This document shows positions 1-64,000 of a stretch of DNA of 64,000 nucleotides, piece after piece. The position numbers and the translations under genes are program-made. The notes under the pieces were generated by a model that searched no databases, was not told the DNA's origin, and was given only the letters and a program-made list of their open reading frames with translations. This stretch comes from Pontiella desulfatans (lineage in GTDB: Bacteria > Verrucomicrobiota > Kiritimatiellia > Kiritimatiellales > Pontiellaceae): assembly GCF_900890425.1 (NCBI RefSeq), contig NZ_CAAHFG010000003.1, positions 1,178,001 through 1,242,000 of the forward strand. Direction: 5' to 3'. Position 1 is the stretch's first letter; every line of letters starts with the position of its first letter.

Positions 1-1089
1 GAAACACCTCCGGCGATTCCCCAGAACGTCTATACCGTCATCAGTAATATGGCGGTGGAGGTGAAATGGGAAGCAGCCGGCGGTGCTGATTCATATGACG
101 TGAAGCGCACGACGGACAGTGGATCCAACTATGTGACGCTCGCCACGGGCGTGACCGACCTAAGCTATGTGGATGCGACGGTGGAAACCAACGAACTCTA
201 CCACTATGTGGTTTCTGCAACCAACCAGTTCGGGGCCAGCGATCTTTCCGCAGAAGCGACAGGTAAAGGGCTCCCTTATGACATTATCGGCCCACCTTCT
301 TCGTATGGTGAAGGCAGTGCATTGGATATGGATAACCTGTTCGACGGCGACCCCGCTGTCTTTGCAGACACCACGGTGGCCGGCAGCTGGGCCGGCCTGG
401 ATCTCGGCTCTGCCCAGCAGGTGGTTCAGATCGACTATGTGTTGAGGAACTGGAACCCCCATGCGGTCAACAACGGTACCAATGGCACGTTCGAGGGATC
501 CAATGATCCGGACTTCCTCACCGGAGTCGAAATCCTGCACACGATACCGACGAACGTTGCAACCTACCCGACGGTCAACTCGATCACCATTACCAACGCG
601 TCGTCCTTCCGGTATGTCCGCGCTAAGGGCCGTACCGCCAATCCCGATGCCAAACCGCTGTATTTCCTGGCTGAAATAGACTTCATTACTTCCGAAAACA
701 TCCAGTCCACCACGAACGGCACGCTGTACAGCTGGTTGGATTCGTTCTATGATGTCGACACCCTGTTTGGCGGCGACTACGAGGCCGCCGACCTTTCGGA
801 TACGGACCTGGACGGTCACCTGGCCTGGGAGGAACACATTGCCGGAACCATCCCGACCGATTCCAGCTCGGTGCTCAAAGTCACGTCGGTCACTTCCGAT
901 GGTGGCGACTATGTCATTACCTGGCAGTCGGTTGCCGGCAAGAGCTACAGCATCAGAACCAACCTCAACCTGGTGGTCGGAACGCCGGGGATTGCGGCCG
1001 ACGGAATTCTCGGGGCAGCGGGAGAAACCTCGGTGACTTCAAGCATTCCGTCAGCGAGCTCGGTCTTCTACGAAATCATCGTTGAATAG
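1..1089 (+). CDS. C-terminal part of a secreted Fn3 / discoidin-like protein
   Basis: The frame is open from base 1, so the N-terminus lies outside the window; 362 codons are visible. The first ~85 residues form a fibronectin type III domain (YDVKRTT, then YHYVVSATN). Residues ~95-235 resemble a discoidin / F5-8 type C sandwich (GLDLGSAQQVVQIDYVLRN near its start, FRYVRAKG and AEIDFI near its end). An acidic stretch DTDLDGHLAWEEHIAG looks like a calcium-binding loop. The last ~85 residues are a beta-rich module ending VFYEIIVE, which also occurs at the end of the beta-helix protein at 8136-9719. This is probably an extracellular carbohydrate-interacting protein; any catalytic domain would be upstream. 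The domain calls are pattern-based. Confidence 0.8.
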   Translation, partial: ETPPAIPQNVYTVISNMAVEVKWEAAGGADSYDVKRTTDSGSNYVTLATGVTDLSYVDATVETNELYHYVVSATNQFGASDLSAEATGKGLPYDIIGPPSSYGEGSALDMDNLFDGDPAVFADTTVAGSWAGLDLGSAQQVVQIDYVLRNWNPHAVNNGTNGTFEGSNDPDFLTGVEILHTIPTNVATYPTVNSITITNASSFRYVRAKGRTANPDAKPLYFLAEIDFITSENIQSTTNGTLYSWLDSFYDVDTLFGGDYEAADLSDTDLDGHLAWEEHIAGTIPTDSSSVLKVTSVTSDGGDYVITWQSVAGKSYSIRTNLNLVVGTPGIAADGILGAAGETSVTSSIPSASSVFYEIIVE

Positions 1090-1388
1090 CGCGATAGGGT
1101 TCCTATGACCGGAACGGCGGTGGTCTTCGGATTGCCGCCGTTTTTGTTGCGGCGATGGGCGACCCTGTTGTTTTAGCCTTAACTCGGGAATGAACCACGA
1201 AATATACGAATCGCAACCTGCGTATTCCAGGAAGCTTGCAACCCGATGAATTCAAAACAACGCAAGTGAATGTTCAGATAGCGAGCTGAGCCCATGTTTT
1301 CGTGTGGTTCGCGTATTTCGTGGTGATTCCATTCCCGCATCTATTGCTCCAACGATTAAATATTGTGAATTCTCAGCAGGGAAGGTTT
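1090..1388. other. Intergenic, no gene seen
   Basis: This stretch follows the secreted-protein gene and precedes a dispersed repeat. It contains several AT-rich phrases of the type 'cgaaatatacgaatcgc / tcgcgtatttcgtggtg' (about 1199-1212 and 1310-1325), which can pair imperfectly. I see no open frame with a plausible ribosome-binding site and no terminator with a clear T-run. Confidence 0.5.
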
Positions 1389-1717
1389 GGCCACGCAATT
1401 GAGAAGCAATTGCGCGCATAGAACGGAGAATACCTTGTTATAGGAACTTAGCTTGAATGGTCTCACCACAGAGGACCTAGCGCGGCATAGCCGCAACCAA
1501 ATTGTTTAGAACCACTGATGAACACCGAAGACACAGATTTTTTTTTACCACAGAGAACTCAGAGACACAGAGCACCCTAATCCTCTGAGCCTCAGTGTCC
1601 TCTAGCGCAGCGGGTGGTGAAAACTTGTCAGGAAAACAAGAAATTGACGGATAGTAGTACGGAGGCACAGAGAAATATAGCAATCCCGCTCCTCTGTGCC
1701 TCAGTGCCCTCTGTGGT
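1389..1717. repeat. Composite dispersed repeat, copy 1
   Basis: The unit starts with GGCCACGCAATTGAGAAGCA (1389) and ends with CTCTGTGGT (1717). The same start phrase recurs at 17193 and 17690. Inside it, 1471-1672 is repeated at 11194-11395 (202 bp) at a constant offset of 9723 bases, with no length change and no base difference that I noticed. The phrases ACCACAGAG and CTCTGTGGT near the two ends are inverted, so the unit can fold on itself. It has no convincing reading frame and is best described as a non-autonomous, hairpin-forming intergenic repeat. Confidence 0.85.
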
Positions 1718-1802
1718 AAAAAAACGAATCAGTTTAATTTGGTATTATCTTTGCGCTCTCTTGTGGCAAATAAATCCCGAAATTTAGCCGCCGCATCTAT
1801 AG

Positions 1803-1819
1803 CCCGTCTTTCGCTATTC
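1803..1819 (+). repeat. Left terminal inverted repeat of the IS1634-type element
   Basis: The sequence CCCGTCTTTCGCTATTC is matched perfectly, inverted, at 3769-3785. It lies 134 bp before the transposase start. Confidence 0.8.
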
Positions 1820-1952
1820 GACCCTGAAAACGACTAATTTCGGGGGTGCGACCTCCGTTTTGCCCTTTATTTACCGGGGTGCGTGTTCCAAAACGGGCTG
1901 TAGTGCAGACCTTGCCCGTTGACGACTTTGTTTTCTATGGAAAAATAAGGGC

Positions 1953-3734
1953 ATGTACTTGAGATGCCACAAGCGGTTGAAGGACGGTAAGGAACATCGC
2001 TACTGGAGTGTCGTGGAAAGTGTCCGCACGCGCCGGGGCGTACATCAGCGTCAGTTGCTCTATCTGGGTGAACTCAATGACAGCCAGCAGGCGCAGTGGT
2101 GTTCGGCCCTGGATGTGCTGGACGAGTCGCATGACTGCGTCAAGCAGATGAGCCTGTTCCCCGACGACCGGATGCCGCCGCCCGAGGTGTCCAACCCCGT
2201 CCAGATCCGGCTCAGCCAGATGACGCTGCGCCATCCCCGCCAGTGGGGCGGCTGCTGGCTGGCCATGGAACTCTGGAACCAGCTGGAACTCGATTCGTTC
2301 TGGGGACCGCGCCTGCCGGACAGTCGCAAAGGTACCGGATGGATCAACGTGCTTAAAACCCTTGTCGCCTACCGCCTGCTCGATCCGGGCAGCGAATGGC
2401 GGCTGCACCGCGACTGGTTCCGAAACAGCGCCATGGCCGACCTGCTCGGCGAGGACGATTCGGTGGCTGCCAAGGACACGCTCTACCGCTGCCTCGACAA
2501 GCTCTGCGAACATAAGGCCGGCCTGTTCTCCTTCCTGAAGCAACGGTGGGCGGATCTCTTCGGCGCCTCGTACGACGTGTTTCTCTACGACCTCACCAGC
2601 ACCTACTTCGAATGCGACCCGCCGGAGGATGCCGACGGGCTCAAGCGCTTCGGCTACAGCCGCGACAAACGATCTGACTGTGTACAGGTCGTCATCGCGC
2701 TGATCGTCACCCCCGAAGGCTTCCCGGTCGCTTACGAAGTCATGCCCGGCAACACGTCCGACAAAACCACGCTGCCGGACTTCCTCCGCAAAATCGAAAA
2801 GCAGTACGGCAGGATGAACCGGCTGTGGATCATGGACCGCGGCATCCCCACCGAAGACGCCCTCGAACAGATGCGCGATGAAGGCGCGAGCTACCTCGTC
2901 GGCACCCCGCGCGGACGGCTCACCAAACTCGAGGACCAGCTCTTCGCCGAGCCGTGGAAAAAAGTGCAGGAACAAATCGAAGTCAAACTCGCCCGCGACG
3001 GCGAAGACCTCTACGTGCTCACCCGCAGCGGCGGACGGCGCGATAAGGAGCAATCCATGCGGCGGCGCAAACTTAAGAAGCTCTGGAAACGGCTGCACCA
3101 AATCAGCGGCATGAAGAACCTCAAGCGCGACGCGCTGCTGCTCAAGCTCGGCGCCGCCAGGCAGGACGCCGGAAAAGCATGGGGACTAATCGATATCCAG
3201 CTCCCCGAACCCCGACAACCCGTCACGCCCGACACCTTCACCTTCCGCCTCAACCGGCAGAAACTACGAAAGGCGCGGCGCGGCGAGGGAACCTACCTGC
3301 TACGCACCAACCTCACCGCCGGCAACCCCGAAGAGCTGTGGAAACAATACATCGTGCTCACCGAAGTCGAGCAGGCCTTCAAGGAACTCAAACACGACCT
3401 CAACATCCGGCCCGTCTACCACCAGAAAGACGACCGCATCGAATCGCATATCTTCGTCAGCTTCCTCTCCTACTGTCTGCAGGTCACGCTCAAGCAGCGG
3501 GCCAAGGTAAAAGCGCCCGGCCTCACGCCCCGCGCCATCCTCGAAAAGTTCAAAGCCATGCAGATGATCGACGTGCACCTGCCCACCACCGACGGCCGCA
3601 ACCTGGTCCTGCCGCGCTACACCCAGCCCGAAAAGGATCTCCAGCTTCTCCTGCACCAGCTCAACCTGACGCTACCGGATCAGCCGCCCCCTCGGCTCGA
3701 GGAACTAAAAAATAAATGTAGTGCAGACCTATGA
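1953..3734 (+). CDS. Transposase, IS1634 family
   Basis: This is a 593-residue DDE transposase that cuts and joins the ends of its own IS. Three acidic motifs are visible: YDLTSTYFE (Asp ~215), WIMDRGIPTED (Asp ~294), and TEVEQAFKELKHDLNIRPVY (Glu ~472), the last resembling the Y-R-E-K signature of the IS4 superfamily C-terminal region. The N-terminal YLGELND / LYRCLDKL regions and the length fit the IS1634 family. The ATG at 1953 follows AATAAGG; a four-codon ATG frame at 1937 overlaps the leader. No frameshift or internal stop is present. The last codons lie inside a 14-bp repeat that also occurs in the left end. Confidence 0.92.
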   Translation: MYLRCHKRLKDGKEHRYWSVVESVRTRRGVHQRQLLYLGELNDSQQAQWCSALDVLDESHDCVKQMSLFPDDRMPPPEVSNPVQIRLSQMTLRHPRQWGGCWLAMELWNQLELDSFWGPRLPDSRKGTGWINVLKTLVAYRLLDPGSEWRLHRDWFRNSAMADLLGEDDSVAAKDTLYRCLDKLCEHKAGLFSFLKQRWADLFGASYDVFLYDLTSTYFECDPPEDADGLKRFGYSRDKRSDCVQVVIALIVTPEGFPVAYEVMPGNTSDKTTLPDFLRKIEKQYGRMNRLWIMDRGIPTEDALEQMRDEGASYLVGTPRGRLTKLEDQLFAEPWKKVQEQIEVKLARDGEDLYVLTRSGGRRDKEQSMRRRKLKKLWKRLHQISGMKNLKRDALLLKLGAARQDAGKAWGLIDIQLPEPRQPVTPDTFTFRLNRQKLRKARRGEGTYLLRTNLTAGNPEELWKQYIVLTEVEQAFKELKHDLNIRPVYHQKDDRIESHIFVSFLSYCLQVTLKQRAKVKAPGLTPRAILEKFKAMQMIDVHLPTTDGRNLVLPRYTQPEKDLQLLLHQLNLTLPDQPPPRLEELKNKCSADL

Positions 3735-3768
3735 ACAGAAATGGAATAAACAAGGCACTTTTACCCGT

Positions 3769-3785
3769 GAATAGCGAAAGACGGG
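3769..3785 (-). repeat. Right terminal inverted repeat of the IS1634-type element
   Basis: This is the perfect inverted copy of the left-end 17-mer at 1803-1819. It lies 34 bp after the transposase stop. Confidence 0.8.
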
Positions 3786-3840
3786 ATAGGTTTAGGGAAT
3801 GGCGTATCCGCTGCCGGCCGCCACTGAAGGCGGAGCGGGG

Positions 3841-4344
3841 TCAGATGATGCCTTCGCGGCCCAGTTCGCGGAAGATGCGTTCCACCTCGGAGTGGGCCAC
3901 CTCGATGAATTCGGTGTAGTCCGCCGTGTTCTGGCCGGTTGGATCGGGGATGTCGCGAATGTCCTCGGTGTCGCCGTTCCAGAGATATTCCATCATCCGG
4001 AACACCTTGCCTTCAGCCATCGGAAACCGCTCCAGCACATTTTCCTTCTGCCATTGCTCCATCACCAAAATCACATCCGCCTGCTTGATCAGCTTTTTCG
4101 TGAATGGATCCGAATAGTGTCCGCGCAGGCTGAACCCCTGGGTCTTGGCCACATGCTTCACCACTTGGCTCGCCGAACTTCCGCTACGGGCTTTCACGCC
4201 CGCGGAAAGAATCCGGATTTTTTTCCGGGCATACGGATAGTGCGCCTTCAGGTATTGCTCCATATAGCCATGCAAATAGGCGCTGCGCGTAATGTTCGCC
4301 TTGCACGCCACAATGATCGTGAATTTTTTGCCGAATAAACCCAT
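3841..4344 (-). CDS. Low-molecular-weight protein tyrosine phosphatase / arsenate-reductase-fold protein
   Basis: The 167-residue product carries the CX5R-S loop of low-molecular-weight phosphatases near its N-terminus (VACKANITRSAY, Cys14 to Arg20) and a DPTGQN segment at the place of the family's general-acid Asp. The helical end VAHSEVERIFRELG is also typical. It should hydrolyse phosphotyrosine or act on a related oxyanion; thioredoxin-coupled ArsC enzymes share this fold, and the sequence alone does not decide between them. The Met at 4344 was chosen because it gives the usual seven to twelve residues before the P-loop; upstream Met codons at 4410 and 4545 would run into the operator region. 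It is divergent from an ArsR-type regulator with twin operators between them, which suggests co-regulation. Confidence 0.75.
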   Translation of the reverse strand: MGLFGKKFTIIVACKANITRSAYLHGYMEQYLKAHYPYARKKIRILSAGVKARSGSSASQVVKHVAKTQGFSLRGHYSDPFTKKLIKQADVILVMEQWQKENVLERFPMAEGKVFRMMEYLWNGDTEDIRDIPDPTGQNTADYTEFIEVAHSEVERIFRELGREGII

Positions 4345-4432
4345 GCCAACGAGGATATGGATAACCCTGCGCCAGTGCAACCTCGGGTATGCTGGAATTC
4401 CCCGATCCATGGCCTTTGCCAATGCCGGTTTT

Positions 4433-4449
4433 ATCATACTTGCATAAGT
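4433..4449 (-). promoter_or_regulatory. Operator O1 for the ArsR-type regulator (candidate)
   Basis: The 17-mer ATCATACTTGCATAAGT is the exact reverse complement of O2 at 4498-4514. Each site contains the dyad ACTT-N4-AAGT. It sits upstream of the phosphatase gene at 4344, on the far side of the regulator's promoter. Confidence 0.6.
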
Positions 4450-4462
4450 GGGATATTTGGTA

Positions 4463-4491
4463 TTGACCAACAATAACGGCGCGAATATAAG
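4463..4491 (+). promoter_or_regulatory. Sigma-70-type promoter of the ArsR-type gene
   Basis: TTGACC (4463-4468) and TATAAG (4486-4491) are separated by exactly 17 bp. Transcription would start near 4498, inside operator O2. O1 lies just upstream of the -35 box, so the promoter is bracketed by the two operators. Confidence 0.6.
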
Positions 4492-4497
4492 TTTCCT

Positions 4498-4514
4498 ACT
4501 TATGCAAGTATGAT
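4498..4514 (+). promoter_or_regulatory. Operator O2 for the ArsR-type regulator (candidate)
   Basis: ACTTATGCAAGTATGAT is a perfect inverted copy of O1 at 4433-4449. It covers the predicted transcription start and ends five bases before the AAGGAG ribosome-binding site of the regulator, a position where a bound repressor would block transcription of its own gene. Confidence 0.6.
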
Positions 4515-4531
4515 TGAACAAGGAGTTAGGA

Positions 4532-5083
4532 ATGGATGCGTTCAAACCTGCGGTGTGGCAAACGTGCCGGGTGCTGGCGAATGAGAAGCGATTGAAGATG
4601 CTCTGGCAGTTGTTCGTTCATGGGGAAATGAGCATGGGGCAGTTGGCCCGGGCGGTGGATTTGAAGGAGCCGAATGCCAGCAAGGATCTGAAAATGCTGA
4701 ATGCCTGCGGATTGGTGCGGTGTGAACGGCGTCGGAATTATGTATTCTATTCCGCCGCCGCCAACCCGGAGATCGCCCATTCGGAAGCCCTCCTGGATGC
4801 ATTGAAGCAGTGCCATTGCGATGGGTGGCCCTTTGAGCGCGTCATTCTGATGGCGACGGCGTTCACCCATCCGCGCCGGATCGATATTGTTCAGGCCCTC
4901 GGAGAAGGTGCGGTTGAAAAGACACGGTTGTCTGTTACGACGCAGATTTCGCCCCAATCACTCTATCGCCATCTCCGCAAGCTGAAGTCCAGGGGCTTTG
5001 TTGCCAAGGAAGGCCAAGAAGTCCGTTTGCTGGAACAGACGGAAAAGCTACCCGGAGCCCTGCTCGCCGCCGCTCTGGGTTGA
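4532..5083 (+). CDS. ArsR-like transcriptional regulator with two winged-helix domains
   Basis: The product has 183 residues. The first half is an ArsR-type winged helix (VLANEKRLKMLWQLF, MSMGQLARAVDL, NASKDLKMLNACGLV, then the wing RRRNYVFYS). The second half looks like another winged helix (FTHPRRIDIVQALG ... SLYRHLRKLKSRGFVAKEG). Tandem wHTH ArsR proteins are less common than the ~100-residue single-domain form. The ATG at 4532 follows AAGGAG at 4520-4525 with six bases spacing; a TTG at 4514 in the same frame would place the start inside the operator. It probably represses itself and the divergent phosphatase gene through the sites at 4433 and 4498. I see no clear cysteine pair for metal binding, so the inducer is unknown. 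Confidence 0.8.
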   Translation: MDAFKPAVWQTCRVLANEKRLKMLWQLFVHGEMSMGQLARAVDLKEPNASKDLKMLNACGLVRCERRRNYVFYSAAANPEIAHSEALLDALKQCHCDGWPFERVILMATAFTHPRRIDIVQALGEGAVEKTRLSVTTQISPQSLYRHLRKLKSRGFVAKEGQEVRLLEQTEKLPGALLAAALG

Positions 5084-5102
5084 ATGAATTCAGGGTGGAA
5101 AA

Positions 5103-6518
5103 ATGAGGGCATTGCTGTATCGTTTGCTTCCAACTATGAAAACAACATTGAAGGTCTTGGGATCGGTTTTTGCATTGGGGCTGGTCATTCTGCTCGTATT
5201 CCACCTGGTCATGCTCCATGGCCTCACCCGGGCGATGCGCGATGTGGTTTTGCCGCGCATCAAGGAGGAGTCGGGGATCGACGCGAGGGTCGGCCGGTTG
5301 TCCATCAATGTCGCGGGGGGGGAGTTGATTCTCAATGACGTGGAGATCCGCAACCCCGAGGGCTTCCTGCTGGAAAACCTGGCTTCCGCCGAACGGGTTT
5401 TGGTCGAGGTCGATTTCGTTTCCCTCATCAGCAAGAAGCCGATCCATGCCCGGAACGTTGAACTGGACCATGTGTTGGTCAATGTAATCCGCAACAAGGA
5501 TGGCGACATTAACCTGAACAAGCTGCAGGAAGGGCTTCCCATGCCTCCTTCGGGGGAACCGGGGAAGAAACCGGTTCCGGGCGAAGGGGGAACGCCGACG
5601 GAACGTTTGCCGGAGCCTGGCAAACCCGCGCCCGGGCCGGCGGAGTCCAAACCTTTGCCGGAAATGCTGTTCGATGCCATCGTGTGCAAGGCCACGGTGC
5701 GCTACCTCGATTTCAGGTTGAACGAGTTGGATATTGCCCTCGACCTCGATGCCAAAGCGCAAGGATTGTCCACCCTGCAGGATCCCGCCACCCCCTGGGG
5801 CCATGTTTCGATTGCCGGTTCCCTGGGGGATGACCGCACCAGTTTCATCACCGACCTGAAGCTGCGCATTGCCCCCTTGGTTGATTTGGAGAATCCGTCA
5901 TTCGACCTGACCGGCAAGATCATGGAGATCGACCCGCGCATTATGCAGGAAATCTACGACGACATGGGGATCCGCTCCGCGCCGTTCGGCCTGGATCCGC
6001 GGTTCCAGTGCCGCAACGGCTGGTTCGAGGAGTCGTCGATTGGGTTCAACCTGCGGGATATCGAATTGGAGGACAAGCTTTCCAAGCGCCTGGGCGGTAT
6101 GGGAACTATCGGTTCGCTCAAGCTGGTTGTCCCGGTTCAGGGATCGTTGCAGGAACCCACAATGGATTTCGAGCGTGCATTGACTTCGGCCATCGGAGGC
6201 AATGCAATCTCCATCCTGGATGCCTTCCTGAAGGGGGCGGTTTCCACGGAGACCGGCATGCAGGAACCGCCTGAAAAAATGACCGATGCCGTCGTCGAGG
6301 TTCTTGGAGCGCATGTGGAGGAGATCGGCGAGAGCGAGACGGTAAAGAAAGTCCTAAAGGATTTGGCAGACGGCGAACCTTCCGCTACAAACGCGCCTTC
6401 CCCGGTCAGCATCGATACGCTGGTGGATCTCCTCGGTGAAGAGGTGAAGGAAATCGGGGAGGATGAAGAGCTCAAGAACGACCTGAAGCAACTCGGCGGC
6501 TGGCTCTTCGGAAAGTAG
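5103..6518 (+). CDS. AsmA-like membrane-anchored protein
   Basis: This is a 471-residue protein with one N-terminal membrane segment (VFALGLVILLVFHLVMLHGL) followed by a periplasmic part that begins like AsmA-family proteins (SGIDARVGRLSINVAGGELILNDVEIRNPEG). A Pro/Gly/Glu-rich linker (~residues 150-185) separates this from a second beta-rich part. The C-terminus carries two related acidic repeats (VEVLGAHVEEIGESETVKKV and VDLLGEEVKEIGEDEELKND). AsmA-type proteins act at the inner membrane in lipid transport or outer-membrane assembly; that role is inferred by family only. AGGGTGG precedes the start. It is followed after 11 bp by plsY and so may be co-transcribed with lipid genes. Confidence 0.65.
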   Translation: MRALLYRLLPTMKTTLKVLGSVFALGLVILLVFHLVMLHGLTRAMRDVVLPRIKEESGIDARVGRLSINVAGGELILNDVEIRNPEGFLLENLASAERVLVEVDFVSLISKKPIHARNVELDHVLVNVIRNKDGDINLNKLQEGLPMPPSGEPGKKPVPGEGGTPTERLPEPGKPAPGPAESKPLPEMLFDAIVCKATVRYLDFRLNELDIALDLDAKAQGLSTLQDPATPWGHVSIAGSLGDDRTSFITDLKLRIAPLVDLENPSFDLTGKIMEIDPRIMQEIYDDMGIRSAPFGLDPRFQCRNGWFEESSIGFNLRDIELEDKLSKRLGGMGTIGSLKLVVPVQGSLQEPTMDFERALTSAIGGNAISILDAFLKGAVSTETGMQEPPEKMTDAVVEVLGAHVEEIGESETVKKVLKDLADGEPSATNAPSPVSIDTLVDLLGEEVKEIGEDEELKNDLKQLGGWLFGK

Positions 6519-6529
6519 GGGATGTTTAG

Positions 6530-7153
6530 ATGTTGGTATCTGTTTTAGCAGTGGTGGCCTACCTGTTCGGGGCCATTCCTTTTGGCTTGCTGGTGGCCAA
6601 ATCCAGGGGCGTTGATATCCGGTCCAAGGGGAGCGGCAACATTGGCGCCACCAACGTTTTCCGGGTGGTCGGGAAAGGGTGGGGCACGTGTACGTTTGTC
6701 CTCGATGCCCTGAAGGGGTTCCTTCCGGCCTATGCGTTCCCGAAGGCCGGCGCCTGTTTGGTTGAGGGTTTTTCGGCCGAGTGGGGCGTGCTGTTCGGCC
6801 TGCTGGCCATTGTCGGCCACACCTTCCCGATCTATCTCAAATTCAAGGGCGGCAAGGGCGTTGCCACCAGTGCCGGCATGCTGCTGGGCGTTGCTCCCGT
6901 GGCGGTCGGCGTTGGTTTTGTCTGCTGGTTGGTTACGGTGCTGGTTTCGCGCTATGTATCGCTCGGCTCCATCATCGCGTCGTTCGCGGTGGGCATAACG
7001 GTCTGGGTTGATCCCCGCGAAGATAGCATCATCGTCCAGTCGGCATTGTCGTTGATGTCGGTGCTGGTTATTTGGCTGCACCGTGCCAATATCAAGCGCC
7101 TGCTCAACGGAACCGAAAACCGGTTTGGAAAAAAGAAAGAGGCCGCATCATGA
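6530..7153 (+). CDS. plsY: Glycerol-3-phosphate acyltransferase PlsY
   Basis: The 207-residue polytopic membrane protein transfers an acyl group from acyl-phosphate to glycerol-3-phosphate, the first step of phospholipid synthesis. The three family motifs are visible: GSGNIGATNVFR near residue 40, the GGKGVATSAG loop near 105, and a third region after residue 140. AGGGGA precedes the start. The last codon overlaps the start of gpsA (ATGA), so the donor-substrate gene and the acyltransferase are translationally coupled, a common arrangement. Confidence 0.95.
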   Translation: MLVSVLAVVAYLFGAIPFGLLVAKSRGVDIRSKGSGNIGATNVFRVVGKGWGTCTFVLDALKGFLPAYAFPKAGACLVEGFSAEWGVLFGLLAIVGHTFPIYLKFKGGKGVATSAGMLLGVAPVAVGVGFVCWLVTVLVSRYVSLGSIIASFAVGITVWVDPREDSIIVQSALSLMSVLVIWLHRANIKRLLNGTENRFGKKKEAAS

Positions 7154-8139
7154 AGGTAACCGTAATCGGTGACGGAGGCTGGGGGACGGCCTTGGCCATG
7201 GTACTCGACCGCAACGGGCACGAAACCACCGTCTGGGGGCCATTCCCCGACTATCTCGAAGAAATCCGCTCTTCCGGCGAAAACAAAACCTATCTTCCCG
7301 GCGTGGAGGTTCCTGCTTCCTTGAGGTGGACGTCCGACCATGCCGATGCCGTGAAGGATGCCGCGTTGGTGGTGCTGGTGGTGCCCTCGCGTTTCTACAA
7401 ACCCGTCGTCGAAGCCTTCAAGCCCTTCATTCCGGCGGACGCATTGGTGGTCAGCGCCACAAAGGGGTTGGACGAAGAGACGCACGAGCGCATGAGCGAG
7501 ACGGCCGAAAAGATTCTCGGCCGCCCGGTTGCCGTGCTGTCGGGGCCCAGCCACGCCGAAGAGGTCGCCCGCGGCGTCCCCTGCGCCGTGGCCATTGCCG
7601 CGAAGGACCATGCGGTGGCCGAGCAAATCCAAGACCTGTTCGTGAACGATACCTTCCGCGTCTACACCCTCGACGACGTCGTGGGCGTTGAACTCGGCGG
7701 GGCGCTCAAGAACGTCATCGCCGTGGCCGCCGGGATTTCCGACGGCATGGGCTTCGGCGACAACTCGAAGGCGGCGCTCATGACGCGCGGAATCGCCGAG
7801 ATCACCCGCTTGGGCACGGCGCTGGGCGCCAAACCCGAAACCTTCTCCGGGCTCAGCGGCATCGGCGACCTGATGGTCACCTGCATGAGCCGGCACAGCC
7901 GCAACCGCGGCGTTGGCGAGCGGCTCGGCAAAGGCGAAACGCTTGAAGAGATCATGAACAGCATGAAGATGGTCGCCGAAGGCGTATGGAACTGCCAAGC
8001 CGCCAAGGAGCTCGCCGCCGAAAAAGGCGTCTCCGTTCCCATTACCGAACAGGTTAACGCCGTCGTCCACGAAGGCAAGGATCCCCGGCAGGCCGTGCTC
8101 GATCTGATGTCGCGCGCTCCCAAGCCGGAAGGCATTTAA
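7150..8139 (+). CDS. gpsA: Glycerol-3-phosphate dehydrogenase [NAD(P)+]
   Basis: The 329-residue cytoplasmic enzyme reduces dihydroxyacetone phosphate to sn-glycerol-3-phosphate, the substrate of PlsY just upstream. It starts with a Rossmann fold (VTVIGDGGWGTALA), and carries SGPSHAEEVARG and the catalytic-domain segment GVELGGALKNVIAVAAGISDGMGFGDNSKAAL, followed by SGIGDLMVTC. The ATG at 7150 overlaps the plsY stop by four bases. Its own stop overlaps the stop of the convergent beta-helix gene (8136-8139), so there is no room for a separate terminator. Confidence 0.96.
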   Translation: MKVTVIGDGGWGTALAMVLDRNGHETTVWGPFPDYLEEIRSSGENKTYLPGVEVPASLRWTSDHADAVKDAALVVLVVPSRFYKPVVEAFKPFIPADALVVSATKGLDEETHERMSETAEKILGRPVAVLSGPSHAEEVARGVPCAVAIAAKDHAVAEQIQDLFVNDTFRVYTLDDVVGVELGGALKNVIAVAAGISDGMGFGDNSKAALMTRGIAEITRLGTALGAKPETFSGLSGIGDLMVTCMSRHSRNRGVGERLGKGETLEEIMNSMKMVAEGVWNCQAAKELAAEKGVSVPITEQVNAVVHEGKDPRQAVLDLMSRAPKPEGI

Positions 8140-9719
8140 GGGAGTCCGACCTGGATGCGGTAGAAGCCGGCGGGATCCGGCAGCGGATGGGTGAGCGAAT
8201 CGACTCCGCCGCTGCCCGGGATGTCCGTCTGTCCCGCCACGTCGCCCCAGCTTCCCTCCACCAGGTTGGTGTTGGCCGAGAGGGTGTAGAGGCGGTTGCT
8301 CGACGCGTTGAAGAAGAGGGTGTGGTTGGTGATCGAAAGGATGCGGAACCAGTCGGATGGATCGGTGCCGTCGGTGTCGGCCACATATTCCGCATAGTCG
8401 CCTGCGGGATCGCCGTCCGTGTTCTCATCAACGGGGCTGGTGCCGAGCGTATCCACCTCGAAGGCGTCGGTCAGCAAGTCGTTGTCGGTGTCGGCCATGG
8501 AACTGACGAATTCATGGGCCCCGATGTCGGGCAGGGCGGTTCCGTTGTTGTCGCCATCGAGCGGGCGGGGCACCCCGTCGAAGTCGTCCGAGATTCCCGC
8601 AATGGGCAGGGCGGCATCGATGCATGGATTGTTGGTCTGCTGGAGGGGATCCTCTCCGGTGAAACAGGATATCAAGGTTCCGATGCCATTCCAATTATAC
8701 TCAAACGTTCCCTTCCAGTTTCTGTAGATGATTGAGTTTGTCATGGATCCGGTGCCTTCAGAGCACACCCCGCCTGCGCTGCCGCCGAACAGGTTGATCG
8801 AATTCTCGGTAATGGTGCAGTGGTTGAGTATTCCATGGCCCAGATAGGCGCCCCCGCCCGAACTGTTCGCATAGTTGGAGAGGATCAGGCAGTTGTGGAG
8901 CGCGACCTTGCACAGGAGATACGCTCCTCCGCCAGATTGGGTGGCCGTATTTTCGGCAACGATGCAGCCGGTTATTGGATTGGCAGACACGGGTACCCCA
9001 TAATTGCCGAACGTGGAGGCGATCCCTCCTCCATATAGCGCATCATTGTTCCGGATCGTGCAGTCTCGGACCTGCGACCAGTCATATCGCCCCATCGCAT
9101 AGTAGAAAAACATTCCGCCCCCTTTGGTGAACGCGGCCGAGTTGGAGCTGATGGTGCAGTTATTGAGCGCGCCCTCAAAATTATAATAGACCCCGCCACC
9201 GCCCCAATCCGTCCCGATGCTGGTTGCCGTGACGGAATTTCCCGAAATGGTGCAGTTGCTCAGCGTTCCGCCGACATTACACATAACCCCGCCTCCCTTG
9301 GTGGTGGCGGAATTGCCGGAAATGACGCAGTTTTCGAGAGTTCCGCCATGATCACACAATACCCCGCCACCTTCGTTGGCGAATCCATTGACGAAGGAGA
9401 ATCCGTTGATCGTTGCCAGGCCGCTAACGTAGGCGCAGCGTGAGGTGTTCGATCCATCAACGAGGGTGACATCGGGGCCGTTGATGCTGGAAAGGGTTAT
9501 GTTTTTTGAGACGGTGATGGGTTGGTAGACCCCGTTGGTGACGAGCACGGTGTCGCCGGTTGCGGCGGCGTTAACGGCGTCCTGGATGGAATGGAAGGCG
9601 TTGGGCCAGCTGGTGCCGGGGCCGTCCTGCGGGCTGGATGGATCGACATGCCAGGTGCCGGCGATGGCCGTGCCTGCAGCCAGGGCGGAAAGGAACGCGA
9701 CGGTTGGAACGAATTTCAT
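8136..9719 (-). CDS. Secreted right-handed beta-helix protein
   Basis: The product has 527 residues and a signal peptide (VAFLSALAAGTAIAG, cleavage near residue 20). Residues ~25-400 show parallel beta-helix repeats of the type GGGVLCDHGGTLENCVISGNSA, as in pectate-lyase-like and polymorphic-outer-membrane-type proteins. A second part has Asp-rich loops (DTDNDLLTDAFEV, ENTDGDPAGDYAEYVADTDG) that look like calcium-binding type 3 repeats. The end (LYTLSANTNLVEGSW ... AGFYRIQV) is a C-terminal module shared with the protein at 1-1089. The start at 9719 was chosen because GGAGGG precedes it; in-frame codons upstream lack a site. It is likely extracellular or surface-bound; no catalytic residues are assigned. 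Confidence 0.85.
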   Translation of the reverse strand: MKFVPTVAFLSALAAGTAIAGTWHVDPSSPQDGPGTSWPNAFHSIQDAVNAAATGDTVLVTNGVYQPITVSKNITLSSINGPDVTLVDGSNTSRCAYVSGLATINGFSFVNGFANEGGGVLCDHGGTLENCVISGNSATTKGGGVMCNVGGTLSNCTISGNSVTATSIGTDWGGGGVYYNFEGALNNCTISSNSAAFTKGGGMFFYYAMGRYDWSQVRDCTIRNNDALYGGGIASTFGNYGVPVSANPITGCIVAENTATQSGGGAYLLCKVALHNCLILSNYANSSGGGAYLGHGILNHCTITENSINLFGGSAGGVCSEGTGSMTNSIIYRNWKGTFEYNWNGIGTLISCFTGEDPLQQTNNPCIDAALPIAGISDDFDGVPRPLDGDNNGTALPDIGAHEFVSSMADTDNDLLTDAFEVDTLGTSPVDENTDGDPAGDYAEYVADTDGTDPSDWFRILSITNHTLFFNASSNRLYTLSANTNLVEGSWGDVAGQTDIPGSGGVDSLTHPLPDPAGFYRIQVGLP

Positions 9720-9805
9720 AATACCCTCCTGTTGCCGGAACAGGTTCAGGATACGCCGGATTGCGGGTTTTGGCAAAGTATATACTGATTTCAACCAAGG
9801 TATTT

Positions 9806-9834
9806 TTGACAACCGCCGGGGGGCGCATTAGAGT
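9806..9834 (+). promoter_or_regulatory. Sigma-70-type promoter for the DUF1015 gene
   Basis: TTGACA (9806-9811), 17 bp, then TAGAGT (9829-9834); the predicted transcript would begin about 35 bases before the ATG at 9874. A GGGGCGCA/TGCGCCCC inverted repeat overlaps the -10 region (about 9820-9841) and could be a control site. Confidence 0.5.
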
Positions 9835-9873
9835 GCGCCCCTTCAATTCAACCCTTTCTGGAGAGATAAAAAA

Positions 9874-11094
9874 ATGAGAGTAAAAGCGTTTAAGGCATGG
9901 CGTCCGGCGGAAGGCAAGGCGGAGAGCGTGGCATCGGTTCCGTATGATGTGGTCGACACCAAGGGCGCGGCGGCGCTGGCCGCGGGCAATCCCGACAGCT
10001 TCCTGCACGTGGTGCGTGCGGAGATCGACCTCCCCGAGGGAACCGACGCCTACAGCGACGCGGTTTACGACCAGGCGAAAGCGAACATCGAGCGTTTTAA
10101 AAACGACGGCATCCTGATCCGCGAAGAGAAGCCTTCGATCTATCTCTACAGCCAGCAGATGGGCGATCATCTCCAGTACGGCATCGTGGCCACCTGCCAT
10201 TTCGAGGACTACGAAGAGGGCAAAATCAAGATCCACGAAAAAACCCGGCGGGTGAAGGAAGAGGACCGCATCAAGTATGTGGACATCCAGAACGCCAACA
10301 CCGGCCCCGTTTTCCTGGCCTACCGCGACAGCGGGAAGATCAATGCCATGGTCGATGCCGCCAAGGCAACCGAACCGCTCTACAAATTCACTGCCGTGGA
10401 CGGCGTGGCGCACACCGTTTGGAAATTCGAAGATGCCACCGAGCTCGAAGCCGCGTTCGGCGAAATCCCGGCGACCTATGTGGCCGACGGCCACCATCGT
10501 TCCGCCTCTGCGGCCAAGGTTGGGGCCAAGCGCCGCGCCGCCAACCCGAACCACACCGGCGACGAACCCTACAACTATTTCCTGGCCGTCATGTTCCCGG
10601 AAAGCGAGCTGAAGATTCTCGCCTACAACCGCGTAATCCTCGCCCTGCCGGGCACGAAGGATGAATTCTTCGCGGCGTTGAACGAAAAGTTCGAGGTGGA
10701 TGCCAACGGGGTTGCCGTGCCGCGCAAGGCCGGCGAAATCTGCATGTTCATCGATGGCGCGTGGAGCACGCTGACCCCGAAGACCATGCCGGGAGCCACC
10801 GACCCGGTCGCGGCGCTCGACGTGAGCATCCTGCAGAACGAAGTGCTCGCCCCGATCCTCAACATCGCCGATCCGCGCGAAAGCAACGACATCGATTTCA
10901 TCGGCGGAATCAAGGGCACCGAGGAGCTGGAAAAATGGGTGAACGACGGGCGGGCCGTGATGGCGTTCTCGATGTATCCGACCTCCATGGACCAGCTGTT
11001 CGCCGTGGCCGATGCCGGCATGCTGATGCCGCCCAAGAGCACCTGGTTCGAGCCGAAGCTTCGCTCCGGCCTGCTGGTCAATACGCTGGATTAG
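9874..11094 (+). CDS. DUF1015 family protein
   Basis: The 406-residue cytoplasmic protein has the hallmarks of DUF1015: an N-terminal 'SVPYDVV' motif after FKAWRP, a central 'HEKTRR' and the 'ADGHHR' signature near residue 205. The biochemical role of this family is not settled as far as I know; family members are often found beside serine-biosynthesis genes in anaerobes, but no such neighbour is present here. GGAGAG precedes the start. It has its own consensus promoter and stands alone between repeats and a divergent secreted-protein gene. Confidence 0.85.
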   Translation: MRVKAFKAWRPAEGKAESVASVPYDVVDTKGAAALAAGNPDSFLHVVRAEIDLPEGTDAYSDAVYDQAKANIERFKNDGILIREEKPSIYLYSQQMGDHLQYGIVATCHFEDYEEGKIKIHEKTRRVKEEDRIKYVDIQNANTGPVFLAYRDSGKINAMVDAAKATEPLYKFTAVDGVAHTVWKFEDATELEAAFGEIPATYVADGHHRSASAAKVGAKRRAANPNHTGDEPYNYFLAVMFPESELKILAYNRVILALPGTKDEFFAALNEKFEVDANGVAVPRKAGEICMFIDGAWSTLTPKTMPGATDPVAALDVSILQNEVLAPILNIADPRESNDIDFIGGIKGTEELEKWVNDGRAVMAFSMYPTSMDQLFAVADAGMLMPPKSTWFEPKLRSGLLVNTLD

Positions 11095-11187
11095 TCCCTC
11101 TCTATTCAAATCCCATCATGTTGAACGGATCGCGTTGCTCTCTATTTTCTTTCAGAAAATTATGCTTCGCGGCGACGGATTTTTTTT

Positions 11188-11483
11188 ACCACTGAGGACC
11201 TAGCGCGGCATAGCCGCAACCAAATTGTTTAGAACCACTGATGAACACCGAAGACACAGATTTTTTTTTACCACAGAGAACTCAGAGACACAGAGCACCC
11301 TAATCCTCTGAGCCTCAGTGTCCTCTAGCGCAGCGGGTGGTGAAAACTTGTCAGGAAAACAAGAAATTGACGGATAGTAGTACGGAGGCACAGAGGGATG
11401 GAGTTCTCTGTGTCTCGGTGCTCTCTAGCGACACGAAGTGAGGCTGGCGCGAAGCGACGGCAGCGAAGCGGCAACCGGGTGGT
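11188..11483. repeat. Composite dispersed repeat, copy 2
   Basis: Bases 11194-11395 match 1471-1672 (202 bp). The copy lacks the GGCCAC...CAATTG leader present in the other copies and has a different right part (11396-11483, 'gcgaagcgacggcagcgaagcggcaa'), which looks like a variant of the internal 'tagcgcagcgggtggt' phrase. It lies just after the DUF1015 stop. No gene is seen. Confidence 0.85.
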
Positions 11484-11665
11484 AAAATTTGGTTCCGGCT
11501 CTGCTGGGTTAGGTATCTAAGGTGGGGCGGGGCGTCCTCGCACCGCCGTGGACGAGTGTTCCTCTCGTCCCGACTTCTTTATGTTTGCCGAATCGTCGGC
11601 TTGTTGTTCTTTTTTTATGCCGTCTCAATTTGTACTCTCGACGCTTCTTCAGATGTGGGTGAGGT
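11484..11665. other. Intergenic leader before the outer-membrane protein gene
   Basis: No gene is seen. A hairpin GGACGAG / CTCGTCC (11550-11556 with 11564-11570) sits in a phrase 'cgccgtggacgagtgttcct' that is typical of small dispersed hairpins. AT-rich sequence follows up to the next start. Confidence 0.4.
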
Positions 11666-12778
11666 ATGGTTGCGATGTGCGGGCGGAATGATCTGGGCCG
11701 GTTGGCCATGGCGTTGCTGGGAATGGCCTTGCTGGTGCCGTGTTCCCGCGCGGCGACCTTTCTGGGGCGCTCCACGGAAACACGTTCCTTGAAGGATGAC
11801 GATGCTTCATATACGGTCTCATCGGCCGAGGATGAGGAAGGTGATGGCGGAAACGCCATCGACGCAGTCTCGTTTTTCCTCCCCGAAGAGGTGCCCGAAG
11901 ACTGGATCCCCGGCCGCTTGCGCGCCAGTGCGGAAATCGGCTATCAGCACTGGATCCCGTCCAGCAGCAGCGGGCAATACCATGCGTCGTACGACATCGA
12001 TCCGGTCACGACGACCCTGTTCGAAAGTGCGGTGCGCGTTAAAGGCTGGGTCTTCTTGGCGGACTATACCACCTCATTGTCCGATCCCGACCAAATGCGC
12101 AACCTCCTGGCGCAGGTCTCCCGGATTGATCCGGGGGTGGGGGCCTGGTGGAGCCTTTACGCGGAAACCGGTTCCGTGAAAGGTGAGGCGGAGACGGAGG
12201 ACGAGTTGGGGAATCCGGTCGCATATCCGGTCGATACCGAATGGAACCGGATCGGGATAGAGCTGCGGACCTATAAGGGAACCGCCATCGGGTTGGTCTA
12301 TGAAGACCTAACCCTGCCGACGATCCTCACCTTCAACAATGAGCAGGTGGCCTTTGCCATTTTCGATGACGATGCGCAGGCGCGCACGCTTTCGATCAGT
12401 TTTGGGTATGACCGCGCCCGGCACCTGCTCAATGCATTCAAGGAGGGCGGGGCGTGGGCATGGGCGTTGGAGGGCTCGGTGGGCATGGGGTGGCTCAGTT
12501 ATTCCAAGGATGAGGCGCAAGGGATGGTTGAGCAACAGGGGTATGAATTCGAATCGATCGACCTGCTGTTGGCCGGCGCGGTGGATGGCCGGTTGGGGTA
12601 TACCTTTTCAAAGGAGTTCCTGGATACCCAGGTGCAGTGTTTTGTTGGCGCCCGCCTGCGCGCCTCGGGCTGGATGAACCTGGCGGGGGAAAGTCCGGAG
12701 GATGATGCCGTTGGTCTGGATACAAGCTTCGGTCTCTTTACCCCCGGGGTTTTTGCCCGCCTTTCGTTCCAGTGGTAG
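11666..12778 (+). CDS. Putative outer-membrane beta-barrel protein
   Basis: The 370-residue product has a signal peptide (LAMALLGMALLVPCSRAATF) and a C-terminal part with alternating hydrophobic strands that ends FARLSFQW, the aromatic-terminated last strand expected of outer-membrane barrels. No specific family is recognised. GTGAGG precedes the start closely; the ATG at 11675 is an alternative with better spacing. It is convergent with an Omp85-type barrel gene, their stops being ten bases apart. Confidence 0.65.
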   Translation: MVAMCGRNDLGRLAMALLGMALLVPCSRAATFLGRSTETRSLKDDDASYTVSSAEDEEGDGGNAIDAVSFFLPEEVPEDWIPGRLRASAEIGYQHWIPSSSSGQYHASYDIDPVTTTLFESAVRVKGWVFLADYTTSLSDPDQMRNLLAQVSRIDPGVGAWWSLYAETGSVKGEAETEDELGNPVAYPVDTEWNRIGIELRTYKGTAIGLVYEDLTLPTILTFNNEQVAFAIFDDDAQARTLSISFGYDRARHLLNAFKEGGAWAWALEGSVGMGWLSYSKDEAQGMVEQQGYEFESIDLLLAGAVDGRLGYTFSKEFLDTQVQCFVGARLRASGWMNLAGESPEDDAVGLDTSFGLFTPGVFARLSFQW

Positions 12779-12788
12779 GCGCATGCCC

Positions 12789-14066
12789 TCAGAACGTCTG
12801 GCCGAACATGGCGACGAGGGAAAACCCTTCGTCGCAAAAAACAAAGTCGAGTCGGCCGATGCCGGTGTTGAACATTCCGCGGATGCCGAGGCCGTAGGAG
12901 TGCTTCATGTCGGTATGGAGTGTTTCAACATTCCATCCGGGGGCCACGCGCCCCACCTCGGCCAACGCGACGAATTGCCACCAGCGGATCATGAGCGGAT
13001 CGAGGAATTCGATTTCCCCAAAGGGTTGCCATTCCGGCATGACCCGGTATTCGCCGCCGTAGTAGATGGCCGCCTTGTCGTGGAAGCGGTTGGAGGGGTA
13101 GCCGCGCAAGCGCCACAGGCCGCCGAGGGTGGGGCCGGTGAAGTAGGGCGGTTTGCCGTCGTGGTCCGGTGAGGATGCGTCATACGAGGGCGAATAGGCC
13201 GACCACCACGAGAGCGCCAGGGTTTGCTGGCGGCTCCAGGAGGTGTCCCACAGCGGAATGAACCCGTCGATCTCCCCCTCAACCGAGGTCCAGCGGCGGG
13301 TGTGGTTGAGCCAGTCGAAGTCGTGCGAGATGCCGAGGTTCCATTTGTAGCCGCGGTGCGGGTTCGGCAGGTAGTCGCGGTTGTCGTGCTCGAACCCGAG
13401 TTCGAAATAGAGGGTTTCGAGCTCTTCGACGTCGGTGAAGACGTTGCGGTAGTAGGGCCTGAACAGAAGGGTCGATTTCCCGCTTTCGAGGGGGTTCCAC
13501 GATTCCGCCCCGCTGGGGTTTTCCTGGAGGATGGCATTGCGCGTAACGTAGGAGTGGATGGTGTTTTCGCGGTAATGCCCCCAAGGAAGGATGTAGCGCA
13601 TCTCCAGGTTGAGGGTCGCTTCGCCTGCGTTTTCCTCGATATAGTTGTCTTTGCTGGAATCGTTGGAGCCCGCCCGTTCCCCGGGGTGGCCGGGGTTGTC
13701 CACGCCTCCGTGGATCCGCATCTGGGTCTGGCGCGTAAACATGGCGTAGGGGCTGATGTAGAGCCGCCCGATGCCGGGGGCCTTGAGGTTGCTTGCGCCC
13801 AGCAGCAGGAGCCACGAGCCGTTGCTGGTGCCGTAGGCGCTGCCGTAGCTGAGGCTTTCCGGTTGCGAGTCGAAACCAACGGAACCCCCCAGTCCGAGGC
13901 CCGTGCCCAGGGTTTCCGTGGAGAAGGCATACGGGACGATGATGGTGCGGCTTTTGACGGGGCCGGTTTCGTTGCCCTCGTGGATGACATATTGCGCCCC
14001 GGTTCCAGGCGGGAGGGAAAGCGCGAGTGCGAACAGAATGCCTGACGGGAAAATTGATTTACGCAT
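12789..14066 (-). CDS. Omp85 / surface-antigen (D15) barrel protein without POTRA domains
   Basis: The 425-residue protein has a signal peptide and then barrel sequence throughout. The segment LGGLWRLRGYPSNRFHDKA matches the L6-loop [VI]RG[FY] signature of the Omp85 superfamily, and the chain ends GQTF with a terminal Phe. The early 'GLGLGGSVGFDS' is typical for the first strands. No room exists for POTRA repeats before the barrel, unlike BamA (about 800 residues). A patatin-like or TamA-type partner domain is also absent. It probably acts in the outer membrane as a transporter or insertase-like pore; the substrate is unknown. Confidence 0.75.
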   Translation of the reverse strand: MRKSIFPSGILFALALSLPPGTGAQYVIHEGNETGPVKSRTIIVPYAFSTETLGTGLGLGGSVGFDSQPESLSYGSAYGTSNGSWLLLLGASNLKAPGIGRLYISPYAMFTRQTQMRIHGGVDNPGHPGERAGSNDSSKDNYIEENAGEATLNLEMRYILPWGHYRENTIHSYVTRNAILQENPSGAESWNPLESGKSTLLFRPYYRNVFTDVEELETLYFELGFEHDNRDYLPNPHRGYKWNLGISHDFDWLNHTRRWTSVEGEIDGFIPLWDTSWSRQQTLALSWWSAYSPSYDASSPDHDGKPPYFTGPTLGGLWRLRGYPSNRFHDKAAIYYGGEYRVMPEWQPFGEIEFLDPLMIRWWQFVALAEVGRVAPGWNVETLHTDMKHSYGLGIRGMFNTGIGRLDFVFCDEGFSLVAMFGQTF

Positions 14067-14112
14067 GCGGAAAGTCTATGTTCAGCGGTCTTTACGGAAC
14101 AAGGGGTTATTG

Positions 14113-14901
14113 ATGAAAAAAACGTTGTTGATGTTGATGGGTTCGGTGCTGTTGATCGCAGGTTGTTCGACGGTGCCGCTCACGGGACGCAAACAGGTGA
14201 ATCTGGTTTCGGATGCGCAGTTGATTCCGCAGAGCGCGGCCAACTATAACGAGGTGGTCAAGCAGGGGCCGCTCTCGACCAATCGCCAGCAATCGGAGAT
14301 GGTGCAACGTGCCGGTCGGCGCATCTCAGCGGCGGTGGAGCAATATTTCCAAGAGCGCGGCCAGTCGCAGGTGCTCGAGGGCTTCGTTTGGGAGTTCAAC
14401 CTCATCGACGAGGATACGCCCAATGCCTGGTGCATGCCGGGCGGCAAGGTGGCCTTCTACACCGGCATCCTCCCGTTCACGCAGGACGAGGCCGGGATTG
14501 CCGTGGTGATGGGCCACGAGATTGCCCATGCCGTCGCGCGCCACAGCAACGAACGCATCAGCCACCAGATGCTGCAGCAGGGCGGCGGATACCTCCTTTC
14601 CATGTTCTCGCAGAAAACCGACTACCACGAAGCCATCATGCAGGCCTATGGCATTGGCAGCCAGATCGGCGCCATCCTTCCCTATTCCCGCGAGCACGAG
14701 AGCGAGGCCGACCGCATGGGCCTCGTGTTCATGGCCATGGCCGGCTACAACCCCGAGGCGGCTGTCGGGTTCTGGCAGCGCATGGGGGCTGCCGGAGGTG
14801 AAAAGCCGCCCGAGTTCCTGAGCACCCATCCCGCCGACGAAACCCGCGTCCGAAAACTGCGGGAGCACATGCCCGAGGCCTTGGCACATTATCGCCCCTG
14901 A
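14113..14901 (+). CDS. M48 family metallopeptidase, lipoprotein
   Basis: The 262-residue product has a lipobox ending at Cys18 (LLIAGC), then a zinc-protease domain with HEIAH (His135, Glu136, His139) and the third-ligand motif ESEAD near 196-200. Size and layout match LoiP/YcaL/BepA-type periplasmic proteases, without the TPR extension of BepA. Such enzymes degrade misassembled outer-membrane proteins, which fits the divergent Omp85-type neighbour 46 bp away. AAGGGG precedes the ATG with six bases spacing, which decides this start over in-frame codons further upstream. Confidence 0.9.
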   Translation: MKKTLLMLMGSVLLIAGCSTVPLTGRKQVNLVSDAQLIPQSAANYNEVVKQGPLSTNRQQSEMVQRAGRRISAAVEQYFQERGQSQVLEGFVWEFNLIDEDTPNAWCMPGGKVAFYTGILPFTQDEAGIAVVMGHEIAHAVARHSNERISHQMLQQGGGYLLSMFSQKTDYHEAIMQAYGIGSQIGAILPYSREHESEADRMGLVFMAMAGYNPEAAVGFWQRMGAAGGEKPPEFLSTHPADETRVRKLREHMPEALAHYRP

Positions 14902-15027
14902 TTATTTTTCGCTCGACATGTCCAATAAAAAAGAAGCATCTACGTTTCATGTAAGTCAATCGGGTTGCACCATGATTGGGATTGGGCAAAGGCCGGGACA
15001 CAAAACTCCAAAATGGAGAGAATAATC

Positions 15028-15309
15028 ATGAAAAAATGGTTCGTATTGGCGTTGATCGCATGTGTCGCAGTGGCTGTTCAGGCCGGCGAAGGCAAGAAAA
15101 AAGATGGCGATGCCAAGCAAGGCGGCAAAGACGTAACGAAAGAACAGTTCGTTGCCCAGCAGAAGAAAATGGCTGAAAAGAAAGGCACTGAGTTCGACCA
15201 GGCCAAAGCTGAAGCCAAATTCGACAAGATGGACAAGAACAAAGACGGCAAGCTGTCCGCCGACGAAAAACCGGCTAAAAAACCGAAGAAAGAAAAAACA
15301 GAGGAATAA
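15028..15309 (+). CDS. Small secreted EF-hand protein
   Basis: The 93-residue product has a signal peptide (FVLALIACVAVAVQA) and a mature chain rich in Lys and Glu with a single EF-hand loop, DKNKDGKLSADE. It is likely a periplasmic calcium-binding protein; single EF-hand proteins of this size are frequent in planctomycetes and relatives. GGAGAG at 15015-15020 precedes the ATG. A strong terminator follows 26 bp after the stop, so it is monocistronic. Confidence 0.8.
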   Translation: MKKWFVLALIACVAVAVQAGEGKKKDGDAKQGGKDVTKEQFVAQQKKMAEKKGTEFDQAKAEAKFDKMDKNKDGKLSADEKPAKKPKKEKTEE

Positions 15310-15334
15310 TCCCCTCCTTTGGAACACCATCAAA

Positions 15335-15364
15335 GCCCCGTCGTTTTCGAACGGGGTTTTTTTT
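15335..15364 (+). terminator. Rho-independent terminator after the EF-hand gene
   Basis: The stem CCCCGT / ACGGGG encloses a short loop and is followed by eight or nine T. Confidence 0.85.
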
Positions 15365-15633
15365 ATGCCTGGTCGTCAAACGCCCCGGCATGTAGCTCGC
15401 CGGCCATGCAAGGAAACGCGGTTGTTTGCCGGTTCGTTGGCAAGGGGGGGTGTCCGGTCAATCCGCTTGACTTCGTCTGCGCGGTTAGTCCACTTTCGCC
15501 GCAAAGATCCAGGGCTTGTCGAATCATCACGGCGACCCGGCCGATCAACTGTTGGTGGCGCAAAGTGCGGTTGAAAAATGCCATTGCTCTCGACCAATTC
15601 GAACATAAAATCCTACGACGTGGAGGTGGCTTG
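15365..15633. other. Intergenic leader of mnmE
   Basis: The frame of mnmE is open through most of this stretch, but the codons (many Cys, Arg and Trp) do not resemble an MnmE N-terminus and no start with a good ribosome-binding site is present before 15634. I therefore treat it as non-coding leader. No riboswitch or promoter was recognised. Confidence 0.5.
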
Positions 15634-17016
15634 GTGAGCCTATACAATCCAGATACAATCGCAGCCATCGCAACGCCGCCCGGCGAGGGCGGGGTGGGCA
15701 TCGTCCGCATTTCCGGGCCCGACGTCTGGCGAATTGCCGACAAACTGTTCCGGCCGATGGACAAGGCGCCGGTCTCCGGCCGGGACCATGGCACCTTCGC
15801 CTACGGCAAGGTGGTCGAGGCCGGTGGCGGGGAAATCGATACCGGCCTTGCGCTCGTAATGCGCGCACCCAGAAGCTACACCTGCGAGGATGTCGTCGAG
15901 ATCCAGGGCCACGGCGGAGCCGTCGGCATGCGCCGCATCCTGCGCCGCGCCCTCGAAGCCGGCGCCCGCATGGCCGAACCCGGCGAGTTCACCAAGCGCG
16001 CCTTCCTCAACGGCCGGATCGACCTGCTCCAGGCCGAAGGCATCTTCGATCTCATCCGCGCGCGCTCCGACCGCGCCGCATCCGCCGCCCTCGAACAGAT
16101 GGAAGGCAAGCTCAGCCGCGAGTTCGATGCCATATACGAAGCCTTCCTTGAAGTGGCCGCCAACCTCGAAACCACCCTCGACTTTGTCGAGGACGAGCTG
16201 CCCGACGATGTCTTCTCCGGTATCGCCCGATTAATGGACACAACCTTTGTGTCCCTCGACGAACTGCTCGACACCTGGGACGAAGGCCGCCTGCTGCGCG
16301 AAGGCGCGCGCGTCGTCATCCTTGGCCGCCCGAATGCGGGCAAGTCAACCCTGCTCAACGCACTGCTCGGTTTCAACCGCGCCATTGTTTCCAGCACCGC
16401 CGGCACCACCCGCGACACCATCGAGGAAGGATTCGTCCTCGACGGCATCCCGCTCCGCATCATCGACACCGCCGGCCTGCGCGAAACCGACTGCGAAATC
16501 GAGGCCGAAGGCATTCGCCGCGCCGAAGCGCATTCCGAAGAAGCCCACCTTTCCCTCTATCTGCTCGATGCCTCCCAACCCCTGCACGAAGAAGACCGGT
16601 CGAGGTTGGAAAAGCTAGTGCCCGAACGCAGTGTCATCATCTTGAACAAGGTCGACCAAGGCCGACGCATCGCCCGACTCCCCAATCCTGAATCCCGAAC
16701 CGTCGAAGCGAGTCTCATATCCGGCACGGGAATCAGCGAACTGAAGCAAGCCATGGCCGAAACCCTCGAGCAAGGGGCCGATCTGCAGGCGCCGCCGCAC
16801 GCCGTCATTTCCGAGCGGCACCGCCATCTGCTGATCGAGGCTCACCTCGAGGCTAAGCAGGCGCGTGCGTTCCTCAGCGAAAACGTCGAGGAAAACGCGG
16901 TGCTGGCGGCCGAACACCTCCGCTCGGCGCTCGAGTTCCTCGGCCAGGTCACCGGACGCGCCTACCACGAAGAACTGCTCGATAACATTTTCTCCCGCTT
17001 CTGCATCGGAAAATAA
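15634..17016 (+). CDS. mnmE: tRNA modification GTPase MnmE
   Basis: The 460-residue GTPase works with MnmG to modify U34 of certain tRNAs (cmnm5U). The N-terminal formyl-THF-binding domain begins [22 protein letters not shown]. The G domain shows GRPNAGKST (~residue 230), the switch region [17 protein letters not shown] and NKVD. The chain ends FCIGK, matching the conserved C-x-G-K terminus with the catalytic-site Cys. The start is GTG at 15634, preceded by GGAGGTGG at 15622-15629, and puts [11 protein letters not shown] at the usual position. A TTG directly before it is possible. Confidence 0.95.
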
Positions 17017-17030
17017 GTTTGCCGGAAACC

Positions 17031-17123
17031 GCCCGCCGCACCGGATCGTGATTCGCCGCGAACCTCCTTCGCCAAGGCTCCGGCGGTCAAGTATCGCGCA
17101 GGGAAACGCAAGGACGGGGCGGG
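17031..17123. repeat. 93-bp repeat, copy 1
   Basis: The stretch from GCCCGCCGCACCGGATCG to GGACGGGGCGGG recurs at 18415-18507 with a handful of substitutions. It contains no start codon in good context. Its boundary lies 14 bp after the mnmE stop. Confidence 0.8.
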
Positions 17124-17192
17124 AATAAATTCAAGTGCGGCGGGAACGGAAAGGCCACGCCGCTTTTAAAACCGGTGCGGACGGTTTTGGTT

Positions 17193-17573
17193 GGCCACAC
17201 AATTGAGATGCAATTGCGCGCATAGCACAAAGACCACCGCCAGGCTCTTCATCCCTATATGAACTTTACTTGAATGGTCTCACCACAGAGCACACGAAGG
17301 CACAGAGGAGCGGGAATGTTCAATTGCTCTGTGTCTCGGTGACCTCTGTGGTAAAAAAAATCTGTTTAATTGGGTATGATTCACACCAAAGCGGCTTCGC
17401 AGTAGAAAAAATGACAGAACAATTGGGACAGAATGATTTCCTTTATGCCGTAACCATGAATCATTTTGTCCTAATTATTCTGTCAAAAAAATTGCACGAT
17501 TTGCTTAACCGCGAATGAACACGAATTCCCTCTGCGCCCGCACCGGAAATAGTCCTGTCGTTAATCGTCTTGT
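17193..17573. repeat. Composite dispersed repeat, copy 3, with 74-nt hairpin
   Basis: It starts with GGCCACACAATTGAGATGCA. Bases 17281-17352 form an imperfect hairpin whose arms run ACCACAGAG...GGCACAGAG and CTCTGTG...CTCTGTGGT. Bases 17301-17573 recur at 18026-18305. Inside, 17412-17438 pairs with 17459-17485 (27-nt arms, 24 Watson-Crick pairs, two G-U, one mismatch) over a 20-nt loop. No gene is seen; the right part is AT-rich and unlike its surroundings. Confidence 0.85.
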
Positions 17574-17689
17574 GAAAAAAATCGGGTTGGAGGGCGAGGT
17601 TCCATCCGAGCCGCCCGTGGAGGGGCGGACGCTGTCCGCCCAGGCGCACGGCGTGCGCCCCTCCAGCAAGGCATCGCAGGCGATGGGAT
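17574..17689. other. Small hairpin-rich spacer between repeat units
   Basis: The phrase 'ggagggcgaggttccatccg' (17588) recurs at 18391. GGAGGGG-type and CCCCTCC-type segments at its ends (17630 and 17655 areas) can pair. No gene is seen. Confidence 0.4.
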
Positions 17690-18305
17690 GGCCACGCAAT
17701 TGAGAAGCAATTGCGCGCATAGAACAACGACCACAGCCAGGCTCTTTATCCCTATGAACTTAACTTGAATGGTCTCACCACAGAGGACCCAGCGCGGGCA
17801 CTCCGCAACCGAATTTAAACACTAAGACAGAAGTGCCTAGCGCAGCTCAGCCGCAACCAAAGATATCGCAAAATAATGGACGGCAAAATGATCTGAAATG
17901 CTTCAAGTAGATTATTTTGCCACTCATTATTTTGCAAAAAAACTCTGACGTAGTTGCTATTATCCAAAGGCTTGCGGAGAAAATCTTGCCGGAAAAACAA
18001 GTTTTGGGGAGATAGTAGTACGAAGCACAGAGGAACGGGAATGTTCAATTGCTCTGTGTCTCGGTGACCTCTGTGGTAAAAAAAACAAACCTGTTTAATT
18101 GGGTATGATTCACACCAAAGCGGCTTCGCAGTAGAAAAAATGACAGAACAATTGGGACAGAATGATTTCCTTTATGCCGTAACCATGAATCATTTTGTCC
18201 TAATTATTCTGTCAAAAAAATTGCACGATTTGCTTAACCGCGAATGAACACGAATTTCCCCTGCGTCCGCACCGGAAATAGTCCTGTTATAAATCGTCCT
18301 GTAAA
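17690..18305. repeat. Composite dispersed repeat, copy 4, with long hairpins
   Basis: The unit opens with GGCCACGCAATTGAGAAGCA and carries the 'tagcgcagctcagccgcaacc' phrase. At 17882-17921 GGCAAAATGATCT pairs with AGATTATTTTGCC. Bases 18026-18305 repeat 17301-17573, including the 74-nt hairpin (arms 18141-18167 and 18188-18214). Compared with copy 3 it contains ~230 bp extra sequence between the left hairpin arm and the shared right part. No gene is seen. Confidence 0.8.
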
Positions 18306-18414
18306 ATCTCTCCGTCCGCACCGAGAATCATTTTGCAAAAATCCTGCCCAGCCCGGCCATGAGCAGGCAAGAAAGCCCGCTCCACATATTGGAGGGCGAG
18401 GTTCCATCCGAGCC

Positions 18415-18507
18415 GCCCGCCGCACCGGATCGTTATTCGCCGCAAACCTCCTTCGCCAAGGCTCCGGCGGTCAAGTATCGCGCTGGGAAACGCAAGGACG
18501 GTGCGGG
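18415..18507. repeat. 93-bp repeat, copy 2
   Basis: This is the second copy of 17031-17123. It is preceded by the 'ggagggcgaggttccatccg' phrase and followed by more hairpin motifs, including GCGCCGAC-GGC-GTCGGCGC at 18569-18587. No gene is seen between 18508 and the IS110-type element. Confidence 0.8.
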
Positions 18508-18752
18508 CGGATTATTTGACAGAATGATTTGGTGGCAGAATAATTTTGCGGCGCAGCCGCCCTGGAGTGCGCCGACGGCGTCGGCGCTTTCCGTTGTGCG
18601 GGCGGTTGAGGAGTCAAAAGACGGCCTGCCATGGGAGTTGAAAGCCGAAATGACGAATTAGGCGGCCTGATAATCATAAAGAGGTTCTTTGAAATAAGCC
18701 TTGGTCGAGCGCAAACTATCCTTGGGTTAAACCACTAACTAAAGGAGCAGTT

Positions 18753-19784
18753 ATGCAAACGACCAAAGCAAATGCACTATACGCAGGTGCCGACCTGCAT
18801 GGAAACAATGTTTTCCTCTCCCTTTGTGATCAGGAGGGGAACACGGTGTTCCGCAAACGCGTGAAAGCGAACCTTGCGGCCGTCAATGCTGCGCTCGACC
18901 CGTTCTGGGATCGGATCGTGGCGCTGGGCGTGGAATCGACCTTTAACTGGTACTGGTTCGTCGATGGACTTCACGAGAAAGACCGTAATGTAAAGCTGGG
19001 CAACCCGGCGAAGATGGAGCAGTACAAGGGGATCAAGATCACTAACGATCTGACGGATGCGGACTGGCTGGCCGAGCAGCTCCGGCTGGGTATCTTTCCG
19101 GAAAGCTACATCTATCCGAAGGAAACACGCCCCGTACGCGATGCATTGCGCAGAAGACAGCTGTTCGTGCGCCGTCGGACACAGGTGCTGCTGAGCTTCG
19201 GCGGCCTGCTCGAACGCTATGGCCTGGATGCTCCGGGTGCGCGCAAGTTGGAACAGTGGACATTAAAAGATATTCAGGCCACCGGACTCGACGAATTCGT
19301 TCAGCTTCAGCTCGAAACCCTGCTTGAAGCCATCCGTGAGTCGGATCGCCTGGCGAAAAAGGTCGAGCAGCAGGTGCTGGCAGTCGCAAAACCGACAAAG
19401 CAATACCGACGAGCGCAGCAGGTTCCGGGAATCGGGGTTGCGCTGGGAATGCTTGTCGCCCTTGAGAGCGGGGATTTCAGCCGCTTCAAAAGCGCGGGCG
19501 ACTACGCCTCCTACTGCCGGGCGGTAAAAAGTGAATGCAGTTCGAACGGAAAAAAGAAGGGTAAAAACAACGCGAAGAACGGCAACCGTTATCTCGCATG
19601 GGCATTCGTTGAGGCCGCAACCTATGCCGCGCGCTTCAACCCGCGCATCCACGCCTGGTACGAACGTAAAAAAAGAACGAGCGGCGTGCCTAAGGCGAAA
19701 AAAGCGCTGGCCTGCAAGTTGGCCAAGGCGATGTGGCATGTAATGAACGGAAAGGATTTTGATGAAAAGCTGATGTTTGGATAA
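18753..19784 (+). CDS. Transposase, IS110 family (DEDD)
   Basis: The 343-residue enzyme has the IS110 layout. An N-terminal RuvC-like domain carries YAGADLHGN (Asp14), VESTFNWYW (Glu61) and LTDADWLA (Asp102/Asp104). A C-terminal Transposase_20 domain carries VPGIGVALGMLVALES and the small-residue stretch CSSNGKKKG (~262-270) that holds the catalytic Ser in this family. IS110 enzymes are known to be guided by a structured RNA from the element's non-coding end. AAGGAG precedes the ATG with six bases spacing. The frame is intact. Confidence 0.92.
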   Translation: MQTTKANALYAGADLHGNNVFLSLCDQEGNTVFRKRVKANLAAVNAALDPFWDRIVALGVESTFNWYWFVDGLHEKDRNVKLGNPAKMEQYKGIKITNDLTDADWLAEQLRLGIFPESYIYPKETRPVRDALRRRQLFVRRRTQVLLSFGGLLERYGLDAPGARKLEQWTLKDIQATGLDEFVQLQLETLLEAIRESDRLAKKVEQQVLAVAKPTKQYRRAQQVPGIGVALGMLVALESGDFSRFKSAGDYASYCRAVKSECSSNGKKKGKNNAKNGNRYLAWAFVEAATYAARFNPRIHAWYERKKRTSGVPKAKKALACKLAKAMWHVMNGKDFDEKLMFG

Positions 19785-19786
19785 AC

Positions 19787-19855
19787 GGGATGCCGCCGGG
19801 AACCGGAAAAGGGTCTGGTAAAACCAACGGACTGATTGGAATCCGGCGGCGTCCC
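19787..19855 (+). ncRNA. Structured element directly after the IS110 transposase
   Basis: GGGATGCCGCCGG (19787-19799) pairs with CCGGCGGCGTCCC (19843-19855), 12 Watson-Crick pairs and one G-U. The loop contains a second hairpin TGGT-AAA-ACCA (19816-19826). It begins two bases after the stop codon and has no T-run, so it could be part of an IS guide RNA or a 3' stabilising hairpin. Confidence 0.5.
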
Positions 19856-19986
19856 AACTCTATCGTTTGAAACGCGGTTGCCCCGTTGCCAGCCCCCAAG
19901 GGTCTGGAAACCCGGAGGACCCGCAGATGCGGGACCGAAGGCAAACCACTTTGACTGAATGGGCGGTGGACGGGTACAGACGGTTT

Positions 19987-20258
19987 TCTGGTTCCGCAAT
20001 AGCGGAATGGGGATGCGGCACAAAGCGCAGGTGGTTGCCTTCGCCGCCGGCATCCGAGATCCAGATGGGTGACTGAACAACCACGTGATGAATCACGCGG
20101 CAAACCACGCGACGAAGACCCTGATGGCAGCAAACGTTCAGCGATGGGGATTAACGCAGAACCGATCAACGAAAAGGGAAATAAGCAGGTCGTTGAGAAA
20201 CGACCATGGAAGGGTATTTTGTGTTTGACCGGAACCTCTAATGGGTGACCCTTTTTCT
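19987..20258 (+). ncRNA. Candidate IS110 guide (bridge/seek) RNA region, copy A
   Basis: Stems visible here: TTCCGC-AATA-GCGGAA (19992-20007); GGATGC with GCATCC (20011-20016 / 20050-20055) around an inner GGTGG/CCGCC; and GGTCGT-TGAGAA-ACGACC (20188-20205). The same stems occur in copy B, some with compensatory changes. The non-coding tail of an IS110/IS1111-type element is where such RNAs are known to be encoded. No transcript evidence is available from sequence alone. Confidence 0.5.
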
Positions 20259-20506
20259 TCTGGTTCCGCAATGGCGGAATGAGGATGCGGCACAAAGTGG
20301 AGGTGGTTGCCTTCGCCGCCGACATCCGAGATCCAGATGGGTGACTGAACAATCACGTGACGAAGACTACTGATGCAGCAAGCGTTCAGCGATGGAAAGA
20401 AATGTTGTAACCGATCAAAAAAAGTAAAACTGGCAGGCCGTTGGAAAACGGCTATGGAAGGGTATTTTTTGTTTGACCGGAACCTCTAATGGGTGACCCT
20501 TTTTCT
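20259..20506 (+). ncRNA. Candidate IS110 guide (bridge/seek) RNA region, copy B
   Basis: This is a diverged tandem copy of 19987-20258, about 24 bases shorter in its middle. Its stems are TTCCGC-AATG-GCGGAA (20264-20279), GGATG with CATCC, and GGCCGT-TGGAAA-ACGGCT (20436-20453). Relative to copy A one stem pair changes from T-A to C-G and another from G-C to G-T. It ends at the integrase remnant. Confidence 0.5.
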
Positions 20507-20731
20507 AAAACCGGGCGTTCTGCCTAACACATCGAGATAGGAATCGAGATAGGCAGAAGACACAGCGTTCAGTTTAAGCCCGTCCAGCCCATAAACGAAC
20601 TCCTGCGCACGTCGCACATGCCACTCAGCATTTCGGCCGGAGACCCCGTATTTGGCGAGCTTCTCGGCATACTTGCCCCAGAACACCTGCTCTTTGCCCG
20701 ACATTTTTCTTTTCACATGCTCTTTAGCCAT
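20507..20731 (-). pseudogene. Integron-type tyrosine recombinase, N-terminal fragment (intI relic)
   Basis: Only ~75 N-terminal residues remain. WHVRRAQEFVYGLDGLKLN and YLDSYLDVLGR look like the SAM-like core-binding domain of integron integrases. The catalytic domain with the R-H-R-Y residues is missing; the frame runs into the right end of the IS110-type element at 20506 and stops at 20486. The gene points away from the attI-like core at 20806 and the cassettes, the normal integron layout, which supports the identification. No remaining part of the gene is visible on the other side of the IS, so the loss is more than a simple insertion. Confidence 0.65.
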
Positions 20732-20793
20732 GCATTCTACCTATCACATAAAAAAAGGCCTGTTAAGGAAATAGATAGGCAGATGCCGTTTCT

Positions 20794-20812
20794 GCCTAAT
20801 CAACTGTTAGGC
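20794..20812 (+). other. attI-like integration core upstream of the first cassette
   Basis: GTTAGGC at 20806-20812 matches the GTTRRRY core. A mirror copy GCCTAA at 20794-20799 gives the inverted pair TGCCTAA / TTAGGCA. It lies 75 bp from the start of the integrase remnant and 14 bp before the first cassette gene. The first cassette's own inverse core (GCCTAAC at 21175) is its exact complement, as expected for a cassette inserted here. Confidence 0.7.
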
Positions 20813-20826
20813 AGGAATAAAAGAAT

Positions 20827-21171
20827 ATGACAGCAACACAATTTCTATTCAGCATAAAAGGCAGAGTCAGCAGGAAACAATATTGGCTATACTTTGTTCT
20901 CCCTATCAGTATCCCTTGGGTTTCACTAAGTACATTTCTTGCAATGAACTATCCGGAGGAATCACTTACCTTCCGTCTATTATGCATGCCCATTATTTAT
21001 TGGATTGCCATTTGTGCCATGGGAAAAAGATGGCATGACAGAAATAAGTCAGCTTGGTGGATTTTAATCCTTCTGATTCCAATCATTGGAGGTTTGTGGT
21101 TCTTGGTTGAGGGAGGATTCTTAAAAGGAACTGACGGTTCAAATCGGTTTGGAGATGATCCAACTCAATAA
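20827..21171 (+). CDS. Cassette 1: DUF805 membrane protein
   Basis: The 114-residue protein has the DUF805 start (FLFSIKGRVSRKQYWLYFV) and about three membrane segments; GKRWHDRNKSAWW is the usual loop and RFGDDP the usual tail motif. The function of the family is unknown. The gene occupies an integron cassette (20807-21255) between the attI-like core and attC1. Its base composition is clearly lower in G+C than the chromosomal genes on either side. Confidence 0.85.
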   Translation: MTATQFLFSIKGRVSRKQYWLYFVLPISIPWVSLSTFLAMNYPEESLTFRLLCMPIIYWIAICAMGKRWHDRNKSAWWILILLIPIIGGLWFLVEGGFLKGTDGSNRFGDDPTQ

Positions 21172-21174
21172 CTT

Positions 21175-21261
21175 GCCTAACCAGAGCCTTGACCTTACCG
21201 TGAAATCGCCCGTCGATCCGGTCAACGTTTTGCGCACGGCAGGTCAGGCTGAACGTTCGAA
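21175..21261 (+). other. attC1 recombination site (87 bp)
   Basis: R'' GCCTAAC (21175-21181), L'' AGCCTTGACCT (21185-21195), L' AGGTCAGGCT (21241-21250), R' GTTCGAA (21255-21261). L'' and L' pair except for one extra T in L'', the extrahelical base typical of attC. A further stem CCGTG / CACGG lies inside. R'' is complementary to the core at 20806, as required for one circular cassette. Confidence 0.88.
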
Positions 21262-21267
21262 TAAAAA

Positions 21268-21522
21268 ATGATGGATAAAATATACAACATATTATTGGGA
21301 CTATCATCCATCTTCATTTTCTTAACTGTCCGCACCCAAACGCTTACCGAAGGACACTGGAACACAACAAAGAAAATGACCCCTGTTATGCCACTCATGG
21401 CCGTTGGACTTTACCTGTTGATTATGGCCATGGTCTCAAGTGATTTAAAAAGTAGAGGTAAATTAATTGCAGGCATAATCATGACAGCCGTTTCACTTAC
21501 AACTTTCATACTAACAAGATAA
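21268..21522 (+). CDS. Cassette 2: small membrane protein, unknown
   Basis: The 84-residue product has about three hydrophobic segments (YNILLGLSSIFIFL, MPLMAVGLYLLIMAMV, LIAGIIMTAVSLTTFIL). I do not recognise a family. The start lies six bases after the R' core with no Shine-Dalgarno sequence, so translation may be leaderless or coupled. The cassette spans 21256-21609. Confidence 0.65.
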   Translation: MMDKIYNILLGLSSIFIFLTVRTQTLTEGHWNTTKKMTPVMPLMAVGLYLLIMAMVSSDLKSRGKLIAGIIMTAVSLTTFILTR

Positions 21523-21526
21523 AAAA

Positions 21527-21615
21527 TTCGAACCAGAAAGTGGAGCCTACTTGGACAACGCCCGTTGATTCGGTCAAAGTTGGTTTTCCCAAGCGGCTCA
21601 CTTTGAACGTTCGAA
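21527..21615 (+). other. attC2 recombination site (89 bp)
   Basis: R'' TTCGAAC (21527-21533), L'' AAAGTGGAGCC (21537-21547), L' GGCTCACTTT (21595-21604), R' GTTCGAA (21609-21615). L'' has one extra G relative to L', the extrahelical base. The inner stem is CTTGG / CCAAG. R'' complements the leading core of its own cassette at 21255. Confidence 0.88.
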
Positions 21616-21624
21616 TGACTAAAA

Positions 21625-21906
21625 ATGAAACAGATCAAAATCATTTCAGCGCTTTCTCCTCTTCTATGCTTGATCGGTTTCATCGTCGTAGTCCTGATTG
21701 AAAGCCAAAATGTATATTACGAAAATTATGCCGGTGAGATTGGAAAGAATATTTTCATTCCTCTCCTTATCGCATCAACAATCTGGATGATTTATGTGCA
21801 CAGAAAATCCAAATGGCTTTACAGAATTCTATTACCCATTGCTATCGTCATAGGAATCTTGATCGCCTTCGTATCATTCATTATCTGGAGAGTATCAGTA
21901 GGATAA
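21625..21906 (+). CDS. Cassette 3: small membrane protein, unknown
   Basis: The 93-residue product has three likely membrane segments (ISALSPLLCLIGFIVVVLI, NIFIPLLIASTIWMIYV, ILLPIAIVIGILIAFVSFII). No family is recognised. The ATG is nine bases after the R' core and again lacks a Shine-Dalgarno sequence. The cassette spans 21610-21999 and is AT-rich. Confidence 0.65.
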   Translation: MKQIKIISALSPLLCLIGFIVVVLIESQNVYYENYAGEIGKNIFIPLLIASTIWMIYVHRKSKWLYRILLPIAIVIGILIAFVSFIIWRVSVG

Positions 21907-21917
21907 AAAACAAAAAC

Positions 21918-22005
21918 TTCGAACCAGCACATGGACTTTACGGTGAAAACGCCAGTCGATTAAGTTGAAGTCTATGTGCACCGAAAGTCACGTGTAACGT
22001 TGGGA
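21918..22005 (+). other. attC3 recombination site (88 bp)
   Basis: R'' TTCGAAC (21918-21924), L'' CACATGGACTTT (21928-21939), L' AAAGTCACGTG (21984-21994), R' GTTGGGA (21999-22005). L'' carries one extra G and one mismatch against L'. The inner stem is CGGTG / CACCG. A second near-copy of L' (AAGTCTATGTG, 21967-21977) lies within the site. Confidence 0.82.
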
Positions 22006-22016
22006 AAAGGAATGAA

Positions 22017-22538
22017 ATGAAACTATTTTTGACCATAATGGCACTCTTGGTTTCGACCAAAGTATCGAGTTGTCTCTACCCGCATAATGTAACGCTAGAG
22101 AACATTCAAAACCTTCCCATAATCGCATTCTTCGATGAAATTGACGGGGAGGTTTATTGCGACCTGTACCTGCGTAACACTGATAACCTACTGGGTTTGG
22201 ATGTAGTAGAAGTTTCGGTGAGGCGTGAAGCAGATGAAACGGTGTTTTTCTGCGAGCTTCACCCCGAGGAGGACGAATTCTATCGGCTCCATAAATTAAT
22301 CTTCATTATCGATAAGGAAATGATCCGCCACTCATGGATCAGTATAGAGGCAAAAAGTGAAGATCTATCTCCTGAAAATGAAGTCATGCACTCGTGTCGC
22401 TTTACTTACCACGTTCCATTGAATGTTATGTATGAATACTCAAAAAACAACGATGATGATCAGAGATACCCCCTACTAATGAAGCTTAAAGAAAAATCAT
22501 ATATTACTAATAGGAAACAGCTTCCCAACCACCATTAA
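22017..22538 (+). CDS. Cassette 4: secreted protein or lipoprotein, unknown
   Basis: The 173-residue product starts with a signal peptide (LFLTIMALLVSTKVSSC); VSSC could be a weak lipobox. The mature part is beta-rich and acidic, with no recognised family. AAGGA precedes the ATG; an ATG five bases earlier opens only a two-codon frame. The inverse core TCCCAAC (22523-22529), complementary to the leading core GTTGGGA at 21999, lies inside the last codons, so the gene and its attC overlap. No matching L' or R' follows, so the terminal attC is lost or degraded. Confidence 0.65.
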   Translation: MKLFLTIMALLVSTKVSSCLYPHNVTLENIQNLPIIAFFDEIDGEVYCDLYLRNTDNLLGLDVVEVSVRREADETVFFCELHPEEDEFYRLHKLIFIIDKEMIRHSWISIEAKSEDLSPENEVMHSCRFTYHVPLNVMYEYSKNNDDDQRYPLLMKLKEKSYITNRKQLPNHH

Positions 22539-22857
22539 GTCCCTCTGAGTAAAGACAAAAATTCCCCTGTCTCAATCTTCGTGTTTTTCCAACTACCACT
22601 ATCGATTGAACTGTCCAACCTGGTCTCAATGCGTGCCGTTTTTATTTCTACATGGGCGAGTGAAGCAAGGCTCCCTCAAACAACCGAAAAAGGGTCAGGC
22701 CGCCTAAATCGTCATTTTGGGCAAAGGAGTCCTTTGATCTTTGTGTTTGATGAACTAAGGGTCATCCAAGAGGCTCCGAATGGCGTTGGAAAAGGCTGAG
22801 AACACAAGGGTTTGATGCAAAAGAACACGAGCGGGTTTGGGGCGTGCGGTGGTTGCC

Positions 22858-22936
22858 CGTTCGGCGGGGCAGGCGGGCCGCCTGCGGTACGGTTGCGTTT
22901 TTCCGTTCGGCGGGGCAGGCGGGCCGCCTGCGGTAC
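22858..22936. repeat. Two direct copies of a palindromic 33-mer
   Basis: The units 22858-22890 and 22904-22936 match and each is built around the palindrome GCAGGCGGGCCGCCTGC. They are spaced 46 bp start to start. Confidence 0.8.
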
Positions 22937-22988
22937 AGCCAGTGGTACGTCGGCGGTGCCCTTTCCCCGGCGGGAATGGTTTGTGCGG

Positions 22989-23035
22989 GAGCGGGGACAT
23001 TCCTGTCCCCGGCGGGGGCAGGAAAGCCCCCGCTC
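22989..23035. repeat. Long imperfect hairpin
   Basis: The left arm GAGCGGGGACATTCCTGTCC pairs with the right arm GGCAGGAAAGCCCCCGCTC with few mismatches. There is no T-run, so it is not a clear terminator for the convergent gene at 23201; it looks like a dispersed intergenic repeat. Confidence 0.6.
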
Positions 23036-23200
23036 CGTTGGAACCGCCCATCGTTCCTATCCATCCGGTGATTCGGGCAGAAACATTATACGGCAGAAAG
23101 ATGCGGTGCTGGGAATGGGGGTGCTTGGCGTGGCGGACGTGTGGCCGGTCAGCCGCCGATGCTCCGCGAAGGGGTCAGTTTGACCATTCCCGGATCAAGG

Positions 23201-23755
23201 TTAATACGCGTTGCGCGGGTTGATCCAGATTTCGTCTTTGTTGCCGGAAAGCTTGGCGGCGTGGCGGGCGAGGACGAAGAGGGTGTCGGAGAGCCGGTTG
23301 AAGTAGGCCAGCAACACCGGATTCACCTCGGAGGTTTCCCGCAGCGAAACCAGGCGCCGTTCCACCTTGCGCGATGCGGCGCGGGCGACATGCAGGTGTG
23401 CCGAGGCCTTGCCGCCGGCCGGCAGGATAAAGTTGGTCAGCGGATCGAGCCCGTCTTCCACATCGTCGATCAACGCTTCCATCATCGTTATGTTTTCTTT
23501 GGTGATGATCGGCAGACGGTTATCGTGGCCCACATTGGTGACCTCGGAACCGGCAACCAGCAGCAGGCTCTGGACGTTCTTCAAAATGGAGTCGAGTTGA
23601 TCGTCGTCGATATGGGCCCGGGCAACGCCGATGGCCGAGTTGCACTCGTCGATCGTTCCCTGGACCTCCATCTGCGGATCGTTTTTGGGAACGCGAGTCC
23701 CGTCGAACCGCCCGGTCTCGCCCTTGTCGCCTGTCTTCGTGAATATTTTCGGCAT
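23201..23755 (-). CDS. pduO: Cob(I)alamin adenosyltransferase, PduO type
   Basis: The 184-residue cytoplasmic enzyme transfers the adenosyl group of ATP to cob(I)alamin. It has the family's N-terminal ATP site FTKTGDKGETGRFDGTRVPK, the DECNSAIG motif, and the C-terminal helices with FILPAGGKASAHLHVARAASRKVERRL and YFNRLSDTLFVLAR. Length is normal. It lies downstream of a DUF1456 gene on the same strand, 18 bp apart, but nothing links the two functionally. No cobalamin riboswitch was recognised nearby. Confidence 0.95.
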   Translation of the reverse strand: MPKIFTKTGDKGETGRFDGTRVPKNDPQMEVQGTIDECNSAIGVARAHIDDDQLDSILKNVQSLLLVAGSEVTNVGHDNRLPIITKENITMMEALIDDVEDGLDPLTNFILPAGGKASAHLHVARAASRKVERRLVSLRETSEVNPVLLAYFNRLSDTLFVLARHAAKLSGNKDEIWINPRNAY

Positions 23756-23773
23756 GTTGTTCGCCTGTTTTGT

Positions 23774-24223
23774 TTATTTGCTGAGGCCGGCAATGAATTT
23801 GCGCAGTACCTGTTCCGGGCATTTGCGGTAGTTGCGGTGGCCTTCCTTACGGAAGAAGGAGCCGAGTTCGGCCTTGGTCACCTTGAATTCGGCTTTCTGG
23901 AAAACCGCCAGCACGCCGTCCTCCTTGAGCTCCAGCGCAATGCGCAGCTTTTTCAGGACTTCGTTGTTGGAGAGGAATTCGAGCGGTTCGGGCACGTTGC
24001 CGGAGGGGTGGGGGCCGCGCCGGTCGATGATCAGCCCGTCCAGGAAACGGCAGAGCTGGGGGTCGGAAATTTCCACATGGCCCGGTTCGTCGTCGCGCTT
24101 GAACCAGTTGGCGACTTCGTCGGGGGTGGTTGCCCGGCCGGTGAGGGCGATGGTTTCGGCAACTTTCGCGTCGTCGATGTTGAGGGCATAGCGCAGGCGG
24201 CGCAGGGTGTCGTTGTTGGTCAT
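23774..24223 (-). CDS. DUF1456 (YehS-like) protein
   Basis: The 149-residue protein consists of two similar halves (NNDTLRRLRYALNIDDAKVAE and SNNEVLKKLRIALELKEDGVL), each followed by a 'WFKRDDEPG' or 'FFRKEGHRNY' segment, the DUF1456 pattern. Function is unknown. The start at 24223 fits the family; AAGGA lies upstream at a rather long spacing. Confidence 0.85.
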   Translation of the reverse strand: MTNNDTLRRLRYALNIDDAKVAETIALTGRATTPDEVANWFKRDDEPGHVEISDPQLCRFLDGLIIDRRGPHPSGNVPEPLEFLSNNEVLKKLRIALELKEDGVLAVFQKAEFKVTKAELGSFFRKEGHRNYRKCPEQVLRKFIAGLSK

Positions 24224-24313
24224 GGATCGGGTTCCTTTCGAGTGGAGGGGAGTTAAGCACAAGGGCACCACGTTCACGAAGCGTATTCAGAATGGCTTTT
24301 CTTGGCGGGCGGC

Positions 24314-25360
24314 CTATGGGTTTTCTTTTTTTCGGCGGGCTTTGCGGATGAGGTTCATCGCCTTGAAGCTGATGAGTTTCTTGGTGTCTTCGTCCCAGAG
24401 GTGGATGTGGAGCGACTTGAAGCTTTTGCGGACGCCCATGGGTTCGATGTGTTGCAGTTTCTGGATTTCGTTGTGGCAGCGTTGCAGGTTGTAGTTGGGG
24501 ATCGAGGGGTTCAGGTGGTGGATGTGGTGCAGGCCAATATTGCCGCTGAACCACTGGGCAATTTTCGGTAGCTTGTAGTAGGAACTGCCTTCGAGCGCGG
24601 CCTTGAGGGAATCGCGGACATCGTTGCGCGCCCAGTAGACCTCCTCGTATTGGTGCTGCACATAGAAGAGCCAGACGCCGAGCGTGGCCGCCAGGACGGT
24701 GATGGGAATCTGGATCGCGAGGTAGGTCTTGTAGCCGATGGTGGCGCCGCCCAGCAGCAGCAGGAGCAGCAGGGCCAGGTTGGTGATGTAGACGCTCAGC
24801 CGCCCCTTGTGCTGGATCCCCTTCTGTGAAAACCGGTGGAAGACCAGGAAGACATACGATGGACCCACGCCGAACATGAAGAGCGGGTGCCGGAAAATCC
24901 GGTAGGTGATCCGTTTGAGTTTCGGAGCCGTGATGTATTCCTCGACCGTCAGCGTCCAGATGTCACCCACGCCGCGCTTGTCCAGGTTGCCGGCGGTGGC
25001 GTGGTGGTGGATGTGCGCCTTGCCCCAGTCCCGGAACGGGGTGAACGAGAGGATGCCGGTGAGGTAGCCAACCAGCGTATTGGCCCAGTTGGACTTGAAA
25101 TAGGAGGAGTGGCAGCAGTCGTGGAAAATAATGAAGATCCGGACGAGGAAGGGGCCGGCCACCAGGATCGAAAGAATCCCGATCCAATTGGGAAGATCGG
25201 TCTTGAAGGCATAGATGGCGAGGGCCCAAAGCAAGGCGTAGGGGATCAGGGTGTTGGCTATCTGCCAGGTTGCTTTTCCCCGCCCCGGTGTCGTCAGCGG
25301 AAGGATGATCTTGTTCAGCGCCTGCCGGCTGACCGGTTCATTTATGGTTTGTTCGCTCAT
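24314..25360 (-). CDS. Membrane fatty acid desaturase
   Basis: The 348-residue membrane protein carries the three His boxes of the diiron desaturases: HDCCHSS, HIHHH and HHIHH. Hydrophobic segments surround them in the usual two-plus-two arrangement. It inserts a double bond into an acyl chain and needs oxygen, which is unexpected for a strict anaerobe and may point to microaerobic exposure or another acceptor. The closest type appears to be DesA / omega-6-like enzymes, by motif only. The Met at 25360 was preferred over the one at 25408 by fit; the ribosome-binding site is weak. Confidence 0.88.
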   Translation of the reverse strand: MSEQTINEPVSRQALNKIILPLTTPGRGKATWQIANTLIPYALLWALAIYAFKTDLPNWIGILSILVAGPFLVRIFIIFHDCCHSSYFKSNWANTLVGYLTGILSFTPFRDWGKAHIHHHATAGNLDKRGVGDIWTLTVEEYITAPKLKRITYRIFRHPLFMFGVGPSYVFLVFHRFSQKGIQHKGRLSVYITNLALLLLLLLGGATIGYKTYLAIQIPITVLAATLGVWLFYVQHQYEEVYWARNDVRDSLKAALEGSSYYKLPKIAQWFSGNIGLHHIHHLNPSIPNYNLQRCHNEIQKLQHIEPMGVRKSFKSLHIHLWDEDTKKLISFKAMNLIRKARRKKENP

Positions 25361-25519
25361 GCTTGCAATCTCGTCGTTTCGTGATGTGCAGAAAACAAAC
25401 TTCAGCAATCGCGGTGTGCTCCAAAACGGTAAAATACCCCATCCGGGCGATGTGGCGAGCCTATAATGGATGCAATTGGTGCTATATTGTTCCGGGGGGG
25501 GAGGAGTCAGGCAGGCTGG

Positions 25520-25675
25520 GTGCGGACAAAATTATATCCGCATTGCAAAACCTCAGCCTCCACTGCCGCGCGCAATCTGCAGGGTCTCGTTGCCCGTGGC
25601 GCACTGCGTCGCGCGGGGGAGCGCAAGCACACGCGCGATCTCTTGAATTTTCCGGGGAGTCCATACGAATCATAA
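25520..25675 (+). pseudogene. Relic of a Fic-family C-terminal winged helix
   Basis: One frame ending at 25675 reads KTSASTAARNLQGLVARGAL followed by RRAGERKHTRDL. This closely resembles the winged helix at the end of Fic-domain proteins (pattern TS-x-x-TA-x-RDLQ-LV-x-x-G-L). No Fic catalytic motif is present upstream; the preceding sequence (G-run at 25495) gives no homologous continuation. The remaining ~50 codons are therefore a likely gene remnant. The rest of the 25361-25762 gap shows nothing else, and I looked for but did not find an SRP RNA. Confidence 0.4.
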
Positions 25676-25762
25676 TTCGAGTGGATTAGAAGTTTGAAAA
25701 TAGCTCCCGTTCCGCTTAACTCACGGACTTTCCATTAACCAATAACGAATAACCCACTTCCC

Positions 25763-27106
25763 ATGTTTGAAAACCTATCCAGCTCTTTACAGAAAACCTT
25801 CAAGAACCTACGCGGCTACGGCAAGCTGACGGAGAAAAACGTCAAGGACTCGATGCGCGAGGTGCGCCTGGCGCTGCTCGAGGCCGACGTTAACTTCAAG
25901 GTGGCGCGCGACTTTGTCAAGAAGGTGCAGGAAACCTGCATGGGCGAAGAGGTGCTGGGCAGCATCACGCCCGGGCAGCTGGTGGTGAAGCGCGTCCAGG
26001 ATGAACTCGAGGCGCTGTTCGGCGGGGCGCACGAGGAGTTCGACCTCACCGGCAGCCCGGCGGCGGTCATGATGATGGGCCTGCACGGTTCCGGCAAGAC
26101 CACCTCGTCCGGCAAGCTGGCCATGCGCTGGAAAAAGCACGGTCGCCGCGTGCTGCTCGTCGCCTGCGATATCCGCCGCCCGGCCGCCGTCGAACAGCTG
26201 ATGATTCTCGCCGGTCAGGTGGGGTGCGATGTGCTCGGCCCGGAACCGGGCGAGACGGTGCCCCAGTTGGGAAAGCGCGCCGCGCTGGCGGCAAAAGAGG
26301 GTAAATACGAGGTGGTGATCTACGATACCGGCGGCCGCTTCCAAGTGGACGAGGAGCTCGTGCAGGAACTCAAGGAGTTCGAAGCCGAAACCCGGCCCAA
26401 CAACAAGGTGCTGGTGCTCGACGCGGCGATCGGCCAGGAATCGGTCAACGTGGCTGAGGCCTTCCGCGATGCGGTGGGGCTGACCGGTCTGATCCTGACC
26501 AAGCTCGACGGCGACGCGCGCGGCGGGGCCGCGCTTTCCGTCCATGCCGTCACCGGCTGCCCGATCCTCATGACCGGTTCCGGTGAAAAGATGGAGGACC
26601 TCGAGCCCTTCTATCCCGACCGCATGGCCTCGCGCATCCTCGGAATGGGCGATGTCGTGAGCTTCGTGGAGAAGGCCCAGGGCATCGTCGACCAGGAAGA
26701 GGCGATGAGGATGCAGGAAAAGCTGGCGAAGAACCAGCTAGACCTCGAGGACTTCCTTGGCCAGATCCGGCAGATGAAAAAGCTCGGCTCGATGAGCAGC
26801 CTTTTCGACATGATGCCGGGCGATGCGCTGAAGATGGATGCCAAGAAAAAAGAGGCCATCGCCAATGCGTCCGAGATCGAAATGAGGAAGTTTGAATCCA
26901 TCATCCAGAGCATGACGCCCCACGAGCGGCGCAACCCGAAGACGATCGACCGCAGCCGGCGGCTGCGCATTGCGGCGGGCTGCGGGCGCAAACTGGCGGA
27001 TGTCAACCAGTTGCTGAAGCGGTTTGAGCAAATGGGCAAAATGGGCAAGCAGTTCAAAAAGATGGAAAAAAGGTTGCGGCACATGAAGAAGTTCACTACA
27101 AAGTAG
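25763..27106 (+). CDS. ffh: Signal recognition particle protein Ffh (SRP54)
   Basis: The 447-residue GTPase binds SRP RNA and signal sequences and targets nascent membrane proteins to FtsY. It has the N domain (ALLEADVNFKVARDFVKKV), G1 GLHGSGKTT, DIRRPAA, G4 TKLDGDARGG, and the Met-rich M domain with SMTPHERRNP and SRRLRIAAGCGR. The G3 motif reads DTGGR where DTAGR is almost invariant. No ribosome-binding site precedes the ATG. It is followed after 46 bp by rpsP, the standard order in this cluster. Confidence 0.96.
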   Translation: MFENLSSSLQKTFKNLRGYGKLTEKNVKDSMREVRLALLEADVNFKVARDFVKKVQETCMGEEVLGSITPGQLVVKRVQDELEALFGGAHEEFDLTGSPAAVMMMGLHGSGKTTSSGKLAMRWKKHGRRVLLVACDIRRPAAVEQLMILAGQVGCDVLGPEPGETVPQLGKRAALAAKEGKYEVVIYDTGGRFQVDEELVQELKEFEAETRPNNKVLVLDAAIGQESVNVAEAFRDAVGLTGLILTKLDGDARGGAALSVHAVTGCPILMTGSGEKMEDLEPFYPDRMASRILGMGDVVSFVEKAQGIVDQEEAMRMQEKLAKNQLDLEDFLGQIRQMKKLGSMSSLFDMMPGDALKMDAKKKEAIANASEIEMRKFESIIQSMTPHERRNPKTIDRSRRLRIAAGCGRKLADVNQLLKRFEQMGKMGKQFKKMEKRLRHMKKFTTK

Positions 27107-27152
27107 CCCCTTTACCCCAAATAACGGGATTTTCATACGGAGAGACAACACT

Positions 27153-27527
27153 ATGGCAGTTAAGATTCGACTTCGCAGAATGGGCAACCGCAACGCCGCA
27201 TTCTATCGTGTAATCGTTCAGGACGGGCGTGTTGCGCCGACCGGACGTTTCATCGAAACCCTCGGTTGGTACGACCCCAAGCAGGAAGGCAACAACTTCT
27301 CGCTGAACCTCGATCGCGTCAACTACTGGCTTTCCAACGGCGCACAGCCGTCCGAAACCGCAAAGAGCCTCATCAAAAAGGCCGGAGCCCTTCCGGTTGA
27401 ACAAGCCGTTACCGGCGAAGTGACCGAAGAGGAAGTTCCGGTTGCCGCTGTTGAAGCGGAAGCCGATGCGGAAGAAGTGGCCGAGGAAGCTCCGGTTGCC
27501 GAAGAAGCCACCGAAGAAAAAGCCTAG
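27153..27527 (+). CDS. rpsP: 30S ribosomal protein S16
   Basis: The 124-residue protein begins with the conserved S16 sequence (KIRLRRMGNRNAAFYRVIV, then GRFIETLGWYDP). About 45 extra acidic, Ala/Glu/Val-rich residues follow the core fold, a tail seen in some phyla. GGAGAG precedes the ATG. It sits between ffh and khpA in a same-strand cluster. Confidence 0.96.
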   Translation: MAVKIRLRRMGNRNAAFYRVIVQDGRVAPTGRFIETLGWYDPKQEGNNFSLNLDRVNYWLSNGAQPSETAKSLIKKAGALPVEQAVTGEVTEEEVPVAAVEAEADAEEVAEEAPVAEEATEEKA

Positions 27528-27530
27528 GCG

Positions 27531-27761
27531 ATGAAGCAGATTCTCGAAACCATCGCCAAATCCCTGGTCGACGCACCCAACGAAGTGCAGATCACTGAGA
27601 TCGATGGCGAAAAGACCATCATCTTCGAGCTGCGTTGCAACGCCAAGGACGTCGGCAAGATTATCGGAAAGAGCGGCAAGACGGTGGGGGCCATGCGCAC
27701 CATCCTCAATTCCATGGCCGCCAAGAACGGCCGCAAAGCCATGCTCGAAGTGGTCGACTAG
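27531..27761 (+). CDS. khpA: KH-domain RNA-binding protein KhpA
   Basis: The 76-residue protein is a single KH domain with the loop VGKIIGKSGKTVGAMRTIL. KhpA binds small RNAs or rRNA and partners with KhpB in several bacteria. It starts three bases after the rpsP stop. A terminator follows at 27787. Confidence 0.93.
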   Translation: MKQILETIAKSLVDAPNEVQITEIDGEKTIIFELRCNAKDVGKIIGKSGKTVGAMRTILNSMAAKNGRKAMLEVVD

Positions 27762-27786
27762 GCGTTTCCCATATCCGGAAACAGCG

Positions 27787-27820
27787 AAAAAGAGCGAGCC
27801 TCACGGCCGCTCTTTTTTCT
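27787..27820 (+). terminator. Rho-independent terminator after khpA
   Basis: AAAGAGCG pairs with CGCTCTTT around a loop and runs into TTTTTTCT. It separates ffh-rpsP-khpA from trmD. Confidence 0.8.
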
Positions 27821-27915
27821 TTTTGGAAAAAATCGAACAGAAGGTCGCTAAGCGCGCAAAGGATAAAGATTCGGTTGCTTTGCGGACTTTGCGATCTTCT
27901 GTTAAATGATCAGTC

Positions 27916-28632
27916 ATGAGTAGTGTCCTTAAAGTTGATGTGGTGACGCTCTTTCCAGGAATGCTTTCGGGGTTCCTGGAAGAGAGCATGATGAAGCGCG
28001 CCTCCAAGGCGGGCCTCGTCGAGTTCCGCATCATTAATCCGCGCGACTTCACGACCGACAAGCACAACACCACCGACGACCGCCCCTTCGGCGGCGGGCC
28101 GGGGATGGTGATGAAGTGCGAGCCGCTGTTTGCCGCCGTCGAATCGGTCAAGACCCCGGAGAGCCGAGTGCTGCTCATGACGCCCGCCGGAAAGACCTTC
28201 CGGCAGGCCGATGCCCGGCGCCTGGCCGACGACTGCAGCCACCTCATCTTTATCTGTGGCCATTACGAAGGAGTGGATGAGCGCGTCCGCGAGGCCCTGG
28301 TGGACGAGGAAATCTCCATTGGCGACTATGTCCTGACCAACGGGGCGCTTTCCGCCGCCGTGGTGATCGATGCCGTTGTCCGCTTGCTGCCCGGTGCGCT
28401 CGGGGCGGGGGAGATCGCCACCGAGGACGAATCGTTCTCGTCCGGACTGCTTGAATTCCCGCAATACACCCGGCCGCCGGAGTTCCGCGGCATGGAAGTC
28501 CCCGAAATCCTCTTCTCGGGCGACCATGGAAAAATCGCCGAATGGCGCAATGAACAGGCGTTGCAACGCACAAAAGAGCGCCGGAGCGACCTTTTGCCGG
28601 ATAACACCGAAATTGGCGAAAACAACGCTTGA
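27916..28632 (+). CDS. trmD: tRNA (guanine-N1)-methyltransferase TrmD
   Basis: The 238-residue SPOUT enzyme methylates G37 of tRNAs and prevents frameshifting. It shows [14 protein letters not shown], the trefoil-knot motif [33 protein letters not shown], and the C-terminal [21 protein letters not shown]. The usual upstream neighbour rimM is absent; only 154 bp separate khpA from trmD. Confidence 0.96.
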
Positions 28633-28695
28633 CCGCCAAGCCGCGTTGGATATTATCTAGCGCTCTTTTAATAAATCCAGAAGCGAGAGAGTTTT

Positions 28696-29043
28696 ATGAA
28701 CACTATTGAGAAAATCAGACAGGAAAACGCCAATCAGGATCGCCATCCCGATTTCGTTATCGGCGATACCATCCGCGTCCACTACAAGATTAAAGAGGGC
28801 GGAAAAGAGCGCGTCCAGGTTTACACCGGCACGGTTATTGCCCGCAAGGGTTCCGGTATCACCGAGGCCATCACCGTTCGCCGTGTTTCCTATGGCGAAG
28901 GGGTTGAGCGTATCTTCCCGTTGAACAGCCCGAACATCGACAAGATCGAGATCGAGCGCCATGGTAAGGTTCGCCGCGCGAAGCTCTACTACCTGCGCGA
29001 CCTGGCCGGTAAGAAGGCCCGCATTAAAGAACGCCGCGTCTAA
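28696..29043 (+). CDS. rplS: 50S ribosomal protein L19
   Basis: The 115-residue protein matches L19 ([61 protein letters not shown]). It follows trmD after 63 bp. A small hairpin GCGGC-TTC-GCCGC (29048-29060) directly after the stop lacks a T-run. An imperfect inverted repeat lies further on at about 29071-29131. Confidence 0.97.
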
Positions 29044-29151
29044 GGAAGCGGCTTCGCCGCGGTCTTGCGGTCGAACGTCTGAAGGTCGGAGGTCGCTGTT
29101 GTAATGACCTTCGACTTTTGACGTTTGGACCTTTGGCCCGGAGCGAATGCC

Positions 29152-29799
29152 ATGAGCGACCATCCCGATGTCCTGCTTTATGAAAAAGAAGCCTGGGCGT
29201 CGGGTTTTTTGCGTCTGGCCGGCATCGACGAAGCCGGGCGCGGCCCGTTGGCCGGCCCCGTTGTGGCCGCCGCCGTTGTTTTCGATCCCGACTACATCCA
29301 GGCCGAGCTGGCTCCCACCTTCGGGCGGTTGACCGATTCAAAGGCGATGCCCGAAAAGGCGCGGGATGAATATTTCCGGATCCTGACCGAATCCGAATCG
29401 GTTGCCATCGGGGTCGGCATCATTGGCCCGGAAGAGATTGATCGTATCAATATCCTCAAGGCCACCCACAGGGCCATGGGCATGGCCGTGGGGGAAACCG
29501 ATGCCCGGTTCGCGTTGGTCGACGGCCTGCCCGTGAAGGGGCTTCCCTGCGGCCACAGGGCCATTGTTAAGGGGGACGCTCTCTCGGTTTCCATCTCCGC
29601 CGCCAGCATCATCGCCAAGGTGACCCGCGACCGCCTGATGGTGGAGCTGGATGCGGAATATCCGGAATACGGATTCGCCGGCCACAAGGGCTATGGTACC
29701 CGGCAGCATCTCGCGGCATTGAAAAAGCACGGCGCCACCCCTGCACACCGCCAATCCTTCCGCCCCGTTGCCGAGTTGAATCAGGGGGAGCTTTTTTAG
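29152..29799 (+). CDS. rnhB: Ribonuclease HII
   Basis: The 215-residue enzyme cleaves RNA at RNA-DNA junctions in hybrids. It has the GIDEAGRGPLAGPVVAAAV motif with catalytic Asp and Glu, LTDSKAMPEKARDEYF, the later Asp in ARFALVDGLPVKG, and KGDALSVSISAASIIAKVTRDR. GGAG precedes the chosen ATG at 29152. Its 3' end (HRQSFRPVAELNQ) is repeated as a fragment at 30540-30600. Confidence 0.96.
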   Translation: MSDHPDVLLYEKEAWASGFLRLAGIDEAGRGPLAGPVVAAAVVFDPDYIQAELAPTFGRLTDSKAMPEKARDEYFRILTESESVAIGVGIIGPEEIDRINILKATHRAMGMAVGETDARFALVDGLPVKGLPCGHRAIVKGDALSVSISAASIIAKVTRDRLMVELDAEYPEYGFAGHKGYGTRQHLAALKKHGATPAHRQSFRPVAELNQGELF

Positions 29800-29860
29800 G
29801 CCACCGATAAACACAGATAAAAATCCGAGTTCATCGGGGTTTATCCGTGGCGAACACCAG

Positions 29861-29965
29861 TTATTCGAGTAGGCCATTCATGGCAGGGGTGCCGAATTCT
29901 TCGAGCCATGCCGATTCCGTATCGAGCATGGCTTGTATTTTTCGGGGGTATCATCTTTCTTCGCC
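29861..29965 (-). pseudogene. Fragment of a duplicated ybeY 3' end
   Basis: Read on the minus strand, the sequence gives DDTPEK, a frameshift, then QAMLDTESAWLEEFGT and a stop at 29861-29863. This matches the end of the intact ybeY (DDTPEKKQAMLATETAWLEEAG, 31775 onwards), and the nucleotide sequence is similar along its length. It has no start and no catalytic region, so it is a duplication scar. Confidence 0.8.
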
Positions 29966-30041
29966 AACCAAGCGCTGCCCGCAAGAAAAAGTATTAAAAT
30001 GTCGGACTGGCACCGGTGACGCTTAACACCCAGCCTTTCGC

Positions 30042-30461
30042 TTACGGAAATGCGATCGGGTAATCCGCATCGATCGGGTTTCCTGCCAGATCCATAAAGC
30101 CGTCGTACTGAGCATCGCTTGTTTTCAGAACGATCATTCCCCCACTTACCCAAGTAATGAAATCAATCCGGAAGGTTGTATTATCGATCCAATAGGAAAC
30201 ATCCGGATGATAGTCGCCGGTTGTGTAGTACCCCTGCTGCATCGGTTCGCTGAATATAACGGTCAAGGTTTTCGCCGGTTGATCAAAAGAATAGGAAACG
30301 ATGGTTGGTGCAACATCGTCTGATGGATCCACAATTCCGCTTGAACCTCCGCCGTCACCTTCTTCGTCATCGTCCCCGCAACCGGTTAAGCCAACCATGC
30401 AACAGGCCACGATCGCCGCCATGGCCCCGCGCCTTGCCAACTTCCACCATTCGATTTTCAT
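30042..30461 (-). CDS. Lipoprotein with Ig-like / SbsA-type domain
   Basis: The 139-residue product has a lipobox ending at Cys28 (MVGLTGC), an acidic Gly-rich linker (DDDEEGDGGGSSG) and one beta-sandwich domain of the SbsA/Big_5 type (DVAPTIVSYSFDQPAKTLTV, then FSEPM, and FMDLAGNPIDADYP). Such domains occur in cell-surface proteins. AAGGA precedes the ATG at 30461. It lies between two duplication scars, so it probably arrived or was trapped by that event. Confidence 0.7.
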   Translation of the reverse strand: MKIEWWKLARRGAMAAIVACCMVGLTGCGDDDEEGDGGGSSGIVDPSDDVAPTIVSYSFDQPAKTLTVIFSEPMQQGYYTTGDYHPDVSYWIDNTTFRIDFITWVSGGMIVLKTSDAQYDGFMDLAGNPIDADYPIAFP

Positions 30462-30539
30462 ACGTATTCCTTTTGTTCGATGCGACCGCAACGGGCCGAC
30501 ACCGTGTTCAAGCCAGAGAAATAGGAAGGCCCTATTTTA

Positions 30540-30600
30540 CCCCGCGCATCGCCAATCCTTCCGCCCCGTTATCGAGCTGAATCAGCTCGACCTGCGTTAA
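30540..30600 (+). pseudogene. Fragment of a duplicated rnhB 3' end
   Basis: The plus strand reads AHRQSFRPVIELNQLDLR and a stop, matching the end of the intact rnhB (AHRQSFRPVAELNQGELF) at 29740-29799; the DNA is near-identical over about 40 bases. There is no upstream part of the gene. The fragment ends eight bases before the next, convergent gene's stop. Confidence 0.85.
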
Positions 30601-30607
30601 TTCGGAT

Positions 30608-31684
30608 CTACCACCGGTAGTTTTCGTTCTTTTCCTCGAAGGCCTTGATAAACTTCACAAACTGCATCAGTTCCCTGGCGCGCCATTTGAACTGGTTGCT
30701 CGAGAAGGGCGAGGCGTTTTTCTGCTCGGCAACAAAACTGAGCGTGTTGGCTTTGCTGGAGCAAATGTCGACCAGGGCCTTGCAGCTGTCGCTGAAATCC
30801 TTTTGGAAGGCGGCCCTGGGGTCCGAACCGCCTTTTTTGCTCCGCTTCTGCCCCAGGTTGCTCACCATGCCGTTATGCTGCTTGATCCAGCGTTGGACAT
30901 CGAGCCCGACATCCTGGTCGGTTTCGATTTCGGATTTGAGGTTGCCCATCCATTCGGTCGCGAGGCCGTAGATCATTTCGCGGAATTCATCGGCATCGCG
31001 CAGCGGCCGGCCGAACTGCTTGTCGTATTGCTTCCAATTCGGGGCAAACCATGCGGAATCCTCGATGCGGTAGGAAAAGAGCCGGGCGGTGTTGCCCCAG
31101 GAAGTGCCTTTGTCCTTGTAGTAGTCGATGTTGCTCACAAGGCCGCACACCTTTGCGTCGGCGGTCAGGATGGGGCATCCGCAATGTTCCGGGCCAAGCC
31201 CTGCCGAAACGTCGAAGCGTTCCTCGTTGGCGTTTTCGATGGTGCCTCCAAGCTCGGCAAAGTTCCGGCCGGGCGACGAGAAGTCGGCCAGCACCACCGA
31301 GGTTCCGTTGGGCACGCCGGCGGCGATGTCCAGCCCTTTGTCCGATTGAACCTGGATCCGGGCAAGGTCGCGGGTGGTGGAAAGTTCGATGCGGGAGGGG
31401 CGCAATTCGGTTCCGGACAGGGTGGCGAGCGTGAAACGGTCGTGCCCTGAAATGAGTTTGGTATTGGTCAGCACATAGTGGTTGCCGTCCATGGTTGCAA
31501 TGAAGCCGCAAACCTCGGAGTTTTCAAGTTGGATGCGGACGAGCACGTTGTTCATGAGGTCCGGAGCCAGCCCGAACGAAACCATCGTTTCGGTGGCCGC
31601 CGGTTTGGCCAGGACTTTTGCGGCCGATGACCCCGCCAGCAAGGTGGCCAGGGCATGGGTGGATTGACGTCGTGTTAGTTGCAT
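30608..31684 (-). CDS. Secreted trypsin-like-fold protein, catalytic triad not conserved
   Basis: The 358-residue protein starts with a possible twin-arginine signal (LTRRQSTHALATLLAGSSAAKVLA). Residues ~35-180 resemble an S1C/trypsin barrel: CGFIATMDGNHYVLTNTKLI where active enzymes have TN-x-HV, a TRDLARIQV strand where the Asp lies, and GPEHCGCPIL where GNSGGPL is usual. Two of the three active-site residues thus appear replaced, so it may be a non-catalytic binder. The C-terminal ~150 residues are helical and unrecognised. A GGGGG ribosome-binding site precedes the start. Confidence 0.6.
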   Translation of the reverse strand: MQLTRRQSTHALATLLAGSSAAKVLAKPAATETMVSFGLAPDLMNNVLVRIQLENSEVCGFIATMDGNHYVLTNTKLISGHDRFTLATLSGTELRPSRIELSTTRDLARIQVQSDKGLDIAAGVPNGTSVVLADFSSPGRNFAELGGTIENANEERFDVSAGLGPEHCGCPILTADAKVCGLVSNIDYYKDKGTSWGNTARLFSYRIEDSAWFAPNWKQYDKQFGRPLRDADEFREMIYGLATEWMGNLKSEIETDQDVGLDVQRWIKQHNGMVSNLGQKRSKKGGSDPRAAFQKDFSDSCKALVDICSSKANTLSFVAEQKNASPFSSNQFKWRARELMQFVKFIKAFEEKNENYRW

Positions 31685-31774
31685 TAGGTCCCCCTGTTAT
31701 GGATTCGCTCAAGAGGAACCATGAATATCAAAGGTGCATGCGTGCAATCCAGCTGTTTTTCAAGGATTGGGGAT

Positions 31775-32233
31775 TTAAGCCACCAGGCCGGTGGCCATTT
31801 CGCCGGCTTCTTCGAGCCAGGCGGTTTCGGTGGCCAGCATGGCTTGCTTCTTTTCGGGGGTGTCGTCCTCGGCGCCGGAGAGGTGGTCGAAACCGTGGGC
31901 CATGTAGAGCGCGAGCTCGTAGTCGGCGCCGTTTTGTTCCGGGCCAACCTGCACGGCGCGGTCGACATTGATGATGAGGTCGCCGCTGAATCCTTCGTCC
32001 TCGCCGGGCACGGGATCGTAGCGGAAGCTGATGACGTCGGTCGGGCGCTCCTTGCCGAAATATTCGAGGTTGGCGGGGGTGATTCCCGCGTCGTCGGTCA
32101 GGACAATGCAGACCTCGCCCCATGCCTCGTCCATGCGTGCTTCCAGTTTTTGCCCGAGCCAATCAGCTAGCTTTTGGAGCTGCGACAGCCGAAGGGTATG
32201 GTTTTGCTGTTGGTTTAGTAAGGTTGTTGTCAT
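31775..32233 (-). CDS. ybeY: Endoribonuclease YbeY
   Basis: The 152-residue metalloprotein acts in 16S rRNA 3' maturation and ribosome quality control. VCIVLTDDAGITPANLEYFGK, PTDVISFRYDP and GDLIINVDRA are typical. The zinc motif reads HGFDHLSGAEDD, with Asp where the third His (HGxLHLxGYDH) is usual; Bacteroidetes also have Asp there. Its start lies 71 bases inside the end of pgpH, and the N-terminus is needed for the fold, so the overlap seems real. It closes a phoH-pgpH-ybeY operon. Confidence 0.92.
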   Translation of the reverse strand: MTTTLLNQQQNHTLRLSQLQKLADWLGQKLEARMDEAWGEVCIVLTDDAGITPANLEYFGKERPTDVISFRYDPVPGEDEGFSGDLIINVDRAVQVGPEQNGADYELALYMAHGFDHLSGAEDDTPEKKQAMLATETAWLEEAGEMATGLVA

Positions 32234-34466
32234 TGTCTTTGGGGTACGGGATGCGCCCGTGCAGCATGTTGGATAGGGAGAAGATGAAGGACTGTTTCAC
32301 GACATTGATCTCGGCCATGGTGAGGTTGGCGTAGTCCATCTGGCCATCGCGGATCTTGGCGGCGAAAATGTCGTCCATCATGTTGGAGATTTTCTGCGGC
32401 GTGGGTTTCTCGATGGAGCGCGAGGCCGCCTCGGAGGCATCGGCCAGCGACAGGATGGCCATCTCCGGCGAGACGGCCGGGGCGCCGCCGTAGCGGAAAT
32501 CGGAATCGTTGATGACATCGTTCATCGACCCGCCGGCGCCGGCCTTGGCCATGGTTTTGGCCTTGTGGTAGAAGAAGGAGATGAGGCCGTTGCCGTGGTG
32601 CTGCTCGATGGCGTCCATGACGGGTTGCGGAAGTTTGTGGCGCTTGGCCAGGGTGAGGCCTTCCTTGACGTGCGAGGAAATCACGAGTGCGCTCATGTGG
32701 GGCGAGAGTTCGTCGTGCGGGTTTTCCTTGTGCTGGATGTTTTCGGTGAAGAACTCGGGCTTGGCCATTTTCCCGATGTCGTGGTAGTAGGCGCAAACGC
32801 GCGTGAGCAGCGAATTGGCGCCGATGGCCTCCGCGGCGTTCTGGGCGAGGGTGGCCACCATGAGGGAGTGGTGGTAGGTGCCCGGCGCCTGCATGGCCAT
32901 TTTCTGGAGCAACGGATGCCCCATGTCGGAGAGTTCGAGCAGGGTGATGTCGGTGGTGATCTTGAAGGCCTTCTCGAAAACGGGGATCAACAGCATGGTG
33001 AGGATGGTGGCGATCATCCCGGAACTGATGGCGGCGGCAACCTGCCAGCCGAGCGTCGCCAAATCGGGTTGGTTGAGAATGGCAATGATGAGCACGTAAA
33101 GTGTTTTGACGGCGCAGACCCACAACCCGGCGCGGAAGAGGCTGGAGCGGCGGTGGATGTTGCGCGCCGAGCTGGCGGCCGTGACCGTGATTATCATGCC
33201 AAGGGCGAACACGTCGAATGCTTGGTCGAACAGCACGGCGGTGGCGAAGCTGCACCAGAAGCCAAGGCAGATGGCGGCGCTGCCGCCCAGCAGGATGCCG
33301 GTGAGCAGGATGGCCAGGGCGTGGGGAACGAGGTAGACCATCATGGGCGCGATCGGGTCGAAATGGCTGGCCAGATAGGTGAGCAGGCGCGCCATGCCCA
33401 GGGTGGCCAGCGAGAGCAATACCATGAGCAGCAGTTTTTCGGGCTCGCGAACGAGTGTTGCATTCCCGACGCGCAGGATGACGGCGGTGCAGATGAGGCC
33501 GGCGAGCAACAGGATGCCGTTGCCGAGGATTTCGAGGGCTTGTTCCAGCGCGTCCTGATCGGCGATGCGCTGCTCCTCGTGGAATTTGATCAAGAGCAGG
33601 ATCTGGTCGTTCACCTCGTCGCCGGCACGGGCAATGATGGTGCCGGCGGGATAGAGCTGGAGGCTCGCCTCGACTTTCGAGGCTTCCAGCCTCCCCGCTG
33701 CGACGGTGGCGTCCTTGTCGTATTCCAGGTTGTCGACCACGACCATGGGGAGCATCCGGTCGAGGAGTTCGCGCCGCGGTTCCTCCTCGATCGTTGAGGT
33801 GATTGCCCGGACGGCTTGATGGGCGGAATAGAGGTTTTTCTGGTTCACCGTTTTGCCGGCGGGGTCGGCATCTGTCGAGATCGTGAGTCGGTGTTCGGGA
33901 TCGTTGCTGAAGAGCGTGATGCGGTATTCGTCCGGAAGAATGCCGGTTTTCATGACCTGCTGGATGCCCTTGGTCAGGATGGCCTTGGTTTCCGCAACCG
34001 CGTTCGAGGGCACGGCGGCGATGAGGGAGAGGGCATCGACCGGGGAGTTGATGAGCAGGTCGTCCATGGAGCTGGCGATGCTTGGCTGGTCGTTGGTGGA
34101 GGCGGCGGTGTAGGCACCGAGGCGATTGAAGAGTTCGCCCATGATCTTGAGCGCGTCCTGTGCCGGGGCGGGGTCGATCGTGAATACCGGTGGGACGGCG
34201 GCGGCCGCGCGGGTGCGCGCAAGATCGGTGTCGGATAGGTTCTCGCATTCGAAATCGACGGAGGCGGTGATGGTGGAGGGCACCTTCTGGCCCTTGGACA
34301 GCGTCGGCGTGCGCACGATGCCGTGGCCGAAGAACAGCCACGTGACCATCAGCCACAGCAGGATGCCGAGACCGACGGACTTATAGGGGACATCCTTCTT
34401 CCGCGAGACCTCGGTCTTGCGTTCGGCGATGCCTTTTTGCCTCTTTTTTGATTTTTTCGTCTTCAC
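32163..34466 (-). CDS. pgpH: 7TM-HD family cyclic-di-AMP phosphodiesterase (PgpH-like)
   Basis: The 767-residue membrane protein has one N-terminal membrane segment, a large extracytoplasmic 7TMR-HDED domain (~55-330), seven membrane segments (~335-520) and a cytoplasmic HD domain with [34 protein letters not shown] and [15 protein letters not shown]. PgpH-type enzymes hydrolyse c-di-AMP to pApA. The start is GTG at 34466, preceded by GGAG at seven bases. It lies 22 bp after phoH and overlaps ybeY by 71 bp, the standard order. Confidence 0.93.
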
Positions 34467-34488
34467 GGGATTTCTCCGTTTCGGCGGG

Positions 34489-35439
34489 CTAGGAAGCCCG
34501 CTTTGCCTGGTAGGCTTCGATCACTTTCTGAACCAGCGGGTGGCGTACGACGTCGCGTTCGGTTAGCTCGACAATGGCCAGCCCCTTGATGTTGTTCAGG
34601 ATGGATCGGGCTTCGACCAACCCTGAGATGCTGCGGTTCGGAAGGTCGATCTGGGTCAGGTCGCCGGTGATGGCGCATTTGGAATCGAATCCCAGCCGGG
34701 TGAGGAACATGAGCATTTGCTGCGGAGTGGTGTTCTGCGCCTCGTCGAGAATGACGAAGGCATGGTTGAGGGTGCGGCCGCGCATATAGGCCAGCGGGGC
34801 CACCTCGATGATGCCGCGCTCAATGTAGGTTTCGATGGTTTCGGCAGGAATCATGTCGTGCAGCGCGTCGTATAGCGGGCGGAGGTAGGGGGCAACCTTC
34901 TGCTGGAAGTCGCCGGGGAGGAAGCCGAGGTTTTCGCCGGCTTCTATGGCCGGGCGCGTGAGGACAATGCGGCTGACATCGTCCCTGAGCAGGGCGGAAA
35001 CCGCCTTGGCCATGGCCAGGTAGGTCTTCCCGGTGCCGGCCGGCCCGATGCCGAAGGTGATCGGGTTGTACTGCATGGCGTCGAGGTAGATCTGCTGCCC
35101 GAGCGTCTTAGGGAAGACAGCGGTTTTGCGGGGGTTCACATCGATGCGGATGCTGGCCAGTTTTTCGAACACCTTGTTTTCTCCGCGCTTGAACGCATCG
35201 TAGGCATAGTCCACCACTTGCCCATTCAGCGGGGCGCGGTTCCGCGCCTTTCGCAATTCTTCGATGAATTCGCTGATTCTGGAGACGCTTTCCTCCGGGC
35301 CCCTAATGAGAACGACTTGGTCGCGCACCACCAGTTCGAGATCGTTTTCACTCTCGATTTGTGCAGAGAACCCGTCGATGGCCCCGCCGATTTCGCGGGC
35401 TTCGCTGGCATTGTCGAAATGGATGGTGTTCTCGTGCAT
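34489..35439 (-). CDS. phoH: PhoH family ATPase
   Basis: The 316-residue cytoplasmic protein has a KH-like N-terminal domain and a PhoH ATPase domain with Walker [17 protein letters not shown] (~residue 132), [16 protein letters not shown], Walker [18 protein letters not shown] and the sensor [11 protein letters not shown]. It is the first gene of phoH-pgpH-ybeY. A role in RNA metabolism is inferred from this context. The ribosome-binding site is weak. Confidence 0.95.
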
Positions 35440-35699
35440 GGGATACGTGGGGTGGTCTCCGAGGGGCTTGGTTTGGCCCGGAGGGTGGCGATTTGCGTGC
35501 CTAGTCCAGGGTAGGCGTCCGTTTCGTCGGAATAATCATTGCTTGGAACTTAATGGGATTTGCAGGAGTGCGTCAATACGATTCCTGCCTGTGAAAAATG
35601 GAAAAAAAAGTAGTGGCTTCCGCCGTGTTGGCACGGGGGTTGCTTTATCCTTGGCGGTTGTTTTGACCAAGTGAATAGAATATCAAGGGGTATGGTAAA

Positions 35700-37043
35700 A
35701 TGAAAAACACACAACTGAGTACGAGCTTCGCTGCTGGCCTGGCCATCGTCATGGCGATTTCCGGATGCGCTCCCGTAACCATGGACAGTACGCCGTCGCA
35801 GGCGAGGGTATATTACAAGGATAACGATAAACTCATCGGGAAGACGCCGCTCAAAGTGAACCTGGTTGCCAGCAACAAGGAGCTGATTGTCCGCAAGGAA
35901 GGGTACTTTTCCAAAACGGTCGTTCTTTCGCCCATCGATCCCGACAACATCACCGTGGTTCTCGCGAAACGCAACATGGTGCTGCTGGTCAGCAAGCCGG
36001 AAGGCGCCGAGCTGTTTGTCGAAGGGGTGGGGCGCGTGGGCCGCACACCGTACCGTCTCGACTACAAAAAGCCCCATCGCACCTTTACCGTAAAAGCGCC
36101 GGGGTATGCCGATCAGCTATTCACGGTTCCCGAAGAACCCGAGGGCGACGTGGTGATCGATCTCGAGCGTACCGATATGGTCATCGTGGAAAGCAACCCC
36201 CGGAATGCCGAAGTCTACACGGCCGATGGCAAGAAGGTGGGAACGACCCCGATCGCCATTTCCGCAACGGAAAAACAAGTGCTGAGGCTTTGCAAGGAGG
36301 GATACTACGATATGCCCTTTGCCATCGACGCGGAAACCACCAGTCCCCACGTCTTGAAGATGGAGCGCGAACCGATCGTTATCGTCTACAGCGAGCCGGA
36401 AGGCGCAACCGTGGTTCATCGAGGCGTTGCTCTCGGCAAAACCCCGTTCCGCCAGCTGGTGAAGGAGGACATGGATCTGGAAATCAGCTACGACCGCCAT
36501 TATGGCAAGAAGATCACGATTGCCCCGGATTCCCCGCGCTCGGTGAATGTCTCGCTCGAGTTGAAACCCTACGTGGTCATCAAGAGTAATCCTGTCGGTG
36601 CCCAGCTCTATCGTTCGGGCGGAGTGGAACTGCTGGGAACCACGCCCGTGGAAGTGTTGGTCGAGAAGGATACCGCTTTCGAAATGCACAAGCAGGGTTT
36701 CGATATCAAACCCTTCATGCTTTCCTCCGAATCCAACCGCGAAGTGGTGGTGCCGTTGCGCGAGGCCATCTCCGCCATGGAGAAAACCGTCTTGATCGAC
36801 AGCGAACCCTCCGGTGCGAAGGTTTACCGCCCCGGTGGCGCCGAGTTCATCGGCGAAACCCCCTTGGAGCAGCGCTTGCGTGGCGAGCGCACGTTCGAAC
36901 TCCAACTCGATGGCTTCAAGACCAAGATTGTCACCGTCGCGCCCGACTCGGCCGACAACGTAACCTTTGCATTGGCGAAGGATGAATCAGCTAGGAATGT
37001 CACGGTCAGCGACCCCTTGTTGAATACCCCTTCATCCTTTTAG
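35700..37043 (+). CDS. PEGA-repeat lipoprotein
   Basis: The 447-residue product has a lipobox ending at Cys23 (AISGC) and six consecutive PEGA-type beta domains, each opening with a segment such as VSKPEGAELFVEG, VESNPRNAEVYTADG, VYSEPEGATVVHRG, KSNPVGAQLYRSGG and DSEPSGAKVYRPGG, and containing G-x-TP-x-x. PEGA domains occur in surface and periplasmic proteins, possibly binding glycan or S-layer. The chain has no catalytic domain. A terminator and a second strong hairpin follow. Confidence 0.88.
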   Translation: MKNTQLSTSFAAGLAIVMAISGCAPVTMDSTPSQARVYYKDNDKLIGKTPLKVNLVASNKELIVRKEGYFSKTVVLSPIDPDNITVVLAKRNMVLLVSKPEGAELFVEGVGRVGRTPYRLDYKKPHRTFTVKAPGYADQLFTVPEEPEGDVVIDLERTDMVIVESNPRNAEVYTADGKKVGTTPIAISATEKQVLRLCKEGYYDMPFAIDAETTSPHVLKMEREPIVIVYSEPEGATVVHRGVALGKTPFRQLVKEDMDLEISYDRHYGKKITIAPDSPRSVNVSLELKPYVVIKSNPVGAQLYRSGGVELLGTTPVEVLVEKDTAFEMHKQGFDIKPFMLSSESNREVVVPLREAISAMEKTVLIDSEPSGAKVYRPGGAEFIGETPLEQRLRGERTFELQLDGFKTKIVTVAPDSADNVTFALAKDESARNVTVSDPLLNTPSSF

Positions 37044-37066
37044 CCAATGCCCTTTTAGAACCACGG

Positions 37067-37088
37067 GCCCCGCATCGGGGCTCTTTTT
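37067..37088 (+). terminator. Rho-independent terminator after the PEGA gene
   Basis: GCCCCG-CAT-CGGGGC followed by TCTTTTTG. Confidence 0.85.
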
Positions 37089-37091
37089 GTG

Positions 37092-37128
37092 AAAACACCT
37101 ATTGGGACTGAGTTCCAATAGGTGTTTT
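37092..37128. terminator. Second hairpin, possibly a bidirectional terminator
   Basis: AAAACACCTATTGG (37092-37105) pairs perfectly with CCAATAGGTGTTTT (37115-37128) over a nine-base loop. It has A and T ends on both sides, lies four bases after the previous terminator and 165 bp before nifJ. It could also be part of the nifJ leader. Confidence 0.5.
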
Positions 37129-37293
37129 GCGTTTGAAAACGGGGAATTTTCCTCTCAAAAAAACTTTCAATTCAATCGAGTTCTGGGATTATGCGGAACT
37201 TTTACGGGGAGACCCGGTGCTAGAAATGGAAATAGTGACATTTTTCGTACTTTTTCAACTAATGGGATGCTTAAACCAAGGAGTAGATAAACC

Positions 37294-40200
37294 ATGAGCA
37301 AGAAAATGGTTACCATTGATGGTAATACCGCGGCCGCGCACATCGCGTACGCGTTTTCCGACATCGCAGCGATCTATCCGATCACGCCTTCATCCAACAT
37401 GGGCGAATATTCGGAAGAGTGGGCCAGCCAAGGCAAGAAAAACCTCTTCGGCAAGGAAGTCGATGTTTGTGAAATGCAGTCCGAAGCCGGTGCGGCCGGT
37501 GCAGTCCATGGTTCCCTGAGCGCAGGCGCCCTGACCACCACCTTCACCGCTTCCCAGGGTCTTCTGCTGATGATCCCTAATATGTATAAGATCGCCGGCG
37601 AAATGTTGCCGACGGTTTTCCACGTCTCCGCCCGTTCTCTCGCGGCGCAGTCGCTCTCTATTTTCGGCGACCACTCCGACGTCATGTCCGTTCGCAACAC
37701 CGGTTGGGCCATGACGGCCGCCAGCTCCATCCAGGAAACGATGGACATGGCCACGATCGCCCACCTCTCCACGCTCAAGGCACAGATCCCGTTCCTGAAC
37801 TTCTTCGATGGCTTCCGCACCTCCCACGAGCTGCAGAAGGTCGAAATGATCGACTACGCAGATCTCAACGACCTGATCGAGCCGGAATACATCGAACGCT
37901 TCCGCGCCCGCGCCCTCAAGCCGGAAAACCCGAGGCTGAAGGTTGCCGCGCAGAACCCGGACGTATACTTCCAGGGCCGCGAAACCTCCAACAAGTACTA
38001 CGACGCCATTCCGGAAATCGTCCAGGAATACATGGACAAGTTCGCCGCTAAGTTCGGCCGCAAATACAACCTGTTCGACTACGTCGGTGCAGCCGATGCC
38101 GAGAAGGTCGTCATCGCCATGGGCTCCGCCTGCGATACCATCGAGCAGACCATCGAAAAGCTCAACGAGCAGGGCGAAAAACTCGGTCTCGTCAAGGTGC
38201 GCCTTTATCGTCCGTTCTCCGCGAAAGCCTTCGTGGACTGCATTCCCGAAACCGCGAAGAAGATCATCGTGCTCGACCGCACCAAAGAGCCCGGTGCAAC
38301 CGGCGAGCCGCTCTACTTCGACACCATCGCCGCGCTCAAGGACCGCGACTGCACCGTCATCGGCGGCCGCTACGGCCTCTCCTCCAAGGAGTTCCCGCCC
38401 CGCATGGTCAAGGCCGTATACGATCACGCCGACAACGGTGCATGGCACGGCTTCACCGTGGGCATCAACGACGACGTGACCAACCTCTCCATTCCGGTGG
38501 GGGGCGAGTTCAACATCGAGCCGACCGACGTGAAGTCCTCCGTCTTCTGGGGCTTCGGTTCCGACGGTACGGTAGGCGCGTGTAAAAACACCATCAAGAT
38601 CATCGGCGACAACACCGACATGACGGCGCAGGCCTACTTCGTGTATGACTCCAAGAAGTCCGGCGGTGTCACGGTTTCGCACCTTCGTTTCGGCGAAAGC
38701 AGCGTCAACTACCCGTACCTCATCCAGCATGCCGGCTATGTGGCCTGCCACAACGTTTCCTACATCGGCCGCTACGACATGCTCGGCGCGATTGCCGAAG
38801 GCGGTACGTTCGTGCTCAACTCGGAAATCCCGACCTCGGAAGTGTTCGAGCACCTCACCAAGGAAGAGCAGCAGATCATCATCGATCGCAAGATCAACTT
38901 CTACAACGTCAACGCGCTGAAGATCGCCATGGAAGTCGGCCTCGGCGGACGCATCAACACGGTCATGCAGACGGTATACTTCAAGCTGTCCGGCGTGCTG
39001 CCGGAAGACGAAGCCATCCAGCTCATCAAGGACTACGCCAAGAAGACCTTCGAGCGCAAAGGCATGGACATCGTGGAGATGAACTGGAAAGCCATCGATG
39101 CTTCCGCCGCCGCGATCGAAAAGGTCGAGGTTCCTTCCGAGATCACCAAGTCCTACGTGCTGCCGGACCTGATTCCTGCCGACGCCTGCGGTTTCATGAA
39201 AGACGTGATCCTGCCGACCATGATGATGAGGGGCGATGACGTTCCGGTTTCCAAGATGACGTTCGACGGCACCCTGCCGACCGGCACATCGAAAATCGAA
39301 AAGCGCTGCATCGGGCCGCGCGTTCCGAAATGGCTCAGCGAAAACTGCATCCAGTGCAACCAGTGCGTCATGGCGTGCCCGCACGCGGTTATCCGTGCAA
39401 AGCAGATCGATCCTGCCGAGCTGGCTTCTGCTCCGGAAACCTTCACCACCGTCAAGTCCAAGACCAAGAACGACAAGGATCTCGACTACAAGATCCAGGT
39501 CTATGTCGAAGACTGCACCGGTTGCGGCGTCTGTGTTGAAACCTGCCCTGCAAAAACCAAGGCGCTTGAGTTCACCACGCTCGACGACGAGAAGGAAGCG
39601 GGCGAAGTGGAAAACACCTACTTCTTCGACGCGCTGCCCGACAACGTTCTCGACGGAGCGAATCCGGCGACCGTCAAGGGCCTGCAGTTCAAGAAGCCTC
39701 TGTTCGAGTTTTCCGGCGCCTGCGCCGGTTGCGGCGAAACCCCGTACGTCAAGCTCGTCACGCAGATCTGCGGTGAGCACATGATCGTTGCGAACGCCAC
39801 GGGTTGCTCCTCCATTTATGGCGGCACCTTCCCGACCATCCCGTACAGCAAAACCAAAGAGGGCCGCGGTCCTTCCTGGGCGAACTCGCTCTTCGAAGAC
39901 AACGCCGAATACGGAATGGGCTTCCGCCTCGCGGTCGACAACAACCGTGCGCTGCTGCGCCAGTATGTTGCCCAGTTGCTCGAACTCGGAACCACCGCAG
40001 ACCTGACGGCCGCCCTGAACAAGGCGATCGGAATCTGTGTGGACAACGACCTCAGCGACGAAGCGGTCGCGGCACAGAACGCAGTGAAGATTCTTCTTCA
40101 GGGCGCACTGGCCGAAGCCTCCGCCGAAGCCGCCCCGGTCGTCCGCAAAGTCATCGAGCTGCAGGACTACTTCGTCGATAAGGCCGTCTGGATCTTCGGC

Positions 40201-40818
40201 GGCGACGGCTGGGCCTACGACATCGGTTATGGCGGACTCGACCACGTGGTGGCTTCCGGCAAAAACGTCAACATCCTCGTTGTCGACACCGAAGTCTACT
40301 CCAACACCGGCGGTCAGGCTTCCAAGTCCACTCCGATCGGCGCCGTGGCTAAGTTTGCCACCGACGGCATGCGTGCCGGCAAGAAGAACCTCGGCTTCAT
40401 GTGCATGAGCTACGGAATGGTTTACGTGGCCCAGATCTCCATGGGTGCAAACCGCATGCAGACGCAGAAGGCCATCCAGGAAGCGGTCAACTACAACGGC
40501 CCGTCCATCATCTTGGCGTACGCCCCCTGCATTGCGCACGGCATCGACATGATGAAGACGCAGACCATTGCGAAGAACGCCGTGGAATGTGGCTACTGGC
40601 CGCTCTACCGCTTCAACCCGGCCGGCGAAGAAGGCAAGAAGTTCACGTGGGAAGCCAAGGACCCGACCGGCGACTTCCAGGCCTTCATCCGCAACGAGCG
40701 TCGTTACACGACGCTGCTGAAAACCGCTCCGAACGAAGCGGAAGAGCTGTTCAAGCTCGCGGAAGAAGATGCCAGCAAGCGCTGGAACTTCATGAAAAAG
40801 CTCGGCGAAATCATGTAG
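37294..40818 (+). CDS. nifJ: Pyruvate:ferredoxin (flavodoxin) oxidoreductase
   Basis: The 1174-residue single-chain enzyme converts pyruvate and CoA to acetyl-CoA, CO2 and reduced ferredoxin, the central step of anaerobic pyruvate use. Domains in order: pyrimidine-binding (YPITPSSNMGE), transketolase-C-like, gamma/EKR region, two 4Fe-4S clusters (CIQCNQCVMACPHAV ~685; CTGCGVCVETCPA ~740), a further proximal-cluster region (GACAGCGETPYVKL ~805) and the TPP-binding domain (GGDGWAYDIGYGGLDHV ~968; NTGGQASKSTPIG). Length is normal. AAGGAG precedes the start. It is monocistronic with a strong terminator. Confidence 0.97.
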   Translation: MSKKMVTIDGNTAAAHIAYAFSDIAAIYPITPSSNMGEYSEEWASQGKKNLFGKEVDVCEMQSEAGAAGAVHGSLSAGALTTTFTASQGLLLMIPNMYKIAGEMLPTVFHVSARSLAAQSLSIFGDHSDVMSVRNTGWAMTAASSIQETMDMATIAHLSTLKAQIPFLNFFDGFRTSHELQKVEMIDYADLNDLIEPEYIERFRARALKPENPRLKVAAQNPDVYFQGRETSNKYYDAIPEIVQEYMDKFAAKFGRKYNLFDYVGAADAEKVVIAMGSACDTIEQTIEKLNEQGEKLGLVKVRLYRPFSAKAFVDCIPETAKKIIVLDRTKEPGATGEPLYFDTIAALKDRDCTVIGGRYGLSSKEFPPRMVKAVYDHADNGAWHGFTVGINDDVTNLSIPVGGEFNIEPTDVKSSVFWGFGSDGTVGACKNTIKIIGDNTDMTAQAYFVYDSKKSGGVTVSHLRFGESSVNYPYLIQHAGYVACHNVSYIGRYDMLGAIAEGGTFVLNSEIPTSEVFEHLTKEEQQIIIDRKINFYNVNALKIAMEVGLGGRINTVMQTVYFKLSGVLPEDEAIQLIKDYAKKTFERKGMDIVEMNWKAIDASAAAIEKVEVPSEITKSYVLPDLIPADACGFMKDVILPTMMMRGDDVPVSKMTFDGTLPTGTSKIEKRCIGPRVPKWLSENCIQCNQCVMACPHAVIRAKQIDPAELASAPETFTTVKSKTKNDKDLDYKIQVYVEDCTGCGVCVETCPAKTKALEFTTLDDEKEAGEVENTYFFDALPDNVLDGANPATVKGLQFKKPLFEFSGACAGCGETPYVKLVTQICGEHMIVANATGCSSIYGGTFPTIPYSKTKEGRGPSWANSLFEDNAEYGMGFRLAVDNNRALLRQYVAQLLELGTTADLTAALNKAIGICVDNDLSDEAVAAQNAVKILLQGALAEASAEAAPVVRKVIELQDYFVDKAVWIFGGDGWAYDIGYGGLDHVVASGKNVNILVVDTEVYSNTGGQASKSTPIGAVAKFATDGMRAGKKNLGFMCMSYGMVYVAQISMGANRMQTQKAIQEAVNYNGPSIILAYAPCIAHGIDMMKTQTIAKNAVECGYWPLYRFNPAGEEGKKFTWEAKDPTGDFQAFIRNERRYTTLLKTAPNEAEELFKLAEEDASKRWNFMKKLGEIM

Positions 40819-40843
40819 CCGAAGCTCCGCTTCACAAAAAAAG

Positions 40844-40869
40844 CCCGCCCGCAACGGCGGGTTTTTTTT
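40844..40869 (+). terminator. Rho-independent terminator after nifJ
   Basis: CCCGCC pairs with GGCGGG around CGCAAC and is followed by eight T; an A-run precedes it. Confidence 0.9.
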
Positions 40870-41138
40870 GTGCCCGGGCATAGAGCTCGCGAGGTGTTGC
40901 ATGTGCGCAATTGCTGGATTGTGATTGCGCAAAAAACCGGATGGATTCCCCGGGGTGTTTGCTACTGTGTTGATCGACTCAAAGAAAAAGGGTTCGGCAG
41001 GCGTATCCCTATCGTGTATGACGTTTTCCCATGGCGAAATCATGTATATCAAAAAGCATTGGTGGGTATGAGCCGACCATGTAGTGGCTAAGATAGGCTA
41101 CTGTTTAGTTTTTTGCCGGAACGAACAGGAACAAGGAA

Positions 41139-42506
41139 ATGAAAAAACGCTTTTTTGCCAACCATGCCAAGTCAAGTGCCGCACTGATCAGCCTGGGCAT
41201 ACATGCCATATTGATCGTTATCGCGTTCACGTTCGTGGCGGTGACGGTGATCACGAAGGAGGAACAGGCCTTCGAGACCAAGCACGTGAAGCGACCGAAA
41301 ATGCCGATCAAGAAGCTGCAGGTTCCGGTCAATGTTAAGAAAAAGAAGTCCCAGAAGCCAAAGTTGCGCAAGCGCATCGTGGTGCAGCCAAAGATGAACC
41401 AGACCATGCCCGACATCAAGATGCCGGAAATCACCGGCGTCAAAGGCGGCATGGGCAGCGGTGTCGGCGATTCGCTCGGCGGGGGCGGCGGCGTTGGCTT
41501 CTCCATGCCCGAGATCGAAATTTTCGGGATCAAGGGCAAGGGCGAAAAGATTTTCCTGATTCTCGACACCGGCAACCACATGCTGATCGACGAAATGGGC
41601 GGGATCCCCGCCTACACTATCATCAAGAACGAGCTCATCCGGATTGTGGAGGAGCTCCCTCCCACGGCGCTGTTCAATATTTGCGTGTTTGGCGGGGGGG
41701 AACGGACGTTGTTCCCGACGCTGGTTTCCGCAAACTCCGCCAATGCGGCCAAGGCCAAGGCCTGGCTAGATCCGTTGAACTCGGCGGCCGATTCCGCCAA
41801 GTCGGGGCTATACGGCATCAAGACCCTCGGTTCGGAGGGATCGCACCACAAGGAGGACTTGCGCATCGGAAAATTTGCGGAGCCGATCAAGAAAAACGGC
41901 CCCATCTATGGTGGTAAATGGGGCGGGGATGCGTGGTACAAGGCCTGCATGCTTTCCATGCTCCAGCAGGCCGACACCGTCTTTTTGCTAAGCAACGATT
42001 GGAGCCATCAGCGTGTGGCCATCTCCGAGGTGCCTTCGGTGGAGGAGTGGATCGCCACCACCTCGGCCGGCAAGAAGTGGGATGAAAAGGTCAAGGAGGG
42101 TTATCGGCTGCTCGAAGAGGAAAACAAGCGGCGTAAGGCCGAAGGGCAACCGCCCAAGGTGGTCTCCGGCGGGCGCTGGGGCATCCAGAACGAATATTTC
42201 CCGGGCATCCAGCGACCCCCGACTCCGGAATACTACTACTTCAAGCCGCAGGAATTCGCCGAGGCCATGGTGATGATGAAAGACAAGCATAGGCCAGATG
42301 TGCTCCAGTCAAAGAGCGGCCTTGGCAAGAATCCGAAAAAGGGCAAGGTCGATTTTTCATTCAACGTGGTTCAGTTCGTCAAGGCGAACGGGGAGCCGAG
42401 CGACCGCGCCGTCGGCAACTTCAAGAAACTGACCAGCCTTTGCCGCGGGCAATACCAGACGGTCGCCGGGATGGATGAGATCCAGAACTACGTCTCGTCC
42501 CACTAG
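41139..42506 (+). CDS. Membrane-anchored protein with VWA-like domain
   Basis: The 455-residue product has a single N-terminal membrane segment (ISLGIHAILIVIAFTFVAVTV), a basic Pro/Lys-rich region resembling a TonB-type spacer, a Gly-rich linker, and from ~residue 130 a von Willebrand A-like start (KIFLILDTGNHMLIDE ... IIKNELIRIVEELP ... FNICVFGGG). The metal motif would be D-x-G rather than D-x-S-x-S, so metal binding is uncertain. It may function at the cell envelope; no function is assigned. AAGGAA lies before the ATG. Confidence 0.6.
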   Translation: MKKRFFANHAKSSAALISLGIHAILIVIAFTFVAVTVITKEEQAFETKHVKRPKMPIKKLQVPVNVKKKKSQKPKLRKRIVVQPKMNQTMPDIKMPEITGVKGGMGSGVGDSLGGGGGVGFSMPEIEIFGIKGKGEKIFLILDTGNHMLIDEMGGIPAYTIIKNELIRIVEELPPTALFNICVFGGGERTLFPTLVSANSANAAKAKAWLDPLNSAADSAKSGLYGIKTLGSEGSHHKEDLRIGKFAEPIKKNGPIYGGKWGGDAWYKACMLSMLQQADTVFLLSNDWSHQRVAISEVPSVEEWIATTSAGKKWDEKVKEGYRLLEEENKRRKAEGQPPKVVSGGRWGIQNEYFPGIQRPPTPEYYYFKPQEFAEAMVMMKDKHRPDVLQSKSGLGKNPKKGKVDFSFNVVQFVKANGEPSDRAVGNFKKLTSLCRGQYQTVAGMDEIQNYVSSH

Positions 42507-42562
42507 CATGCCGGCGAAGGATGCCGCTGGAAGTCCGACCCCGATCCATGCCATAAACAGGC

Positions 42563-43690
42563 ATGAAACGGTTTGAAATCGCCTTGGCCATGGACTATGC
42601 CAACCCCTTCGTCCGCGCCGTGGCCGAGGGGGTGGCGCGCTATGGCTTCCAGCAGGGCAACTGGCGTTTCTATGCCCCGCACGGCGCTCCCGAGGTGTCG
42701 TTGGCCGACCTGAAAAAATGGAAGGGCGATGGCGTCATCGGCATGCTCGACCAGCCAGCGGTTTCCGCGCTTCGCAAGCGCGGCATCGCGGCGGTCAACA
42801 TTTTCGGCCGTTTCGCCGAGCTGCCCCGGAGTTCGGTCGTGGTCGATAACCACGAAATCGGCCGCATGGCCGCGGAGTTTTTCATCGGCAAGGGCATTCG
42901 CCGTTTTGCCATCACCGGGCGCAAGGTGTTCGGCGATGCCACCCTGAAATACGAAGCCTTCATCTCAGCACTTTCAGAGAAGGGCTTCCAGTGCCTCGAA
43001 CTGAAGTCGCGGCAGGCCATCCAGAATATTGCCGAACAGATTGCGTTGCTGGAGGGCGACGGCCCCGTGGGGGTGCTCGCCACGGAAGACCCGGTCGGCC
43101 GCATCGTGATCGATGCCTGCGTCGATGCCGGCCTGCGGGTGCCGGAGGACGTTTCGGTGCTCGGAGTGAACAACGGCCGGTTCGCCTGCGAGATGCTGCA
43201 CCCGCAAATGTCGAGCATCGAGCTCGGCGCCGCCCGCGTCGGTTGGCAGGCGGCGCAGATGCTGGAGCAGTTGATGAAGGGTGGGGACGATCCGGCAGAA
43301 CCCATCCGCATCTCTCCTGAAAAGATCGTCGAGCGCCACTCGACCGATCTGACTGCGGTAACCGACCAGGCCGTTGCCGAGGCATTGAAGTTCATTCGGG
43401 AAAATGCGCACAACCCAATCTTGGTCGATGACGTCGCCCGTGCGGCGCATGCGGGGCGCCGCACACTGGAAAACCGCTTCCGTTCGTTGTTGCAGATCTC
43501 CGTACACGATTCCATCCGCCGCGAACGCATCCAGCGGGCCTGCCGTCTGCTCAAGGAAACCGACATGCTCATCGAAGATCTTTCCGAAGCCTGCGGCTAC
43601 ACCACCCGCGAGCGCTTCAACCAGGCCTTTAAGCGGGAAACCGCCACCACACCTTCCGCCTACCGCAAAAAATACCGCTTCACCGACTGA
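42563..43690 (+). CDS. XylR-type (LacI-like sensor + AraC HTH) transcriptional regulator
   Basis: The 375-residue regulator has a LacI/GalR-like periplasmic-binding sensor (residues 1-~265, with VVVDNHEIGRMAAEFFIGKG and VLGVNNGRFACEMLHPQMSSIE) and a C-terminal AraC double helix-turn-helix (VDDVARAAHAGRRTLENRFRS; IEDLSEACGYTTRERFNQAFK). This fusion is typical of XylR-like sugar regulators that are abundant in Lentisphaerae and Kiritimatiellae. It precedes kdgK and eda on the same strand, so its ligand is likely a uronate catabolite. No ribosome-binding site is clear before the ATG. Confidence 0.9.
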   Translation: MKRFEIALAMDYANPFVRAVAEGVARYGFQQGNWRFYAPHGAPEVSLADLKKWKGDGVIGMLDQPAVSALRKRGIAAVNIFGRFAELPRSSVVVDNHEIGRMAAEFFIGKGIRRFAITGRKVFGDATLKYEAFISALSEKGFQCLELKSRQAIQNIAEQIALLEGDGPVGVLATEDPVGRIVIDACVDAGLRVPEDVSVLGVNNGRFACEMLHPQMSSIELGAARVGWQAAQMLEQLMKGGDDPAEPIRISPEKIVERHSTDLTAVTDQAVAEALKFIRENAHNPILVDDVARAAHAGRRTLENRFRSLLQISVHDSIRRERIQRACRLLKETDMLIEDLSEACGYTTRERFNQAFKRETATTPSAYRKKYRFTD

Positions 43691-43731
43691 CCTCTCTCGC
43701 CCTATTCTTCGCATAATGGCCGTTATTGTGC

Positions 43732-43748
43732 GTGAAATACGTATTCAC
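43732..43748. promoter_or_regulatory. Candidate operator upstream of kdgK
   Basis: GTGAAATACGTATTCAC is a palindrome GTGAA-TACGTA-TTCAC with one inserted A. It lies 57 bp before the kdgK start and 42 bp after the XylR-type regulator gene. Such a site would be a natural target for that regulator; binding is inferred. Confidence 0.45.
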
Positions 43749-43804
43749 AAATGGTGACGATTCGCTAAGGTGCTCTCCGCATTTTAAAACACAGGAGAGA
43801 CACC

Positions 43805-44905
43805 ATGGCGAAACTTGAACCAAAGGCGGCTGCGGATTGCCGCTATGACATTCTTTCATTGGGCGAGGTGATGCTTCGCCTTGATCCGGGCGAAGGCCGC
43901 ATCCGCACGGCGCGCCAATTCCAGGCTTGGGAAGGCGGCGGCGAATACAACGTGGCCCGCGGACTGCGCCGCTGCTTCGGCCAGCGCGCCGGCGTGGTGA
44001 CCGCCTTTGCGAAGAACGAAGTCGGCCTGCTGATGGAGGATTTCATCCTGCAGGGCGGGGTGGACACCTCGCTGATCAAATGGATGGACTACGACGGCAT
44101 CGGCCGCACCGTGCGCAACGGCCTGAACTTTACCGAGCGCGGCTTCGGCATCCGTGGCGCAGTCGGTTGTTCCGACCGCGGCAACACGGCGGCCTCGCAG
44201 CTGAAGGCCGGCGACATCGATTGGGAATATATCTTCGGCACGCTCGGTGTCCGCTGGCTCCACACGGGCGGCATCTTCGCGGCGCTTTCCGAAACCACCG
44301 GCGAGGTGGTGATCGAAGCGGCAAGGATTGCCAAGAAACATGGCACCATCGTCTCCTACGACCTCAACTACCGCCCCTCGCTCTGGAAGGGGTTCGGCGG
44401 TTTGGAAAAGTGCCGGGAAATCAACCGCGAGATCGCCAAGTATGTCGATGTCATGATCGGCAACGAAGAGGACTTCACCGCGTGTCTGGGTTTCGAGATC
44501 GAAGGGGCGGACGACAACCTGACCGACCTCGAGGTTGGCGCATTCCAGCAGATGATCACCAAGGCCGTGGCCGAATTCCCGAACTTCAAGGCCACCGCCA
44601 CCACCATGCGCGGCGTAAAGACGGCAACCGTCAACGACTGGGGCGCCATGTGCTGGGTCGATGGCGAGTTCTACACATCGGCCCATCGGCCGGATCTGGA
44701 AATCATGGATCGCGTGGGCGGCGGCGACAGCTTTGCCTCCGGCTTCATCTATGGCCTGATGATTCTGCAGGATGCGGCCAAGGCCATTGAATATGGCGCG
44801 GCGCACGGTGCGCTTGCCATGACCACGCCCGGCGACACCACCATGGCGTCGCTCGCGGAAGTTGAAAAGATCGTCGCCGGTGCCGGCGCGCGAGTGGACC
44901 GGTAG
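43805..44905 (+). CDS. kdgK: 2-keto-3-deoxygluconate kinase (PfkB family)
   Basis: The 366-residue PfkB-family kinase has the N-terminal LSLGEVMLRLDPGEGRIRTARQF with the GGGEYNVARGLRR signature, and the catalytic C-terminal motif DRVGGGDSFASGFIYGL with the base Asp. The adjacent KDPG aldolase gene makes KDG kinase the likely activity; other PfkB sugar kinases cannot be excluded. GGAGAGA precedes the start. Together with eda it converts 2-keto-3-deoxygluconate to pyruvate and glyceraldehyde-3-phosphate, the end of uronate (pectin, alginate, ulvan) breakdown. Confidence 0.85.
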   Translation: MAKLEPKAAADCRYDILSLGEVMLRLDPGEGRIRTARQFQAWEGGGEYNVARGLRRCFGQRAGVVTAFAKNEVGLLMEDFILQGGVDTSLIKWMDYDGIGRTVRNGLNFTERGFGIRGAVGCSDRGNTAASQLKAGDIDWEYIFGTLGVRWLHTGGIFAALSETTGEVVIEAARIAKKHGTIVSYDLNYRPSLWKGFGGLEKCREINREIAKYVDVMIGNEEDFTACLGFEIEGADDNLTDLEVGAFQQMITKAVAEFPNFKATATTMRGVKTATVNDWGAMCWVDGEFYTSAHRPDLEIMDRVGGGDSFASGFIYGLMILQDAAKAIEYGAAHGALAMTTPGDTTMASLAEVEKIVAGAGARVDR

Positions 44906-44915
44906 GGAAAATTGT

Positions 44916-44935
44916 AGGGGCGACATGCATGTCGC
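44916..44935. promoter_or_regulatory. Perfect 20-bp palindrome between kdgK and eda
   Basis: GGGCGACATGCATGTCGCCC is fully self-complementary and lies in the 53-bp gap between the two genes. It could stabilise or attenuate the transcript; there is no T-run. Confidence 0.5.
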
Positions 44936-44958
44936 CCGTACTGCAAATGGAGAAAAAA

Positions 44959-45588
44959 ATGTTGAATGAATTGTTAAAACGCCCGGTGATTCCGGTGATT
45001 GTGATCGACGATGCCAACGATGCCGTGCCGCTGGCGGAAGCCCTGCTGGCCGGTGGCATGGACGTCATCGAGGTAACCTGCCGCACGGCGGCCGCACCGC
45101 AGGCGCTGGCCAACATCAAGAAGGCGTTGCCGGAAATGTTGCTGGGAGCCGGTACCGTGGTGACCGAAGACCAGGCCAAGATGTGCATCGATACCGGCGT
45201 CAGCTTCGGTCTCGCTCCGGGCCTCAATCCCGACACCGTCAAGTTTTTCCAGGCGAACGACACGCTCTTCATTCCGGGCGTCATGACGCCTTCGGAAATC
45301 GAGCAGGGCTTGTCGCTCGGCTGCAAGATGCTCAAGTTTTTCCCGGCCGGCGCGGCGGGCGGCGTGAACATGCTCAAAAATCTAGCGGCTCCCTATGGGC
45401 CGCTCGGCGTTAAGTTTTGCCCCACCGGCGGCGTGAACCTCGATAATATGCTGGAATGGCTTTCTATGCCGATCGTCAGTGCCATCGGCGGCTCGTGGCT
45501 CGCCACCAAGCAGCAGATTGCCGACAAGGATTGGGGCACCATCACCCAGCAGGTCAAGGAAGCCCTGGCCAAGGCAAGCGAAGCATAG
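44959..45588 (+). CDS. eda: KDPG / 4-hydroxy-2-oxoglutarate aldolase
   Basis: The 209-residue TIM-barrel aldolase splits 2-keto-3-deoxy-6-phosphogluconate into pyruvate and glyceraldehyde-3-phosphate. Catalytic residues sit in VIEVTCRTAAAP (Glu), LGAGTVVTEDQAK and the Schiff-base Lys in CKMLKFFPAGAAGG. GAG lies eight bases before the ATG; earlier in-frame ATGs are less well placed. A hairpin GCGAAGC / GCTTCGC (45578-45595) overlaps its stop and faces the convergent gene. Confidence 0.93.
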   Translation: MLNELLKRPVIPVIVIDDANDAVPLAEALLAGGMDVIEVTCRTAAAPQALANIKKALPEMLLGAGTVVTEDQAKMCIDTGVSFGLAPGLNPDTVKFFQANDTLFIPGVMTPSEIEQGLSLGCKMLKFFPAGAAGGVNMLKNLAAPYGPLGVKFCPTGGVNLDNMLEWLSMPIVSAIGGSWLATKQQIADKDWGTITQQVKEALAKASEA

Positions 45589-45598
45589 GCTTCGCCCC

Positions 45599-46273
45599 CT
45601 ATTCAAACGCGGTCTTGAATTGTTCGAAGGCCGCTTTCAAGTCGCCGATTTCCTGACGGAGGTCGGCGACTTCGTCTTCCAGGGTCTGGATGCGTTCGAG
45701 CCGGCTCGGGCCGGTTTGCATTTCGGCCACGGGCGCCATCGGTTCCGGTTCTTCCTCGGGGATCTCGATTTCGCTACCGCCAAAGAGATGCGCCCAGCGG
45801 CGCTCGCGCTTGCCCGGTTGGCGCGGCAACTGCACCACGAAGCAGCCTTCCTCGTTGTTTTTCAGCTGTTCGAGGATGTGCTCCACCTCGCTCGAATCCG
45901 CCAGCGTATGCAGGCGCGAGCAATGGGCGCGCAGGTCGCCCGGGGTTTGCGGGCCGCGGATGAGCAGTTCGCAGATGATGGCCATCTGCGAGAGCGAAAA
46001 GCTCCAGTGGTCGGCAATGTTATGCCGGTATTTCATCACGCGGCTCCCCGATGCCGAGACCTCGACGGCGAGCTTGTGCTCCATGCGCAGTTCGAAGAGC
46101 GTGTGCTCCACGGTGGCCGTATCGAGCTCCATCACGGGATTGCGGTTGTTCTTCTGGTTGCAGGCGGCCACCAGCGCATTGAGGGTGAGGGGATAATAAT
46201 CCGGCGTCGACATCTCCTTCTCAATCAGGCATCCCAACACGCGTTCTTCAATCGGGCTAAGTTCAAACTCCAT
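45599..46273 (-). CDS. YceH family (DUF480) protein
   Basis: The 224-residue protein has two winged-helix domains (LSPIEERVLGCLIEKEMSTPD ... LTLNALVAACNQKNNRNPV; SQMAIICELLIRGPQTPGDLRAHCSRL) as in YceH, and a C-terminal coiled coil (LERIQTLEDEVADLRQEIGDLKAAF). Function is unknown; a regulatory role is often assumed from the folds. GGAGG precedes the ATG at 46273 with good spacing. It is divergent from the large macroglobulin gene. Confidence 0.88.
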   Translation of the reverse strand: MEFELSPIEERVLGCLIEKEMSTPDYYPLTLNALVAACNQKNNRNPVMELDTATVEHTLFELRMEHKLAVEVSASGSRVMKYRHNIADHWSFSLSQMAIICELLIRGPQTPGDLRAHCSRLHTLADSSEVEHILEQLKNNEEGCFVVQLPRQPGKRERRWAHLFGGSEIEIPEEEPEPMAPVAEMQTGPSRLERIQTLEDEVADLRQEIGDLKAAFEQFKTAFE

Positions 46274-46340
46274 GGCATCCTCCGTATGTATTGAATGCAT
46301 GCTAAAGCAACTCCCATGAAAAAGCAAAGTACGGAGTAGG

Positions 46341-46368
46341 TTGAAACGTTCTGGAGTTGGCGTATGCT
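46341..46368 (+). promoter_or_regulatory. Candidate promoter of the macroglobulin gene
   Basis: TTGAAA, 16 bp, TATGCT; the transcript would begin about 25 bases before the ATG at 46398. Confidence 0.4.
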
Positions 46369-46397
46369 GAATGGGTTAATTCAATCAGGGGGTGGTC

Positions 46398-49300
46398 ATG
46401 AACAGGGTGTCGGGGATTCTTGGTGCGGTTCTATTGGTCTTGGCGGGATGCCGATCAACCGAGTTGCAATCGTTGGAAAAACGCGCACAGCGTGGCGAGG
46501 CGGAGGCGCAAGGCCAGCTGGGGTGGCGCTATGCCACCGGCGACGGTGTGGAAACCAATCTCACGAAGGCAGTGGAACTCTATCGGCAGGCCGCCGGGCA
46601 GGGCAATGCGAATGCCCAGTTCCATCTCGGCAACTGCTACCGCCTCGGGCGCGGCGTGGAGCAGGACAAGGCGAAGGGCGCCGAATGGTTCCTCAAGGCC
46701 GCGGAGCAGGGCCACGAGCGGGCGCAGTTTAACCTCGGCAACCGCAACCGTATCCTCGGTAACTATCCCGAGGCCGTCCGCTGGTTCCACCTGGCCGCCG
46801 AGCAGGGCAACGCCAGCGCCCAGGCCAACCTCGCCCAGTGCCTGCGGATGGGCATGGGCACCGAAATGGATATGGAAGGTGCCTTCAAGTGGAACCGGGC
46901 CGCCGCCGAGCAGGGGCATGCGCGCGGGCAGTATAATCTGGGTATCCACTACCTGAAGGGCGCGGGCGTTGCGGAGGATCGCGAGTTGGCGATGGAGTGG
47001 TTTGCCAAGGCCGCCGGTCAGGGCGACAAGGATGCCCGTCGAAAGCTTCATGTGATGAACGCCGAAGGTTCCGACAAGGTGAAGGCACTCGCCCCGGACT
47101 GGAACCGGAAGATCAATGCCGGTAGCCAGGCGATGGCGCAATACAACCTTGCATTGCACGCCCACAACCTAAAGCAATACGAAGACGCCGCGCGCTGGTT
47201 CCGCCAGGCCGCCGAAAAGGAAAGCGCCAAGGCGCAGTACTATTTAGCCACCTATTATCGGGATGGGCGGGGCGTTGAAAAGAGCATGGAGGAGGCTGTC
47301 AAGTGGTATCGGCTTGCGGCGGAGCAGGGCTATGCCAAGGCGCAGTACGGTCTGGGGTTGCGCTATGCCAAGGGTGAGGGGGTGGAAAAGAATCCCAAAG
47401 TGGCCGCCGAATGGATCCTGAAATCGGCGGAGCAGGGCTATGCCCTGGCCATGGTGGCGATGGTCTATCGCTACGAAAAGGCCGATGGCGTGGACGAGGA
47501 TATGGACGAAGCCATGCGCTGGTATCGGCTCGCCATGGAAAACGGCTATGACCGCCGGCTCAAGGAGCAGAAGCCGCTCGTCGACCACGCGGCGGTGTTT
47601 GCCGAAAACGCCGCGCTGCTCCAGGCCATCCCCGGTTCCTCGGCGAACTACGTTGAATGGATGCAGGTCGCCGTGGAGAGCAAGGACGAACTCAAGCTCA
47701 AAGAGGAGATCGATCCGTTCCTCCAGGAGCTGGTGAAGGCGAACCCCGCCGACTGGAAAACCCTGCACGCCGCCGCCATGGGCTACCATTTTGCGCCGGG
47801 CTCCGGGTACAAAAACAAGGCGCTTGCCCGTTGGAAAGCCCTCGGCCTGATGGCGCGCGCCCACGGGGCGATGCAGGGAGCAACGCCTGCCCAAACAAAG
47901 CTGTTCCACAATCACTATCTCGAAATCATCATCGCCCAGCGCGACGAACAGCCCCACATGCTCCAGCTCAAGACCACCGATTACTCCGAGCACGATGTCC
48001 TGGGCTACCGCCTCGGCGCCGGGCTTTCGCGCCGCCCGGTTTTCCACGCCGTGCCGGCCTCGCACGATGCCGCCGCCACCGACGGCGAGCTTGCCCGCTG
48101 GCTAATTGCGCAGGGCGCGCAGATGATCGAAGGCCAGGACGCCGCCGGGACGTCGCTCGCGCTCTTCGCCATGCTGGTGGCCGGGCAGCAGTTGGAAATG
48201 CCGTTGAACATGGGCGAACCCCACATGGATGTGCTCGCTGCCATGGCCGACAACGAAACCGCGGTTTGGGTGGACGAGGAACCCGAGGTGGTCGCATTGC
48301 CGGACGACTATGCCTTCATCCCGGTCTTCCAGCAGCTGGCCGACGGCGGCAACAAAAAGGTCGCGGCGGTTTTGGCCTCGCTCTGCCAGAGCCGGTGCCA
48401 GCTCGAACGCGCGGCGGGCTATTTTGAAATCGCGGGCAACACCAACGCCGTCCGTTCCATCCGCGCCAGCCAGGGCACGGTGAAACGCTGCCCGCCGGCA
48501 GCGGCCGGGGTGGCACCGGAGATCAGCTTTTCATACCGTAACGGCTCGGCGGTCGAGGTGTCGGTTTTCCGCATCAACGCCGGAACCAACCTGCTGGAGC
48601 GGCTGAAGGCGGGCGACGTGAAATACAGCGAGCTTTCGCTTTTGCAAGGGAATCCCGACTGGTTCCGCAAATGTGGCGGCTTCGATGCCCCCGGCGCGTT
48701 GCGCGAGGTTGAGCGCTTTACGGTTGAACTCGATCCGCACCCCGACCACCGCGACCGCCGGGAGCGCATCGCCTTCCCGCCGCTGGAGGCCGGGAGCTAC
48801 CTCGTGCGCACCCGCATCGCGGGCGGCAACACCGCCGAAGCGCAGCTCAACGTGCTCGACACCATGGTCTATTCGGCCAAGCTCGCCGACAGCCCCGCCA
48901 CCAACGCGCACACCCTCTACCTCATGTGCGATCCGCAAACCGGCGAACCGCGCGCCGATGCGCCGATCCATTTCCTCCGTCTCTTCGGCGGGCGGCACTC
49001 CAACCGCGATGGGGATTTGGTCGACGATGCCTACACCGTGAAGCAGCACCTCGAAGGGCGCACCGCCGAAAACGGGTGCCATGTCCTGGAAGAACGCCTG
49101 CTCACGAAAAAGGATCGGGATATCCAGGTGCTGGCCAACCTCTCCGGCGGCCACCCCTTTGTGGCCGAATCCGATTCCTCCGACCGGCGCGGATATACCC
49201 ACTCGAAGAGTTCCGCCCAAGATACGTTCGTCGCTACCGACCGCCCCGTCTACCGCCCCGGCGACCACGGGCACATCAAGTTGTGGCGGGGTGCGGAAAC

Positions 49301-52300
49301 GAATGCCTATCCGATTGAGATTAGCCAGAAGCGTTCGCGCATGGTACTTCCGGTCGAGCCGGATGGCTCGTGGGAAGCGGATCAATATGGCGGAAGCCAG
49401 GCCAGCTTCGAGATTCCCGATGAAGCGCCGTTGGGGGATTATTCCGTCCGGGACGAAACATCGGAGCACGGTCTTTCCCTCGGAACGGTGAAGGTGGAGG
49501 AATACCGCGCGCCGGAATTCGAGGTTTCCATCCGGCAGCTCGATGACGGGCGGATCGAGATCGGGGCGGACTATGCCTACGGGCAGCCGGTTGCCGGGGG
49601 CTTCGCGATGGCGACGATCGAGTGCGGCTCGTTCGATCCTTCGCCGTGGTATCCGGAGGCGGAGTTCGACCGCCTCTGGCATGCGGGATACTGGTGGCAC
49701 GGCGGGCAGTTTGAAGCGGAGGAGTCCCACCGCCGCAACAGTCAATGGTTCCACGAGCGGGTCGAGGCGCAGATGGATGAAACGGGGCGGCTGGTCATCG
49801 ACCTCTCGGAATACGAGGGCGGCGAAAAGGCACTGGCCGGTTCCGGCATGTTCGAGGTTTCGGCCAACGTGCGCGATGCTGCGCACAAGCGCTACCGGGC
49901 AACGGAATACTTTTTCAACAAGCTGCAGGAAGCGCGGCTCTGCGTTCATCTCGACAAGGCGTTTTATGAAGCGGGCGAGCGCCCGGTTTGCTTGCTGGAA
50001 ACGAAAGAACCGGTCGATGGTGTCGAGCTGGCGCTGAGTCGCCTGGAGGGAACGAACCGGGTGGCTGTGGCCAAGCAACCGTTTGCGGATGGCCGCGTGG
50101 AGCTCGGCGCGTTGGCGCCGGGGCTGTACGAAGCGAAGGCCGTGGCCGAAGGCGAACTGGATTCAAGGCCGTTCCGGTTCTTGGTTCGCGGCGACATGGG
50201 GGCTGGGCTGGGAGGGGAAACCCCCATCCGCCTTGTCCGCGAAAAGGGCGTCTACCATGCGGGCGGAACGGCGACGGTGTTGGTGCAGGTCGACCAGCCT
50301 GGGCGCTGGGTCTATTTCTTCGAACGGGTGGCCGGGCGCGATACTTTTTCGCTGCCGAAGGTGCTCTTTATGGACGAGGCCAGCAAGCGGATCGAACTGC
50401 CGCTTGAACCGGGCGAGGGCGGGCGCATACAATGCGCGGTCATGACCGTTGCCGAGGGAAAGATGCACCTGGCGAGCTGCCGCATCCCCGTGGTGGAGCA
50501 CGGCAGGCGGGCGGGCGAGGTGGAGCTCGCGACCGACAGGGAAACCTACCGCCCCGGCGAAACCGTCAAACTCGACATCCGCGCCACGACCACCGATGGC
50601 ACGGGCAAACCGTGCGCTGTGGCGGTCACGGTCTACAACGCGACGCTCGATTCGTTTTCCAACCGATGGCGCAGCATCTACAGTGCGCTGTTCTCGCCGT
50701 GGGCGAATGCCTATTGGTCGAGCCTCTCCATGGATTTGGGCTGGCCGCGCGAAATGGGCGCGGAGGTGGAGTGGTGGGTTATGCAAAACCTTGCGCCCAA
50801 CCGCTGGAACAGGGCATGGCTCGCCGCCGAGTCCGACAGTATGGCCGGCGGTTATGGTGGTGCCGACGACCTGTTCGGGGACTCCGGCGGTTCCAGTGTT
50901 TTTGCCTCACTGGACGCAGCGAGTTCTCCTGAAATAACGAAGCCCAAGGTGAGTTATATGATTGCCGAGGAGAAGGAAGCGCCCATGTCGATCCGTTCCG
51001 ACTTCCGCGACGCGGTCTATTGGAACGCGCTGGTGGAGACGGATGCGGATGGGAAGGCGAGCGTCGAGTTTGCGCTGCCCGACAGCCTGACGGAGTGGAA
51101 GATCATGGCATGGGCGATGCATACGAACTTTGCCGCGAGCGGATCAACGAGCGTCAAATGTGCCAAGGACTTTGTGCTCCAGCTCAACACGCCGCGCTTC
51201 GTGGTGGAGGGCGACGACGTGGAAATCACCGGATCGCTTCGCAATCACTCGACCAACAGCCTGGATGCTGCGGCGTCCTGCGCGGTCGAGGGTGGGGCGG
51301 CCGCCCTTGCTTCCGATGCAATGAAGAATGTTGGCGAATTGATGCCCGGCGAAGAGCGGATGTTGGGCTGGACGCTCAAGGCCGAAGTGGAAGGCTCGGC
51401 GATGGTAACGGTTTCGTCGGTGGCGGGGAACGTTTCCGACGCCATGGCACGCCCGGTTCCGGTGTTGCCGCACGGCATGCTCAAGCGCGGCGGGCGTAGC
51501 GGGGTGCTGGCCGGGGATCGGCATGAGGAGCGGGTGGTGATCGAAGTGCCGGAGGCCATCGAACCCGGCTCCCTGGAGTTCAGCCTCAACTGTACACCCA
51601 ATATGCTGGAGTCGGTGGCGACGGCGTTGCCGTATCTCGCCGACTATCCGCACGGCTGCGTGGAACAGACGCTGAACCGCTTCCTGCCGTCGCTGGTGGT
51701 GTTGCAGACGCTGGATCGGCTGGGGCTGGAGATGGAGGATCTTTCGGTCGCGATGCCCGCCGGGCGGCAGGCCGTGTTCGAGCGCGATGAAATTATCCAG
51801 CGGGCGCAGGCGGGGATCAATAAGTTGTTGGAGGTGCAGCATTGGAACGGTTGGTGGAGCTGGGAGATTGGTTCGGGCTATAGCGACCACGATCCCATGG
51901 TGAGCGCGTGGGTGTTGCGCGGCCTGCATCGCGCTTCGCAGGTGGACGGACTGGACGTGGAGGCGGGCGATATCCGCAAGGCGTCGGACAGGATGGTGGC
52001 GCATGTGAAGCAGTTGATGGTTCCGCCGTGGCACCAGCGGCGGGAAGAGACGCTGACCCAGGCCGATGCCTTCATGGCCGTGGTGCTGGCTGAGGTTGAC
52101 CCGGCCGCGTTCCTGAAAGGCCGCGACCTAGCGACGGCGAAGGAGGTTGTTCCGAGGTTTGCGCCGTTCCTCAAGGCGAACGTTGCGGAGCTTTCGCTCT
52201 ACGGCAAGCTGCTGTTGGCCTATGCGCTGGAGCTGGGTGGCGACAAGGCGGGGCGCGACGACTTGCTGCGCTTCATCGGGCAATATGTTGAGCATGATGC

Positions 52301-53138
52301 CGGGCTGGGAACCTATTGGCTACGGGCTGAAAACGACCGTTGGTGGCTGTGGCACAACGACCAGGTCGAGATGATGGCGTGGTATTTGAAGCTGCTGAAC
52401 CGCATGGAACCGCAGGGCGAAAAGACCGCCGGTGTTGCGCGGTGGCTGTTGATCAATCGCCAACATGGCGACCACTGGAAATCGACGCGCGACACCGCCA
52501 TCTGCGTGGAAGCGCTTTGCGAGTTTGTCGTCAACAACCGGAGCGCCGCAACGGATGCGCAATACGACGTGCTACTGAACGGGCAGGCTCAGGAGTCGGG
52601 ATTGACGCCGGGGCGCAACGAACTGGTGTTGGAAACCAAAGGGGACTCACCGCTGTTCTACGATGCAACGTGGAGCTACCGCACCCGCGAGAATCCGATT
52701 GCAGCTGAAACATGCGACCTGGTTTCGGTCTCGCGAGCCTACCACCGGGTGGATTGGCAAAGTGGCGAGCGCATTGGGGAACCGCTAGAGGCTGATGCAG
52801 TGCTCAAGGCGGGGCAAACCCTCGAGGTGGTGCTGGAGCTGGAGGCCGCGCAGGAGCTGGAATATGTGCTGGTGCAGGATTTTAAGCCGTCTGGATTTGA
52901 ATGCCAAGAAACCGAGAGTGGGTATCGCCAGGGGAAGCTGCGCCACTATCAGGAGCTGCACGACGAGCGGGTATCGAGTTATGTGTCGACGTTGCCGAAA
53001 GGAACATCGACGATCACCTACCGCATCCGCGCGGAACATGCGGGACGGGTGGGCGCCTTGCCGGCCACCGTGGAGCTGATGTATGCGCCCGACCAGGCGG
53101 CCAATTCCAACGAGGCCAAGCTTTCGGTGGAAAGATAG
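46398..53138 (+). CDS. Sel1-repeat / alpha-2-macroglobulin-like lipoprotein
   Basis: The 2246-residue product has a lipobox ending at Cys18. About nine Sel1-type TPR repeats follow (~25-385; e.g. AEWFLKAAEQGHERAQFNLG). MG domains begin near residue 940 (TDRPVYRPGDHGHIKLWRG) and again near 1380 (RETYRPGETVKLDIRATT). The A2M core is at ~1535-1600 (VYWNALVETDADGKASVEFA). The thioester motif is PHGCVEQT, Cys1754, followed by the helical thioester domain. Bacterial macroglobulins trap proteases in the periplasm; the thioester here has the CxEQ form and appears functional. The Sel1 fusion is unusual. No pbpC partner is next to it. The start is at ATG 46398 after CAGGGGG. Confidence 0.9.
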   Translation: MNRVSGILGAVLLVLAGCRSTELQSLEKRAQRGEAEAQGQLGWRYATGDGVETNLTKAVELYRQAAGQGNANAQFHLGNCYRLGRGVEQDKAKGAEWFLKAAEQGHERAQFNLGNRNRILGNYPEAVRWFHLAAEQGNASAQANLAQCLRMGMGTEMDMEGAFKWNRAAAEQGHARGQYNLGIHYLKGAGVAEDRELAMEWFAKAAGQGDKDARRKLHVMNAEGSDKVKALAPDWNRKINAGSQAMAQYNLALHAHNLKQYEDAARWFRQAAEKESAKAQYYLATYYRDGRGVEKSMEEAVKWYRLAAEQGYAKAQYGLGLRYAKGEGVEKNPKVAAEWILKSAEQGYALAMVAMVYRYEKADGVDEDMDEAMRWYRLAMENGYDRRLKEQKPLVDHAAVFAENAALLQAIPGSSANYVEWMQVAVESKDELKLKEEIDPFLQELVKANPADWKTLHAAAMGYHFAPGSGYKNKALARWKALGLMARAHGAMQGATPAQTKLFHNHYLEIIIAQRDEQPHMLQLKTTDYSEHDVLGYRLGAGLSRRPVFHAVPASHDAAATDGELARWLIAQGAQMIEGQDAAGTSLALFAMLVAGQQLEMPLNMGEPHMDVLAAMADNETAVWVDEEPEVVALPDDYAFIPVFQQLADGGNKKVAAVLASLCQSRCQLERAAGYFEIAGNTNAVRSIRASQGTVKRCPPAAAGVAPEISFSYRNGSAVEVSVFRINAGTNLLERLKAGDVKYSELSLLQGNPDWFRKCGGFDAPGALREVERFTVELDPHPDHRDRRERIAFPPLEAGSYLVRTRIAGGNTAEAQLNVLDTMVYSAKLADSPATNAHTLYLMCDPQTGEPRADAPIHFLRLFGGRHSNRDGDLVDDAYTVKQHLEGRTAENGCHVLEERLLTKKDRDIQVLANLSGGHPFVAESDSSDRRGYTHSKSSAQDTFVATDRPVYRPGDHGHIKLWRGAETNAYPIEISQKRSRMVLPVEPDGSWEADQYGGSQASFEIPDEAPLGDYSVRDETSEHGLSLGTVKVEEYRAPEFEVSIRQLDDGRIEIGADYAYGQPVAGGFAMATIECGSFDPSPWYPEAEFDRLWHAGYWWHGGQFEAEESHRRNSQWFHERVEAQMDETGRLVIDLSEYEGGEKALAGSGMFEVSANVRDAAHKRYRATEYFFNKLQEARLCVHLDKAFYEAGERPVCLLETKEPVDGVELALSRLEGTNRVAVAKQPFADGRVELGALAPGLYEAKAVAEGELDSRPFRFLVRGDMGAGLGGETPIRLVREKGVYHAGGTATVLVQVDQPGRWVYFFERVAGRDTFSLPKVLFMDEASKRIELPLEPGEGGRIQCAVMTVAEGKMHLASCRIPVVEHGRRAGEVELATDRETYRPGETVKLDIRATTTDGTGKPCAVAVTVYNATLDSFSNRWRSIYSALFSPWANAYWSSLSMDLGWPREMGAEVEWWVMQNLAPNRWNRAWLAAESDSMAGGYGGADDLFGDSGGSSVFASLDAASSPEITKPKVSYMIAEEKEAPMSIRSDFRDAVYWNALVETDADGKASVEFALPDSLTEWKIMAWAMHTNFAASGSTSVKCAKDFVLQLNTPRFVVEGDDVEITGSLRNHSTNSLDAAASCAVEGGAAALASDAMKNVGELMPGEERMLGWTLKAEVEGSAMVTVSSVAGNVSDAMARPVPVLPHGMLKRGGRSGVLAGDRHEERVVIEVPEAIEPGSLEFSLNCTPNMLESVATALPYLADYPHGCVEQTLNRFLPSLVVLQTLDRLGLEMEDLSVAMPAGRQAVFERDEIIQRAQAGINKLLEVQHWNGWWSWEIGSGYSDHDPMVSAWVLRGLHRASQVDGLDVEAGDIRKASDRMVAHVKQLMVPPWHQRREETLTQADAFMAVVLAEVDPAAFLKGRDLATAKEVVPRFAPFLKANVAELSLYGKLLLAYALELGGDKAGRDDLLRFIGQYVEHDAGLGTYWLRAENDRWWLWHNDQVEMMAWYLKLLNRMEPQGEKTAGVARWLLINRQHGDHWKSTRDTAICVEALCEFVVNNRSAATDAQYDVLLNGQAQESGLTPGRNELVLETKGDSPLFYDATWSYRTRENPIAAETCDLVSVSRAYHRVDWQSGERIGEPLEADAVLKAGQTLEVVLELEAAQELEYVLVQDFKPSGFECQETESGYRQGKLRHYQELHDERVSSYVSTLPKGTSTITYRIRAEHAGRVGALPATVELMYAPDQAANSNEAKLSVER

Positions 53139-53206
53139 CCTGAAATCGGTGTCAGGCGCCGTTTAATAAGTACTGTAGAATGATCGGGCAAGTGAAAGGG
53201 AAAACC

Positions 53207-54718
53207 ATGACCAAGGGAATTATTGCGGGTGTTGTTGTGTTGGCGGGCATCGCTGCGGCGGAGCGTCCGAATATTGTGTGGATCTTTTCGGACGATCATT
53301 CGTACCAGACGATCGGGGCGTATGGCGGGCGGTTGAAGGATCTGAACCTGTCGCCGAACATCGACAAGATTGCAAAGGAAGGCATGCGGTTTGATCGCGC
53401 CTATGTCGGCAATTCGATCTGTGCGCCGAGCCGGGCGACGCTGCTGACGGGCAAGCATTCCCACATGAACGGCAAGTATGACAACCGCGACGCGTTCAAC
53501 CACGACCAGCAGCAGTTCCAGAAGATTCTGCAGAAGAACGGGTATCAAACGGTGATGGTCGGCAAGATCCACCTGAACGGCAAAATGCAGGGCTTCGATT
53601 ATTGGGAGGTGTTGCCGGGGCAGGGTAAATACCACGATCCCGACTTCATTACCGAACAGGGCAAGACCACCTATCCCGGCCGCTATGTGACGGACGTCAT
53701 CACCGAGCGTGCGCTGAACTGGTTGGAGAACGAGCGGGAGAAGGACAAACCGTTCATGCTGATGGTTCACCACAAGGCGCCGCACCGCAACTGGGATCCG
53801 GCCGACCGCCACATGTCGATGTTCGAGGGCATCGAGATTCCCGAGCCGGCCAATCTGTTCGACGACTATGCCAACCGCGGCACCGCCGCCAGCCAGCAAG
53901 ACATGAGCATCGCCAAGACCATGAAGCTGGATACCGATCTGAAGGCCGAGGGAAAGCGTTTCGCCGGGAATCCGCGCTATGTGGAGAGACAAAAGTGGTT
54001 TGCCGAAAACCAGCCGGAAGGCAAGGCGCTCGTGAAGTGGAAATACCAGACCTACATGAAGGACTACCTGCGCTGCACCTGGGCGGTTGATGAGAGCGTT
54101 GGGAAAGTGCTCCAGGCCTTGGAGGAGCAGGGGCTGGCCGACAACACGATCGTGATGTATTCCTCCGACCAGGGCTTCTACATGGGCGAGCATGGCTGGT
54201 TCGACAAACGCTTCATGTATGAGGAATCGTTCCGCACCCCGCTTGTGGCCAAGTGGCCGGGCAAGATCAAGCCGGGTTCGGTCAATACCGACCTGGTGCA
54301 AAACATCGACTTTGCCGAAACCTTCCTCGAGCTGGCCGGCGCGCCGATCCCCTCCGGCATGCAGGGCAAGAGCCTCGTGCCGCTGTTCAAGGGCGAGACG
54401 CCGGAGGATTGGCGCGATTCGCTCTACTATCACTACTACGAATATCCGGCCGTCCACAGCGTCCGCCGCCACGAAGGCATCTTCGATGGCCGTTGGAAGT
54501 TGATCCGATATTACGGCGTGGATGTTCCCGGCGGCGAGGAGTGGGAGCTGTTCGACCTCCAGAACGACCCGGCGGAGATGAAGAACGTCTTTGGGCACCC
54601 GGAAAACAAGGCGCAGATCCAACGCCAGAAAAAGGAGCTCGAAGCCCTGAAAAAGCAATACCAGGTGCCCGACGAACCTCCTCCCCAGAATGCCGGAGGA
54701 AAGAAGCAGCAGAAATAG
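53207..54718 (+). CDS. Type I sulfatase, secreted
   Basis: The 503-residue enzyme has a signal peptide (IIAGVVVLAGIAAA) and the alkaline-phosphatase-like sulfatase fold: metal ligands in NIVWIFSDDHS, the formylglycine signature SICAPSRATLLTG with Cys72 as the residue to be oxidised, MVGKIHLNG, HHKAPHRNW and MYSSDQGFYMGEHGWFDKR. Such sulfatases desulfate polysaccharides (carrageenan, ulvan, fucoidan) or host glycans. No anaerobic sulfatase-maturating enzyme is in the window. GAAAGGG precedes the ATG. The tail is Pro/Gln/Lys-rich. Confidence 0.94.
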   Translation: MTKGIIAGVVVLAGIAAAERPNIVWIFSDDHSYQTIGAYGGRLKDLNLSPNIDKIAKEGMRFDRAYVGNSICAPSRATLLTGKHSHMNGKYDNRDAFNHDQQQFQKILQKNGYQTVMVGKIHLNGKMQGFDYWEVLPGQGKYHDPDFITEQGKTTYPGRYVTDVITERALNWLENEREKDKPFMLMVHHKAPHRNWDPADRHMSMFEGIEIPEPANLFDDYANRGTAASQQDMSIAKTMKLDTDLKAEGKRFAGNPRYVERQKWFAENQPEGKALVKWKYQTYMKDYLRCTWAVDESVGKVLQALEEQGLADNTIVMYSSDQGFYMGEHGWFDKRFMYEESFRTPLVAKWPGKIKPGSVNTDLVQNIDFAETFLELAGAPIPSGMQGKSLVPLFKGETPEDWRDSLYYHYYEYPAVHSVRRHEGIFDGRWKLIRYYGVDVPGGEEWELFDLQNDPAEMKNVFGHPENKAQIQRQKKELEALKKQYQVPDEPPPQNAGGKKQQK

Positions 54719-54801
54719 GGGGATGATATTTCGGTTGAACCGGCGGACGAAAACGGTTTCTATGCCCCTTCACTTGAACAACCCCCTCATTTTGGAGAAC
54801 G

Positions 54802-55140
54802 ATGGAACTAATACGTATTGCAGATACTCTTGAGGCTGAGCTCGTCTATGGCCCTACGGGTTGGGAACGGATCAATATCGAAACGGTCTTCGCTTCGGAT
54901 TTGATGAGCGATGTCTTGATGAGCGACCGCGACGAACTGTTGCTTATGACCTCGCTTTCGACGGAGCAGTCCATCCGATCGGCGGGAATCGTAGGATCCG
55001 AGGCCGTGATTATTGCCAACAACAAGACAGTGACCGAAGGCATGATCGAGCTGGCCAAGGATCAGGAAGTCGCCTTGCTCTGCACCCGTTTCCCGAAATA
55101 TGAATCGTGCGTCCGGCTGGGCCGGATCATGGAGCCTTGA
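54802..55140 (+). CDS. DRTGG-domain-like protein (first copy)
   Basis: The 112-residue protein resembles the DRTGG domain (DTLEAELVYG ... VFASDLMSDVLM ... VIIANNKTVTEGMIELAKDQEVALLCT). It is the first gene of a four-gene set with a CBS-ATPase, a second DRTGG-like protein and a PHP protein. This set is typical of [FeFe]-hydrogenase neighbourhoods in clostridia and Thermotogae, but no hydrogenase is present here. GGAG precedes the start. Its stop overlaps the next ATG. Confidence 0.8.
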   Translation: MELIRIADTLEAELVYGPTGWERINIETVFASDLMSDVLMSDRDELLLMTSLSTEQSIRSAGIVGSEAVIIANNKTVTEGMIELAKDQEVALLCTRFPKYESCVRLGRIMEP

Positions 55141-56069
55141 TGGACGGCGAGCAAAAAGAACCGCTCCAGTCGTCGTTGCGGGTTCAGGAACTCATCTACG
55201 GCCTGCGCATCAGCGAGGTGATGACCAGCAAGGTTTTCGCGGTGTCGCGCAACTGCACGATGCGCGATGTGCAGACCATCATGAAAAACAACTCCATCAC
55301 CGGGGTTCCCGTGGTGGACAACAAACGCGTGGTCGGCATTATTACGATGAACGACCTGATGAATGCGCTGGAACAGGGCGCCATGGAGGAGGGGGTAACC
55401 AAATGGATGGTGGGCGAGGTGCAGACCCTCGCCGAGGAAATGCCGCTCTCCTTCGCGATTTCCGCTTTCGGTAAATTTTCCTTCCGCCAATTCCCCGTGG
55501 TGAACAAGAAAAACGAACTGACCGGCATCCTCACTTTCCGCAACATCAACCACGCCCTGATTCGGGAGTTGTCGCGCCAGTTGCGCGAAATGGAGCAGCA
55601 GCATGAACATCCGGACGAGCCGGATGCACTACGGTTGAACAAGGTGTACCAGTTGCATCGCTACGACTTCGAAAACGGGGGCAAGGCCTCCAGCGAGATT
55701 AAGAAATTCCTGAAGGAGCGCGGAATTCCGCCCAAGGTTGTGCGGCGCGTGGCGGTGGCCAGCTATGAGCTGGAAATCAACCTGGTGGCCCATTCGATCG
55801 GCGGCATGCTTGGTTTCGACATCAACACGGATCGCGTCAAGATTTCCTCGCACGACCGCGGCCCGGGGATTGAGGACACCGAGAAGGCGATGACGGAAGG
55901 CTATTCCACCGCCAACGAATGGATCCGTTCGCAAGGGTTCGGGGCCGGCATGGGATTGCCCAATGTCAAGCGGGTGTCCGACGAGTTTGCCATCGAGTCC
56001 GCCGTGGGCATGGGAACCATGGTGCAGGCCATCATCAATTTGAAACCGGAGAATGTGAATGAAGATTAG
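55140..56069 (+). CDS. CBS-domain / RsbW-type ATPase fusion
   Basis: The 309-residue protein has two CBS motifs (~25-150; VMTSKVFAVSRNCTMRDVQ, ITGVPVVDNKRVVGIIT, then FPVVNKKNELTGILT). A GHKL ATPase domain follows (~180-305) with the N-box YELEINLVAHS, G1 SHDRGPGIED and G2 GFGAGMGLPNVKRVS. This looks like a serine kinase / anti-sigma regulator (RsbW/RsbT type) controlled by an adenylate-binding CBS pair. Its start overlaps the previous stop by one base, and its end overlaps the next gene by 11 bp, so the set is one translational unit. Confidence 0.87.
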   Translation: MDGEQKEPLQSSLRVQELIYGLRISEVMTSKVFAVSRNCTMRDVQTIMKNNSITGVPVVDNKRVVGIITMNDLMNALEQGAMEEGVTKWMVGEVQTLAEEMPLSFAISAFGKFSFRQFPVVNKKNELTGILTFRNINHALIRELSRQLREMEQQHEHPDEPDALRLNKVYQLHRYDFENGGKASSEIKKFLKERGIPPKVVRRVAVASYELEINLVAHSIGGMLGFDINTDRVKISSHDRGPGIEDTEKAMTEGYSTANEWIRSQGFGAGMGLPNVKRVSDEFAIESAVGMGTMVQAIINLKPENVNED

Positions 56070-56403
56070 CGAAATCGAATCCCTGGAACCGTTTACCTGC
56101 CTGCAGGACGAGTTTTCCGATGTTGAAGTTCAAGCCGGCTACACGTCCGACCTGCTCAGCGATGTGATGGGCAATGCCGAAGAAGGATCCGTCTTGATTA
56201 CGATCCAAGCGCACAAGAACACCGTTGCGGTTTCTTCGTTGGCCGGCGTGGTGGCCATCATCATCTGCAACAACCGTCCCGTGGCCGACGACATGCTCGA
56301 GGCCGCGCGCAACGAAGGCATTGCCATTTTCCAGACGGCTGAAAACCAGTTCAACACCTCCGCACTCATTGCCCAGCACATCGGCGGCTGCCCCGCTCGC
56401 TAG
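56059..56403 (+). CDS. DRTGG-domain-like protein (second copy)
   Basis: The 114-residue protein is related to the product at 54802 (FTCLQDEFSDVEVQAGYTSDLLSDVM ... VAIIICNNRPVADDMLEAARNEGIAIFQT). It overlaps the CBS-ATPase gene by 11 bp and is followed by the PHP gene after nine bases. The paired DRTGG-like proteins probably bind the same kind of ligand. Confidence 0.8.
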   Translation: MKISEIESLEPFTCLQDEFSDVEVQAGYTSDLLSDVMGNAEEGSVLITIQAHKNTVAVSSLAGVVAIIICNNRPVADDMLEAARNEGIAIFQTAENQFNTSALIAQHIGGCPAR

Positions 56404-56412
56404 GAGACGGCA

Positions 56413-57102
56413 ATGCATTATCGGTCGGATTTCCACATCCACAGTTGCCTGTCGCCCTGTGCGTCGCTGGAAATGTCGCCGGTTTCGATTGTGCAAAAGG
56501 CGAAGAATGCGGGGTTGAACGCCATTGCGCTTTCGGATCATAACTGCGCCTTCAACCTGCCCGGGTTTGCGGAAATCTGCGAACGGCACGGCATGGCGTG
56601 CCTCTATGGCCTGGAGGTCACCACGGTCGAGGAGGCGCATGTGCTTTGCCTGTTCGATCAGCTCGATAGCGCCATGCAACTCGGGGCGCTCGTCTACGAC
56701 AGCCTGCCCGATGTCATGAACCAGCCCGAACGGTTCGGCGACCAACCGATCATCGACGAAAACGAGGAAATCCTTGGTTTTGCCGAAAAATTCCTGATCA
56801 GCGCATCGGGCTACGATGTCAGCGCCCTGCTTAAACAGGTGCATGCGCTGGGTGGGCTTTTCATCCCGGCCCACATTGACCGGCAGGTCTACGGAATTAT
56901 TTCTCAGCTCGGTTTCCTGCCGGATGAACCCTTCGATGCCGTCGAGCTGACCGCCTACGGCGATCCCGCCCTGGCGCTGGACTATCCCATCGTCCGCAAC
57001 TCGGACTCGCATGAACTCGGTACCATCGGCAAAGCCTTTACGGAGTTTGAGATCGATGCCCTGACCGTGGAGAACATCCGTACCTTTTTGGCGCGAGGCT
57101 GA
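56413..57102 (+). CDS. PHP-domain phosphoesterase-like protein
   Basis: The 229-residue protein has the PHP metal motifs DFHIHSCLSPC (H-x-H), IALSDHNCAF, EVTTVEEAHVLCLF, IPAHIDRQVYG and RNSDSHELGTIG. It is likely a metal-dependent phosphoesterase, with unknown substrate, the last gene of the DRTGG/CBS-ATPase set. GGAGACGG precedes its start. Confidence 0.88.
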   Translation: MHYRSDFHIHSCLSPCASLEMSPVSIVQKAKNAGLNAIALSDHNCAFNLPGFAEICERHGMACLYGLEVTTVEEAHVLCLFDQLDSAMQLGALVYDSLPDVMNQPERFGDQPIIDENEEILGFAEKFLISASGYDVSALLKQVHALGGLFIPAHIDRQVYGIISQLGFLPDEPFDAVELTAYGDPALALDYPIVRNSDSHELGTIGKAFTEFEIDALTVENIRTFLARG

Positions 57103-57185
57103 TTCCTGCCTGTTTTTCATTGAGTGCGGGGTTTTTCCTGTCCATTCTGCAACCCTGTTTGAATTTCCAATGGAAGGAACCCACC

Positions 57186-58145
57186 ATGAAGACCGTAATG
57201 CTGTGCATCGTTAGTTTCGCCCTTGTTTCATTGTCGGCCGACGCCAAGCTCAAGGCGTTGATTGTGGATGGCCAGAACAACCATGTCGTCTGGCCGAAAT
57301 CGACCATCATGATGAAGCAATATCTTGAGGAAACCGGTCTGTTCGAGGTCGATATCGACCGCACCCGCTTCATCTGGAAGTCGGAACGCGAGAAGGCATT
57401 TCTTCCGTTGGCTGGGGATTTCCCGAACGAGGCCACGAAAAATCCCCAGGCCGATCCCGAATTCAAGCCAACGTTCAAGGGCTATGATGTTGTGGTCTCC
57501 AACTTTGGATGGAAGGCGGCCGATTGGCCGGAGGAAACCCGCAAGGCGCTGGAGGATTACATGCAGGCGGGCGGCGGATTTGTTTCCGTGCATGCCGCCG
57601 ACAACGCCTGGCCGCTTTGGAAGGAGTTCAACAAGATGATCGGTGTCGGGGGATGGGGCGGTCGCAACGAGAAGGACGGCCCGTTTGTCTACTACAACGA
57701 CCAAGGTGAAATCATCCGCGACCTCTCCCCGGGCAACGGCGGCACGCATGGCAAAAGGCATGAGTTCCCGGTAACGGTCCGCGAGCCGGAACACCCGATT
57801 ACGAAGGGGATGCCGAAGGTTTGGCTGACCTCCGAGGACGAGTGCTACGCCAAGCTGCGCGGCCCGGCCGAAAACATGACGATCCTGGCCACGGGTGAGG
57901 ATTGTCTGGTGGAGGAGCGCAAAGGGCAGCACCAGCCGATGCTGATGGTGATCGACTATGGGAAGGGCCGTGTTTTCCACACCACGCTGGGGCACGATAC
58001 GCCGGCGCTCGAAGGGGTGGGCTTCATTGTTTCGTTCAAGCGCGGTTGCGAATGGGCGGCCTCCGGCAAGGTGACCCAGCCGGTGCCCTCCGATTTCCCG
58101 ACGGCGGAAAACGTCTCCGCGCGGAAGTTCGAGCTCAAGAAATAG
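57186..58145 (+). CDS. Secreted ThuA-like protein
   Basis: The 319-residue product has a signal peptide (VMLCIVSFALVSLSADA) and a ThuA / glutamine-amidotransferase-like fold: KALIVDGQNNHVVWP, YDVVVSNFGW, YMQAGGGFVSVHAADNAW, VREPEHPITKGMP, and GKGRVFHTTLGHD. The nucleophile Cys of amidotransferases is absent. ThuA proteins are common in PVC polysaccharide clusters, often in trehalose or sugar-related contexts, but their activity is uncertain. GGAAGG precedes the ATG, which decides the start over an earlier in-frame ATG. Confidence 0.87.
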   Translation: MKTVMLCIVSFALVSLSADAKLKALIVDGQNNHVVWPKSTIMMKQYLEETGLFEVDIDRTRFIWKSEREKAFLPLAGDFPNEATKNPQADPEFKPTFKGYDVVVSNFGWKAADWPEETRKALEDYMQAGGGFVSVHAADNAWPLWKEFNKMIGVGGWGGRNEKDGPFVYYNDQGEIIRDLSPGNGGTHGKRHEFPVTVREPEHPITKGMPKVWLTSEDECYAKLRGPAENMTILATGEDCLVEERKGQHQPMLMVIDYGKGRVFHTTLGHDTPALEGVGFIVSFKRGCEWAASGKVTQPVPSDFPTAENVSARKFELKK

Positions 58146-58232
58146 GTTCCGGTTGGCCGGGATCCCAAAGTTGGCAACCGTCTTGCTACAATACGGGCCT
58201 GAATTAGAGCTCAAGGTTTAGCGAGGGAATGG

Positions 58233-59000
58233 ATGAGGATGGGTTTGCACCGCTTTTTGATGATTTTTACCGCAGTGGCATCGGTTGGCCTGGCGGAGTC
58301 GGTTGAATACGACTTCAACGATTTCGATGACGGCCCGATCGATGGCCAGCAAGAGTGGAACGTCTACAACAAGGTCAAGGATTCCTCCCCGCTGTCGGTG
58401 ATGGATGTGGTCGGGGCGCATGGCGTTGCCGGCGACAAGGCGCTTGTTTTGCAGAAATCCGACACCCCGATCCGTTGTGTAACCGGCGAGCCGGTGCGCT
58501 GGCTGCCCGGCAGCACGCTCACGGTCGAGTTTGATTTCAGGCTGGGCCAAACCGCAACGGAACCCACCCGGGATTTACCGGTGCTCGAATTCATGATCGG
58601 CAACTCGCTGCTGAGCGAAAAGGCCCGATGGGGGATTACCCTCCAAACCCTGCCCAGCGGCGATTGGAAACTCAGCGGCGCCATGCCCGATGAAGCCTCC
58701 ACCAAGATTTATGGCGAGAACCTGCTGATTCGTCCGGCGAGCGATGTGTTGTTGTCCGACTGGTTCAAGTTCAAGCTCGTCGTTAAAAAGCTGGAGGAGC
58801 CCGATCGGTTCGACGCCTCGGTCGAGATCGTCGACACCAAGGGCAAGACGCTGGCAACCCTCAAGTTTGCGAGCAAAGGCAAGGACAAGGTCACCAAAGC
58901 CATGTGGAATTTGCCGCGCGTCAACGCGGGGTTCCATGTTTCGCGCGACCAACAAGGCCTCGCCGTCATCGACAATCTCGTCATTTCAACGGCAAAGTAG
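58233..59000 (+). CDS. Secreted jelly-roll-like protein, unknown
   Basis: The 255-residue product has a signal peptide (FLMIFTAVASVGLAES) followed by a single beta-sandwich-like domain (VEYDFNDFDDGPIDGQQEWN ... LTVEFDFRLGQ ... FKFKLVVKKLE ... AVIDNLVIST), the pattern of concanavalin-like / LamG-type glycan-binding domains. No catalytic motif was identified. GAGGG precedes the ATG. It stands downstream of the ThuA-like gene and probably belongs to the same extracellular glycan-handling repertoire. Confidence 0.7.
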   Translation: MRMGLHRFLMIFTAVASVGLAESVEYDFNDFDDGPIDGQQEWNVYNKVKDSSPLSVMDVVGAHGVAGDKALVLQKSDTPIRCVTGEPVRWLPGSTLTVEFDFRLGQTATEPTRDLPVLEFMIGNSLLSEKARWGITLQTLPSGDWKLSGAMPDEASTKIYGENLLIRPASDVLLSDWFKFKLVVKKLEEPDRFDASVEIVDTKGKTLATLKFASKGKDKVTKAMWNLPRVNAGFHVSRDQQGLAVIDNLVISTAK

Positions 59001-59093
59001 CATCCCTTTCCTGAATTGCCTTGACTCGCAACGCTGTTTTCCAATGATTGGCGCTTTTGTAGCGGATTCCGGTCAGTTGGAGAGGAGCATTTC

Positions 59094-59441
59094 ATGCTAG
59101 TGGGTGGAGGCATCATTAAATCAGCCATGCAGAAGCGTGGATTCAAGCATCGGCGTACGGAGGATCAGTTTTCGATCCGAGGCGAATATGCGCGCAACCT
59201 GCAATATGTTTATTCGAAGGAATACCAGACCTCGGGCGGCCTCGTGGTCGACCTGGCCTATTTTTCCGTCGATATTTTGGGCGAAAAGCTGGTGATGGGC
59301 CTCTATCGCGAAAACCCCACCATTGAAAATGGAATCTACGTCAACGCCTCGCGATCCATCGATCTTCAAAAGTTCGATGCCGATTCCATCAACCGGGAAC
59401 TCGACCGGTTGATCACGCCCGTGAGGGATCGTTTTAAATAA
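59094..59441 (+). CDS. Hypothetical protein, 115 residues
   Basis: I do not recognise a family. The chain is soluble, mixed alpha/beta, with no signal peptide (FKHRRTEDQFSIRGEYARNL ... DLAYFSVDILGEKLVMGLYR). It lies 13 bp before dapL and may be co-transcribed with it. GGAGAGG precedes the start at rather long spacing. Confidence 0.55.
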   Translation: MLVGGGIIKSAMQKRGFKHRRTEDQFSIRGEYARNLQYVYSKEYQTSGGLVVDLAYFSVDILGEKLVMGLYRENPTIENGIYVNASRSIDLQKFDADSINRELDRLITPVRDRFK

Positions 59442-59454
59442 AGGAGATACAGAA

Positions 59455-60675
<1,221 letters not shown>

Positions 60676-60694
60676 ACCCGGCCGGATTCGACGG

Positions 60695-60724
60695 AAGGCG
60701 GGGTGGCAGTCCATCCCGCCTTTC
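60695..60724 (+). terminator. Rho-independent terminator after dapL
   Basis: AAGGCGGGGTGG pairs with CCATCCCGCCTT (one G-U) over a four-base loop CAGT and is followed by TCTTCT. Confidence 0.8.
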
Positions 60725-60733
60725 TTCTGCCCT

Positions 60734-60785
60734 CAAGGTATATCATCCAACTACCACGATCGTGGTGGTTGGATGATATACCTTG
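60734..60785. repeat. 52-bp near-perfect palindrome
   Basis: The sequence from AAGGTATATCATCCAAC through the central ACCACGATCGTGGT to GTTGGATGATATACCTT is symmetric about 60759/60760 with a single T-G pair (60752 / 60767), and one further C-G pair outside. It lies between dapL and waaA. It is not a simple terminator because no T-run follows. Confidence 0.8.
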
Positions 60786-60853
60786 GTGGCCGGGAAGGGG
60801 GATCCCGCTCGGTTTTTGGTTTCGTTGAACGCCAATTTACGTATGATGCCGCG

Positions 60854-62143
60854 ATGCTTTGGATTCTCTACAACCTATTGTTTCCGGTGGTGTTTCTTTT
60901 CATGCTGCCGAAATTCCTGATGCGGATGATCCGCCGGGGGGGCTATTGGGAGCATTTCGAGCAACGGGTGGGGCATTTTGGGCGCAGAACCAAGGCCCGG
61001 TTGCGCGAGGAGCGCCGCATTTGGGTGCACGCCGTGAGCGTGGGTGAAATCTATGTGGCGTTGAAGTTCATCAAGGCCTACCGCGAAGCGCATCCGGAAA
61101 CCAGTTTTGCGCTGAGTACGACCACCTCGACGGCGCATGCCATTGGTCGCAAGGAGATCGATGGGCGCGATGTGCTGTTCTATTTCCCGGTCGATCTCCC
61201 CGTCATCATCAAGAAGGTGCTTCGGATCGTTGATCCGCTCCGGATTGTTTTGGTGGAAGGGGAGTTTTGGCCCAACCTGATCCGTTTGGCCGACAACCGC
61301 GGAGTTCCGGTTTCCCTAATCAACGGCCGTATGTCGGAGCGGTCGTACAACGGCTACCGCAAACTCAGGTCGCTAACGGCCGATGTGCTGCGGCGCATTG
61401 ATCCGATCTGCGTCCAAGGTGATGTCGATGCCGGGCGATTGATTGGCATTGGGGCCCCGAAGCAAAACGTACACCGTATGGGCACGGTCAAGTTCGATGT
61501 CGCGGAAGGCGATGCCGCCGGCGAACAGGTGGCGCGCGCGGTCATGGAAAAGATCCATGTTCCAGAGGGTGCCGTTGTCCTGCTGGGCGGTTCAACCTGG
61601 CCCGGCGAAGAGGCGGTTCTGTGTGAATTGTACAAACGGCTAAAGGCCGGGCATCCCGACCTGTTCCTGGTGATCGTTCCGCGGCATGTCGAACGGGCGG
61701 ACGAAGTGGTTCTGTGTTTCGAGGAGCAGGGGCTCGGGTATGTGCGCCGCAGCCGGATCGACGAGTTTGAGGGGGTTGTTCAGCCCGACGTGTTGTTTGT
61801 GGATACCACCGGCGAACTGCGCAATTTCTATTCCGTGGCCGATATCATTTTCGTGGGCAAGAGCCTGAAGGAGCATGGGGGGCAGAATCCCATCGAACCT
61901 GCCATGTATGGCAAGGCGGTTGTGGTGGGCCCCAACATGGAAAACTTTCCGGCGGTAATGCCCACGTTCCTCAAGTGCAACGCGGTAGTCCAGGTGCCCG
62001 ATGCCGAAACCTTGGAGGCTGAAATCGGAAGGTTGATCAAGGATTCCGCCTCCCGCGAAGCGCTCGGCCAGCGCGCGGCCAAGGTGGTGGCCGATAACCA
62101 GGGAGTCATTGAACGGACGGTCAAGCTTTTGGGTGGGGAATAG
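60854..62143 (+). CDS. waaA: 3-deoxy-D-manno-octulosonate (Kdo) transferase
   Basis: The 429-residue membrane-associated glycosyltransferase adds Kdo to lipid A precursor. It shows WVHAVSVGE, the ALSTTTSTA region, FWPNLIRLADNRGVPVSLINGRMSERS, LGGSTWPGEE, VIVPRHVERADEV, FVGKSLKEHGGQNPIEPA and a donor-site GPNMENF. The Met at 60854 gives the usual membrane-anchoring N-terminus. It marks the organism as LPS-bearing. Confidence 0.93.
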   Translation: MLWILYNLLFPVVFLFMLPKFLMRMIRRGGYWEHFEQRVGHFGRRTKARLREERRIWVHAVSVGEIYVALKFIKAYREAHPETSFALSTTTSTAHAIGRKEIDGRDVLFYFPVDLPVIIKKVLRIVDPLRIVLVEGEFWPNLIRLADNRGVPVSLINGRMSERSYNGYRKLRSLTADVLRRIDPICVQGDVDAGRLIGIGAPKQNVHRMGTVKFDVAEGDAAGEQVARAVMEKIHVPEGAVVLLGGSTWPGEEAVLCELYKRLKAGHPDLFLVIVPRHVERADEVVLCFEEQGLGYVRRSRIDEFEGVVQPDVLFVDTTGELRNFYSVADIIFVGKSLKEHGGQNPIEPAMYGKAVVVGPNMENFPAVMPTFLKCNAVVQVPDAETLEAEIGRLIKDSASREALGQRAAKVVADNQGVIERTVKLLGGE

Positions 62144-62203
62144 GTGGACGCGCATCGATGATTCCGCTACCTTAATCGCTCTTTAAATCAATACGGAACC
62201 AAC

Positions 62204-62581
62204 ATGTCAGATACCGATATCTACAAAAACCGAGAAGCGATGCCGATCGGAAACAAGCCGCCCAATAAAAGGCGGAAGCGCCGCAGCACATCCCACCGGG
62301 CGTTCGACGACAAGTCGCGCAAGCGCCGCAGCAAGAATTCCGGTCTGCGCCGGTTGTTGCATCTCTCCCGGAAATCCGACAACGAAAAATATTTCTGGGG
62401 AACCATGGGCATCCTCATTGTCGTGGTTCTCGCGGTCATTGGGATCTGGCAATTCGTGATCATGGAATACATTGTTCGTTCAGAGGAAACCAAGAACGAA
62501 TACCTGAAATACCAGCGCAGCATTCCCGAGCATCCGGGCGCCGCCCAACCGGGCCCACCGGCCGATTCAGCCTCGGAATAG
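62204..62581 (+). CDS. Hypothetical single-pass membrane protein
   Basis: The 125-residue protein has a long basic N-terminus (RRKRRSTSHRAFDDKSRKRRS) and one membrane segment (MGILIVVVLAVIGIWQFVIM), then a short Pro-rich tail. No family is recognised. Its end overlaps the convergent protease gene by 15 bp. Confidence 0.55.
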   Translation: MSDTDIYKNREAMPIGNKPPNKRRKRRSTSHRAFDDKSRKRRSKNSGLRRLLHLSRKSDNEKYFWGTMGILIVVVLAVIGIWQFVIMEYIVRSEETKNEYLKYQRSIPEHPGAAQPGPPADSASE

Positions 62582-63370
62582 GTTTTTCCATCTGGAACGC
62601 AACGATTCAAAGCCGCTGTTTCCGCGATTCGCGTAGGGCGGCGGGCTGACTTCGACCTCAATCTGCCCATCGCTGAAGCCACTGAACCGGTTGGCCTGGT
62701 TTTCCAGCAGGACCATCCGCAGCTCCTGCTGGCCGGCCATGTAGATATAGCCTCCGATGAAGGCCAGCATCAGGCTCGGCCGGAACGGGCCAATGAAGCC
62801 GAAAAGCTGCACCGGCAAGCCGAACAGGCCGATGATCACAAACAGGCCACAGAAATATTTCGCCACCTGGGCCGCCGTCCGGGTGGCGTTCAGCCGACCG
62901 TGCTTGATCGTTAATGCCGCCCTCAGCACCCGGCCGCCATCCATCGGGAACACCGGCAGGATGTTGAAGAAAAAAAGCGCCATGTTCAGTCGGCCAAGGT
63001 CGTAGGTCAGTCCGTAGGGGAGCAGCAGCAGGGCCAGCACTAGGCTGACGGCGGGGCCGGCGGCCGCAACCAGGATTTCGTCGACCGGGTTCCGCGAGAG
63101 GTTCGAAATCTTCGCCGCACCACCGAACGGATAGAGCACGATTTCCTGGATATAGCTGCCCTTCGCCCGAGCCACGACCGAATGCCCCAGCTCATGCAAT
63201 GCCACGCTTCCGAACAGCCCGATGGCCAGAATTGGAACAACCAACGGATTGATTCCTGCTGCCAGCGCCATGAAGGAAATAACACCGACGGCGATGAGAA
63301 GAGAGATGTGTAGCCGGATCGGAATGCCCAGCACGGAGCCGACCGATAGCGCGTTGTTAACCATTTTCAT
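62567..63370 (-). CDS. Site-2 protease family (M50) membrane metalloprotease
   Basis: The 267-residue polytopic protein has HELGH (His59, Glu60, His63) and the second motif NILPVFPMDGGRVLRA with the Asp ligand. This fits M50B SpoIVFB-like proteases that cleave within membranes; there is no PDZ domain and no CBS pair. The Met at 63370 was chosen from AAGG spacing; a Met at 63427 is also in frame. Its target is unknown. Confidence 0.88.
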   Translation of the reverse strand: MKMVNNALSVGSVLGIPIRLHISLLIAVGVISFMALAAGINPLVVPILAIGLFGSVALHELGHSVVARAKGSYIQEIVLYPFGGAAKISNLSRNPVDEILVAAAGPAVSLVLALLLLPYGLTYDLGRLNMALFFFNILPVFPMDGGRVLRAALTIKHGRLNATRTAAQVAKYFCGLFVIIGLFGLPVQLFGFIGPFRPSLMLAFIGGYIYMAGQQELRMVLLENQANRFSGFSDGQIEVEVSPPPYANRGNSGFESLRSRWKNLFRG

Positions 63371-63496
63371 GTGATGCCTTGAATTTCGTGAATTCGACAC
63401 GGTCATGGCTTCCGGGTTCAAAAACAAGCCGAATCCTCCATGTTTTACGCGATGGGGAGGGGTGTTGCACGCCTGCGCAGGGGTGAAAAGTTAACG

Positions 63497-63512
63497 ACAG
63501 TTCGCGAACTGT
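63497..63512. promoter_or_regulatory. Perfect 16-bp palindrome
   Basis: ACAGTTCGCGAACTGT lies in the 228-bp divergent gap, about 87 bp before the ArsR-type gene. It is a possible operator. Confidence 0.4.
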
Positions 63513-63563
63513 GAGAGACAGTGCGTATGATTTTCACTTATCGACGTTGACAGGAGGAGGTAA

Positions 63564-63599
63564 TTATCCTTTTATCCGGAAATTCGGATATATGGATAA
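63564..63599. promoter_or_regulatory. Two-tier palindrome overlapping the start of the ArsR-type gene
   Basis: TTATCC ... ATCCG ... CGGAT ... GGATAA is symmetric, 36 bp long, ending in the first base of the ATG at 63599. An autoregulatory operator is likely. Confidence 0.5.
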
Positions 63600-64000
63600 T
63601 GAGTGACATTCTCGACATTTTCAAGGCGTTGGCGGACGAGGGCCGTTTACGGATTCTGCGATCGGTTGATCAGGCGGAACTTTCGGTGGCGGAGCTTGTC
63701 CAGGCGCTGGAAATGCCGCAATCGACCGTGAGCCGGCATCTGAAGCCGATGCGCGAAGCGGGGCTGGTTGCCGCGCGCCGGGATGGGACTTCGGTCTATT
63801 ACAACCGGGGCGAGCTGTTTCGCGATGCGGCTTTTGCGAGGATCCTGAACGACCGTTTGCAGGAAATTTCGGTGGCCAATCGCGATGCGGCCGCCGTTGA
63901 GCGGGTGTTGGATCTGCGCCGCAAGAAGAGCCGCGAGTTTTTCGATGAAATTGCCGGCCGCTATGGCTCGCTCACGGAACCGGGCGGGGGCTGGCAGGCG
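63599..64000 (+). CDS. ArsR-type regulator, probably fused to a methyltransferase domain (3' end outside window)
   Basis: 134 codons are visible. The first ~90 residues form an ArsR winged helix (FKALADEGRLRILRSV, LSVAELVQALEMPQSTVSRH, LKPMREAGLVAARRDGTSVY). The continuation KKSREFFDEIAGRYG resembles the segment that links ArsR domains to a class I SAM methyltransferase domain in a known fusion family associated with methionine / S-adenosylhomocysteine metabolism; the methyltransferase itself would lie beyond base 64000. No Shine-Dalgarno sequence is evident before the ATG, which overlaps a palindrome. Confidence 0.75.
   Translation, partial: MSDILDIFKALADEGRLRILRSVDQAELSVAELVQALEMPQSTVSRHLKPMREAGLVAARRDGTSVYYNRGELFRDAAFARILNDRLQEISVANRDAAAVERVLDLRRKKSREFFDEIAGRYGSLTEPGGGWQA

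What the first reader, a model, noticed from the sequence alone, without database searches (positions are those of the whole stretch)
20507..22538. Chromosomal integron remnant with four cassettes
A truncated integrase N-terminus on the minus strand, an attI-like GTTAGGC core, and four small AT-rich genes on the plus strand separated by 87-, 89- and 88-bp sites are seen in sequence. Each cassette's inverse core is the exact complement of its own leading core (GCCTAAC/GTTAGGC, TTCGAAC/GTTCGAA twice, TCCCAAC/GTTGGGA). That is the rule for circular integron cassettes and is very unlikely by chance.
Basis: partly seen in the sequence, partly recalled or inferred. Interest (0 to 1): 0.85.

Follow-up and report, generated by a model that had tools for sequence, protein, structure and literature searches.

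The report
Severed integron copy with gene cassettes
This stretch is a cut-off copy of a bacterial gene-capture device (an integron) that still has its docking site and four captured genes, one of at least five near-identical docking platforms scattered through the same genome, of which only one still has an intact capture enzyme.

Summary
A covariance model built without any window sequence hits exactly three sites in 64 kb, 21175-21261, 21527-21615 and 21918-22005 (E 3e-26 to 3e-25; next 2.1). All four cassettes obey the core rule 7/7. The attI is supported directly: five platform copies (292 bp, 99-100% identical) in this genome are alike up to TCAACTG|TT and then carry five different first cassettes. 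Corrections: only three attC sites survive, because cassette 4 keeps just its R'' box (TCCCAAC, 22523); and the integrase fragment is not the usual IntI N-terminus but 75 residues of an extra domain, folded like a recombinase core-binding domain, that precedes the normal IntI core. The intact 460-aa IntI lies on another contig. The window copy lost its integrase core at a repeat into which IS110 elements inserted. Beyond the claim: 44 attC sites in 21 clusters genome-wide; a REP-like 23-mer near many arrays (12 of 15 copies, 12/12 in consistent orientation); duplicated intI-attI platforms in two other species and attI sites without integrase in others. A known kind of element in an unusually dispersed state.

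The parts
18656..18670 (+). left half of the REP-like repeat (AATTAGGCGGCCTGA), 5' edge of the integron unit, split by IS110
   Evidence: sequence; the intact repeat sits at the same place in sister copies L007 and L008
18671..20248 (+). IS110-family element; transposase ORF 18753-19784; 98.7% copy at sister locus L009
   Evidence: PF01548 and PF02371 hits; copy in L009; ends inferred from GGCCTGA/TAATCATA and AATGGGTGA/CCCTTTTT
20249..20496 (+). remnant of the 3' end of a second, diverged IS110 element (80% identical)
   Evidence: BLAST of L010 against L009
20507..20731 (-). truncated intI: first 75 residues of a 460-aa integron integrase; all of it lies in the extra N-terminal core-binding-like domain
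   Evidence: 97-100% identical to residues 1-76 of the intact IntI at C2:975560-976939; fold
20791..20812 (+). attI: TCTGCCTAATCAACTG|TTAGGC, crossover after G20806
   Evidence: five sister copies alike up to this point, then different cassettes; motif found in 16 of 43 genomes of the order, 28 places against 1 for the reversed control
20807..21255 (+). cassette 1; ORF 20827-21171, DUF805 membrane protein
   Evidence: PF05656 E 8e-23; core GTTAGGC and inverse core GCCTAAC
21175..21261 (-). attC 1 (folding strand given)
   Evidence: model R2 88.8 bits, E 2.7e-25
21256..21609 (+). cassette 2; ORF 21268-21522, 84-aa probable membrane protein
   Evidence: core GTTCGAA and inverse core TTCGAAC; no confident family
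21527..21615 (-). attC 2
   Evidence: model R2 91.8 bits, E 3.2e-26
21610..21999 (+). cassette 3; ORF 21625-21906, 93-aa probable membrane protein
   Evidence: core GTTCGAA and inverse core TTCGAAC
21918..22005 (-). attC 3
   Evidence: model R2 91.4 bits, E 4.1e-26
22000..22538 (+). cassette 4, incomplete; ORF 22017-22538, 173 aa with an apparent signal peptide; R'' box TCCCAAC at 22523-22529 pairs 7/7 with its core GTTGGGA, but the rest of its attC is missing
   Evidence: sequence; no attC hit
22687..22709 (-). REP-like repeat in inverted orientation, 3' edge of the integron unit
   Evidence: near attC arrays genome-wide in consistent orientation

Best explanation
The locus is a severed copy of a chromosomal integron. 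It keeps the attI docking site and an array of four small-gene cassettes, but its own integrase gene is cut after 75 codons, at a repeat now occupied by IS110 elements, and its last attC is gone. It belongs to a family of at least five near-identical intI-attI platforms in one genome; only one still encodes a whole IntI (460 aa, two tandem core-binding-like domains plus the catalytic domain). Shown: attI, the three attC sites, the circular-cassette rule, the sister platforms with five different first cassettes, and the truncation at repeat/IS110 sequence. Inferred: the cassettes were inserted at G|TT of attI by IntI from folded bottom-strand attC; cassettes here could still be excised, and new ones inserted, by the intact IntI acting in trans (likelihood about 0.5); a promoter in the kept intI-attI segment drives them. 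How the platform was copied around the genome is not resolved.
For: Independent attC model; covariation; 44 attC sites in 21 clusters in the genome; five platform copies with the exact attI crossover; intact IntI; attC family and attI motif shared across the order; duplicated intI-attI platforms that again end exactly at attI in two other species.
Against: No functional data. The IntI fragment alone hits no family. No sigma-70-like promoter was found on the + strand between 20480 and the first cassette, so the cassette promoter is only assumed. The fourth attC is absent.
Confidence: 0.93

Rival explanations
1. Inert fossil: the integron was duplicated and then broken, and neither attI nor the attC sites have been used since the integrase was lost. 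(A variant of the best explanation that denies its trans-activity step.)
For: Truncated intI, lost fourth attC, IS110 accumulation; about a third of intI genes are pseudogenes, many thought to come from intragenomic duplication (PMC2426708).
Against: An intact IntI of the same kind is in the genome; platform copies are 99-100% identical, so the events look recent; attI and attC sequences are intact.
Confidence: 0.45
2. REP-bracketed mobile unit: the integron unit was spread as a piece of DNA between inverted REP-like repeats (AATTAGGCGGCCTGACCCTTTTT and its inverse), by an IS200-like (REP-associated) or other transposase.
For: 12 of 15 genome copies of the repeat lie within 6.5 kb of an attC (expected 0.5, P 7e-16), all 12 direct at the 5' edge and inverted at the 3' edge; a further copy at C4:463041 abuts half an attC; an IS200-like transposase gene (PF01797) lies just past the array of the intact integron.
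Against: No copy of the repeat was found at the intact platform; left break points in intI differ between copies, which fits secondary insertion or deletion better than unit transposition; the duplicated platforms of G081 and G212 show no such repeat at their left ends; the pattern was noticed after the fact and copies may not be independent.
Confidence: 0.25
3. The cassettes were inserted at a chance secondary (attG-like) site, not at a true attI.
For: IntI can insert cassettes at non-attI genomic sites (Loot et al. 2024, cited in PMC12444791); many attC sites in this genome are single and scattered.
Against: The site lies next to intI, is identical in five platform copies with five different cassettes, and shares a motif with attI sites of long-IntI integrons in other genomes.
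Confidence: 0.03

Closest known systems
Sedentary chromosomal integrons and CALINs (clusters of attC lacking an integrase), as defined by IntegronFinder (PMC9024848)
   Same: attC array, attI crossover, circular-cassette rule, small mostly unknown cassette genes; by the definition this locus is a CALIN
   Different: it keeps attI and the 5' end of intI; the genome holds five sister platforms and 21 attC clusters instead of one large array
Long IntI group ('clade 15', about 120 aa longer than other IntI; PMC2426708)
   Same: the intact IntI here is about 145 aa longer at its N-terminus; full-length relatives lie in Desulfocapsa, Desulfobulbaceae and gammaproteobacterial MAGs
   Different: host is a Pontiella-like (Kiritimatiellales) bacterium; the extension is identified here as a second core-binding-like domain; placement in that clade was not tested
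Degraded Xanthomonas integrons (PMC12444791)
   Same: truncated intI, transposases next to the integron in some strains, arrays kept
   Different: there one ancestral site (next to ilvD) in most strains; here several near-identical platforms in one genome, one still intact

Membership tests
Chromosomal integron | array of attC sites with conserved bottom-strand fold | tested here: met
   three attC sites, E up to 3e-25 with a model lacking window sequences; covariation
Chromosomal integron | attI site with crossover G|TT | tested here: met
   five sister platforms identical up to TCAACTG|TT
Chromosomal integron | leading core of each cassette complementary to its own R'' | tested here: met
   7/7 in four of four cassettes; P 4e-5
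Chromosomal integron | functional intI at the locus | tested here: not met
   only 75 codons remain; an intact copy is on another contig, so this locus is filed as a remnant (CALIN-like), not as a complete integron
CALIN (PMC9024848) | at least two attC sites without an integrase | tested here: met
   three attC sites and no intI core within the locus
Integron integrase (TIGR02249) | intact homologue over the curated cut-off | tested here: met
   408 bits against cut-off 265; IntI4 structure 8e-87
Integron integrase (TIGR02249) | the window fragment itself hits the family | tested here: inconclusive
   no hit: the fragment lies wholly in the N-terminal extension, outside the model; assignment rests on 97-100% identity to the intact gene
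Long IntI group (clade 15 of PMC2426708) | N-terminal extension of about 120 aa | tested here: met
   core starts near residue 146-150 of 460
Long IntI group (clade 15 of PMC2426708) | phylogenetic placement in that clade | not tested
   no tree built with clade 15 sequences
IS110 family | DEDD and Transposase_20 domains | tested here: met
IS110 family | bridge RNA guiding the target | not tested
   only the target sequence CTGA/CCCTTTTT was read from the junctions

The most novel reading that the evidence does not exclude
Satellite integrons: this order of bacteria disperses attI platforms without integrase genes through the genome, and one intact tandem-domain IntI loads and shuffles cassettes at all of them in trans, so the genome runs one distributed multi-site integron instead of a single array.
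Probability: 0.3. Interest if true: 0.72.

Novelty: new member of a known kind. Interest (0 to 1): 0.47.

Why it matters
Integrons are usually described as one platform feeding one array. Here one genome has five near-identical attI platforms, four without an integrase core, each with its own cassettes, and related species repeat the pattern. Standard annotation would call these loci CALINs and miss the attI, because the surviving intI piece lies outside the IntI models tried here. This makes a testable case of whether one integrase can serve many attI sites in trans, and gives a ready marker (TCTGCCTAATNNACTG|TT) for finding attI sites that have lost their integrase.

Tried and rejected
Rfam scan: no match. 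GTTRRRY motif counting: at chance level, uninformative. PDB sequence search with the 76-aa fragment alone: only an E 0.68 hit to an RNA ligase, judged chance. Search for a fourth attC at 22000-22900 without filters: nothing. Promoter scan: no + strand hit upstream of cassette 1; counts as in shuffles. Single-site fold z-scores were weak for two of three attC sites on the folding strand, so the comparative evidence was used instead. Cassette proteins: no PADLOC hit; apart from DUF805 no family above its cut-off, and the weak sub-threshold Pfam/NCBIfam hits were judged chance. Papers linking integrons with Pontiella or Tichowtungia: none in the library. I considered attG insertion and chance repeats and rejected both. 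I looked for attC-like or core sites at the left end of the duplicated platforms of G081 and G212 that could explain copying by IntI itself and saw none.

Full report
Setting. The window is C3:1178001-1242000 of an 8.66-Mb, 6-contig genome. Its relatives are Kiritimatiellales: handle G212, placed in the same genus, has a contig of 3,727,846 bases, the length of NZ_CAAHFH010000001.1 of Pontiella sulfatireligans F21, so the window organism is a Pontiella-like bacterium (inference).

Observation. A covariance model of 10 attC sites, including the three of the window, found 44 sites with E below 1e-3 in the genome. To remove circularity I built a second model from 16 sites of other loci and other species; it hits exactly the three window sites (E 3.2e-26, 4.1e-26, 2.7e-25), the next best match in 64 kb being E 2.1. 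On 46 sites 91.5% of pair cells are standard pairs, against 69% in column shuffles and at most 43% when partners are slid, with 219 compensatory cells against 73. The fold has the attC anatomy: paired R and L boxes, unpaired spacer, an extrahelical base and a variable terminal loop.

Core rule. In the window: GTTAGGC/GCCTAAC, GTTCGAA/TTCGAAC twice, GTTGGGA/TCCCAAC, all 7/7. Random pairing from a pool of the genome's cores gives 4/4 with P 4e-5 (the pool was hand-picked from matching pairs, which does not affect the draw much but should be said). In the other arrays 16 of 22 consecutive pairs are 7/7; at least one failure lies where an intermediate attC was not detected, in L008. Bare cores are at chance frequency.

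The fourth cassette. Its R'' box is at 22523-22529, inside the end of the ORF, but no attC follows: neither the filtered nor the unfiltered scan finds one. The array ends in non-coding sequence and a REP-like repeat at 22687-22709. So the locus has four cassettes but three attC sites.

attI. The same 292-bp segment (intI 5' end, spacer, attI) occurs five times in the genome at 99-100% identity, plus one partial 76% copy. All five are alike up to TCAACTG|TT and then carry unrelated first cassettes. This is direct comparative evidence for the attI crossover point. The pattern TCTGCCTAATNNACTGTT occurs 28 times in 16 of 43 genomes of the order against once for the reversed pattern, and similar sequences precede long-IntI genes in Desulfocapsa MAGs.

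The integrase. One platform (C2:975560-976939) has an intact 460-aa IntI: TIGR02249 408 bits, IntI4 2a3v E 8e-87 over residues 152-458, Phage_integrase and Phage_int_SAM_4 domains. Residues 1-145 are an extension. Five of nine relatives match Phage_int_SAM_4 inside the extension, one at the Pfam cut-off. Its AlphaFold2 model (pLDDT 76) is best matched by the N-terminal domain of IntI4 (Z 10.2, rmsd 3.7, 101 residues) and XerA (Z 9.8), and tyrosine recombinases fill the top 29 rows; Foldseek E-values alone are weak (0.13 at best), so this is fold-level support for a helical domain, not proof. The window fragment is 75 residues of this extra domain, which explains why it hits no IntI model. A group of IntI about 120 aa longer was noted in 2008 (PMC2426708), so a long IntI is not new in itself.

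How the copy was broken. In four platforms intI is cut at four different points, each at or close to ...TGACCCTTTTT. In L007 and L008 the neighbour is the 23-mer AATTAGGCGGCCTGACCCTTTTT. In the window an IS110 element (ORF 18753-19784) sits inside the same repeat, GGCGGCCTGA/CCCTTTTT, next to a remnant of an older IS110. A second intI in the genome, C1:1467543-1468489, is split between two reading frames.

A bracketing repeat. The 23-mer occurs 15 times in the genome with up to 2 mismatches. Twelve copies lie within 6.5 kb of an attC (expected 0.5, P 7e-16; 10 within 5 kb, P 5e-13), and all twelve are direct at the 5' edge and inverted at the 3' edge of the array. One more, at C4:463041, abuts half an attC. 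The pattern was found after the fact and copies may share descent, but it is far beyond chance. Whether the repeat mobilises the units or inserts at their edges is open.

Related genomes. 34 of 40 relatives have matching attC sites; G215 has 76 matches, most in one large array. TIGR02249 is over cut-off in 23 of 43 genomes of the order and in none of 14 controls. G081 has two intI-attI copies 99.86% identical over 1470 bp, and P. sulfatireligans (G212) two copies 99.1% identical over about 1350 bp; both pairs end at or within a few bases of the attI crossover (CACTG|TT) with different cassettes, and their left flanks are unrelated. attI sites with no detectable intI nearby occur in G035, G029, G212 and G215, some followed by attC sites; some of these genomes are draft assemblies. 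More than one intI per genome and intragenomic duplication are known for integrons in general (PMC2426708).

Mechanism. Shown: structure, crossover point, cassette rule, copy number, truncation. Inferred from established integron biology: IntI recombines the folded bottom strand of attC with attI; cassettes are expressed from a platform promoter, which I could not locate. The intact IntI is a plausible trans-acting enzyme for the severed platforms, but nothing here shows that they have been used since truncation.

Verdict. A real integron remnant, correctly recognised from raw sequence. The locus itself is a new member of a known kind. The interesting part is the dispersed set of platforms.

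Noticed in passing
window 18656-18670 and 22687-22709; G000 genome-wide: A REP-like 23-mer lies near many attC arrays of the genome, direct at the 5' side and inverted at the 3' side (12 of 15 copies, 12/12 in orientation).
   Followed up: partly
window 18671-20496: IS110 element inserted into the repeat at CTGA/CCCTTTTT, in tandem with the 3' end of a diverged IS110; the same IS110 sits in the same kind of target at sister locus L009.
   Followed up: partly
L126 6339-7808, L127 (reverse) 6376-7845; L129, L130: In G081 and in P. sulfatireligans a minimal intI-attI segment is duplicated almost identically, ends at the attI crossover, and has unrelated left flanks without visible repeats; the copying mechanism is unknown.
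   Followed up: partly
L138 3537 and 6509 (G215): Two near-identical attI-like sites 3 kb apart within one array, with no integrase found nearby.
   Followed up: no
L035 3418-5461 (C4:999259 region): A diverged attI platform is followed by cassette genes of 379 and 243 aa without any Pfam or PADLOC match.
   Followed up: no
L023 (C1:1467543-1468489): A second intI (55% identical) split between two frames, with its own attC array.
   Followed up: no
window 17041-18655: Non-coding region built of several imperfect repeats shared with the left flanks of L007 and L008.
   Followed up: no
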